Below are positions 1-34,649 of a DNA stretch of 34,649 bases, one piece after another; position 1 is the first letter of the stretch; each line of letters begins with the position of its first letter. The position numbers and the translations under genes were made by a program. The notes beneath the pieces are model-generated. The model was not told where the DNA came from. It saw only the letters and a program-made list of their open reading frames with translations, and ran no database searches. This stretch comes from a virus: positions 1 to 34,649 of the IMG/VR virus record IMGVR_UViG_3300029950_000051; one strand, written 5' to 3'.

Positions 1-1002
1 TTACAGCGTGATGCTGTCCAGCGTTGTTTTCAGGCTGTCCACGCTGGCCTTCACGGTTGCGAATGCTGCAGCATTTAACGGTGCCGTTGACGGACTGCCC
101 GGAGCTGTACAGGTGACCGTGAGCAGCGCTATCTGCTGCATTGCTGTTGATACCTGGGCCATGGTGTCACTGATCAGTTTCAGCAGGTTATTGCCGTCTG
201 GCCCGATATGAACCTTTGCTGCTTTCGCGCTGAAATTTACCGCAGCCTGGTGTGTGATACTTCCGCCGGCTTCCGCCGTAATATCAGCCCCTGCTTTTGC
301 GATGATCTTTAATGCAGCCTGACGCAGTTCTGCTGTTGCGCTCTGCGTGATGTTGGCACCGGCCACCTGATTGATATTTCCTGCCGTCAGGATATTAACA
401 ACCGTTTCAGCCAGCAAAAGGATTGCTGCAGCCTCTACTGCTTTTGTGCCGGTTATATCCTCATGGCTGTGTCCCAGCACCCGGCTTGCTTCGGTACCAA
501 TTGTGCGGATGACTTCCTGAATAACCTGATCCAGCGTATGGCAGCTGTCTGTTATTTTCTGGTCTGTTTCCCTGATCCAGTTGCCTGCCTTATCGACAGA
601 CTGCCGCGCTGCCTGCGACTGTTGCCAAACCATATCATCTGCATCCATGTGCGGCAGCGCCTGACGCTCGCCCAGGATGCTACGCACAAAAGGCCGTTCC
701 GGTGATCCGTTCAGCCATGCCAGTTCCACGATGGTTCCTTTTTTCGGCAGCGCAAAAAATCCGCGCTCATCACCACCACCAACAATACCAACCGGCACCG
801 CATCCAGTTTGATTCCTGTTTCCTGGTAACTGCTGTTTAGCAGCTGCACATCAACAGCCAGACGCGGCCGGTAATTATCGCTGACGCCGCCGGTCTTCGG
901 TGCATCAGGTATTGCCGTTATTTCTGCCATCACCGGCAAGTGATAACCGGCCGCCAGCTCTGGGAATTGGCGCACTATCTGACGCCTTAAATCATCGCTC
1001 AT
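1..1002 (-). CDS. V: Baseplate assembly protein V (tail spike)
   Basis: Probable gpV-type baseplate spike that sits under the hub and pierces the outer membrane at infection. About 333 residues. The N-terminal half looks like the OB-fold region of the family (the VGGGDERGFFALPKKGTIVELAWLNG stretch lies near residues 75-100), and the C-terminal half has Ala/Gly/Ile-rich repeats (ITAKAGADITAEAGG-like) that resemble the beta-helical spike shaft. The frame is open to 1044, but I choose the ATG at 1002 because it forms an ATGA overlap with the stop of the upstream hub gene. The gene ends with its own stop at the window edge, so it is complete. Family assignment is by pattern recognition; no metal-binding tip motif is obvious. 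Confidence 0.8.
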   Translation of the reverse strand: MSDDLRRQIVRQFPELAAGYHLPVMAEITAIPDAPKTGGVSDNYRPRLAVDVQLLNSSYQETGIKLDAVPVGIVGGGDERGFFALPKKGTIVELAWLNGSPERPFVRSILGERQALPHMDADDMVWQQSQAARQSVDKAGNWIRETDQKITDSCHTLDQVIQEVIRTIGTEASRVLGHSHEDITGTKAVEAAAILLLAETVVNILTAGNINQVAGANITQSATAELRQAALKIIAKAGADITAEAGGSITHQAAVNFSAKAAKVHIGPDGNNLLKLISDTMAQVSTAMQQIALLTVTCTAPGSPSTAPLNAAAFATVKASVDSLKTTLDSITL

Positions 1003-1733
1003 GCAATCGCCCTGATATAACTGCTGCTTAACGTGGGTTGCCACTGCAAGCGCATTTTATCGTCTGTAATATCAATGCTATGCAGTACCTGTGTGCTGCC
1101 GTCTCCGATCTGAATACTTGCACCTGGGCGCAGTATTGGCAGCAGCGGAATAGTGCCGCCGGTTGCTGTTAATCCTGAAAATATTGCCGGGTCTAGTTTT
1201 ATGGTTTTGCTGCCCTGCAGACTCTGCGCCCGCTCGCCAATATAAACGCGCCCGTCCGGTTGCTGACTCCAGATGCCGGACGTTACCTGCCACACCCTCA
1301 GAATGTTATCCAGCGCACCATAACCACCGCCAATATGCTGAAAGCGCGGCATCTGCTGCTTTGTCCACGGCTGATCTGGTAAGACAAACGTCAGGCCGGT
1401 CTGAGTACCGATTTCTGCCAACACATCCGCAGGCAAGCAATGTCTCAGATTAAGCGGAGTTCGACGGTTAGCCAGCGCGGATAATTCGCGCACAGCTAAC
1501 TGCCATACATCGTTATTAATCTGAGAAACGCGCTCAATAAAGCCCCAAAGCAAAGGCCGCCAGCCTGAGTCATTCAGAACAGATTCAAGCTCCACGCCCT
1601 GCCCTACAGCAGGCACAGAATTCAGTTTCGCAGTGATGATCCCCCGGCCCGGTGTTATCACCTCAAGCCTTACCATGTGATTTATGCGCTCTGCCATTTC
1701 GCCATTAATTTTTAACCGGTGGTCAATACGCAT
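999..1733 (-). CDS. Baseplate hub-like protein (short gpD/gp44-like)
   Basis: A 244-residue protein between two baseplate genes, overlapping both (TGATG with the upstream gene, ATGA with V). It contains sections that resemble phage hub proteins: an early beta-rich half (LLWGFIERVSQ, VWQLAVRELSALA) and a middle segment (LPADVLAEIGTQTGL) typical of gpD/gp44-like hubs. It is much shorter than P2 gpD (near 390 residues). It may be a reduced hub or one half of a split hub. The role is inferred mainly from position and overlap; homology is not certain. Confidence 0.5.
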   Translation of the reverse strand: MRIDHRLKINGEMAERINHMVRLEVITPGRGIITAKLNSVPAVGQGVELESVLNDSGWRPLLWGFIERVSQINNDVWQLAVRELSALANRRTPLNLRHCLPADVLAEIGTQTGLTFVLPDQPWTKQQMPRFQHIGGGYGALDNILRVWQVTSGIWSQQPDGRVYIGERAQSLQGSKTIKLDPAIFSGLTATGGTIPLLPILRPGASIQIGDGSTQVLHSIDITDDKMRLQWQPTLSSSYIRAIA

Positions 1734-2284
1734 CAGGAATCAAACCCACTTAAAAAGCCTTCCACTTTCTGCAGTGCTTTATAAACAAACCCGTCTTTAT
1801 CTATCGCCGAATCAGATTCGGAGCTGCCGGATACTTCTTCACCAGAAATGCTATCTGTTACCACGGCAGCAGCTCCTGCCTTACGGATTGCCTCTGCCCG
1901 TTCCGCAGTACTCAAATATTCAGAGAATGAAAAGGTAACAGCCCACGCCAGCAAATCCGGAACCTTCCGCGCATCCAGATCGCCATCAAAAATAACGCGG
2001 GTAATATCGGCTGCGTCTGCGGTTTCATCCACGATGGTATACACCGCTCTGCTGCCGTCATCTTCCAGCGCTTCGGCTAATTTAATCAGTTCTGTTAAAT
2101 CACCAGCATATTTAAAACCAATCCGGCCACTAACACTAATCTGTTTTGCCTTTGTCCCTGTGTTCAGTTTCGTTGTAGCGCTGCTGTTACCGCTGGCATC
2201 CTGAGTTTTAATCGGCAGCTTCAGCGACGTGGACAAGTCCTTCAGCTTAATTTCTGTCGTCTTCCCGTCTCTTTCCAAAATCAT
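1733..2284 (-). CDS. Baseplate-complex protein, function uncertain
   Basis: Likely structural tail protein of 183 residues. The start at 2284 is chosen because this ATG overlaps the upstream stop in an ATGA arrangement; the frame is open to 2350. N-terminal half is beta-rich and polar (ISVSGRIGFKY), followed by a helix with charged residues, then a Ser/Glu-rich linker (residues near 145-165) and a short C-terminal helix. No catalytic motif seen. Its position between the hub and a second unknown tail gene suggests it joins the baseplate or connects hub and tape measure, but this is inference. Confidence 0.5.
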   Translation of the reverse strand: MILERDGKTTEIKLKDLSTSLKLPIKTQDASGNSSATTKLNTGTKAKQISVSGRIGFKYAGDLTELIKLAEALEDDGSRAVYTIVDETADAADITRVIFDGDLDARKVPDLLAWAVTFSFSEYLSTAERAEAIRKAGAAAVVTDSISGEEVSGSSESDSAIDKDGFVYKALQKVEGFLSGFDS

Positions 2285-3093
2285 AAGCCAACCTCTGCTT
2301 TCAACGGGGCCAAAGCATCCGCGCTGCCCATATAAGCGAATAAGACGCACAGCGGCGCTTCAGGAGAGGGAACAGTCACAGATTCAAGCTGTGCCGGAAT
2401 ATCACCGGCTAAATACAGCGCCCAATCAACAGGGCCACCATGTGCAGCCATCGCTACGGCCTGTTCCTGATGTCTGCTGCTTCTTTCTGACAAAAAGCCC
2501 TGCAGTATCGCAACCGGGTCAGTATCTCCCGCCACAGATTCCCCCAATGACACAACCATGCTGGCATCATTCAACTGATTACCTGGTCCAGTCATCTGAC
2601 CATTGGTTTCACATGCCAGATTCACAGCATTCTGATTGATAAATATTTTTTGCTTATCGTGATTAATCAGCGCTTCAGCATGTCGCAATGCCTGTAATAA
2701 CGGTACAGAAGGGACTGCAGAATTCAGCGCCCGCAGACCATCAGCCAACTGCCCTGCATTGTCGGCAGGTACTAAAAATGCCAGCACTGCGTCAAAGCCC
2801 GCTGCATGGTCAGCCAGAATACTCTGCGCGGTTTCCGGCGTTAATGTTGACGCCATCGACAGCGCAGAGCGGTCAGAAATTCCGGCATTCCATGGCGTAA
2901 TGCAGATAGTATCCATCGTCTGACGGTATGCGTTTAATTCTGCTCTGGCACTTATATCAATACTGCCCTGAAGGCTGCCTGATTCAGCAATATTTTCAGG
3001 CAGAACGACCGCAGAAAGCGCACCGCTCTGACTCGCTAAAGTAGCAGAATCAAAAGCCCATAACGGTGATGATCTAACAGCCGAACGCCACAT
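2281..3093 (-). CDS. Tail-associated protein of unknown function
   Basis: A 270-residue protein I cannot assign to a family with confidence. It is Ala/Ser-rich, mostly helical by composition, without membrane segments or a signal peptide. It lies between the fibre-chaperone gene and the baseplate genes, and overlaps the next gene by 4 bp, so it is most likely made with the baseplate proteins. The ribosome-binding site upstream is weak (GGTGTCT), and no better in-frame ATG is visible. It could be an assembly factor or a structural ring protein. Confidence 0.5.
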   Translation of the reverse strand: MWRSAVRSSPLWAFDSATLASQSGALSAVVLPENIAESGSLQGSIDISARAELNAYRQTMDTICITPWNAGISDRSALSMASTLTPETAQSILADHAAGFDAVLAFLVPADNAGQLADGLRALNSAVPSVPLLQALRHAEALINHDKQKIFINQNAVNLACETNGQMTGPGNQLNDASMVVSLGESVAGDTDPVAILQGFLSERSSRHQEQAVAMAAHGGPVDWALYLAGDIPAQLESVTVPSPEAPLCVLFAYMGSADALAPLKAEVGL

Positions 3094-3112
3094 AAGACAC
3101 CATTAATATTTA

Positions 3113-3508
3113 TCAGAGGTTTACCGGCATATCCGGCCAGATAATGTTTTCCGGAAATCCTGCCTGCTGCTCAATAGCCAGCAGACGTTCACGCGCGTCA
3201 GCCATTGCGGCCTTTTCTTCATCAGTTAACGCACCCCAGCGAATCGGATTCACGGCAACCTGATCAATTGCATAAACCCGGTGGTCACGCTCTGCCAACA
3301 CTTCGGACATAATTTCTTCCTGACTTTTAATATAAGGCGCGACATCACCATAAGCCCCCGATACCGCAGCCTGAAAAATTAAAATTCCGTGTGATTCCGT
3401 ATCGGTTGGTGAAGCGGTGAACGGAATCCAGCCATGAACAGGGTGGTTTACCTCAATATCAATACTGCCATTAGCGTTGTATTTTGGGTTTTTACATAAA
3501 GCATTCAT
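3113..3508 (-). CDS. Tail fibre assembly chaperone
   Basis: A 131-residue protein directly downstream of the tail fibre gene, overlapping its stop by one base. The C-terminal third (an Arg/Glu helix ending near AGFPENIIWPDMPVNL) is characteristic of tail fibre assembly proteins, which chaperone trimerisation of the fibre C-terminus. The N-terminal part (NPKYNANGSIDIEVNHP) is beta-rich. Gene order fibre then chaperone supports the call. Chaperone and fibre usually coevolve or swap together, so this pair probably sets host range. Confidence 0.75.
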   Translation of the reverse strand: MNALCKNPKYNANGSIDIEVNHPVHGWIPFTASPTDTESHGILIFQAAVSGAYGDVAPYIKSQEEIMSEVLAERDHRVYAIDQVAVNPIRWGALTDEEKAAMADARERLLAIEQQAGFPENIIWPDMPVNL

Positions 3509-5355
3509 TAATCAATCCTCACAAATAACGTCGATGCATAACGCGACCCACCCATAGCCGAACAGCTTCCTCTTGCCTGCCATGTGCCAGATAGTTGCCC
3601 ACCGGCCCCGACACCGGCTTGGTTTTGATCACCGCTTAAAAAAACGGAAACCCCTGATGTATACAGACTGGCACCGGAATAATTTGCGCCATAAGTAATA
3701 GAAGCCGAGTTTACAGTGGCGTGCCTGGCGTAAACATGCGCGCCCTTTGAACCGGCAGAGATTCCGGCAATGGCAGCTCCTGCAACACCAGGGTAAATAG
3801 ATGAGATTCTCATAGCGCTATGGTTATGTGAGTCATCCACTACAACGGCAGTAATAGACACATTTGAACCGCCATCAAATGATGCACTTCCACTTACATC
3901 GCCGGTTAATGCAATGTTGCGCGGTGTCTCCAGTTTCGTGGCCGTTGCTGCATTTCCCGTAGTGTTCTGGTTACCTGGAGCATTAACACCCGGCAAATTA
4001 ATATTGGCGGAGCCATCAAACAGCACGCCGCCAATAGTCCGCGCTGTCGCCAGTTTTGTGGCTGTCGCTGCATTGCCCGTGGTGTTCTGATTACCCTGCG
4101 TATTTACACCTGGCAGATTAATACTGGTCGAGCCATCAAACGCCACACCACCAATGGTGCGCGCTGTTGCAAGTTTTGTGGCCGTTGCTGCATTACCGGT
4201 GGTGCTCTGATTGCCAGGCTTATTAACACCTGGCAGATCAATACTGGCGGAACCATCAAACGCCACACCGCCAATGTTTCGCGCTGTCGCCAGTTTTGTG
4301 GCAGTTGCTGCGTTACCGTTCAAAGCCGCCGTAATGGTTCCCGCGCTGAAGTTTCCGTTCGCATCACGCTTAACAATTTTACCGGCTGAGTTTGTACTTT
4401 TAGCCGCAGCCCCCAGAGTGGCCGGCGTAATTCCTTTTTCTGCATTCTCGTAGGCCAGTGCTTCAGCAGCAGATGCAAGCAGCATTAATCCCCTGCTGTT
4501 CTCAGTTGCCATAGAAAGCCGTGAAAGGCTGTCAACAACAACTCCACGCTGATCGACGATATTAGACGTTGAATTAATCACCCCCACTTTTACCAAAGAG
4601 TGGGTCATATCGCCGTCCATATAATCAGGTAACAGGGCGCCATCATTCAGAATCACGTCACATACGTTTTCAATTCCTGCCATCGTTCGCTGCTGATACA
4701 CATCCAGCCAAACAGTTTTCGGCAGTGTGCCTGTTGTCACGACCAGCTCTTCAGACAGCACGGTTTCAAGGCCGCCTACCACGGCAGCCCCTGCTGAAAT
4801 CCGATAAGCGCCCGCCGAATACACAACCTTAAACGCATTGCCTTCAAACGCTGCATTACCGAACACAGCCTTCATCGCATTGCGCTGAATATCATCCATT
4901 GAGCGCAGCCGCCCGGTGTAATCAATCTGCCAGCTTTCAGCCGCTATCGTAATACCAGTAACATCAGCAGCACCGTTAAACTCAATCGCAAAGTTTTTAG
5001 TCAGCACGTTACCGATACTGTCACCAACGGTTGCACGCTTTTCCTGATCCGGCAGATAAGCAATTGCAACCAGCGTGTCATCTGCAGACGCATAAAGCCC
5101 CATCCAGTTAAATGTCCAGGTACCCAGCGACGAGGGCATAGTGACCGAATAAACAACGGAATTTTCATTCACGTTTGCAGCACTCGTAACCGGCAGAGTA
5201 TCCAGCAGCACCGGCATTCCTTCCGCCCTGTCCGGTATTGCGGTGTGATCCAGACCCGGAATATAAGCAAATACCACCGAATCAATATTCAGTGCTTCAG
5301 CAGCCTGAATTTTATTCCTGATCAGGGTTTCCCCTGCATGTGTAATAACAGCCAT
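3508..5355 (-). CDS. H: Tail fibre protein with tandem 39-residue repeats
   Basis: Receptor-binding tail fibre, 615 residues. The N-terminus (MAVITHAGETLIRNKIQAA) has the tail-collar fibre domain that attaches to the baseplate. The middle (roughly residues 340-480) has three and a half tandem repeats of about 39 residues with consensus GNAATATKLATARTIGG then FDGS.SINLPGVN..GNQNTT, typical of collagen-like/beta-rich fibre shafts. The C-terminal domain ends ASTLFVRID, as in lambda-like side-fibre tips. Lies downstream of gpI and upstream of the fibre chaperone, the P2 order I-H-G. The gene symbol is by analogy with P2. Confidence 0.85.
   Translation of the reverse strand: MAVITHAGETLIRNKIQAAEALNIDSVVFAYIPGLDHTAIPDRAEGMPVLLDTLPVTSAANVNENSVVYSVTMPSSLGTWTFNWMGLYASADDTLVAIAYLPDQEKRATVGDSIGNVLTKNFAIEFNGAADVTGITIAAESWQIDYTGRLRSMDDIQRNAMKAVFGNAAFEGNAFKVVYSAGAYRISAGAAVVGGLETVLSEELVVTTGTLPKTVWLDVYQQRTMAGIENVCDVILNDGALLPDYMDGDMTHSLVKVGVINSTSNIVDQRGVVVDSLSRLSMATENSRGLMLLASAAEALAYENAEKGITPATLGAAAKSTNSAGKIVKRDANGNFSAGTITAALNGNAATATKLATARNIGGVAFDGSASIDLPGVNKPGNQSTTGNAATATKLATARTIGGVAFDGSTSINLPGVNTQGNQNTTGNAATATKLATARTIGGVLFDGSANINLPGVNAPGNQNTTGNAATATKLETPRNIALTGDVSGSASFDGGSNVSITAVVVDDSHNHSAMRISSIYPGVAGAAIAGISAGSKGAHVYARHATVNSASITYGANYSGASLYTSGVSVFLSGDQNQAGVGAGGQLSGTWQARGSCSAMGGSRYASTLFVRID
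3905..4325 (-). repeat. Tandem 117-bp coding repeats in tail fibre gene
   Basis: Near-identical units of about 117 bp, three complete and one partial, repeated within the tail fibre gene. Each encodes GNAATATKL and, in complete units, FDGS and LPGVN motifs. Period is an exact multiple of 3, so copy gain or loss keeps frame. Seen directly in sequence; the boundaries given are approximate. Confidence 0.85.
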
Positions 5356-5357
5356 GG

Positions 5358-5900
5358 TTAAAGCTCCAGTCTTGCCGTCATGTTATCGGTGAAGTGTTCA
5401 ACGCTTGCGGACAGAATGTTTAAGTCCATATTGGCCACAGTTGTATATTCATAACGGCGGCAAGTGCGGCCATACTTTTCAACAATGATTTTCAGAAGTT
5501 CCGGCTTTTCTGAAATGACGCTTTCCGTCACGTTAATCCGGACAATATCCCAGTTTTCCGCGTTTTCCCGTTCGTTGATCTCGATATACCCAAGCCCAAG
5601 CCGGGCCCAGATTCGTTCTAACCCTGCCTTAGTTCCGGCATCCTTCGCATTTGCGTAAGCCGTTTTTACCCGTAACCGGTACAGGCTCTCTGGCTCGCCG
5701 CTATACCGCTGAACATCACGCTCATAGGCCAGCAGATCGACCATAAACAAAGGCGCATTTTCCGGATCAAGTGCTTTAAGAGGCCACGCAAGCCATTCCC
5801 TGCACTGCTGCCACCACTCATCCAGAAAGCTGGCGAACCCCTGCGCATCTGCTTTTTCTTTGGTTCCTTTCTGCCAGAACACCAGGCTGATTTTATTCAT
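5358..5900 (-). CDS. I: Tail protein I (baseplate)
   Basis: A 180-residue P2 gpI-type baseplate wedge protein. Recognisable features: an N-terminal region with FLDEWWQQ and LLAYERDVQRYSGEPESLYR near residues 25-72, then VKTAYANAKDAGTKAGLERIWARLG, typical of the family in which a compact helical domain links wedge J to the tail fibre. Its ATG overlaps the stop of J by one base, and its stop lies only two bases from the fibre start, the P2 J-I-H order. It is complete, and length agrees with P2 gpI. Confidence 0.85.
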   Translation of the reverse strand: MNKISLVFWQKGTKEKADAQGFASFLDEWWQQCREWLAWPLKALDPENAPLFMVDLLAYERDVQRYSGEPESLYRLRVKTAYANAKDAGTKAGLERIWARLGLGYIEINERENAENWDIVRINVTESVISEKPELLKIIVEKYGRTCRRYEYTTVANMDLNILSASVEHFTDNMTARLEL

Positions 5901-7111
5901 CAGGCTGCATCCTCAGTAATGGAAACCGCCAGCGTTTGCAGGCGCGGTATATTTGCTTCGCTGACAATATCGCCGATATTAAATTCAACAGACGTTAAGA
6001 CCGGAATCCGTTCCATAATTTCCGAAGCCAGCTTTGACATAGAAAAGCGCTTGTAATACCAGGTCTTTTCAACTTCATAAGCAGAATTCTGACGAAATGC
6101 ACAGCGTATAATCTGTTCAGCCGTATCTGCAGCAGCCGTCATATCAGCAGCGCTGGTACCCGCCATAGCATAAAGAGCGGCCACAATATTGTGCTGCGTC
6201 TCCGGAAATGGTTTAACGCGAAGGTCATCACCCAGACCGTGATAGCCCTGATCAGTAATATACGCATTCACTTTATCCAGGTATTCGCTGTTCGAAACGC
6301 CATCATCAAAAACCACCAGAGCATCAGCACTGCCTGCCCCCCGTGGTGCGGTGTTGTACTCGATATAAATCTTGCTGTAATCAATGCCGATCTGTTCGGC
6401 AATGATCGACTTATAAACCGCTGTTACATGCCAGTCAGAAACCGACGGGAATCGCGCCCTGATCCGCTCGCGGTAATCGTCGTCCTCTTCATCGTCCGTT
6501 CCTGGTGTTGTAATCCAGTTCTCTGTATTCGTTACACTGGTTATTCCGGTGATAGGGGTAACAAGAGACGTGAAGTAACCCGCTGCAAGATTGTATTCAG
6601 ATCCGGGATTTTCAGCTTTAACCGGAACATCAATGCTTAAATCTGAACTGGTAAAAATACCTTCTTCCGTCGTAATAACCCGGTAAACCCTGCCGTTAAT
6701 CGCGGCTGTTTTAATCACAGTACCGGCTTTAACCGACAAACTGGATCCGGTGCTATCGCGGTTAAACTGAATAACCCCTTTCAGTGCCTTTTTCTTTTTC
6801 TTCTCTACATTACGGCTCCATCCGATCATCTCCAGATAGACGCCAGCAGCTGTTTTCAAAAACAGATTCGGCATCACACCAGTAATCACAAAGGCAATAA
6901 GCGTTTGAAACGGATAAACAGCCACCGACCGCAAGAACTTCCAGAACGGTGAAAACTTGCTGTCATTGTTAAACTTCAGACCGGCAGCATCAGCCTTACT
7001 CTGAAATTCGGCCTCTATATCAGCCGTTGTCACTGGCAGCCCGGCATCCTTTGCCTGATCATAAAAATACTGCTGCGTGCTATCGAGAGACGCCCGTTCA
7101 ATATCAGCCAT
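5900..7111 (-). CDS. J: Baseplate protein J (gp47 family)
   Basis: A 403-residue baseplate J/gp47-family wedge protein. The diagnostic middle region is present: NPGSEYNLAAGYFTSL followed by GTDDEEDDDYRERIRARF near residues 175-230, the signature of J-like proteins. The family forms the baseplate wedge that triggers sheath contraction. The upstream and downstream genes overlap it by one base each. Somewhat longer than P2 gpJ (about 300 residues) because of an extra N-terminal helical part, including KKKKKALKG. Confidence 0.88.
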   Translation of the reverse strand: MADIERASLDSTQQYFYDQAKDAGLPVTTADIEAEFQSKADAAGLKFNNDSKFSPFWKFLRSVAVYPFQTLIAFVITGVMPNLFLKTAAGVYLEMIGWSRNVEKKKKKALKGVIQFNRDSTGSSLSVKAGTVIKTAAINGRVYRVITTEEGIFTSSDLSIDVPVKAENPGSEYNLAAGYFTSLVTPITGITSVTNTENWITTPGTDDEEDDDYRERIRARFPSVSDWHVTAVYKSIIAEQIGIDYSKIYIEYNTAPRGAGSADALVVFDDGVSNSEYLDKVNAYITDQGYHGLGDDLRVKPFPETQHNIVAALYAMAGTSAADMTAAADTAEQIIRCAFRQNSAYEVEKTWYYKRFSMSKLASEIMERIPVLTSVEFNIGDIVSEANIPRLQTLAVSITEDAA

Positions 7112-7440
7112 CAGTTTGCCCCTATCGTAATCAGCCCGAACTCTGTTTCGGCAGTAATTACCAGATAAATTTCTTTCGTACTGCTCAATGTCTCAGATAC
7201 TGAACTGGTGCCGGGTGTTACCCGGCTGTCATTCTCTACGACTGTGCGCAGCTTCTTGCGAATCATCGCCCGGCGCTGTTGATTTCGTTCACCGATCAAG
7301 TCAGACATCAACCCACTTTCACGGATAGCGTGATTAATATCTTGTGCAATAACATCACGATCCGTTATCAGTAGTGGCTGTCCGGCTTCATCCGTTGCTA
7401 TGTCATCGTTTTCAATCAGCAAGTCAATATAAGTACTCAT
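7111..7440 (-). CDS. DUF2590 baseplate protein (gp25/W-like position)
   Basis: A 109-residue protein with the pattern of the DUF2590 phage family: MSTYIDLLIENDDI, a DRDVIAQDINHAIRESGL helix near residues 28-45, a positively charged centre and a C-terminal beta strand pair ending ETEFGLITIGAN. It sits exactly where P2 has gpW (gp25-like baseplate sheath initiator), directly before J, and overlaps J by one base. The gp25-like role is inferred from position. Confidence 0.75.
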   Translation of the reverse strand: MSTYIDLLIENDDIATDEAGQPLLITDRDVIAQDINHAIRESGLMSDLIGERNQQRRAMIRKKLRTVVENDSRVTPGTSSVSETLSSTKEIYLVITAETEFGLITIGAN

Positions 7441-7441
7441 A

Positions 7442-9340
7442 TCAACCCGCCCCTAACAGTGAATAGGCTTCCAGCTGCTCAGGGGTTGGCATCTGATCCA
7501 CGTTGAAAGTAACCCCGCCAAAGTAATTACTTTTAGACCCATCACTGCCTTTCAGCATCTGAGTAACACTTTCCCTGGCTGTTGGGCCACTTACCTGGGC
7601 TTTATTCATACCCAGTGTTTCGATTTGTGGAATATCGTCTTTCCATGACGACATATCCGGCATATCTGGTTTATTAACCTTAAAATTCTGAGTGGCTGAC
7701 AGCTCAATTTCATTAAACCCGAACAGCTCTTTTGCCCACTCCCAAGCCTGACCCAGTTTTTCAAAAACTTTGTCAAGGAATGCCATCAGCGCCTGTCCCC
7801 ACTTAGTGCTGTTAAGCAGGTTCTTCAGCTTGTCCCACCATCCAAAATATTCGCCCAGCTTATAAATTCCGTAGGCAATGGCTGCGATTAAAATCCCGAC
7901 CGGGCTTGTGATAAAAATCATCGCGGCTCTGACTGCTTTCAGAATAAAGTTCAGAACCATCATCGCCTTTGAAAATGCAAACACAGCGACAGAGCCCAAC
8001 TTAAAGAGTGTGGCCATAATGATGTGCTGCAAGCTGTAACCCTTAACCGCCCACATAGCAGCCATGACCACTGCCCGGAAAGGTAAAAGCAGCATTCCGA
8101 ACCCTGCAAGCGCAGCCCGCCCGATACCAAATATCACCGACATAAGACCAACCGCACCACCCAGCAGGATAATTCCCAGTGCAAGCAGGCCCACCCACTT
8201 GGTCAGGTGCGGGAATTCCCTTGTCCATGCCATTACCACGGTCAGGCCGCTTGTCATGCTGCTCAGCACGTCATTAATGGTTGGCAATAGCGTTGTGCCA
8301 AAAGCAATCCGCAGCCCTTCTGTAACCGCCCTGAACTGCTCCCACGGGTCAACCATCGCTTTGGCCATATCGCGGGCATTGTCCATGCCCTTAATGCGGC
8401 CCAGCTTGGTAATGCTGGCGCTCAGGCCGTCAGTCTGCTTCATCAGCAGATTAATCAGGCCAACAGCTTCTTCACTGCCGAACGCCTCTTTCAGCTGCTT
8501 GCTTTCCGCAACTTCCAGCGTGTCACCGAACCGGCCCTTCAGCTTGTTCAGAATATCCAGCATCGGCAGCATTCGGCCCTGGCTGTCAGTGAAGCTCATA
8601 CCCAGTTTATCCTGGGCATTGGCAACACCGGCAAGAAACGCTTTGTACTTTGTCCCCGCTTCGCTGCCGCTCATGGTGGACTGCAGCGTTCCGAGAATGG
8701 CCATCTGCTCAGACAGACCGATACCTGCAGCGGTCGCATTCGCCCCAACCGAAGTAAAGGCGCTGCTCATTTCTTGCCCCGTGGTTTTAAACATCTGCAC
8801 AGCAGCTGCGGTCTGGCCGGTCAGCTGCTCCACCCACTTGGCTTTTCCCATTGCTTCAGCCTGGTCAGAGAAAATGCCATACATGGTGCCCATGTAATTG
8901 GTAATCGTGCCGGCGTCTGCCTTCGTGCCTTTAGCCAGCACGTTGCTGGCTTCAGTGAACTTTGCCAGTTCGCCATTTCGTAACCCGGCAATAGCCGATT
9001 GAATGTCATACGATGAACGCACAAACTCAGCCGCGCTTTCACCGTAAGCCACCGAGAAATTCAGCGCTTCGTCCTGCAGTTTTTTCAACTCGCCTTCTGC
9101 AACATTCAGACTGCGAACTTCGCCGACCGCTTCCTGCATGTCATACACTGGCTGCATCAGGGTTTTAACACCCAGAAATGACGCACCCAGACCAATGGCC
9201 CCTCCCCGAATAGAATCAAACCCGGCATTGGCATTGTTCTTAATGCCTGTCAGATTTTTATTAATTCCCTTCAGTGGTGCGCTGACCATATCGGTCATGC
9301 CTACTACAAACTGAAGTTTTTCCAGAGCTGAAACACTCAT
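7442..9340 (-). CDS. Tail tape measure protein
   Basis: A 632-residue tape measure protein that sets tail length and is ejected with DNA. The TP901-type core lies near residues 75-340, with typical phrases such as AYGESAAEFVRSSYDIQSA and EQMAILGTLQSTMSGSEAGTKYKAFL. Hydrophobic stretches near residues 375-425 and 445-500 are probably membrane-inserting segments that act during DNA entry. It is preceded by the tail chaperone and its frameshift extension, as in other long-tailed phages. The start ATG overlaps the stop of the frameshift frame as ATGA, which supports that frame being translated. Confidence 0.9.
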   Translation of the reverse strand: MSVSALEKLQFVVGMTDMVSAPLKGINKNLTGIKNNANAGFDSIRGGAIGLGASFLGVKTLMQPVYDMQEAVGEVRSLNVAEGELKKLQDEALNFSVAYGESAAEFVRSSYDIQSAIAGLRNGELAKFTEASNVLAKGTKADAGTITNYMGTMYGIFSDQAEAMGKAKWVEQLTGQTAAAVQMFKTTGQEMSSAFTSVGANATAAGIGLSEQMAILGTLQSTMSGSEAGTKYKAFLAGVANAQDKLGMSFTDSQGRMLPMLDILNKLKGRFGDTLEVAESKQLKEAFGSEEAVGLINLLMKQTDGLSASITKLGRIKGMDNARDMAKAMVDPWEQFRAVTEGLRIAFGTTLLPTINDVLSSMTSGLTVVMAWTREFPHLTKWVGLLALGIILLGGAVGLMSVIFGIGRAALAGFGMLLLPFRAVVMAAMWAVKGYSLQHIIMATLFKLGSVAVFAFSKAMMVLNFILKAVRAAMIFITSPVGILIAAIAYGIYKLGEYFGWWDKLKNLLNSTKWGQALMAFLDKVFEKLGQAWEWAKELFGFNEIELSATQNFKVNKPDMPDMSSWKDDIPQIETLGMNKAQVSGPTARESVTQMLKGSDGSKSNYFGGVTFNVDQMPTPEQLEAYSLLGAG

Positions 9341-9791
9341 TCTTTAAATGCCTTGGCGATTCCGTTATTAACTGCGTTACTCATGTTTTCCAGCAGATCG
9401 CCATAGAGCCACACAGCATCAGCAAGGGTCTGCTCACTGGGGTTTTCATCCTTAAAAAACAGTCTGGCTAATACCAGCGCCTGCCCCAGTGAATTTTCTT
9501 TCAGCCGCTCTGCTGCGCGGCTTATGCCTTTACGGTGATCTGCACTTTTGGCCGGAACTCGGTCATCAGGTGGCCAGCAATATCAGTGGCCAGTCCCTGG
9601 TCTAACCAGACCATCAGCTTTTCTTTGTCTTCCGGATGAACCGTTGCAATCGCAAAGTTAAAACTCGGCGCTACTTTGTTGCTTTCAGTCATCGAGTTCA
9701 GGCAGTTGTTATATGCCGACAGGCTTACGTTAAAGCGCAGTTCGTCTTCACCAATGGTCAGCCCAATTTTTTTACCGGTTTCTTCAGACAT
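9337..9791 (-). CDS. Tail assembly chaperone, long form by -1 frameshift
   Basis: The -1 frame relative to the 89-residue chaperone is open from 9582 to 9337 and has no usable ATG, except one codon far inside. Its reading, SADHRKGISRAAERLKENSL onwards to a stop overlapping the tape measure ATG, is protein-like. A slip on the AAAA run at 9546-9549 (frame CCA AAA G) would join 82 residues of the short form to 69 residues, making a protein of about 151 residues. This is the P2 E+E' / lambda G-GT arrangement: the short form and the fusion both bind the tape measure before tube assembly. The slip site is inferred; GTA AAG G at 9527-9533 is an alternative. Confidence 0.72.
9522..9791 (-). CDS. Tail assembly chaperone, short form
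   Basis: An 89-residue acidic protein just upstream of the tape measure gene, the standard place of the tail assembly chaperone. It binds the tape measure and is absent from the virion in characterised phages. Sequence ends ...KVQITVKA. Length matches other short-form chaperones. It shares its start with the frameshift product described separately. Family assignment rests on position, size and the frameshift architecture. Confidence 0.75.
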   Translation of the reverse strand: MSEETGKKIGLTIGEDELRFNVSLSAYNNCLNSMTESNKVAPSFNFAIATVHPEDKEKLMVWLDQGLATDIAGHLMTEFRPKVQITVKA

Positions 9792-9810
9792 GTTCTTACT
9801 CCACAGTTAA

Positions 9811-10056
9811 TTATTTAAGTGCTTCTTTGACGCCCATTACCAACACAGACGCAAGTCCTGTCAGCGCAATGGTGATCAAAGATGAGCGGATAAAACCGCC
9901 AATTTTTTCTGACGTTTCGCGCTGCTGGCGCATATAAGCGAAATCTTTCTGAACCGTCAGCGGGTCAGACGCATCCAGACCCAACCGAAGCAAGATATTT
10001 TCGGTTCCTTCCTCGGCCGCTTCGCGCACCAGCCTTTGCAATTCTGCTGGGTCCAT
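9811..10056 (-). CDS. Small membrane protein, holin-like (DUF6127-like)
   Basis: An 81-residue protein: a charged N-terminal helix (LQRLVREAAEEGTENILLRLGLD), a segment DPLTVQKDFAYMRQQRE, then one C-terminal membrane helix near residues 58-76. The arrangement matches a small phage family (DUF6127-like) often called putative holin. It lies ten bases downstream of a second membrane protein gene that follows the endolysin, so the three form a likely lysis cassette. Holin function is inferred. Confidence 0.6.
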   Translation of the reverse strand: MDPAELQRLVREAAEEGTENILLRLGLDASDPLTVQKDFAYMRQQRETSEKIGGFIRSSLITIALTGLASVLVMGVKEALK

Positions 10057-10065
10057 AGCCAGTCC

Positions 10066-10320
10066 TTATTCCAGCGCTTTTTTCAGCCCGTCTTTCAGCA
10101 GCTGGGCTTTAAAGTCGGCCACGGTTTCTTTAGTCAGACGGTTGGTGCTCATCGAAGCCAGCTTTTCCAGCAGGCTGACAGCAATGCGGGTAAATAACCG
10201 TTCAATAATAATCGGCCAAGCAATACGGCCCAGCACAGCAGCCAGCACATCAAGCACCAGTTTCCAGCTCAGGCCTGTACTTCCCGCCAGCACGGCCAAA
10301 AGTGCTTTAATCGCTTTCAT
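10066..10320 (-). CDS. Small membrane protein, candidate holin or lysis accessory
   Basis: About 84 residues, starting MKAIKALLAVLAGS. I prefer the ATG at 10320 because GGGGTGAT lies a few bases upstream; an ATG at 10326 is also possible. Hydrophobic stretches near residues 5-40, including a WKLVLDVLAAVLGRIAWPIII segment, suggest one or two membrane helices; the C-terminal third is charged (LTKETVADFKAQLLKDGLKK). It overlaps the endolysin end by about 14 bases, which supports a role in lysis. It could be a holin or antiholin; no signature distinguishes them. Confidence 0.55.
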   Translation of the reverse strand: MKAIKALLAVLAGSTGLSWKLVLDVLAAVLGRIAWPIIIERLFTRIAVSLLEKLASMSTNRLTKETVADFKAQLLKDGLKKALE

Positions 10321-10786
10321 GTTCATCACCCCACACATGCTGCTTAAATGCTTTCAGATATTGCTCTGCCGTGGCGGCACCGGCTTCTGTGTTCCAGTAT
10401 TTCTTTGCATATTCAGCCAGACCCTGCAGGTCATCTGCATCCGGTAAGGGTTCCGGTACCGTGTACAGATAAACCCGCGCCATGCCCGCAGCCAGAATCA
10501 AATCCGTTACCAGTCGGCTGGCCGGGCAATTCATTGGCACAGACATAAATCGTCCTGTCCGTGCTAGGTAATCACGGCAAAATTCATAGGTTGCCGGTTC
10601 CATCTGGAACAGCCCCAGCGCTGGGCCACCTTTCTGACGGCAATACATAAAGCCGCCGCTTTCATGTGCAGCAATCATCAGCAACAGACGAACCGCCGCT
10701 TCAGAATCTGGCAAATTAAAGCGGGTCAGGGCCGCTTCAATCGTGGTGCGCAAACTCAGCGCAATCTGTTGAACGCTTACAGACAT
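10307..10786 (-). CDS. Endolysin, lysozyme-like transglycosylase
   Basis: A 159-residue lysozyme-superfamily protein that would cleave peptidoglycan at the end of the lytic cycle. The probable catalytic Glu is in AAHESGGF (about residue 42), followed by GPALGLFQMEPATY, which resembles the GLMQI motif of lytic transglycosylases. No signal peptide is visible, so it would need a holin to reach the wall; two small membrane protein genes follow immediately. Placement inside the tail operon is characteristic of VHML-like and related P2-type phages. Confidence 0.78.
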   Translation of the reverse strand: MSVSVQQIALSLRTTIEAALTRFNLPDSEAAVRLLLMIAAHESGGFMYCRQKGGPALGLFQMEPATYEFCRDYLARTGRFMSVPMNCPASRLVTDLILAAGMARVYLYTVPEPLPDADDLQGLAEYAKKYWNTEAGAATAEQYLKAFKQHVWGDEHESD

Positions 10787-10801
10787 ACTTTCCCCTTAAA
10801 A

Positions 10802-11266
10802 TCAGAACAGTTCGAATTCAGAACCTGGTACATAAGGCGTGCCGTTAATCCAGACAAAATCCGGACTGGTCACGTCATACGGCAATTTCACTTTGCTTTT
10901 ATCAGTGCTGTTCGGGTCAATACTCAGAACCTCACTGATACGCAACTTGCAGCCATGGGCGCGAACGTGCATCAACTCGTCACCGCGTGAACTTTCACCA
11001 CTGGCATAAGCATCAATCGGAAAAGTAGGAATATTCCGCCACGATCCTGCAGCGCGGGCAGCAGCCGAAAGAATCATAAAATTGGCAATGTCCAATTCGA
11101 TTTCACCGCTTGCGGCCACATCACCGGCCAGCGTGCCATCCGGCACACCCTTGTTTTTTGCCGTTGTGCTGTTGTCTTCAATCGACAAGTTGAACGACTC
11201 CACATGAAGCATTAAGCCCATGACCCGGATATCAAACGATTTGCCATTAATACGGTTTGTGCTCAT
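10802..11266 (-). CDS. Tail tube protein (DUF2597 family)
   Basis: A 154-residue protein with the pattern of DUF2597 proteins, which take the place of P2 FII as tail tube subunit. Visible features: a beta-rich N-terminus RINGKSFDIRVMGLMLHVESF, a central LAGDVAASGEIELDIANF and a C-terminus WINGTPYVPGSEFELF. It follows the sheath gene by three bases, the usual sheath-tube order, so the inner tube role is well supported by order and size. Confidence 0.78.
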   Translation of the reverse strand: MSTNRINGKSFDIRVMGLMLHVESFNLSIEDNSTTAKNKGVPDGTLAGDVAASGEIELDIANFMILSAAARAAGSWRNIPTFPIDAYASGESSRGDELMHVRAHGCKLRISEVLSIDPNSTDKSKVKLPYDVTSPDFVWINGTPYVPGSEFELF

Positions 11267-11269
11267 GCC

Positions 11270-12439
11270 TTAGCTCTCCAGTCGTGTCAGGTCGAGGCTG
11301 ATGTATACAGTGATTTTTTTCGGGCTGTTTTTCGGTGCCGCCTGCATAGCCACCTGCACTTCTTTTGTGTTCGGCCAACTGATTGCAATATCGCCATCAG
11401 CCGGTGTCTGCACCATGCCCGCAGTGGGTTCACCGGCCAGCGTTACGCTTTTTGCTGCATCCTGCAGTGGCTGCATAAAGTAGCTTTCGTGGTAAGCAAT
11501 ACTCGATTCACTGGCGTTAAGCGTGCGATCTGCCACTTTGTTAATTGCCAGCAGGCGCACACGCCGGGTTGCGTAATCAATAACGCGGCGGTTTTCGTAA
11601 ACAGAAAAATCACCGTCACTGGCATCCAGGCTGATGTGATCTGCCCAGTAAATGCCGTCTTTACCGTTGTACCACCACGGCACACTGAAGCGCGCACCAG
11701 CCAGTTCTTTCAGATGTTCAAGGTTTAAAGCCACCCCGGTGTTATCTTTTGGCGCATTACCCAGCGACTGAACAGCGCCGGTTTTAACCCGCATAGGGCT
11801 GTCAGCAATCGAAACGCTTTCGCTCATCAGGCGGCCAATAACCACACCCAGATTATTGCCGTGCAGCTGCGGTACCAGATGAACACGGTCATACACACCA
11901 TTGCCGCTAATGGCCTTCGTCGCTGCAATGTATTCAGACCAGCTCTGATCAGCGATACCCGCCACCGCCGCATGAATCGTGATGTATTTACTAAGCGCAT
12001 TAATGGCCAAGAGACAGGAATTCTGAATGTCGTCCAAATCGTCTGCTGTTACCGGGTCTGTTACGACAACCATCTCCGGACTAATATTGTTTGGCGGCTC
12101 CAGCGCAAATTGAACTGCCGTGAATGGGTTTTCATACGGCGTTCCGGTTTCACCGTCCCCCAGCACCGAATACAGCGGCACAACCCAGGCAGTAAAATTA
12201 GGGCCAGCATTATTGCGGGCGGCATTAATCTGGTCTTTCAGATTGCTGTCAGCCGCGCCAAGAATGTCATCAAGGTTTGTACTTGCCCCGATGGAGTGCA
12301 GTGTACCGCTTACGGTACTGGTGACTGCGCTGTCTGCATTTTCGTCATTCAGGCCGACAAAAATCGCCGTGCGCTCCACGTCACTGGTTCCGCCCTGGCT
12401 GTTATTTTGTTGGTTAATAGAAACAACTGGATATGCCAT
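11270..12439 (-). CDS. Tail sheath protein (DUF2586 family)
   Basis: A 389-residue contractile sheath subunit of the DUF2586 type. The N-terminus (MAYPVVSINQQNN) and the central ADHISLDA, ENRRVIDYATRRVRLLAINKVADRTLN region (near residues 265-310) are typical of sheath proteins; the latter resembles the conserved sheath core that contacts the tube. It is followed by the tube gene, which confirms a contractile myovirus tail. Length agrees with P2 FI (about 396 residues). Confidence 0.82.
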   Translation of the reverse strand: MAYPVVSINQQNNSQGGTSDVERTAIFVGLNDENADSAVTSTVSGTLHSIGASTNLDDILGAADSNLKDQINAARNNAGPNFTAWVVPLYSVLGDGETGTPYENPFTAVQFALEPPNNISPEMVVVTDPVTADDLDDIQNSCLLAINALSKYITIHAAVAGIADQSWSEYIAATKAISGNGVYDRVHLVPQLHGNNLGVVIGRLMSESVSIADSPMRVKTGAVQSLGNAPKDNTGVALNLEHLKELAGARFSVPWWYNGKDGIYWADHISLDASDGDFSVYENRRVIDYATRRVRLLAINKVADRTLNASESSIAYHESYFMQPLQDAAKSVTLAGEPTAGMVQTPADGDIAISWPNTKEVQVAMQAAPKNSPKKITVYISLDLTRLES

Positions 12440-12452
12440 GATTCAGGCTCCT

Positions 12453-13142
12453 TTAAGCGGCACGTTTTACGTCCGTCAAAATGTTTTTAATTAATCTGTC
12501 TGATAGTTCGTTCACATCAGCTTTACGCAGACCGAAGAATGGCCGCGCTTTTACCGTTACCGGCCATGACGCTTTGGTTTTCTTATCCAGCAATATCCGA
12601 AGAACCAAAGCAGCTTTTCCAAGCGTCATGTTTTCCATGATCCACTTACTACTAACCCGGCGGCTTTTCGTCTGGCCTTTCTTAACGCCGGATTTATATT
12701 TACCCGTCGGTCGTCTAAACCCGGCTTGCAGCAAGGCTTTGGCCTGCGCTTTTGTAGCCGGTGAGTCATAGTCCGGAACACCGCGAATCTTTTTCATTTT
12801 TCCGGCGGTCAGTGTTTCTGTGTGGCCTTCCTGCTGCGCCCTGGCTATCTTCCCGCTCAGGCTATTAGGCCATGTGACCTTTCCGCTATTTGGCCCGACA
12901 TAGGCTTTCAGGTTTTTAGCTTTCGCCACATTTTTCAGCAGCGGCTTTTTTCTCTTCTGGTTTACACGCGGTGCGAATGCTTCACCGGTTACTGTCCGCT
13001 GTGCTTTTGTATTCGCTCTGGCCTCACGGATAACCAGGCGCGTCACTTCACGGTGAAACTTCTTCCGCTTTGCCGCTGGCATTGCCAGAGCCTGCAGCTG
13101 CTTCATCAGCTTCATCTCGCCCTGCATCCGGGTTGTAATCAC
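12453..13142 (-). CDS. S: Tail completion protein S-like
   Basis: A 229-residue, very basic protein (many Lys/Arg, for example QKRKKPLLKNVAKAKNLKAY). It has the pattern of phage virion morphogenesis proteins (P2 gpS/Mu gpG type), which complete the tail before head joining. Its start overlaps the stop of R as ATGA. It is longer than P2 gpS (about 150 residues), with an inserted basic middle. The gene symbol is by P2 order R-S. Confidence 0.68.
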   Translation of the reverse strand: MITTRMQGEMKLMKQLQALAMPAAKRKKFHREVTRLVIREARANTKAQRTVTGEAFAPRVNQKRKKPLLKNVAKAKNLKAYVGPNSGKVTWPNSLSGKIARAQQEGHTETLTAGKMKKIRGVPDYDSPATKAQAKALLQAGFRRPTGKYKSGVKKGQTKSRRVSSKWIMENMTLGKAALVLRILLDKKTKASWPVTVKARPFFGLRKADVNELSDRLIKNILTDVKRAA

Positions 13143-13597
13143 AGCTTTATGCTCCCGGTCACCGTCACACTTTCAGCAACATTCAGCACATGGTCACCAA
13201 AGCTGTACTTCTGCCCTCTGATAACAATCGGGCCTTCGTCATCCCGCGTTAAATAAATCGGGTCGCGTACTTCCAGTGTCATTTCAACGTCAAGTTTCTG
13301 GCCGGTCAGTACCGTTGTCACAATGTCCGGCGCGTCAAGGTCGCTGCGGTATTCCAGTGCGGTTACCCACTGATGCAGCAGCACCAGTAAAATGCCGCCA
13401 CGGTCGGCGTGCATATTCTCGATCTGCAGCACCACCTGATAACGGTAATCGGCATAGTGCAGGCCGTTGTCATCTTCTTTGTTGCTACCTGCCTCCAGCT
13501 TTCCCGACTCCATAAACACATCAAAGCTGTTAAGCGATACGTTCAGAACTTTGCGGTACTGATAAATCAGCTCATTCAGTGAATTAAGGGTTTTCAT
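13139..13597 (-). CDS. R: Tail completion protein R
   Basis: A 152-residue protein with P2 gpR features: an N-terminal helix, then DYRYQVVLQIENMHADRGGILLVLLHQWVTALEYR (near residues 50-85), which is the recognisable core of the family. It acts at the head-tail end of the tail tube. Its start overlaps the stop of L (ATGA) and its stop overlaps the S start (ATGA). Confidence 0.8.
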   Translation of the reverse strand: MKTLNSLNELIYQYRKVLNVSLNSFDVFMESGKLEAGSNKEDDNGLHYADYRYQVVLQIENMHADRGGILLVLLHQWVTALEYRSDLDAPDIVTTVLTGQKLDVEMTLEVRDPIYLTRDDEGPIVIRGQKYSFGDHVLNVAESVTVTGSIKL

Positions 13598-14070
13598 ATC
13601 AGATAAACCCCGGTTGCACTTACGCCCTGAATTTCAGCAATCGCACCTGTAGCCTGGGCAAAATAATGGGTCGCAAGCTCGTCACCCGTGCGTGCTGAGT
13701 TTTCTGCATCAACACGTCGCCCGGTGGTAATGCTGTCGGTAATCAGCTGTGCTTTTGCATCGCTGTAAACTGCCTGCAGGTACAGCGCCACAACAACCGA
13801 TAATTCCGCCACGGTTGAACTATCTGCATTTTCTAAACTTACCGCGCCGCTGCTCTCCACCTGGTGACGAAAGCTGTTCAGGCGCCGGTTAGTACGCGCG
13901 GCGGCAATAACCAGCGCGTTTTTAATCATGGCATTGGGCAAGTCATCATCTATCGCGTACTGCTCGCAAAAATCCGCCTGATTTAGTGCAGGCCAAAAAG
14001 CCCCGTTCGGAATGTCACTGTTATCCCGTACCAGTTGCGCTTTTGGGGCAAAGCTGTAATCACTCATCAT
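13594..14070 (-). CDS. L: Head completion protein L
   Basis: A 158-residue P2 gpL-type head completion protein that stabilises filled heads. Pattern: FWPALNQADFCEQYAIDD near residues 25-42, then helices with AVYSDAKAQLITDSITTGRRVDA. Its place after the small terminase gene and before R matches P2 M-L-(X,Y,K)-R, with the P2 lysis genes missing here and replaced by a cassette within the tail operon. Two adjacent ATG codons could serve as start; GCAGG just upstream fits either. Confidence 0.82.
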   Translation of the reverse strand: MMSDYSFAPKAQLVRDNSDIPNGAFWPALNQADFCEQYAIDDDLPNAMIKNALVIAAARTNRRLNSFRHQVESSGAVSLENADSSTVAELSVVVALYLQAVYSDAKAQLITDSITTGRRVDAENSARTGDELATHYFAQATGAIAEIQGVSATGVYLI

Positions 14071-14115
14071 CTGGCCTGCTGTTAACTGCCCGGTTTAAAT
14101 AGGTAGGCGGCTTAC

Positions 14116-14159
14116 TTAACCCTTTCAGACAGGCCTCTGCCTGAGCTGCTGAAGGTTAA
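14116..14159. other. Long imperfect hairpin between M and L
   Basis: A potential stem: TTAACCCTTTCAG pairs with CTGAAGGTTAA, enclosing an inner stem CAGGC/GCCTG with loop CTCT. The only sizeable gap (114 bp) in the head operon holds it. There is no T-run on either side, so it is not a standard terminator. It could be an RNA processing or stability element that sets the M to L transcript ratio; function unknown. Confidence 0.55.
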
Positions 14160-14184
14160 GGGCCACCCTGTGGTGCAGGAGTCG

Positions 14185-14949
14185 TTATTCGGTGTCAGCT
14201 TCCTTGCTATCGTTGTCCACACTGGGCAGGGGAATCCCCTGCTTTTCCAGTTCTTTAACCACCTGTTTTTTCAGCGTGGTTACTTTCGCCGGATGCTTCG
14301 GCGTGCTCAGTAAGTCGGCCTTGGTCAGTTGCACAAATGCGGCTTCCCATTCGCCGTTATCCGTTGCCAGCTGTCCGGCCAGCTTGTGGTATTTCATTTT
14401 TACGGCTTGCGGTACCGGCCAATCCGTAATCAGTGCAGCAATTTCAGAAAATAGCGGTTCCGGGCTATGTGATAACTTCACTTGCTGTTGTGCCCACTGC
14501 ATGACCGCATCAGCAATAAATGTTGCGATATTTTTTGTAGTAAAGCGTGGCGGCAAGCGCTGGCCCTCCTCTACGCATTGCAGTGCCAACTCTTTAAACA
14601 GCACAGCATTGCCCGCTGCGTGACCGGCTACCAGAAGGTCAAAACACCAGATCATCATTTCCACAAGAATCGGGTTTGCGTACACATCGCCCTGCGCTTT
14701 GTAGGTTTCGACGTGTTCCATATAAATGGCAAAACGCTCAGCTTTAATTGCCGCTTTTTCTTCCAGTGACTTACCAGATAACAACACCAGATCCTGTTCC
14801 AGATTCATGCAAAGCATTTCAAAGCCTGTCGCTGTCGTGGTCAGTTCGTTAACGGCTTCTGCGTCAGCAGATTCAATTGCAGCGCGTGTCTTCGCCTGCT
14901 CACGTTCTTTACGTTTACGTTCTGCCCAAAGGCGTGCTGGTGTAGTCAT
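14185..14949 (-). CDS. M: Terminase small/endonuclease subunit M
   Basis: A 254-residue P2 gpM-type protein that recognises and cuts DNA at cos with gpP. Features: a basic N-terminal helix RLWAERKRKEREQAKTRAA, the conserved central region VEMMIWCFDLLVAGHAAGNAVLF near residues 95-120, and PRFTTKNIATFIADAVMQWA near 135. The C-terminal PKHPAKVTTLKKQVVKELEK helix probably contacts gpP or DNA. Order N-M-L as in P2. No cos site could be identified by eye in the window. Confidence 0.83.
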   Translation of the reverse strand: MTTPARLWAERKRKEREQAKTRAAIESADAEAVNELTTTATGFEMLCMNLEQDLVLLSGKSLEEKAAIKAERFAIYMEHVETYKAQGDVYANPILVEMMIWCFDLLVAGHAAGNAVLFKELALQCVEEGQRLPPRFTTKNIATFIADAVMQWAQQQVKLSHSPEPLFSEIAALITDWPVPQAVKMKYHKLAGQLATDNGEWEAAFVQLTKADLLSTPKHPAKVTTLKKQVVKELEKQGIPLPSVDNDSKEADTE

Positions 14950-15013
14950 GGTGGTTATCCTGTGTATTTTCTTTTGTGCATTTAATAGCCACGATTAAGT
15001 GGCTATTCCGTTA

Positions 15014-16084
15014 TCAAGTCGTGCGAAAAACCGTGTCCGGGGTCTTTTCGTTAACGATAACTACAGATGCAGGCTCAAACGCTGCAATTGCAAAACGATC
15101 ACCGATTGCATAGGCATCGTTCGAACTGATCCAGTCGTTAATGCGGTTACGTTTCGGCTCGTCTTGATTCTGGCGACGGGTGCGGTCTTCCTGGTAATAC
15201 AGGTGCAGGTTTTTCAGGTCGGTTACCACCAGGCCGTTATCCGGAAAGTTCGGCACCTGCACGGCTTTCAGACCGCCATAGGTTGCAGACAGAGTGGTGA
15301 TACCCAGTTTCTTTTCAGAAGGTTTGCCCGCATGTTCAGTCAGGGTCTTTCCGATGTCAGCTGCCACCAGAGCGGCACCAACAATCACAACTTCATCACC
15401 GGTACGACGCTCGACAGGAATCATCTGGTACAGGTCATACGCTGCTGCATCCAGATTCTGGTAATCCTCGTTAAATGAACTTTGACCGATAAAAATTTTC
15501 CCCATACCAGGGTGCTTACCTTCACCAATAATATTTTCTGGTACCTGGTCACGCATGACCTGCAGCCAGCCTTTATTCACATCCTGACCCAGCGGATAGG
15601 TTGCTTTATTGGTTGTCGCCGCCGCATGAGTACCGTGCCAGCCAATGGTGATACGGGTCAGCGCAATGGCTTTAAACACTGCCTTCATATAACGGCTGTA
15701 AAAGTCTTTGTAGCGGGCCCAAATATCCAAAGTCGGATATTTGATGTACACATCAAAGTCTGTCTGTGCCACTTCCCAGGTGGTGCCATCCGGTGCGCCC
15801 AGTTCGGTACCAGAACGCTCACCAGAGCCACTGGTATCGGTACGGCCACCAATCATGCCAACGGCGGCCATATCCAACGCCTGGCCTTTCATATCAACAA
15901 CCGGGTGCATGCTGATCATTGTCAAGAATTCGGACGACGCCTGAACACTGTCGTTCAGCTTTGTTTCAATCGGCTCCGAAACTGCAAACTGTTCACCTGC
16001 AACCACGCCGCTGGCTGCAACGGAATTTGCCACGGCAATGGCGAACAGCAGTTTTTTAAATTTAGTTTTGGTTTCATTACGCAT
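15014..16084 (-). CDS. N: Major capsid protein N
   Basis: A 356-residue HK97-fold capsid protein of the P2 gpN family. Matches to the family: DTSGSGERSG, FDVYIKYPTLDIWARYKDFYSRY (near residues 105-130), then GWLQVMRDQVPENIIGE, and VRVP-like AVQVPNFPDNGLVVTDLKNLHLYYQEDRTRRQ near the C-terminus. The N-terminal roughly 31 residues look like a signal peptide (MRNETKTKFKKLLFAIAVANS), but in P2 the corresponding segment is removed by the O protease during capsid maturation, so I take it as the cleaved capsid extension. Follows O in the same operon. Confidence 0.9.
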   Translation of the reverse strand: MRNETKTKFKKLLFAIAVANSVAASGVVAGEQFAVSEPIETKLNDSVQASSEFLTMISMHPVVDMKGQALDMAAVGMIGGRTDTSGSGERSGTELGAPDGTTWEVAQTDFDVYIKYPTLDIWARYKDFYSRYMKAVFKAIALTRITIGWHGTHAAATTNKATYPLGQDVNKGWLQVMRDQVPENIIGEGKHPGMGKIFIGQSSFNEDYQNLDAAAYDLYQMIPVERRTGDEVVIVGAALVAADIGKTLTEHAGKPSEKKLGITTLSATYGGLKAVQVPNFPDNGLVVTDLKNLHLYYQEDRTRRQNQDEPKRNRINDWISSNDAYAIGDRFAIAAFEPASVVIVNEKTPDTVFRTT

Positions 16085-16142
16085 ATCGGTTTCCCTTTTC
16101 TTTCAGCTGTTCAGCCTTGCTTGCGTTCAGTGGTTTTTTAAA

Positions 16143-17015
16143 TCAGCAGATACAAGAAGTATCTTCGTCTTCAGATGGGCCAGTTAAATCAGTGAACTGA
16201 GTGTTATTGCCCGGTGTTTTTTTCAGCTCTGCGAACTGCTCTTCAAGTTTATTCTGGCCTTCCTGGATGGCTTTCAGAGTTTTAGCGACTTCAGCAGCAC
16301 TGAATTGTTTATCGTCGCCATCATCTCCAGCCGGTGGCGTTGCCGGTTCCGGTTCTTTTTTCAGTTCGGCAATGGCTGCGGTGAATTTTTCGCCCTGGGC
16401 TTCAATGGCTGAAGTAAAGGCGGTGGTCAGTTGTTTCAGTTGTTCATGTGTCATAGCGTCTTCGTCCTGTTCAGGTTCTTGTGTCTGTTGAATGGGTGAG
16501 TGGGTGCTGAAGCGGTCCATCAGACTACGCAAACCACCCATAAAGCTGGTGAACTTATCGCCCTGGCTATCCTGCACGGTAAATTCCAGCGGCTTAGGTT
16601 CGGTGAACAGCGGCTTTTCACCATTAGGCAGCGCGCTGAATTTCATCATGTCGGTGCCAATGCTTGATGGTTTATCGGTAACCGCAAGACGGAATAAATA
16701 CCACTTACCTTCCACTTCTTTCGGCCAGATGCTGAACCAGAGTCGCTGCCCCATCCGGTTCATTTCCATCAGCCGGAAATTAGCGTTCAGTTTTCCTTCC
16801 AGTGACACCCGCCCAACTTTTTCACCCAATCGAACTTCAGCAACATGGCCATAGGCTCCGAAGTAATCCAGCTCATGGTCAGCATCAATAACGGCGGTGT
16901 AATAATTCGGGTCATAGCGTTCCGCCATGTCGCGCAGCCATTGCTCTTCAATTACGCGGCCGTCTACGGTTTCGCCTGCTGTTGCTAACGTGAACCACTG
17001 ATCAATTACCGGCAT
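16143..17015 (-). CDS. O: Capsid scaffold and maturation protease O
   Basis: A 290-residue P2 gpO-type protein. N-terminal serine protease domain, then a C-terminal Gln/Glu/Lys-rich helix that acts as scaffold. Candidate triad: Asp18 (TVDGR), His47 (DADHELDY), Ser117 or 118 (KPSSIG), matching P2 Asp19, His48, Ser107. The C-terminal coiled region includes repeated Glu/Lys stretches. It starts the minus-strand late operon and would be the first late gene transcribed leftward from the 17.0 kb divergent gap. The C-terminus DTSCIC is unusual but its meaning is unclear. Confidence 0.87.
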   Translation of the reverse strand: MPVIDQWFTLATAGETVDGRVIEEQWLRDMAERYDPNYYTAVIDADHELDYFGAYGHVAEVRLGEKVGRVSLEGKLNANFRLMEMNRMGQRLWFSIWPKEVEGKWYLFRLAVTDKPSSIGTDMMKFSALPNGEKPLFTEPKPLEFTVQDSQGDKFTSFMGGLRSLMDRFSTHSPIQQTQEPEQDEDAMTHEQLKQLTTAFTSAIEAQGEKFTAAIAELKKEPEPATPPAGDDGDDKQFSAAEVAKTLKAIQEGQNKLEEQFAELKKTPGNNTQFTDLTGPSEDEDTSCIC

Positions 17016-17238
17016 TGCATATCCCCGCCCTTTATCGTTTTCGCTTCTGCGTTCGGCTTATTGCCTTTCGAGATGTGCAGACTAGCCATTTAAAACGCGG
17101 TTTTTTAGCAGCAAAAATTCGCTATTTTTCTATTTGCGTATATCCAGAAGCCTTTAAAAATATTCGCCGCGTTTTTATATCTCCGGGTTTATACACTGCA
17201 GAAAATCACCGCATTAACCGGCACAGAATTCTGCAGAT
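17016..17238. promoter_or_regulatory. Divergent late promoter region O/P
   Basis: A 223-bp gap between divergent O and P operons, so it should hold two late promoters. It contains AAAACGCGGTTTT (17092-17104, palindromic apart from the centre) and a TTAAAAA...TTTTTAT pair near 17154-17178. P2 Ogr sites have the form TGT-N12-ACA; no perfect match is present, and the closest is TAT-N12-ACA ending near 17203. Function rests on position and on the activator gene ogr downstream. Confidence 0.5.
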
Positions 17239-19110
17239 ATGGCGAAACGATATTCAGACGACATCAAAGCGCTGGCGCGCACCCTGTTTATAAAGCGGGT
17301 AACGGTTCCGGATATTGCGCGGGAAACCGGCGTCCCCCGCCGCACACTTTATGACTGGATTGAAAAAGACGGCTGGCACGATTTGGTAAAGACAGACGAC
17401 ATTGAAGAAGCCTATAACCGCCGCATCCTGACCATATTGAACAGCAAAGACACGTTAAGCCCAGCCCAGCTGAATGAAATTGAGCGGCTGCAGACGCTGC
17501 TGGCCAAGCACCAGAAAATTCAGGGCCGCATTGCAGCAGTAACCCTGCCCGGCGACCCTGACCCTATCCAGATGCAGGCACACCACCTGCAGGGCAATCT
17601 GCCGCTTGATGCTGACCACCAGGCAGCAGTCAAGGCACAGCACAATGCTGAAGTGACAGGCGGCCGTAAAAAGAAAAGGCAGAAGAACGACTTCAGCGGC
17701 ATCAGCCGTGATGAGATTTTGGAAAAGCTGAAAAGCAAGCTGTTCCCGTACCAGTTGGCAGAATTTCAGAAGCTGCTTAACGACCCTGATAACGAAAAAT
17801 TCCGCCGCCGCTTTTATTTAAAATCGCGGCAGATCGGATGGACGTTTTACTGTTCGGCCGAAGCGTTCGCGCTTGCACTTCTGGAAGGCCGCAACAAAGC
17901 CTTTTTGTCAGCCAGTAAAAATCAGTCACGCCTGTTTAAGCGCTATATTTTGGCGTTCGCAATGGAATGGTTCGGCGTTGAAGTAAAAGGCGGTGATGAA
18001 GTTACCATCCACACCGACCACGGCCCGGTGACGTTCTGGTTTTTATCCACCAATAGCAGCACAGCTCAGGGGCCATCCGGTGATGTGTATCTGGATGAAG
18101 TGTTCTGGATTCGGGACTTTGAAAAGCTGAATAAGCTGGCCGGTGCCATTGCATCGCACAAGCATTACCGCAAAACGTATTTTTCAACGCCGTCCGTTAA
18201 ATCGCACGACGCCTATGCACTATGGAGCGGCGAGGAATATCAGAAGGTACAAGAAAAACGGCCGCACCTGCCAACCTTTGAAATGCCGACCAAAAAACAA
18301 TTACAGCTTGGTCATGCGGCAAATGATGGTATGTACCGCAAAGTCATCACCATTCACGATGCTATGGCCGGTGGCTGTAATCTTTTCCGCCTGTCTGATT
18401 TAGAAATTGAGAACGTGCCGGAAGTCTTCCGGCAGCTGTATGAATGCGAATTCATCGACGACCAGAACAGCGCCTTTATTCTTAACCAGCTTCTGGGCTG
18501 CGCCGCCAATGATGACCGCTGGCACGGCTTCAAGCCCGGTGCTGCACGCCCCTATGGCAACCGTCCGGTGGCCATTGGTTACGATCCCAGCCGGACCCGC
18601 GACTGGGCCGAAGTGGTTGTGCTGGCGATACCGACAACAGCCGGTGGCCGCTTCACGCTGCTGGAACGCATCAGCATGAAAAACGAAAACTGGCAGTTCC
18701 AGGCGCAGAGCATTAAGGAGCTGTGCGACCGCTATAACGTGGTGTTTATCGGCATTGACTGCACCGGCCCCGGTAACGGCGTTTTTGAACAAGTGCAGAA
18801 CTTCTACCCGGCTGCGACGCCGATCCACTACAGCGTGGACGCAAAAACCCGTCTGGTGCTGAAAGCCCAGGCAGTTATTTCAAAAGACCGCATCCGCTGG
18901 TCAGCCGACTATGTAGACATTCCGATGGCGTTTATGGCCATCCGCCGTCAGGCCACTGGCAGCGGCATCAGCTATGTGGCCGCCCGTGACAGCAAGATAG
19001 GCCACGCCGATGTGGCATGGGCAATCATGCACGCACTGCAGGTTGAAGACCTGACCGCCGACACCCCAAACGACAAGAAAACCACCGTTATCATCAGTGA
19101 GGCCGCGTAA
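17239..19110 (+). CDS. P: Terminase large subunit P (ATPase/nuclease)
   Basis: A 623-residue packaging motor. An N-terminal HTH (VPDIARETGVPRRTLYDWIEKDGW, residues 23-46) is followed by an ATPase domain with Walker A-like KSRQIGW (residue 195 on) and Walker B-like VYLDEVFW (near 282-289), then an RNase H-like nuclease with YDPSRTRDWAEVVVL (near 447), IGIDCTGPGNG and a late GHADVAWAIM Asp. ATG at 17239 is close to the HTH start, as in P2 gpP. The stop overlaps the portal start. Confidence 0.92.
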   Translation: MAKRYSDDIKALARTLFIKRVTVPDIARETGVPRRTLYDWIEKDGWHDLVKTDDIEEAYNRRILTILNSKDTLSPAQLNEIERLQTLLAKHQKIQGRIAAVTLPGDPDPIQMQAHHLQGNLPLDADHQAAVKAQHNAEVTGGRKKKRQKNDFSGISRDEILEKLKSKLFPYQLAEFQKLLNDPDNEKFRRRFYLKSRQIGWTFYCSAEAFALALLEGRNKAFLSASKNQSRLFKRYILAFAMEWFGVEVKGGDEVTIHTDHGPVTFWFLSTNSSTAQGPSGDVYLDEVFWIRDFEKLNKLAGAIASHKHYRKTYFSTPSVKSHDAYALWSGEEYQKVQEKRPHLPTFEMPTKKQLQLGHAANDGMYRKVITIHDAMAGGCNLFRLSDLEIENVPEVFRQLYECEFIDDQNSAFILNQLLGCAANDDRWHGFKPGAARPYGNRPVAIGYDPSRTRDWAEVVVLAIPTTAGGRFTLLERISMKNENWQFQAQSIKELCDRYNVVFIGIDCTGPGNGVFEQVQNFYPAATPIHYSVDAKTRLVLKAQAVISKDRIRWSADYVDIPMAFMAIRRQATGSGISYVAARDSKIGHADVAWAIMHALQVEDLTADTPNDKKTTVIISEAA

Positions 19111-20159
19111 TGAGCAAGCGCCGTAAATCAGCACGACAAACCGCACAACAGCCCGTAAAACATCAGCACACGGCAGAGGCGGCGGCCGGTGCCGTTGGGT
19201 TTTCGTTCGGCGATCCGGAACCCGTGGTAAACGGTCTGGCCGACATTCTGGGCGTCTATTACTACGAAGACGCCGATTATTACACCCCGCCCCTGCTACC
19301 TAGCGGGTTAGATACTTTGGCGCGTAAAAACGGCATTCATCGCCGCTGTATTAACTTCAAAGTGCAGCAGGCCAGCATCTGCTATCAGCCGCAGACAAAC
19401 GGCATGCCGAAACGCGATTTCGCCCGCTGTGCGCGTGATCTTCAGACCTTCGGTTACTTCTTTTTTCAGGAAATCCGCGGCGTACTCGGCAATACACTGG
19501 GCTATCGCCATGTACCGGCGCTGAATATGCGTGTGCGCCCGAAAGGCCAGTATCTGATGCTGGTTAACGGTTCATTAGGCCAAATTGAATTTTCACCTGG
19601 TGAAATTCACATGGGGCTGCAGTACGACACCGGCCAGTGCATCTACGGCGTGCCAGATTGGATTGGCGGACTGCAGGACGTATTTTTAAGCAGCGAAAGC
19701 ACCCTGTTCCGCCGCCGCTATTTTCTGAACGGCTCGCACATGGGGTACATCCTGTACACCACCGACAAGAACATGGACAAAGACCTGGAAAAGAAAATTG
19801 CAGAAGCCGTGAAACAGAGCAAAGGCCCCGGCAATTTCCGCAGCATGTACCTAAATATTCCGGGTGGTGATAAAGACGCGGTGAAGCTGATCCCGGTTGG
19901 CGATATTGGCCAGAAAGACGAATTCAACACCATCAAAACGATCAGCAAAAACGAAATTCTGATCGCCCACGGAATGCAACCGGCACTGGCCGGCATGGCA
20001 CCGGACAATGCCGGCGGCTTTGGTGACATTGAAAAGATTCAGCGGTTCTACCGCCAGAATGAAGTCCGCGCCCAGGTAGAGCCCTTTATGGAAATGAACG
20101 ACATTCTGGGGCGCCGTGTGTTTGATTTTGACTTTGACACCGGAGTTGACATTCAGTGA
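19110..20159 (+). CDS. Q: Portal protein Q
   Basis: A 349-residue P2 gpQ-type portal. Phrases such as FSFGDPEPVVN, YYEDADYYTPPLLPSGL, and RRRYFLNGSHMGYILYTTDKNMD match the family; the C-terminal region (RRVFDFDFDTGVD) ends as in others. It forms the dodecameric ring used for packaging and tail joining. It overlaps the terminase stop (TAATG). Order P-Q is reversed relative to transcription order Q-P... of P2 maps but the two remain adjacent and co-oriented. Confidence 0.9.
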   Translation: MSKRRKSARQTAQQPVKHQHTAEAAAGAVGFSFGDPEPVVNGLADILGVYYYEDADYYTPPLLPSGLDTLARKNGIHRRCINFKVQQASICYQPQTNGMPKRDFARCARDLQTFGYFFFQEIRGVLGNTLGYRHVPALNMRVRPKGQYLMLVNGSLGQIEFSPGEIHMGLQYDTGQCIYGVPDWIGGLQDVFLSSESTLFRRRYFLNGSHMGYILYTTDKNMDKDLEKKIAEAVKQSKGPGNFRSMYLNIPGGDKDAVKLIPVGDIGQKDEFNTIKTISKNEILIAHGMQPALAGMAPDNAGGFGDIEKIQRFYRQNEVRAQVEPFMEMNDILGRRVFDFDFDTGVDIQ

Positions 20160-20183
20160 TCCCGAACGAAAAGCCCGTGAATG

Positions 20184-20212
20184 CTGATATTTTGCACAGT
20201 CGTGGTTATAAT
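20184..20212 (+). promoter_or_regulatory. Candidate sigma70 promoter for ogr
   Basis: A perfect TATAAT at 20207-20212 sits 17 bp from CTGATA (20184-20189, 4 of 6 matches to TTGACA). It lies 52 bp before the ogr ATG and just after the portal stop. It suggests that ogr can be read without the late promoter of P. Sequence match only. Confidence 0.5.
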
Positions 20213-20263
20213 TTGTCGCGTGCTCTTATTGAGCCGCGCCAGCTAATCACCGAGGTTTCCGCC

Positions 20264-20527
20264 ATGCGTATCAAATGCCCTGACTGCCAGCAGAAGGCCA
20301 CCGTCTACAGCCGCGCCAATACCTCCGATGATATGAACTCTGTTTATGCCCGCTGCACCAATCGCCAGTGTGAAAAGTTCGACCATTCTTTTGTCTGCCA
20401 TGTAGCATTCAGCCACTGGATAAATCCGAAAGAAGCCGCCCTTCAACTAACGTTTGAAATGCTCTTTGACCAGCTGCCCCACGCTAACCGTGCAGAGCTT
20501 GTGCAGCAGCTGGCCGCCCGTGTTTAA
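20264..20527 (+). CDS. ogr: Ogr late transcription activator (zinc finger)
   Basis: An 87-residue P2 Ogr/Delta-type zinc finger that activates late promoters through RNA polymerase alpha. The signature is C5-x2-C8 (CPDC) and C31-x4-C36 (CTNRQC), then CHVAFSHWINP, a standard Ogr ending. I choose the internal ATG at 20264 over the longer frame because GAGGT lies upstream and because the longer part is not Ogr-like. Follows the portal gene; downstream is a hypothetical gene on the other strand. Confidence 0.9.
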   Translation: MRIKCPDCQQKATVYSRANTSDDMNSVYARCTNRQCEKFDHSFVCHVAFSHWINPKEAALQLTFEMLFDQLPHANRAELVQQLAARV

Positions 20528-20542
20528 CCCTCCCCTGTTTTT

Positions 20543-20728
20543 TTAACTCTCCATCGATCTCCTGATTATCTCCCTTACCTGCTCCAGTATCAGCGTTACC
20601 CCGGCCACCTCCCTGTCTGAAAGCACTAAATCCTGATTTGGTGCTTTCGCTGCAAGCAGCCCGCACAGTCCGCTGAGTATCTCTTCAGCATTATCAAGTG
20701 CTTGCACTACTGGTATTGCGTCTGACAT
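20543..20728 (-). CDS. Small acidic protein, unknown
   Basis: A 61-residue protein starting MSDAIPVVQALDNAEEIL; start chosen by AGAAGGA just upstream. Helical by composition, ends EIIRRSMES. No domain is recognised. It converges on ogr and diverges from the XRE gene at 20836, sharing the palindrome-rich gap, so it is perhaps controlled by that regulator. Role unknown. Confidence 0.45.
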   Translation of the reverse strand: MSDAIPVVQALDNAEEILSGLCGLLAAKAPNQDLVLSDREVAGVTLILEQVREIIRRSMES

Positions 20729-20750
20729 TCGTCCTTCTCCGTGTCTTATT

Positions 20751-20783
20751 GTCACTGCTCACAGTGACTTGAAGTTAACTTCA
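20751..20783. promoter_or_regulatory. Palindromic operators between divergent small genes
   Basis: Two perfect inverted repeats: GTCACTG-CTCA-CAGTGAC (20751-20768) and the 14-bp palindrome TGAAGTTAACTTCA (20770-20783). They lie between the unknown minus-strand gene and the XRE regulator on the plus strand. The second has the size of an XRE dimer site. Function inferred from position and symmetry. Confidence 0.6.
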
Positions 20784-20835
20784 TTCAACAACCTGCGCCT
20801 GTGCCATACCGTGAACGCTTTTTAAGCGCCTCTCT

Positions 20836-21051
20836 ATGTCATCAATCAAGGTACGGTTCGGCAGTCGCCTGCGTCAGTTGCGCATAGCGCGCAACATCAC
20901 ACAGCTGCAATTGGCAGAGGCTTGCGGGGTGTCGGTTGAATCCATCAGTAATATCGAACGCGGCAAGCATGGTCCGCGTTTAGAGCTGATTGCCGACCTG
21001 GCCACCGCCCTTTCAATTCCCATTTCTGAGCTTTTCCGGTTCGATAACTGA
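20836..21051 (+). CDS. XRE-family transcription regulator
   Basis: A 71-residue protein that is essentially one HTH_3 domain: RFGSRLRQLRIARNITQLQL then AEACGVSVESISNIERGKHG (helix 2-3, near residues 23-45) and ELIADLATALSIPISELF. Such minimal XRE proteins act as Cro-like repressors or TA antitoxins. It lies downstream of palindromes that may be its operator, and upstream of a second XRE gene. It is not the lysogeny repressor by position, since that gene sits beside int. Confidence 0.8.
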   Translation: MSSIKVRFGSRLRQLRIARNITQLQLAEACGVSVESISNIERGKHGPRLELIADLATALSIPISELFRFDN

Positions 21052-21158
21052 CACTCAGCATATTATCGAAAAACTACTGTCTATTGTGCTCACCCATGAG
21101 CATGACTGACAGTTTTTGTCTACTATTCGCGCAAATTTGAGCAACCCGGTTTTTATAC

Positions 21159-21458
21159 ATGGTCACTGGTCGTGAGTGGCGGGCCATCAGGGAAGAGATA
21201 CTGCGTATGAGTCAACAGCAACTGGCAGACAAAATAGGCACCAGCAGGCAGCGGGTCAGCCGTGTAGAACGCGATCTGGCTGAATACAGCTTCAGCCAGT
21301 TAAAAGCCCTGCAAGATATTGCGGGGCTTCCTCTGGCCTTTCTGCTCAACCTTGAAGATGACCCACCGCCCTGGATAAACGCCTATATGGCGCTGGATAA
21401 AGCCAAGCGCCGTCAGCTCGACGGCTTCATTCTTGCCGCCATAAAATTACTTAAATAA
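21159..21458 (+). CDS. XRE-family regulator of accessory module
   Basis: A 99-residue HTH protein: EWRAIREEILRMSQQQLADK then IGTSRQRVSRVERDLAEYSF, followed by a helical C-terminal tail. The start ATG at 21159 has no strong upstream SD. The gap before it contains GTCTA half sites (near 21081-21086 and 21116-21121) that resemble the perfect operators after the gene, so autoregulation is possible. It is probably the regulator of the HicA-like pair that follows, though the spacing (67 bp with two operators) indicates those genes have their own promoter. Confidence 0.7.
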   Translation: MVTGREWRAIREEILRMSQQQLADKIGTSRQRVSRVERDLAEYSFSQLKALQDIAGLPLAFLLNLEDDPPPWINAYMALDKAKRRQLDGFILAAIKLLK

Positions 21459-21495
21459 TGTAGACTTTTATCTACACTGTAGTATTATGTCTACA
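21459..21495 (+). promoter_or_regulatory. Two tandem 18-bp operators TGTAG-N8-CTACA
   Basis: TGTAGACTTTTATCTACA at 21459-21476 and TGTAGTATTATGTCTACA at 21478-21495 are both TGTAG-N8-CTACA, spaced by one base (19-bp period, nearly two helical turns). A TATTAT (5 of 6 to the -10 box) lies inside the second. Bound repressors on the same face would block transcription of the next gene. The binding protein is presumably the upstream XRE protein; seen symmetry, inferred role. Confidence 0.78.
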
Positions 21496-21525
21496 TCGAA
21501 ACAGCAAACGGGAGGTGCCAAGTCG

Positions 21526-21750
21526 ATGAAGAAACACCCCAACAAAGAGATCAGAGCCGCGATTGAAGTGGCGCTGGCAGCGGGTTGGGAGGTGGTGGAG
21601 CCGGGCAAGTCAGCCCACTGTTACTGCAGGCTCCGGTGCGGTACAGCAGAACACAGAGATTGTATTTTCTCTGTCTGGAGTACCCCAAAAAACCCCCAGC
21701 ATCATGCTGAAATGATCTTAAAGAAAGTCAGGCGGTGCGCCCCCGAATAG
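21526..21750 (+). CDS. HicA-like small protein, candidate toxin
   Basis: About 74 residues from the ATG at 21526 (GGGAGGTG lies eight bases upstream; the earlier ATG at 21487 falls inside the operator). Key pattern: EIRAAIEVALAAGWEVVEPGKSAHCYCRLRC, then FSVWSTPKNPQHHAEMILKKV. It resembles a widespread family of HicA-like/RNase-fold small proteins with a conserved His and two Cys, found next to the HTH gene that follows. Toxicity is unproven. It may act as RNase or as a partner of the HTH protein. Confidence 0.55.
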   Translation: MKKHPNKEIRAAIEVALAAGWEVVEPGKSAHCYCRLRCGTAEHRDCIFSVWSTPKNPQHHAEMILKKVRRCAPE

Positions 21751-21813
21751 GGGGCAGGCTGGCGAAGATGGGGAATTGATAGGCACTGAACGAACACACA
21801 CAGGAAGAAGGAT

Positions 21814-22293
21814 ATGAACACATACGAATTTACCATCATGCTGGCCGGGGTTGATCTGGCCACCGAAGACCTGGAAGACCGCATTGTAGCGGCTGGCTGT
21901 GACGATGCCCTGCTGTGCTTCTGCGGCGAAACCCCATACCTGGAGTTTGAGCGCCAGGCGGAAAACTCAGAAATGGCTATCCGCACTGCACTGGCAGAGC
22001 TGGCCGAAGTTGGCCTGCAGGCAGCATCCATTCAGGAAGCGGGCTATGTAACGGTGACCGGTGCAGCAGCAATGGCTGACATCAAAAAAGGAACCCTTGA
22101 CCACTACGCCAAAGGCCGACGCGGTGAGGGCTTCCCAGCGCCCCGCTACGGCCTGCAAACCGGAACCCCGCTGTACTGGTGGCCGGAAGTGGCTGAATGG
22201 CTGGTGAGCAACGACAAGGCACCGGCCACACTGGCCGAAACAGCGCAGGCAGCGGTTAAACTTTCTCCCGACCATGACCGGCTGTGTGCTTAA
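21814..22293 (+). CDS. HTH partner of the HicA-like protein
   Basis: A 159-residue protein. The N-terminal half (MNTYEFTIMLAGVDL, AAGCDDALL, TPYLEFERQAENSEMAIRTAL) has the conserved sensory-type fold seen with HicA-like partners, and the C-terminal half has a degenerate HTH (GAAAMADIKKGTLDHYAKGRR, FPAPRYGLQTGTPLYWWPEVAEWL). The pair is probably an antitoxin and toxin set. SD AGGAAGAAGGAT precedes the ATG. The pair ends in the strong terminator at 22318. Confidence 0.6.
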   Translation: MNTYEFTIMLAGVDLATEDLEDRIVAAGCDDALLCFCGETPYLEFERQAENSEMAIRTALAELAEVGLQAASIQEAGYVTVTGAAAMADIKKGTLDHYAKGRRGEGFPAPRYGLQTGTPLYWWPEVAEWLVSNDKAPATLAETAQAAVKLSPDHDRLCA

Positions 22294-22317
22294 CCACTAA
22301 TTTCCCGGCCATAAAGT

Positions 22318-22348
22318 AAAAAGCCCCGGAACTTGCCGGGGCTTTTTT
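22318..22348. terminator. Strong bidirectional terminator
   Basis: A perfect 12-bp stem AAAAAGCCCCGG/CCGGGGCTTTTT with loop AACTTG and T-runs in both directions. It separates the plus-strand accessory module from the minus-strand early genes and could stop both. Confidence 0.9.
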
Positions 22349-22407
22349 ATTTCATTAACCAATGAATGATCGCGTCCATTAATGATGGCTCACCTCTGAT
22401 TGCCGGG

Positions 22408-22704
22408 TTATGCCTTATAGCCGTCGATCAGTTTTTTCAGCGGGTGAATGCCTTCATCAAAAAACATCACGTCAAAGTCACCTATAGTGATTCGCTTGTA
22501 CTCCACCCAATCTTCCTTTTCCAGGGGCGGTACTTTACCTGAAGTCCAAGCAGCGACACAGGCGCCTGGATCTACCGATAATTGCCAGCGTACATGCGGC
22601 ACGTTCTCAACAAAAGCTCTTTGCCCGTCGGCTGGGCCACCCACAAATAAAATTTCTTCCACGCTCAATTCCTCCCGATTGCCTGACGGCATCATAACAA
22701 ACAT
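22408..22704 (-). CDS. Small protein of unknown function
   Basis: A 98-residue soluble protein with EILFVGGPADGQRAF near residues 17-32, a phrase often seen in small phage proteins of unknown function. Acidic C-terminal half ending KKLIDGYKA. Several adjacent ATG codons exist; I take the first. It is the last gene of the early operon, separated from the previous gene by a GC hairpin, so it may have reduced expression. Role unknown. Confidence 0.5.
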   Translation of the reverse strand: MFVMMPSGNREELSVEEILFVGGPADGQRAFVENVPHVRWQLSVDPGACVAAWTSGKVPPLEKEDWVEYKRITIGDFDVMFFDEGIHPLKKLIDGYKA

Positions 22705-22725
22705 TTGATTCTTAGACTGTCACAC

Positions 22726-22742
22726 CGGGGCCTTCGGCCCCG
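22726..22742 (-). terminator. GC-rich hairpin, possible weak terminator
   Basis: Perfect stem CGGGGCC-TTC-GGCCCCG directly after the 191-residue gene. No T-run follows on the minus strand, so termination would be incomplete. It may instead lower expression of the downstream small gene. Confidence 0.45.
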
Positions 22743-22753
22743 TTATCTGTTGC

Positions 22754-23329
22754 TTATACACCCAGCCGCTTCAGCAGCTTGTCCACCGCTTCCGCCGCTT
22801 CGCCGTTCTTCGCTTCGCTGGCGGTACAACGGCTGGCAATATCAAACACCTGGCGCAGTTCCAGGTGTGAACCCTGATTGTTCTGGTTTTGCACAGCCTC
22901 AACCACCAGGCCAACACGCTGGCCGGTAAATTCCTGCGCCACCTGCACCTGCTGGCCCTGATCGTTAACACCTACGCCCCAGCTGAACCCCGGCAGGCCC
23001 ATCAGGTACAGCATGGCGTTAATAAAATTCGCACCGAATACCGGCGTTTGTCCATCGGCCTGCAGATACGTCAGCGACACCGTGCCGCGTTTTTCTTCAT
23101 CATCCATAAAGCGCACCAGCACAGCATGGCTGCCGGTTTCGTTGCGGCGGTATTCAACGCGGGTAATGGTGGCGTGCACTTCGCCGGTTTCGGTAATAAA
23201 CGGCATATCCCCCGCTTTTTCTGCGCTGGCTTCATCGAGTACAAAGGCATAACCCGCCGGCCTCATGGCTGCAGGATTCGGGGCGCTGTTGTTCATGGCG
23301 GTCTGGTGTTGGTTGAATGGCTGTTGCAT
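22754..23329 (-). CDS. Possible ssDNA-binding protein (DUF669-like)
   Basis: A 191-residue protein with a beta-rich core (TGEVHATITRVEYRRNETGS, HAVLVRFMDDEEKRGTVSLTYLQ) and a second half (QEFTGQRVGLVVEAVQNQNNQGS, LELRQVFD). The pattern resembles DUF669 phage proteins, which are predicted OB-fold ssDNA-binding proteins; similarity is not strong. N-terminus is Gln/Asn-rich and disordered. In an operon with the rolling-circle initiator, an SSB role in replication is plausible. Confidence in the family is low. Confidence 0.45.
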   Translation of the reverse strand: MQQPFNQHQTAMNNSAPNPAAMRPAGYAFVLDEASAEKAGDMPFITETGEVHATITRVEYRRNETGSHAVLVRFMDDEEKRGTVSLTYLQADGQTPVFGANFINAMLYLMGLPGFSWGVGVNDQGQQVQVAQEFTGQRVGLVVEAVQNQNNQGSHLELRQVFDIASRCTASEAKNGEAAEAVDKLLKRLGV

Positions 23330-23350
23330 GGTTTTTTCTCGCTCTGTTGA

Positions 23351-23830
23351 TTAATCGTTTGTAATAAATTCAAGATGCTTTTTTTTCAGGAACCCGCTTT
23401 TAATGGCAGCCTCTATCATCCTGATCAATTCCGTTGTCTTACTTTCTGTCAGTGTCAGATATTCAAGCCGGGCATCTTCAAGCTTTCTGCGCAGCTTCCA
23501 GTTATCGTGCTTAAGGCATTCAATTCGCTTAATGGCAGCAGCGGCCACCTGTATGGCTTGCTGCTGATCTGTTCCTTCCGGTGTTATGTTTACCAGCTTT
23601 GCCAGCTGCATCATTTCTTGGTTCATCATGGTCAACTCGTCCTCTGCAACTGCATAAATAAAACGGCCTTGCCCATCACATTCGGCCCGCGCTTTTTTAA
23701 TCGCTTTGACTCCTGTCATGGCAATAACCCGGACGGCAAAACCGCCCTGGCTGAATACCCAAAACGCCACCGGGCAAGGTGCACGCTTTGGCATATATTC
23801 CGCGAACATATCCAGCTGGTTCTCAGTCAT
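23351..23830 (-). CDS. Coiled-coil early protein, unknown
   Basis: A 159-residue protein with a globular N-terminus (TENQLDMFAEYMPKR, VAFWVFSQGGFAVRV) and a long helical region (residues near 85-150: RIECLKHDNWKLRRKLEDAR). The start overlaps the stop of the membrane-protein gene as ATGA. MTENQLDMFAEY resembles a peptide motif (QLDMF) of sliding-clamp binding type; this suggests a link to host polymerase clamp, but this is speculation. No enzyme motif. Confidence 0.5.
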   Translation of the reverse strand: MTENQLDMFAEYMPKRAPCPVAFWVFSQGGFAVRVIAMTGVKAIKKARAECDGQGRFIYAVAEDELTMMNQEMMQLAKLVNITPEGTDQQQAIQVAAAAIKRIECLKHDNWKLRRKLEDARLEYLTLTESKTTELIRMIEAAIKSGFLKKKHLEFITND

Positions 23831-24813
23831 ACCGCCGCAACCATCCAGCCTTTACCACTGGCCTTTTGTTGAATAACGCCAGCAGCCAGCAACTGCTGAA
23901 TCTGGTCGGTATAACTTCCGTAGTTCACGCCTGCCGCTTTCGCTTCGCGCACGGTTGGCAGTTGCCCGGTTGTGCTGATCTGATCAGCAAGCCAGTTGCC
24001 TGCTGTTTGTTCACCGGGGGCAACGCTGTTGCCTTGTTTCTGTTCGCCGTTCTGTTTTTTGTTCTGTTCTGGCTGTTCTGTTTGTTTGTTTTCGGCTGTT
24101 TTGTTCTGTGCTTTTTGTTCTGTTTTCTGTTCGCTGTTCTGGCGGCTGTTCTGTTCTTTTCTCTGTTCATTCAGCAACAGCACCGCCACGATTTGCAGCA
24201 GGTCAGCCACCACAGCAACAGCAGCCCACGCCAGCCAGCGCCAGCCGCCCAGGCGATCACCGCTTACCGTAGCCGCACTGGTCGCGGCGGCGGGCATGGT
24301 GGCCAGCTCCTGCTGCAGCGCCTGTACTTCGGTTTCAATCGCACGGCTTTCGCGCAGCAATTCGCCAGCGTTCCAGCTGTTGCCTGCACGTTCTGCTTCA
24401 GCGGCGGTGCGTTTCAGTTGCTCGGCTGTTTTTTGTTTTCCCGCAATCAGTGCGGCCGTGTTCTGGTATGCGCTGCTGTTCTGTTTTTCAGCGGTCGCCT
24501 GTACCTGATATGCGGATTCAAAATAGGCAATGGTGCTGGCCACACTCAGCAGCAATAACGGCACAACCAGCAGCCAGCAAGCTGCGGCCAGCGGTTTATT
24601 TTTCCGTCTGCTTTGCTGCTTTGCAGCGGCGGCCATTAACGGTTTGGCAATAACCAGCGCCAGTGCAAACGCTACGGCCAGCGCTGTGTCTGCTCCATTA
24701 CCGGCAAAGCTGGTAAACAGTGCAATTTCCCGCGCTGCAGTTACTGCTAATAGCGCCAGAAGCATGGCTGCCAGCGGTGCTTTATTCAGGGTATTTATCA
24801 GGGTGTTTTTCAT
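23827..24813 (-). CDS. Membrane protein with Gln/Asn/Lys-rich tail
   Basis: A 328-residue protein. Hydrophobic segments near residues 13-30, 43-65 and 78-97, then a coiled region (residues 105-170), another membrane helix (near 190-215), and then a 60-residue stretch made almost only of Gln, Asn, Glu, Lys and Thr (residues near 217-275). It ends with a small wHTH-like domain (LPTVREAKAAGVNYGSYTDQ, ending KASGKGWMVAAV). The combination is unusual in a replication operon. A membrane anchor or sensor with a DNA- or protein-binding tail is possible. The low-complexity region is encoded by repeated TTCTGTT-like units. Confidence 0.6.
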   Translation of the reverse strand: MKNTLINTLNKAPLAAMLLALLAVTAAREIALFTSFAGNGADTALAVAFALALVIAKPLMAAAAKQQSRRKNKPLAAACWLLVVPLLLLSVASTIAYFESAYQVQATAEKQNSSAYQNTAALIAGKQKTAEQLKRTAAEAERAGNSWNAGELLRESRAIETEVQALQQELATMPAAATSAATVSGDRLGGWRWLAWAAVAVVADLLQIVAVLLLNEQRKEQNSRQNSEQKTEQKAQNKTAENKQTEQPEQNKKQNGEQKQGNSVAPGEQTAGNWLADQISTTGQLPTVREAKAAGVNYGSYTDQIQQLLAAGVIQQKASGKGWMVAAV

Positions 24814-24836
24814 AGCATTGCCTCCATGCGGCGTTG

Positions 24837-25130
24837 TCAGTTAATCAGCGGTAAAAGTTCAGTACGCCAGATGGCCACCTCTTTCGGGGCATCAAATAAA
24901 ATGCCCACCTGGCGCCCGACGATCCGCACAATTTTTATCCGGCAGTTATCGGTCAGTTGGTGTTCTTCACCAACGGCCATACCGTGCAAGCGGATGTTTT
25001 CTTTTCCCGGTTCCACAATATCCAGCGTGGCGCGGGGGCTGTGCCATGGCCCGTACACGTCCAGCGCATTCAGTCTGATGCTGTTGTTAACCTCTACCGA
25101 TTCGCCCGCCCGGCGCGCTAAAACTAACAT
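24837..25130 (-). CDS. Double-length CsrA-like RNA-binding protein
   Basis: A 97-residue protein with two CsrA-like halves. Residues 1-50: MLVLARRAGESVEV, then NNSIRLNALDVYGPW and ATLDIVEPGKENIRLHG, like CsrA beta1-beta5. Residues 51-97: GEEHQLTDNCRIKIVRIVG, then RQVGILFDAPKEVAIWRTEL, very close to CsrA. CsrA is normally about 61 residues and forms a dimer with two RNA sites. A single chain with two halves would be a pseudo-dimer with two different faces; the second half has no copy of the first beta strand. Alternatively an insertion between beta strands, as in Pseudomonas RsmN. The ATG overlaps the upstream stop by 7 bp. It probably controls translation of host or phage mRNA. Confidence 0.72.
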   Translation of the reverse strand: MLVLARRAGESVEVNNSIRLNALDVYGPWHSPRATLDIVEPGKENIRLHGMAVGEEHQLTDNCRIKIVRIVGRQVGILFDAPKEVAIWRTELLPLIN

Positions 25131-25444
25131 GCTGCTTTCTCCATTTTTTGGCCGGCAGCCGCTTCATAAGCGGCAACCAGTGGCAATAATTCGTTGTATT
25201 CCTGGCGCTGGGTATTACGCAGCCGTTCCAGATAGGCGCGTTTAACTGATGATTCAAAACCGGCGACCTTCTCCGCCCAGGCATCACGGATAAAACCGCG
25301 CATTTTGGTGCGCAGCGGCAGCCGCATATTGGCCAGCATTTCGTTACGGCGTCCGGCATCCAGCGTTAACAGGTAACGGGCATACTGTTTTTGCTTTTCG
25401 GTCTGTTCGTATTCATGCAGTTCTTTTTTATTGCTCGCTTTCAT
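25124..25444 (-). CDS. Small helical protein, unknown
   Basis: A 106-residue basic helical protein, starting MKASNKKELHEYEQTEKQKQ. Start at 25444 chosen because AGGAAAGGA lies just upstream; a longer frame is open to 25462. No known domain. It lies between the initiator and the CsrA-like gene, overlapping the latter by 7 bp, so the two are probably translated together. Function unknown. Confidence 0.5.
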   Translation of the reverse strand: MKASNKKELHEYEQTEKQKQYARYLLTLDAGRRNEMLANMRLPLRTKMRGFIRDAWAEKVAGFESSVKRAYLERLRNTQRQEYNELLPLVAAYEAAAGQKMEKAAC

Positions 25445-25454
25445 CGTCCTTTCC

Positions 25455-27479
25455 TCATGCAATTTGCCAGTTTTCGATCATTTCCAGTTGCTGCGGTGGC
25501 GGTGAACTTCGTTCAACCGGCTGGCCAGTACAGTTATTCACACCAGTCCAAGGCGGCTGCGCCGCTTTAAAATCAAAACCATCGGCATTCGCCGCATCAC
25601 GTTCGGCCTGTCGGGCTTCTGCTCGGATTAGATCGCGGGCAGCCTTTTCAGCCTTGCGGCGCTGGCGCACGGCAAAGGCTTCATCTTTGCTGGCGTTTAC
25701 GCGAAACCATGACCGCCATTGGCTGATTTTCTCAATGGCATTGCCCGCGACTTCGGCAATCACACCAATGATCTTTTCTCCGGTTTCGCCATAGGCGTTA
25801 ATGGCTGGCCGCGTCAGTTCGTTCTGGAACTTCTCGCCGCTGATTTCGTCCAGGTATTCCATAGTTTCGGTGACTGTCTTCAGGATTTTTTTCAGGCTTA
25901 ACCCGTTCTCGTCGTAGAACTCGCAATAGGTCTTCCACGCAGCACTTGCGCTTTCCTGAGCGGTGGCATCCAACTGCATAATGAATTCCCGCAGCGGTTC
26001 TTCTTCCGGTGTCCATTCTTCTTCTGGTAATCGAGCAAGGCGGCGAAGTTGACGCCAGACCGTTACCGATGGCCCACCCACTTGCTGAAACTGACGTATG
26101 CCATTGCGGCTGCTCCAGGCGACAATATCTTTTGCCGACGCTTTAGCGTCTTTGCCATACAAGTCCTTATCGACGTGTTCACCATCGATATTTTTGGCGA
26201 TGTATTTGGCGATATAACCGGCAGCGGAATATTCCTTGCCGGTTTTCGGATTAATTCCGGTTTTGATTTTTTCGGCTTTAAAGCGCACATCCGCTTTTGC
26301 ATTCAGCAATTCGTGATGGTCTTCTTTTTCAGCGTATCCGCGCAGCGCCTTTGTTACCTCGTCAGCCTGATCCGGACGGACAAACAGCAGTAAATGCCAG
26401 TGAGGCGTGCCGTCGTGATGAGGCTCTGCAACACGGAATCCAAAAAAATCCCACTTCTCCGGTTTATTCCGGGTAATCCGCCCGGCTAACGTGCGAAAGC
26501 GCGCCCAAAGCGAACACATATACTGTTGCCCGTCTCGTGGGCTGGCCCCTCTGAACTTAGGATTGCGGCCACAGCCGCGAGTTGAATGGTATTTTGACGG
26601 TGTAGTAATGGTGTAAAACCAGCCTTCATAACCGTTGGCTTTTGCGTATTCTTCAAACCCGGCAATCCGCACCATCAATTCAGCGCGGCGTACCTCCGGA
26701 TTGGCAACGCTCAATTCAGATAGATCAGCCAGCGTGTACTGCTCGCCGTCTTCATTCTCCATCAGGGTGTGTTCCAGCATGTCTAAATTCATCTGCTGGC
26801 GGCGCTGCCACTCACGGCGACCAACCGGGCTGCAATAAGCGTTTTTATTTACAACAACCTGATTCAGCTCACGGCTTATTTTCTCTATTCTCTGCGCCTG
26901 TGCCCGGCGCATTTTTCTGCGCCACCAGTTTTCATCCTGGCAACGCTTTAATAATCCGGTAACCAGCGGCAGCAAAGCGCCTTCTTTCGCTTCGGCCTTG
27001 GTCATTTCTTCAGCTTCTTTCGGCGTTAAATAACCGCTATTTTTTTCAGCAGAAGCCATTATCGCGCTCTGTGTTTCCAGTGCGATCAAATACCCGTTTA
27101 AACTTTGGTAATCTGAAAATTCATGGTGTTCAAAAACACTGATAACCCGATGTACAGCATCAGGGGTGGTCATTCTGTCTGGCCAGCCAGTCAGTTTTAA
27201 AATGCAGGATCGAGCCCTTACCGTGATGTAGTCTTCTAAATATTGGTCATGGGTCTGATGCACCAGAAAATCACCAATCTTGAACTGCTTGCGCAGCTCA
27301 TCCAGACGCTGATTGGCATTGCGGATTCCGTTCGACTTTGCGCGGCTAACAACGCGTTTCCAGTCATTCAGCAACGGGCGGGAAAATTCGCCAAACCGTT
27401 CTGTAACCTCAGCCGCCTGACGTTCCCAGTAAGGAGTCTTCTTCATTGCCGGTGCGCCGACCAATGCAAACTCTGACAT
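25455..27479 (-). CDS. A: Rolling-circle replication initiator A
   Basis: A 674-residue P2 gpA-type HUH endonuclease. The metal motif is H360-W361-H362 (GTPHWHLLLFVRP), and the two catalytic tyrosines are Y422 and Y426 in GYIAKYIAKNID, the same spacing (YxxxY) as P2 Y450/Y454. The N-terminal domain (residues 1-200) is helical; the C-terminal domain (450-674) is helical and basic. It nicks at the origin, which in P2 lies within A; I could not locate the nick site here. The ATG of the gene and the stop of the zinc-ribbon gene overlap by one base. Confidence 0.92.
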   Translation of the reverse strand: MSEFALVGAPAMKKTPYWERQAAEVTERFGEFSRPLLNDWKRVVSRAKSNGIRNANQRLDELRKQFKIGDFLVHQTHDQYLEDYITVRARSCILKLTGWPDRMTTPDAVHRVISVFEHHEFSDYQSLNGYLIALETQSAIMASAEKNSGYLTPKEAEEMTKAEAKEGALLPLVTGLLKRCQDENWWRRKMRRAQAQRIEKISRELNQVVVNKNAYCSPVGRREWQRRQQMNLDMLEHTLMENEDGEQYTLADLSELSVANPEVRRAELMVRIAGFEEYAKANGYEGWFYTITTPSKYHSTRGCGRNPKFRGASPRDGQQYMCSLWARFRTLAGRITRNKPEKWDFFGFRVAEPHHDGTPHWHLLLFVRPDQADEVTKALRGYAEKEDHHELLNAKADVRFKAEKIKTGINPKTGKEYSAAGYIAKYIAKNIDGEHVDKDLYGKDAKASAKDIVAWSSRNGIRQFQQVGGPSVTVWRQLRRLARLPEEEWTPEEEPLREFIMQLDATAQESASAAWKTYCEFYDENGLSLKKILKTVTETMEYLDEISGEKFQNELTRPAINAYGETGEKIIGVIAEVAGNAIEKISQWRSWFRVNASKDEAFAVRQRRKAEKAARDLIRAEARQAERDAANADGFDFKAAQPPWTGVNNCTGQPVERSSPPPQQLEMIENWQIA

Positions 27480-27865
27480 CAGGCTGCACTCTCCAGCTTT
27501 TTCTTTTCTGCATCAGTTTTACGCTGCACTTCGCGGCTTAGTTTTCCGGACAACGCCATTAATTTTTCGGCGTGATACTGGCTGGCTTTCGCTTCAATAA
27601 TGTTTTGCGTGGTTTGTGCGGCGGTAGCGCAGTAATGCAGCACCTGGTCAAATCGTTCTTTGACCAGGCGCTGAACAATCTGAATTTCTTCCAGTGTCAG
27701 CCCGTCCACTAAATCGGCATGAACTTCCTGAACCGTCTGAACAGGTTGTTGAATATTGCTGACGTGTGCCAGCTGAATGCCACCGTCTCCGCATTGCTGG
27801 CAGAAGGTAACCATTTCCCGGCTGAAGTGCTCACGGCGGCAGGTAGGGCAGTAGTAGTTCATCAT
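27479..27865 (-). CDS. Small zinc-ribbon protein, unknown
   Basis: A 128-residue protein with an N-terminal zinc ribbon CPTCRREHF...CQQC (residues 6-25) and a long coiled C-terminal half (residues 55-125, KRFDQVLHYCATAAQTTQNI-like helix). Adjacent ATG codons at 27865 and 27862. Its stop overlaps the ATG of A, suggesting coupling, so it may assist initiator loading or control. Not a DksA. Role unknown. Confidence 0.5.
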   Translation of the reverse strand: MMNYYCPTCRREHFSREMVTFCQQCGDGGIQLAHVSNIQQPVQTVQEVHADLVDGLTLEEIQIVQRLVKERFDQVLHYCATAAQTTQNIIEAKASQYHAEKLMALSGKLSREVQRKTDAEKKKLESAA

Positions 27866-27877
27866 AATTACTCTGCC

Positions 27878-28081
27878 TCACTCTTCCTTAACGTCGATAT
27901 TGTGCTTAGCGCAGAATTCCCTGAGTGATTCTTCGCTTTTAAATTCGACGGATGAACGGTGATCCCCCACATCCAAACGCAGATAACAGCGTGAAATTCT
28001 CGACTTCCCTACACCATAAATAGCTGCAGAAAGGCTAACCTTTTCAGTTTGGTTTTGATAAACAACTGAAGTTGATGGCAT
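27878..28081 (-). CDS. Small protein, unknown
   Basis: A 67-residue protein with a beta-rich core (ISRCYLRLDVGDHRSSVEFKS) and a short helix. SD AGGAAA lies just upstream. No family recognised. Located between a membrane microprotein and the zinc-ribbon protein in a tightly packed early operon. Confidence 0.45.
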   Translation of the reverse strand: MPSTSVVYQNQTEKVSLSAAIYGVGKSRISRCYLRLDVGDHRSSVEFKSEESLREFCAKHNIDVKEE

Positions 28082-28083
28082 AA

Positions 28084-28203
28084 CTATTTCCTCATCCCAT
28101 GCAAAAAGTTAACAAACGCCAACGCACACAAAGAACCCAAAAACGAACCCAGAACCAGAGCCATCAAAAACAAAGTAATTAAAATACCTTCTGAGCCGTT
28201 CAT
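28084..28203 (-). CDS. 39-residue membrane microprotein
   Basis: A short reading frame, easily missed: MNGSEGILITLFLMALVLGS then FLGSLCALAFVNFLHGMRK. One strong transmembrane helix (residues 7-32) with a basic end, so probable N-out, C-in. The ATG overlaps the upstream stop as TGATG, the same coupling seen at genuine junctions, and the frame ends two bases before the next gene. Small single-helix proteins in early operons include superinfection exclusion and membrane regulators; which one is unknown. Confidence 0.65.
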   Translation of the reverse strand: MNGSEGILITLFLMALVLGSFLGSLCALAFVNFLHGMRK

Positions 28204-28511
28204 CAGTTCACCGCCTTCAGCTGTCCACTGTTACGCATTGCCGCCAGCTTTTTACCCGCAGCCTGCACGCTCTGACGCAGCAACCGCTCCTTCTGCAGGT
28301 GCGGATTCTGGTCAACGATCCACTGCTCTAAATCGGATTCCAGCCAGACTTCACGGCCAGCTATGCTGATGCTGTGCGGCAGTTGGCCTGCAGCCCGGTG
28401 TTTATTAAACGTGGTGCGACTCATGCCTAAAGCGGCGGCCGCCTCGCTGATGTTCATTTTTTTCTGGTGCAGAATGCCCAGGCTGATTTCTGCTTTTTGA
28501 TGTGCTGCCAT
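28203..28511 (-). CDS. AlpA/MerR-like HTH protein
   Basis: A 102-residue DNA-binding protein. HTH region NISEAAAALGMSRTTFNKHR then AAGQLPHSISIAGREVWLESDLEQWI (residues 20-65), the pattern of excisionase/AlpA-type winged HTHs. C-terminal helix is basic. Strong SD AAGGAGGT just before the ATG. It could modulate early genes or excision. A different gene at 30187 is the better Cox candidate by position. Confidence 0.65.
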   Translation of the reverse strand: MAAHQKAEISLGILHQKKMNISEAAAALGMSRTTFNKHRAAGQLPHSISIAGREVWLESDLEQWIVDQNPHLQKERLLRQSVQAAGKKLAAMRNSGQLKAVN

Positions 28512-28530
28512 ATGACCTCCTTGAAACTAA

Positions 28531-28550
28531 GCCCCCTTGATATAGGGGGC
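28531..28550 (-). terminator. GC hairpin before HTH gene
   Basis: Stem GCCCCC/GGGGGC with loop of eight bases; on the minus strand TTAGTTTC follows. A weak terminator or attenuator between the MazG-like and HTH genes. Confidence 0.45.
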
Positions 28551-28556
28551 CAACTA

Positions 28557-28973
28557 TCAGAACTTTTTGCCGTTTTCTAAGCGGCGGTTTTCTGGCTTGT
28601 GGTCTGCCCGGCTGGCGTTGTATTCCAACTTTTCGAGCATTGCTCCAGCCACATCGAGTCCGAAGCCTCCGGCGTAATCCAGAATGCGAATAAGCGCATC
28701 GGCCAGTTCCACTTCTTCCATGCTGCGATTGGGTAATTTGTCGTCTTGCAGGTTTTTGCGCACACCTTCCATGCATTCGGAAATTTCGGAATGAATCAGG
28801 CACAGCAGCTCGCCTTTATTCCGTTGCACCTTTTCGCCGGTATGAATGTCGTGCCACCACCCCGCGTCTACATTGCGCTGGTGTACCAGCTGCTGAAGAT
28901 CAGCCAGTGTTTTAACCAGCGTTGGCAAAACGACTTCTTGTTCAAACTCTTTCAGTGTGATTTCTGTCGTCAT
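28557..28973 (-). CDS. MazG-like nucleotide pyrophosphohydrolase
   Basis: A 138-residue all-alpha NTP pyrophosphohydrolase. The metal ligands are E63-x2-E66 (HSEISECMEG) and E89-x2-D92 (EEVELADALIRILDY), the EExxE...ExxD pattern of MazG/dUTPase-like proteins. It would hydrolyse dNTP or (p)ppGpp-type nucleotides; substrate not determined. Neighbours are exonuclease and replication genes, so nucleotide pool cleaning or stress control during phage growth is the likely role. Confidence 0.75.
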   Translation of the reverse strand: MTTEITLKEFEQEVVLPTLVKTLADLQQLVHQRNVDAGWWHDIHTGEKVQRNKGELLCLIHSEISECMEGVRKNLQDDKLPNRSMEEVELADALIRILDYAGGFGLDVAGAMLEKLEYNASRADHKPENRRLENGKKF

Positions 28974-28974
28974 T

Positions 28975-29562
28975 TCAAAGTCCCTCTGCGATATAAATTA
29001 ATAAATCCCGCGCTGCGATAGCATCAGTTAAGGCTCTGTGTGGATCGCCCTTAAATTCAATACCAGCAATTTCAAGGCAACGCGCTAATGACAAACGTTT
29101 GAACTGACTTCTCTCTGAATCCCATTCAAGGTGTTCAGCGAAATACCGGTTTGCTAATCCCATGATGCAGAAAACTTTGTCTGGAACATTCCACGGCCAA
29201 CCAGTAAAGCCACAAAGGAAGAGACTCTGACGAACAAGCCGTTCATCGAATCCGCGATTGAATGATGTGAAGTATTCTCCATCTACTATTTTGCCATCCA
29301 ACTCGTCCCACACTTTCCAGAAAGGCCGTGCCGAAAGTGCTTTATACTCAGAAATCCCGTGAGTTTTCTCAGCCGCTTTTTGCATAATGCTCTTTGGTGC
29401 AGTCAGCGAATTAACCAGAACAACACCATCAGATGCTCGTACGGCTGCCAATTCCACTACAGTGTCGTTCTCACCCAGACCGGTTGTTTCTGTGTCTATG
29501 ATGATTCCGCACTCAAGAATTTTCTGGGCCTTTCCGATTAAGTAATCTTTTTGATTCGACAT
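28975..29562 (-). CDS. DEDDh 3'-5' exonuclease
   Basis: A 195-residue DnaQ-like exonuclease. ExoI: IIIDTETTGLGEND with D23 and E25; ExoII: FNRGFDERLVRQS with an Asp near residue 105; ExoIII: HRALTDAIAARDLL with His and Asp near the C-terminus. It would proofread or trim DNA/RNA ends. SD GAGGA precedes the ATG. It begins the replication part of the early operon after a hairpin. Confidence 0.85.
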   Translation of the reverse strand: MSNQKDYLIGKAQKILECGIIIDTETTGLGENDTVVELAAVRASDGVVLVNSLTAPKSIMQKAAEKTHGISEYKALSARPFWKVWDELDGKIVDGEYFTSFNRGFDERLVRQSLFLCGFTGWPWNVPDKVFCIMGLANRYFAEHLEWDSERSQFKRLSLARCLEIAGIEFKGDPHRALTDAIAARDLLIYIAEGL

Positions 29563-29596
29563 TGACTAATCCTCATATTTAGGTCGTGTAAAAGTC

Positions 29597-29615
29597 GGCG
29601 GGCTTCCCGCCCGCC
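29597..29615 (-). terminator. Hairpin after early gene pair
   Basis: Perfect 7-bp stem GGCGGGC/GCCCGCC with loop TTCCC; on the minus strand it is followed by GACTTTT. Placed between the 91-residue gene and the exonuclease, so it may partially stop early transcription. Confidence 0.6.
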
Positions 29616-29649
29616 TTCGCTCAGGGTGCTGTGCGATTCGTAAAATTCT

Positions 29650-29928
29650 TTAGTGGATGACTGGCATCAAAAGCCCGGAAATTTTCCGGGCGCTGTCGTC
29701 GTCGATTGGCCCCAGCAACATGGCGCCGGTATCCAGATAGGTGCCGCCGTCCAGCCGGGTAAGGCTCAGGTCGGCGGTATAAAAATTTGAGAACGCGCAG
29801 ACCGAACCGTTATGAATGCGAATACCGAAGACATCGCCCTCTGCCATAACGTGAACCTGCGTGTTTTTTACGGTGATAACCGCCGTCTGTTGGGCGGTGT
29901 AGCGCCGGGCGCTGATTGGCTTATCCAT
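29650..29928 (-). CDS. Early protein, unknown
   Basis: A 92-residue protein from the ATG at 29928 (AAGGGGGCAGGC upstream). A longer frame to 30036 lies mostly under the HTH gene and is not credible. Sequence: MDKPISARRYTAQQTAVITV then a beta-rich core (VHVMAEGDVFGIRIHNGSVC). No family recognised. Second gene after the early promoter. Confidence 0.5.
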   Translation of the reverse strand: MDKPISARRYTAQQTAVITVKNTQVHVMAEGDVFGIRIHNGSVCAFSNFYTADLSLTRLDGGTYLDTGAMLLGPIDDDSARKISGLLMPVIH

Positions 29929-29938
29929 GCCTGCCCCC

Positions 29939-30187
29939 TTAGTGCGCGTTCGTTTCGGATGCGGACTTGATATAGCCGTCCGGAAGGTTCTGATCCGCAA
30001 GCCAATGTTGGATTTGCTCAGGAGTCCAGAACTCAATGGTTCCTAAACGATACGGTTCAGGCAGAACTCCCTGATCTTTCCAATTGCGAACGGTTTTAGT
30101 GGTCACATGAATGAGATCAGCCAACATCACCTGGCTGATTCTGGTGCCGGGAGCAAGCCCGGCAAGGTTTGGCTGAGTAACAGGCAT
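29939..30187 (-). CDS. Cox/excisionase-like HTH regulator
   Basis: An 82-residue winged-HTH protein: SQVMLADLIHVTTKTVRNWKDQG then LPEPYRLGTIEFWTPEQIQHWL (residues 18-65). It is the first gene of the early operon, divergent from the repressor, where P2 has cox. Cox proteins both repress the lysogeny promoter and promote excision. SD TAGGGGAC precedes the ATG. The position makes it the best Cro/Cox candidate. Confidence 0.72.
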   Translation of the reverse strand: MPVTQPNLAGLAPGTRISQVMLADLIHVTTKTVRNWKDQGVLPEPYRLGTIEFWTPEQIQHWLADQNLPDGYIKSASETNAH

Positions 30188-30273
30188 AAGTGTCCCCTAT
30201 GTCATTTGTGGACTAGAGGGAGAAACTGTGTACTATGGGTACTTGCTGAATACCTAGATAGTGTCTCCCTTTC

Positions 30274-30336
30274 GATACACTGAACAATATATGCATCCTT
30301 TAAGAGTTGTCAAACCCTTTTGGATACATCTGTATC
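30274..30336. promoter_or_regulatory. Candidate lysogeny operators (GATACA sites)
   Basis: GATACA-TC-TGTATC at 30323-30336 is a perfect inverted repeat, and a second GATACA with an imperfect mate starts at 30274. They flank the early promoter: one lies just upstream of its -35, the other around its start point. Likely repressor and/or Cox operators; binding is inferred. Confidence 0.6.
30286..30313 (-). promoter_or_regulatory. Strong early promoter Pe
   Basis: On the minus strand TTGACA (30313-30308, perfect) and TATATT (30291-30286, 5 of 6) with a 16-bp spacer. It would start transcription near 30279 and read into the Cox-like gene, giving a leader of about 90 bases. The plus-strand repressor gene faces away. 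This is the best core promoter in the window. Confidence 0.78.
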
Positions 30337-30359
30337 GAATTATAGACATGGAGTAGTTT

Positions 30360-30809
30360 ATGAATACGTTTGCAGACCGTGTTGATCTGCTGTTGAAACA
30401 GTTCGGACGTAAAAGCATTTCTGAAAAAACGGGCATATCGACTGCGCAGCTTCACCGCCTGCGTACTGGCTCTGATACCACCCGTGAAAACCTGATTCGC
30501 CTGTCCGATGCCACCGGCACTGAGTTCTTATGGCTTGGTAAAGGTGAAGGCCCGATGTATTCGGACGGCACCCCAGCACCAGCCATGCCCACAGCATCCG
30601 CGCCTGAGTTTTCCAAAGATGAGATCGAGATTGTGGAACTATTCCGCAAAGCGGATTTGTCGCTGAAACTGCAGGTTTTTCAGTTGCTGAAGGGCGGCAG
30701 CTCGCATCAAGGTGGCATAAGTGCCGCTGGCCACGGTACTAACATTGTGTCCAGCGGCGACGGCAGTATTGCTGCTGCCGGAAATGTGAAGAAAGGATCT
30801 GACCGGTAA
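30360..30809 (+). CDS. Phage repressor (CI-like) with C-terminal motif
   Basis: A 149-residue regulator. HTH: ADRVDLLLKQFGRKSISEKT then GISTAQLHRLRTGSDTTRENLIRLS (residues 5-48), followed by TGTEFLWLGKGEGPM, a common phrase of CI N-terminal domains, then a linker and a helix (KDEIEIVELFRKADLSLKLQVFQLL, near 92-118). The C-terminal tail is Gly/Ser/Ala-rich with TNIVSSGDGSIAAAGNV at residues 127-143, also seen at the N-terminus of the next protein. No LexA-type protease domain, so it is not SOS-cleaved in the usual way. SD GGAG precedes the ATG. Confidence 0.72.
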   Translation: MNTFADRVDLLLKQFGRKSISEKTGISTAQLHRLRTGSDTTRENLIRLSDATGTEFLWLGKGEGPMYSDGTPAPAMPTASAPEFSKDEIEIVELFRKADLSLKLQVFQLLKGGSSHQGGISAAGHGTNIVSSGDGSIAAAGNVKKGSDR

Positions 30810-30826
30810 TATTAAGGAGGATTGGC

Positions 30827-31354
30827 GTGACGGATTTTACCAATATCACCGCCAGCGGCCCCAACAGCATTGCTGCCAATGGTGATGTATTTCAGGAAAC
30901 ACATCACCACCACGCCCAGCCACAGAAAGACCCGCTGAGAACTGCACTGGAGCAACGTGACCAGGCGTATTATAGCTGGCAAGATTTTGATAAAAAGCGC
31001 CGGGCTGCATTGCGCAGCCGGTGGTTTAATTTCTGGAATGCTGGTGCACTGTTGTCTGGCTCTGCGCTTGCCGCTGCTATTTTCTTTATCGTTTGGCCCG
31101 GCTTAATCCGTTATGGGTTGGTTTACTGGCTGACTCATCAAGATCACCTGATAAATAACCTGACCACCTTCAGCGGTGCGTTATTTTTAATCCCATTTAT
31201 TTCTTTGTCTTTGTGTGCCTGGCGCGTTGGAATTCGCCGCCAGATAGCTCTGGCAGATGCAATTTATTTTGCCTCTCATGCCCGCGCAATGGCTGATGAA
31301 TGTCACCGGCTGGATGCACAGATTAAGTACTTCAAGAAACACGGATCGTTATGA
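30827..31354 (+). CDS. Membrane protein sharing a motif with the repressor
   Basis: A 175-residue protein. The N-terminus has TNITASGPNSIAANGDV (residues 5-21), matching the repressor tail in 11 of 17 positions. A His-rich segment and a charged helix follow (DPLRTALEQRDQAYYSWQDF), then two membrane helices (near 66-95 and 104-128) and a C-terminal helix with HARAMADECHRLDAQIK. SD AAGGAGG precedes the ATG; the stop overlaps the next ATG. Architecture suggests an anchored effector that responds through the shared motif. Immunity or superinfection role is conjecture. Confidence 0.62.
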   Translation: MTDFTNITASGPNSIAANGDVFQETHHHHAQPQKDPLRTALEQRDQAYYSWQDFDKKRRAALRSRWFNFWNAGALLSGSALAAAIFFIVWPGLIRYGLVYWLTHQDHLINNLTTFSGALFLIPFISLSLCAWRVGIRRQIALADAIYFASHARAMADECHRLDAQIKYFKKHGSL

Positions 31355-32040
31355 AATTAACCAAAGAAAATGTAACAAGTCATTTCGAGTCGATGCTTAC
31401 CCGTACTCGTAGAGATTATGTTCGCCTGAGTCAGGTTAAGTATTTAAAGACTTTTCAACATCCTGAAAATAATACTCGGTACATAGTTGACCGCTGCCAA
31501 TCAGTTTACCGGGTTGGGCAAAGGATTAAGACGTTTGAACGTGAACTACCCAGATTGGTTCTGGATGCACCTGTTTATTCGCCAGTAAAGTTAGAAAATC
31601 CATTTATCGTAGAAATATTAAACAACGAGATTGGTATAGATCAGTGGCAATTCAATGTTGGTTATTGCTTCAGGGAGGCACTTGGCCTGCGTTACGTACA
31701 GCGTCGCAGTACAGATAAAGAGACAAGAAAGTTAAGCACATTCTCTGAATGGTTACAGAGCCCAATATTAAAATTCTCGACAGGCGATCTTATATCTCAC
31801 AAGCACGAACAGATAATGATCCAAGTCGAAGAAGGCCTTCCCTCTGGCTTTGTTGATACAACCATTGAGCATGGGATGCTGCGGTGCGCAGTTTATGAGT
31901 TTGATAGCGATAAAAGCAAATGGACTCTGAACGCCAGATACCATGGCAATCAGTTTGATTTCTTAATGGTACTTATTTTTGGTCTAGGTGAATTAAGTCG
32001 ATTCACTGAACTGTTAAATACTTCTCCAGAGAATGCATGA
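31351..32040 (+). CDS. Cargo protein, unknown, AT-rich
   Basis: A 229-residue soluble protein without recognised domain. It overlaps the membrane-protein gene by 4 bp and is visibly more AT-rich than the phage genes around it, a sign of separate origin. Polar and mixed alpha/beta; it lacks membrane helices. Co-translation suggests a two-gene cargo unit with the membrane protein. Lysogenic conversion or anti-phage function is inferred from position between repressor and integrase. Confidence 0.5.
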   Translation: MKLTKENVTSHFESMLTRTRRDYVRLSQVKYLKTFQHPENNTRYIVDRCQSVYRVGQRIKTFERELPRLVLDAPVYSPVKLENPFIVEILNNEIGIDQWQFNVGYCFREALGLRYVQRRSTDKETRKLSTFSEWLQSPILKFSTGDLISHKHEQIMIQVEEGLPSGFVDTTIEHGMLRCAVYEFDSDKSKWTLNARYHGNQFDFLMVLIFGLGELSRFTELLNTSPENA

Positions 32041-32052
32041 ATAGGGATTTTT

Positions 32053-32697
32053 ATGGATATTGTTCAGAGATTAGAACTGGCGGCAGAAGCCGGTGAAGTT
32101 TTAGACGTTATTTATCATGGTGGAAGCCAGCCTGGCGCTACCAGAAAGCTGACGCCTATCCGCGTTAATGGTCATAAGTTTCATGCTAAGTGCATGGAAA
32201 CCGGCAAATTCAAATTCTATATGATTGAGAAGCTGGAAATTATTGGCGAGCCGCTGCCCCTTCCTGATGACTGGACGCCGGACCATGTTATTCAGTACGA
32301 AAAAGAAAAGTATCGTAATCAAAAACCACAGCGTGACCCTGCGGAGTTTGCCGAAACAACCATGACGGCAATGGCTGATGCTGGCTGGGTTGTTATGCAC
32401 AACCTTGCGGCTGTTGAAGTAGACGGAACCGAGTACCTTTCCGGCATGTTCTTTTTGCATTCTAAGTTTAAAAGCGGAAAGCCTAAAAAAACTCCGACCC
32501 TCTCTTTCTCGATTCAGCCATATGAAACTGAACTGGGTGAATTTCCGGACGAATCCACAACCACTGTACAGCCAAAGGCCCGGCCCTATGGGGTTTATGG
32601 CAAGTGCAAAGGTAAGGCATTTTCTTCACTGAATTCTGCCGCTGATTACTTTAACGAACAGGCTGCGTTGCTGGCCATGAAATATCTGGAGTCATAA
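32053..32697 (+). CDS. WYL-like domain protein
   Basis: A 214-residue protein. The N-terminal AGEVLDVIYHGGSQPGATRK then LTPIRVNGHKFHAKCMETGKFKFYMIEKLEII (residues 12-65) is the pattern of WYL-type ligand-binding domains. The rest is a mixed fold (YETELGEFP..., then KAFSSLNSAADYFNEQ). WYL proteins sense nucleic acid or nucleotide ligands and often regulate defence loci. No HTH is visible, so it may be a sensor rather than a repressor. It ends three bases before the integrase ATG. Confidence 0.5.
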   Translation: MDIVQRLELAAEAGEVLDVIYHGGSQPGATRKLTPIRVNGHKFHAKCMETGKFKFYMIEKLEIIGEPLPLPDDWTPDHVIQYEKEKYRNQKPQRDPAEFAETTMTAMADAGWVVMHNLAAVEVDGTEYLSGMFFLHSKFKSGKPKKTPTLSFSIQPYETELGEFPDESTTTVQPKARPYGVYGKCKGKAFSSLNSAADYFNEQAALLAMKYLES

Positions 32698-32699
32698 CC

Positions 32700-33893
32700 A
32701 TGCGCCAGTTAATTCATATCGACAAAGCCGGGCATATTATCGGTGAGTTTCCGCACGATATTAATGCCGGTTTTCAGGATTGCCGCCGAGGGCTTCGCCG
32801 CCGTCTGGTGAATGTTAAAGAGGCCGGTCAGATGCCGCTTGATGTGGCATTAAAGCTGGCCGAAGAACGCTATAAGCTGGAAGAAAAGCGCATCCGCGAA
32901 GTGCAGTTTGTTGCCGACGAAAAGCGCAAGCAGGCGGAATACCGGCGTAAAAATATGTCGTTCTCGGATGCTGCTGATAACTGGCTGAAGCATGTGGCTG
33001 TGGTGAATTCGGAATCAACCGTTGCGCATTATGCGCAGACGATCCGCTTGTATTTATCTACCGTTGGCGACCACCGCCTGCGCGATTTTGGCCGCGAACA
33101 TAACATCAGGTTTTTTGATGAACTGGCGAAGGTTAAAGCGGTTAACCGTGGTGACCGTACCATTTCAGCAGCAACCCAGAATATGCACATGCGTCAGCTG
33201 GCTGTGTTTCTGGGCTGGGCGAATGATAACGAGATGATCGACAAGTTACCGCGCCTGAAGAAGGCACAGCCCAAGGTGAAGGAGATGGAAGTATTCAGCC
33301 TGCAACACCTGGAGCAACTGAAAAAGTGGTTGCTGTCTAATATTGAAAATTCTGCCCAGGGTCGGCCTGCCGTTAACGCCCGTAACCTGTACCGCGCTTT
33401 TATGCTGGCCACCAATGCCCTGCTGCGTAAGGGTGCCATCGGCGCATTGCCGCTATCCGGCATTGATCTGGATGTAAAGCTGGTTCGTATTCGTGATGTG
33501 CCAGAGCTGGGCTGGAAGAACAAGGCAAATCGCTGGCCGAATAAACCTATGAATAACCGCCTGTATGAATTCCTGCGTGATGACCTTGCGGCCCGCGATC
33601 CGGCAGAGCGTTGGTATCTGGATGATGGCCGGGGCAACCCTTGGTATGCCGACCCGTCACACATCAGCAAAGCCATGACCCGCGCCTGTAAAGCCGCTGG
33701 CCTGCCGGGTGGTGTGAAGCCGTTTCACTGGGGAATGCGCGCCGCTCTGATTACCTGGCTGCTGAACAACGGTGAAAGCCCGCAGAAGGTGCAGCAACTG
33801 GCTGACCATGCCAGCGTTACGACCACCATGCGCTACTTCAACACGCGAGAAGCGAGCCAGCAGGAGGCGGTCGATAGGCTGCCGGAAATCTGA
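32700..33893 (+). CDS. int: Tyrosine integrase
   Basis: A 397-residue tyrosine recombinase. An N-terminal arm-binding part and a core-binding SAM-like domain (DAADNWLKHVAVVNSESTVA, residues 88-107) precede the catalytic domain: Arg243 (ALLRKGAI), Arg347 (HWGMR), His370 (LADHAS) and Tyr379 (MRYF). The usual HxxR box is replaced: the residue three before Arg347 is Trp344, while His343 lies one before it. Lies beside the tRNA-type attachment site; it catalyses integration and, with the Cox-like protein, excision. ATG preceded by the stop of the WYL gene at three bases. Confidence 0.92.
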   Translation: MRQLIHIDKAGHIIGEFPHDINAGFQDCRRGLRRRLVNVKEAGQMPLDVALKLAEERYKLEEKRIREVQFVADEKRKQAEYRRKNMSFSDAADNWLKHVAVVNSESTVAHYAQTIRLYLSTVGDHRLRDFGREHNIRFFDELAKVKAVNRGDRTISAATQNMHMRQLAVFLGWANDNEMIDKLPRLKKAQPKVKEMEVFSLQHLEQLKKWLLSNIENSAQGRPAVNARNLYRAFMLATNALLRKGAIGALPLSGIDLDVKLVRIRDVPELGWKNKANRWPNKPMNNRLYEFLRDDLAARDPAERWYLDDGRGNPWYADPSHISKAMTRACKAAGLPGGVKPFHWGMRAALITWLLNNGESPQKVQQLADHASVTTTMRYFNTREASQQEAVDRLPEI

Positions 33894-33922
33894 TTTTTAT
33901 GTCAAATTCATGTCAACTTTTC

Positions 33923-33946
33923 AGGAGAAAATAAAAACTCCTTTTT
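33923..33946 (+). terminator. Integrase terminator
   Basis: Stem AGGAG/CTCCT with an A-rich loop followed by TTTT. Just upstream, ATGTCAA occurs twice 10 bp or so apart (ATGTCAA...ATGTCAA near 33899-33916), which could be integrase arm sites. Confidence 0.65.
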
Positions 33947-33972
33947 AAACAAGGGTTTATAGGTGATACCCC

Positions 33973-34022
33973 GACGACTCATAATCGGCAGGTCCCCAGT
34001 TCAAGTCTGGGTGGGCCCACCA
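33973..34022 (+). other. attR: 3' half of tRNA with CAT anticodon
   Basis: CGACTCATAATCGG is an anticodon arm with loop CTCATAA (anticodon CAT), followed by a T arm CCCAG-TTCAAGT-CTGGG and an acceptor end TGGGCCC-A-CCA. The 5' half of a tRNA is absent. Left of the anticodon stem the sequence (GACGA) no longer pairs well with TCGGC, so I place the phage-host joint near the anticodon. The acceptor and anticodon arm resemble tRNA-Ile2 (CAU, lysidine) more than elongator tRNA-Met. This marks the int-proximal end of the prophage. Confidence 0.8.
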
Positions 34023-34075
34023 TTTTTTTCCTGTCCAAATTCTGTTTGTGTGCGGTAATGCTCCTAGTGAGCAGA

Positions 34076-34207
34076 TTTCTAGATAACTTGAGCATTCTGC
34101 CAGATTTGGCCTCAGTTTCTAGATAACTTGAGCACATCAACCTCATCCCTGAAAACCAAATCTCCCTGTAAACCGCATCAATGCTGAGTTTCTAGATAAC
34201 TTGAGCA
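34076..34207 (+). repeat. Three perfect 19-bp direct repeats
   Basis: TTTCTAGATAACTTGAGCA occurs at 34076-34094, 34116-34134 and 34189-34207, with spacings of 40 and 73 bp. They are identical, on the same strand. No transposase is in the window. Possibly terminal repeats of an IS21-type element or remnants, or a set of protein-binding sites; not CRISPR (spacing too irregular and too few). Confidence 0.9.
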
Positions 34208-34406
34208 GGCCGCCGCACATTTCACGCAAAGATGGCTTGGCCAGAAAGCAATTATTCTCCGAAGCACAACATAAAACCATTCCCGCACCAACCCTAGGCA
34301 TACTCATACTTAATTATCAATTCTATTAATTGAGTATACGCAATACATTGATTTCTGCGCACTCACCCCAAGCTACAACTTAACTTCACTATATAGAGAT
34401 GACGCC
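34208..34406. promoter_or_regulatory. Upstream region of small duplicated protein
   Basis: About 200 bp with no reading frame of note. It holds an imperfect inverted repeat ATACTTAATT...AATTGAGTAT (near 34307-34337) with an inner perfect TCAATT-CTATT-AATTGA (34317-34333) that may be an operator or promoter element for the next gene. No clear -35/-10 pair. Confidence 0.4.
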
Positions 34407-34649
34407 ATGAATAAAAAACAAACCTCAGACTCAGTAGCTAGTCTGGCAGCGAAAGTGCTACAAGACCCAAATGCGTCTGCAACTGCCAAGAAACTTGCAG
34501 GATCAGCACTTTCACAATCAGGAACACAAAACCAGACCAGTTCGGAAATGGAGTCATTAGCGTCGTTAGTTATGCGTAGCGAAAAATACAGTGATGCATC
34601 AAAAGAATTAGCAGGCTCAGTTCTCTCCCAATCTAACAAAAAAAGATAA
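34407..34649 (+). CDS. Small protein with two internal repeats
   Basis: An 80-residue protein with a duplication: VASLAAKVLQDPNASATAKK then LAGSALSQSG (residues 10-39), and again LASLVMRSEKYSDASKE then LAGSVLSQSN (near 50-77). The family is found as small orphan genes in genomic islands; I know no function. Acidic-neutral, helical, no membrane segment. It is complete and ends at the window edge. It lies outside the prophage by the attachment site. Confidence 0.7.
   Translation: MNKKQTSDSVASLAAKVLQDPNASATAKKLAGSALSQSGTQNQTSSEMESLASLVMRSEKYSDASKELAGSVLSQSNKKR

Follow-up and report, generated by a model that had tools for sequence, protein, structure and literature searches.

A phage gene for a two-halved, single-chain CsrA-like protein with one predicted RNA face

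What kind of regulator is encoded when a phage gene carries two CsrA-like halves in one chain? An ordinary CsrA dimer has ten strands; each sheet combines beta2-4 from one subunit with beta1 and beta5 from its partner, each RNA face is a parallel pair of beta1 and beta5 from opposing subunits, and L4 and R44 have roles in RNA contact on this beta1/beta5 face (PMC7652899). The symmetry of the dimer is thought to be important, in that two faces bridge two mRNA sites and allow titration by multi-site sponge RNAs; one-site CsrA has so far been studied as an engineered construct. Here, we analyze a gene in a stretch of 34,649 nucleotides, referred to below as the window (IMG/VR virus record IMGVR_UViG_3300029950_000051), whose product had been predicted to be a single-chain pseudo-dimer with two functional, nonidentical RNA faces. 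Does the chain indeed contain two CsrA units, does it fold as such, and does it keep both faces?

The gene and its parts lie in the window as follows (AF2, AlphaFold2):
24837-25130, minus strand: tandem (two-halved) csrA-like gene, 97 amino acids, ATG start; PF02599 in two stretches, 55.8 bits
25014-25130, minus strand: half 1, residues 1-39; AF2 strands beta1 2-7, beta2 11-14, beta3 18-26, beta4 33-39; Pfam positions 1-26
25110-25127, minus strand: beta1 of half 1 (LVLARR), the first of two strands in the putatively kept RNA face; alignments show L4 and R6 to be invariant
24975-24995, minus strand: predicted shared junction strand, residues 46-52 (IRLHGMA); AF2 strand, beta1-like in L045, L079, and L082
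24843-24971, minus strand: half 2, residues 54-96; AF2 strands beta2' 56-60, beta3' 63-71, beta4' 74-80, beta5' 87-89, helix 90-96; Pfam positions 8-48
24864-24878, minus strand: beta5' region of half 2 (VAIWR), second strand of the putatively kept RNA face; R89 equivalent to CsrA R44; A81, P82, R89, and E91 invariant

The whole protein matches the Pfam CsrA profile (PF02599) at 55.8 bits (E 4.5e-15) in two stretches. Taken alone, half 2 (residues 44-97) matches profile positions 8-48 at 37.5 bits (E 2.4e-9), above the curated cut-off of 27 bits, and half 1 (residues 1-50) matches positions 1-26 at 21.7 bits (E 2e-4), below it. The expectation that each half would be recognized by the CsrA profile thus holds for both, with the reservation that half 1 by itself stays under the curated cut-off. 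Profile positions 8-26 are therefore present twice in the chain, so that it is a duplication rather than an insertion, and the original prediction of two CsrA-like halves is borne out. Could the gene nonetheless encode a normal CsrA interrupted by a long insertion, as the same prediction allowed? That CsrA tolerates an inserted element is shown by RsmN (PMC3791407); however, this RsmN-like reading is refuted by the duplicated profile positions, and the overt duplications in a clade of relatives (L045, L079, and L082), where the halves are openly alike (half-against-half p 0.002), as well as the lack of an internal helix in the AF2 model, leave it extremely improbable. Within the window protein itself, the half-against-half comparison is not significant (p 0.12).

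By its sequence, the tandem gene is a member of the CsrA family as Pfam defines it yet stands outside the NCBIfam CsrA equivalogs, scoring 50.2 bits against cut-offs of 70.1 and 73 (TIGR00202 and NF002469). Nor does the protein conform to the definition of CsrA as one unit per chain (beta1-5 plus a helix, about 61 residues), since it has 97 residues with nine strands and one helix. A dN/dS of 0.30 against a 93% identical relative indicates purifying selection, and chance is excluded by the E-values and the full-length relatives together with this selection. The host genome (G000) has two ordinary csrA genes elsewhere.

Does one chain of this kind fold as a pseudo-dimer? The AF2 model of a single chain, based on a 12-row alignment consisting of tandem proteins only, from the window or from loci found by search, has a pLDDT of 90.6 and a pTM of 0.79, in agreement with the pseudo-dimer fold that had been proposed; an earlier 3-row model (pLDDT 78) has the same eight strands. 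The predicted order is beta1-4, one shared strand, beta2'-5', and then the helix, and the parts absent from the chain are half 1's own beta5 and helix. The second half had been described as CsrA-like and lacking strand beta1. Its likeness to CsrA stands, but in the AF2 model residues 46-52 form a strand whose register relative to the GE turn is that of beta1, and the junction strand of L045, L079, and L082 still reads as beta1 (LLVVTRKVGE). We suggest from the model that residues 46-52 would do double duty, taking the place of beta5 in half 1 and of beta1 in half 2. In one relative (L075), the same residues match the profile under either reading, half 1 extending to position 47 and half 2 starting from position 3.

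Structural comparison gives a similar picture. A Foldseek search against viral models returned 13 proteins at E<1e-3 with matches spanning the entire chain (TMq 0.66-0.87), against an E of 0.19 for a single-domain phage CsrA; the two-halved fold is thus a recurrent one in phage proteins. Against the PDB, single CsrA/RsmE chains were found with a probability of 0.99 but an E of 0.2, because those chains contain only one half.

If the fold is that of a dimer in one chain, are both RNA faces retained? The RNA-contact residues of CsrA, L4 on beta1 and R44 on beta5, occur once in the window protein, across the halves (L4 and R6 from half 1; R89, equivalent to R44, from half 2). L4 and R6 and the equivalents of R44 and E46 are invariant in all 16 sequences compared, eight of which were found by a DNA pattern demanding L4, R6, and R44 and were thus selected for those residues. 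The conservation therefore rests on the other eight families, found by similarity with queries that also contained beta1, in which the invariant columns are M1, L2, L4, R6, A81, P82, R89, and E91. On the second face of the window protein, the equivalents of L4, R6, and R7 are H49, M51, and A52, so that the junction strand is without the CsrA RNA-contact residues; this face is built on a single strand instead of the necessary two, and its arginines are mostly lost among the relatives, the R6 position being Arg or Lys only in the L045/L079/L082 clade and in L075 and L076. The chain thus appears to keep exactly the face that joins its two ends, and the prediction of two functional, nonidentical faces is not borne out. 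Might the second face instead have been rebuilt for a different, phage-specific RNA? It does vary freely between families while the first is fixed, and Arg or Lys is kept on the junction strand in the five relatives just named. However, a single strand replaces two there, the contact positions in the window protein are those given above, and the alignments reveal no alternative conserved basic patch; we regard such a second specificity as improbable.

The genomic setting supports the proposed place of the gene in the early operon near the replication initiator, with one gene between the tandem csrA and a P2-type gpA. Its neighbors in the minus-strand operon, which also includes a 159-aa gene between the 328-aa and SSB-like genes, are as follows:
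25455-27479, minus strand: P2-type replication initiator gpA (PF05840, E 1.7e-80; phrog_91, E 9.9e-140)
25124-25462, minus strand: 112-aa gene directly upstream, function not assigned; overlaps the csrA start by 7 nt; relative in L028 (29%, E 1e-3)
23827-24813, minus strand: 328-aa gene downstream, function not assigned; orthologue in L028 (32%, E 6e-45)
22754-23329, minus strand: single-strand DNA-binding protein (SSB) of the same early operon (phrog_743, E 8.7e-19)

The gene thus belongs to the gpA operon of a P2-like phage, with gpA next but one upstream, and the same order is found in two further loci, L028 and L004. L028 is a P2-like prophage in a genome of another genus of the same family (G351) and shares with the window the order int, repressor, gpA, small gene, tandem csrA, 328-aa gene, and SSB, even though the two prophages have diverged (identity of 57% for the integrase, 44% for gpA, 24% for SSB, and 55-58% for terminase); its tandem csrA is a remote orthologue (29%, E 1e-8). 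This conserved order in a diverged prophage implies that the tandem csrA is a lasting part of the phage lineage. Two IMG/VR contigs, L004 and L005, encode a 93% identical tandem CsrA protein; their gpA allele differs from that of the window (48% protein identity), whereas in the csrA block their DNA is about 95% identical to that of the window. The swap of the gpA allele is a mosaic exchange, spanning 25424-27473 of the window and 3585-5707 of L004, with flanks, including the tandem csrA block, of 90-96% DNA identity. Between the packaging genes and the early operon of the window lie two small genes resembling helix-turn-helix regulators (20836-21051 and 21159-21458, plus strand).

Could the gene be a decaying csrA remnant without function? 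Its low identity to ordinary CsrA and its roughly 50 bits against NCBIfam cut-offs of 70-73 would be compatible with decay. On the other hand, the purifying selection noted above, the recurrence of the architecture in many mobile elements, and the same place and key residues in L028, despite its diverged gpA, make such a remnant very improbable.

How widespread is the architecture? The same anatomy is found in about 16 sequence families from phages, prophages, and Xanthomonas and Stenotrophomonas plasmids; 16 nonredundant sequences have a median identity of 29%, two PF02599 stretches are present in all 10 relatives tested, and the annotation of relatives is only "carbon storage regulator" or none. 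Among 392 genomes of the order, a protein search identified full-length two-halved relatives in L007/L024, L010, L013, L014, and L015/L020, besides that of G000. Other tandem types occur on the Xanthomonas and Stenotrophomonas plasmids, annotated as "carbon storage regulator," and in Pseudomonas phage vsMR, where the gene is unannotated. Because the score of an HMM of tandem proteins did not separate tandem from single CsrA, we used a DNA architecture pattern (MLxLxR, a gap of 65-75 codons, and AP..V.V.R.E). It matched 6 and 8 IMG/VR contigs and 5 of 385 genomes, and 18 of these 19 matches encode tandem CsrAs; the remaining one (L081) is a chance match with no tandem CsrA. A reversed-pattern control in genomes gave no match, and an ATGCT form of the pattern matched none of 398 genomes of the phylum. 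The sole match in a scan of genome contigs with the two closest sequences (L057, Pelolinea submarina) was rejected as a chance 44-residue match to a KH-type stretch. Viral scans with the L014 and vsMR proteins as queries and a plasmid search with the vsMR protein gave no match.

The relatives, too, lie in modules for early functions, replication, or repression, with gpA and SSB in L028, a helicase in L026, a primase in L075, a RuvC-like gene in L071, and a CI-like repressor with an integrase in L031. In L031 (7950-9056, minus strand) and L079 (3278-4372, minus strand), the tandem csrA follows a same-strand gene for a repressor-type regulator, CI-like by PHROGs in L031, where an integrase is near, and an HTH-like 214-aa gene in L079; a role of the tandem csrA in the lysis-lysogeny decision is possible in this group. 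On plasmids, the tandem csrA (L052 5001-5351, L051 5001-5348, and L053 2965-3351) always has an HU gene upstream, with one gene in between in L051, and an acyltransferase gene downstream. Some elements carry two such genes. In genome G035, a second, more divergent CsrA-like two-part protein (MLTVTRRVGESIKIG...APEHIKIVRDE) is encoded about 7 kb from the tandem csrA (L027 15027-15413, minus strand), and the 3.5-kb contig L029 has two CsrA-like genes (996-1364 and 3125-3343, minus strand), one tandem and one resembling a lone second half; neither has the usual beta1 arginines at its junction.

How would such a protein work? We propose that it is probably a natural single-chain CsrA pseudo-dimer with one GGA site, capable neither of bridging nor of mixing with host CsrA subunits. 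The architecture, that is, the duplication and the predicted fold, is well supported, and the analysis also shows that one face is conserved and that the gene has a stable place in early or replication modules; the RNA binding, monomeric state, targets, and effect of the tandem CsrA are what we infer. In this model, a CsrA copy truncated before beta5 (beta1-beta4) would have been fused to a second copy (beta2-beta5 plus the helix) via one shared strand. Strand beta1 would pair with beta5' across the halves, so that the face of beta1 from half 1 and beta5 from half 2 would be complete, with its contacts kept, and the opposite face would be one strand short. The chain would be monomeric, with one (A)NGGA element bound per chain; a ACAUGGAUGU hairpin RNA would sit on the beta1/beta5' face only, two sites on one RNA could not be bridged by a single chain, and subunit exchange with the host's own CsrA would be impossible. 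Is it possible for two chains to meet at the unfilled edge? Nine strands leave one sheet a strand short with an exposed edge, judging from the AF2 model and the dimer anatomy (PMC7652899), and a homodimer formed there would have four sheets and a pair of RNA faces, so that it would work as an ordinary dimer does, only with larger subunits. The confident monomer model, in which the helix is present, argues against such an assembly, which we consider quite unlikely.

Returning to the monomeric one-site protein, we can ask what it would do in the cell. When one site of a CsrA dimer is inactivated by engineering, repression of glgC is incomplete (Mercante 2009, as described in PMC7652899), and a local, weaker, or competing regulator is therefore expected. 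The tandem CsrA would most likely regulate translation locally, as a one-site protein, through GGA motifs in the Shine-Dalgarno sequences of a small number of early phage RNAs, of which its own may be one; it would also compete with host CsrA for GGA sites. Competition could even be its main purpose: as an antagonist of host CsrA, it would occupy GGA sites without bridging or full repression, or soak up RNA, and thereby relieve CsrA-controlled host genes during infection. The incomplete repression of glgC and the two ordinary csrA genes of the host are in line with this proposal. However, the early-operon place fits a phage target equally well, and a stoichiometric single competitor would have to be abundant; we hold antagonism to be unlikely, if well worth keeping in mind.

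For the one-site local regulator, two candidate sites in the operon can be named:
25139-25144, minus strand: AUGGAG, an ANGGAN motif, in the tandem csrA's own Shine-Dalgarno; a possible, weak autoregulatory site, from sequence
24820-24829, minus strand: GC-AUGGAG-GC, an ANGGAN motif closed by a stem of 2 bp, in the next gene's Shine-Dalgarno; a weak candidate target, kept in L004

The segment AATGGAGAAAGCAG before the tandem csrA start (window 25131-25145), which comprises the upstream gene's end and the Shine-Dalgarno with its ANGGAN motif, is also kept just upstream of position 8001 in L028, where csrA is only 29% identical. The scan of phage leaders for GGA motifs that was proposed with the original prediction gave no significant enrichment of GGA hairpins (p 0.11, 47 leaders). 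No sponge RNA was found in the host with the CsrB (RF00018) and PrrB_RsmZ (RF00166) models.

To generalize further, could single-chain one-site CsrA pseudo-dimers form a widespread and so far undescribed class of regulators in mobile elements, acting on GGA sites and insulated from the host CsrA/sponge-RNA network, given that neither subunit swapping nor site bridging would be available to them? We advance this idea tentatively, as a conjecture that might prove right or wrong. What is new here is the single-chain two-halved architecture within the known CsrA family. A natural, recurrent single-chain one-site version, if true, would make it possible to test directly what purpose the second face serves. 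It would suggest how phages and plasmids may run private CsrA-type control beside that of the host, and it would offer a clear case of dimer-to-monomer evolution via duplication and strand sharing, hidden under the annotation "carbon storage regulator." Surveys of csrA genes in phages and plasmids exist (PMC7366521 and PMC8450108). We found no description of a two-halved CsrA in the open-access literature searched, including passages of these surveys and of PMC11879866.

How, then, does the tandem CsrA compare with known systems? Like the phage-carried CsrA family regulators of Pseudomonas phage F116 and Escherichia phage PTXU04 (gp28), it is encoded by a phage; unlike it, those proteins are ordinary single-domain chains that must dimerize. 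PTXU04 gp28 was considered as a tandem CsrA and rejected, being a single-domain gene of 201 bp; its knock-down leads to smaller plaques (PMC11879866). RsmN/RsmF of Pseudomonas aeruginosa is likewise a rearranged CsrA relative in which an RNA face is kept. However, RsmN/RsmF has about 71 amino acids, an inserted helix, and no C-terminal helix, and it is a homodimer with two sites, whereas the tandem CsrA has a duplicated core, no internal helix, and a predicted C-terminal helix at residues 90-96. With the CsrA/RsmA/RsmE homodimers, the tandem protein shares the fold elements, the motifs MLxLxRR...GE and AP..V.V.R.E, and the RNA-contact residues of one face; it differs from them in having one chain of 97 amino acids rather than two of about 61, nine strands and one helix rather than ten and two, and one conserved RNA face rather than two identical ones. 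Finally, the CsrA dimers engineered to have one site, by R44A in a single subunit (Mercante 2009), resemble the proposed protein in having one working RNA face and the size of CsrA and in that bridging is not expected; they are two-chain laboratory constructs, whereas the tandem CsrA is a natural single chain, recurrent in mobile elements.
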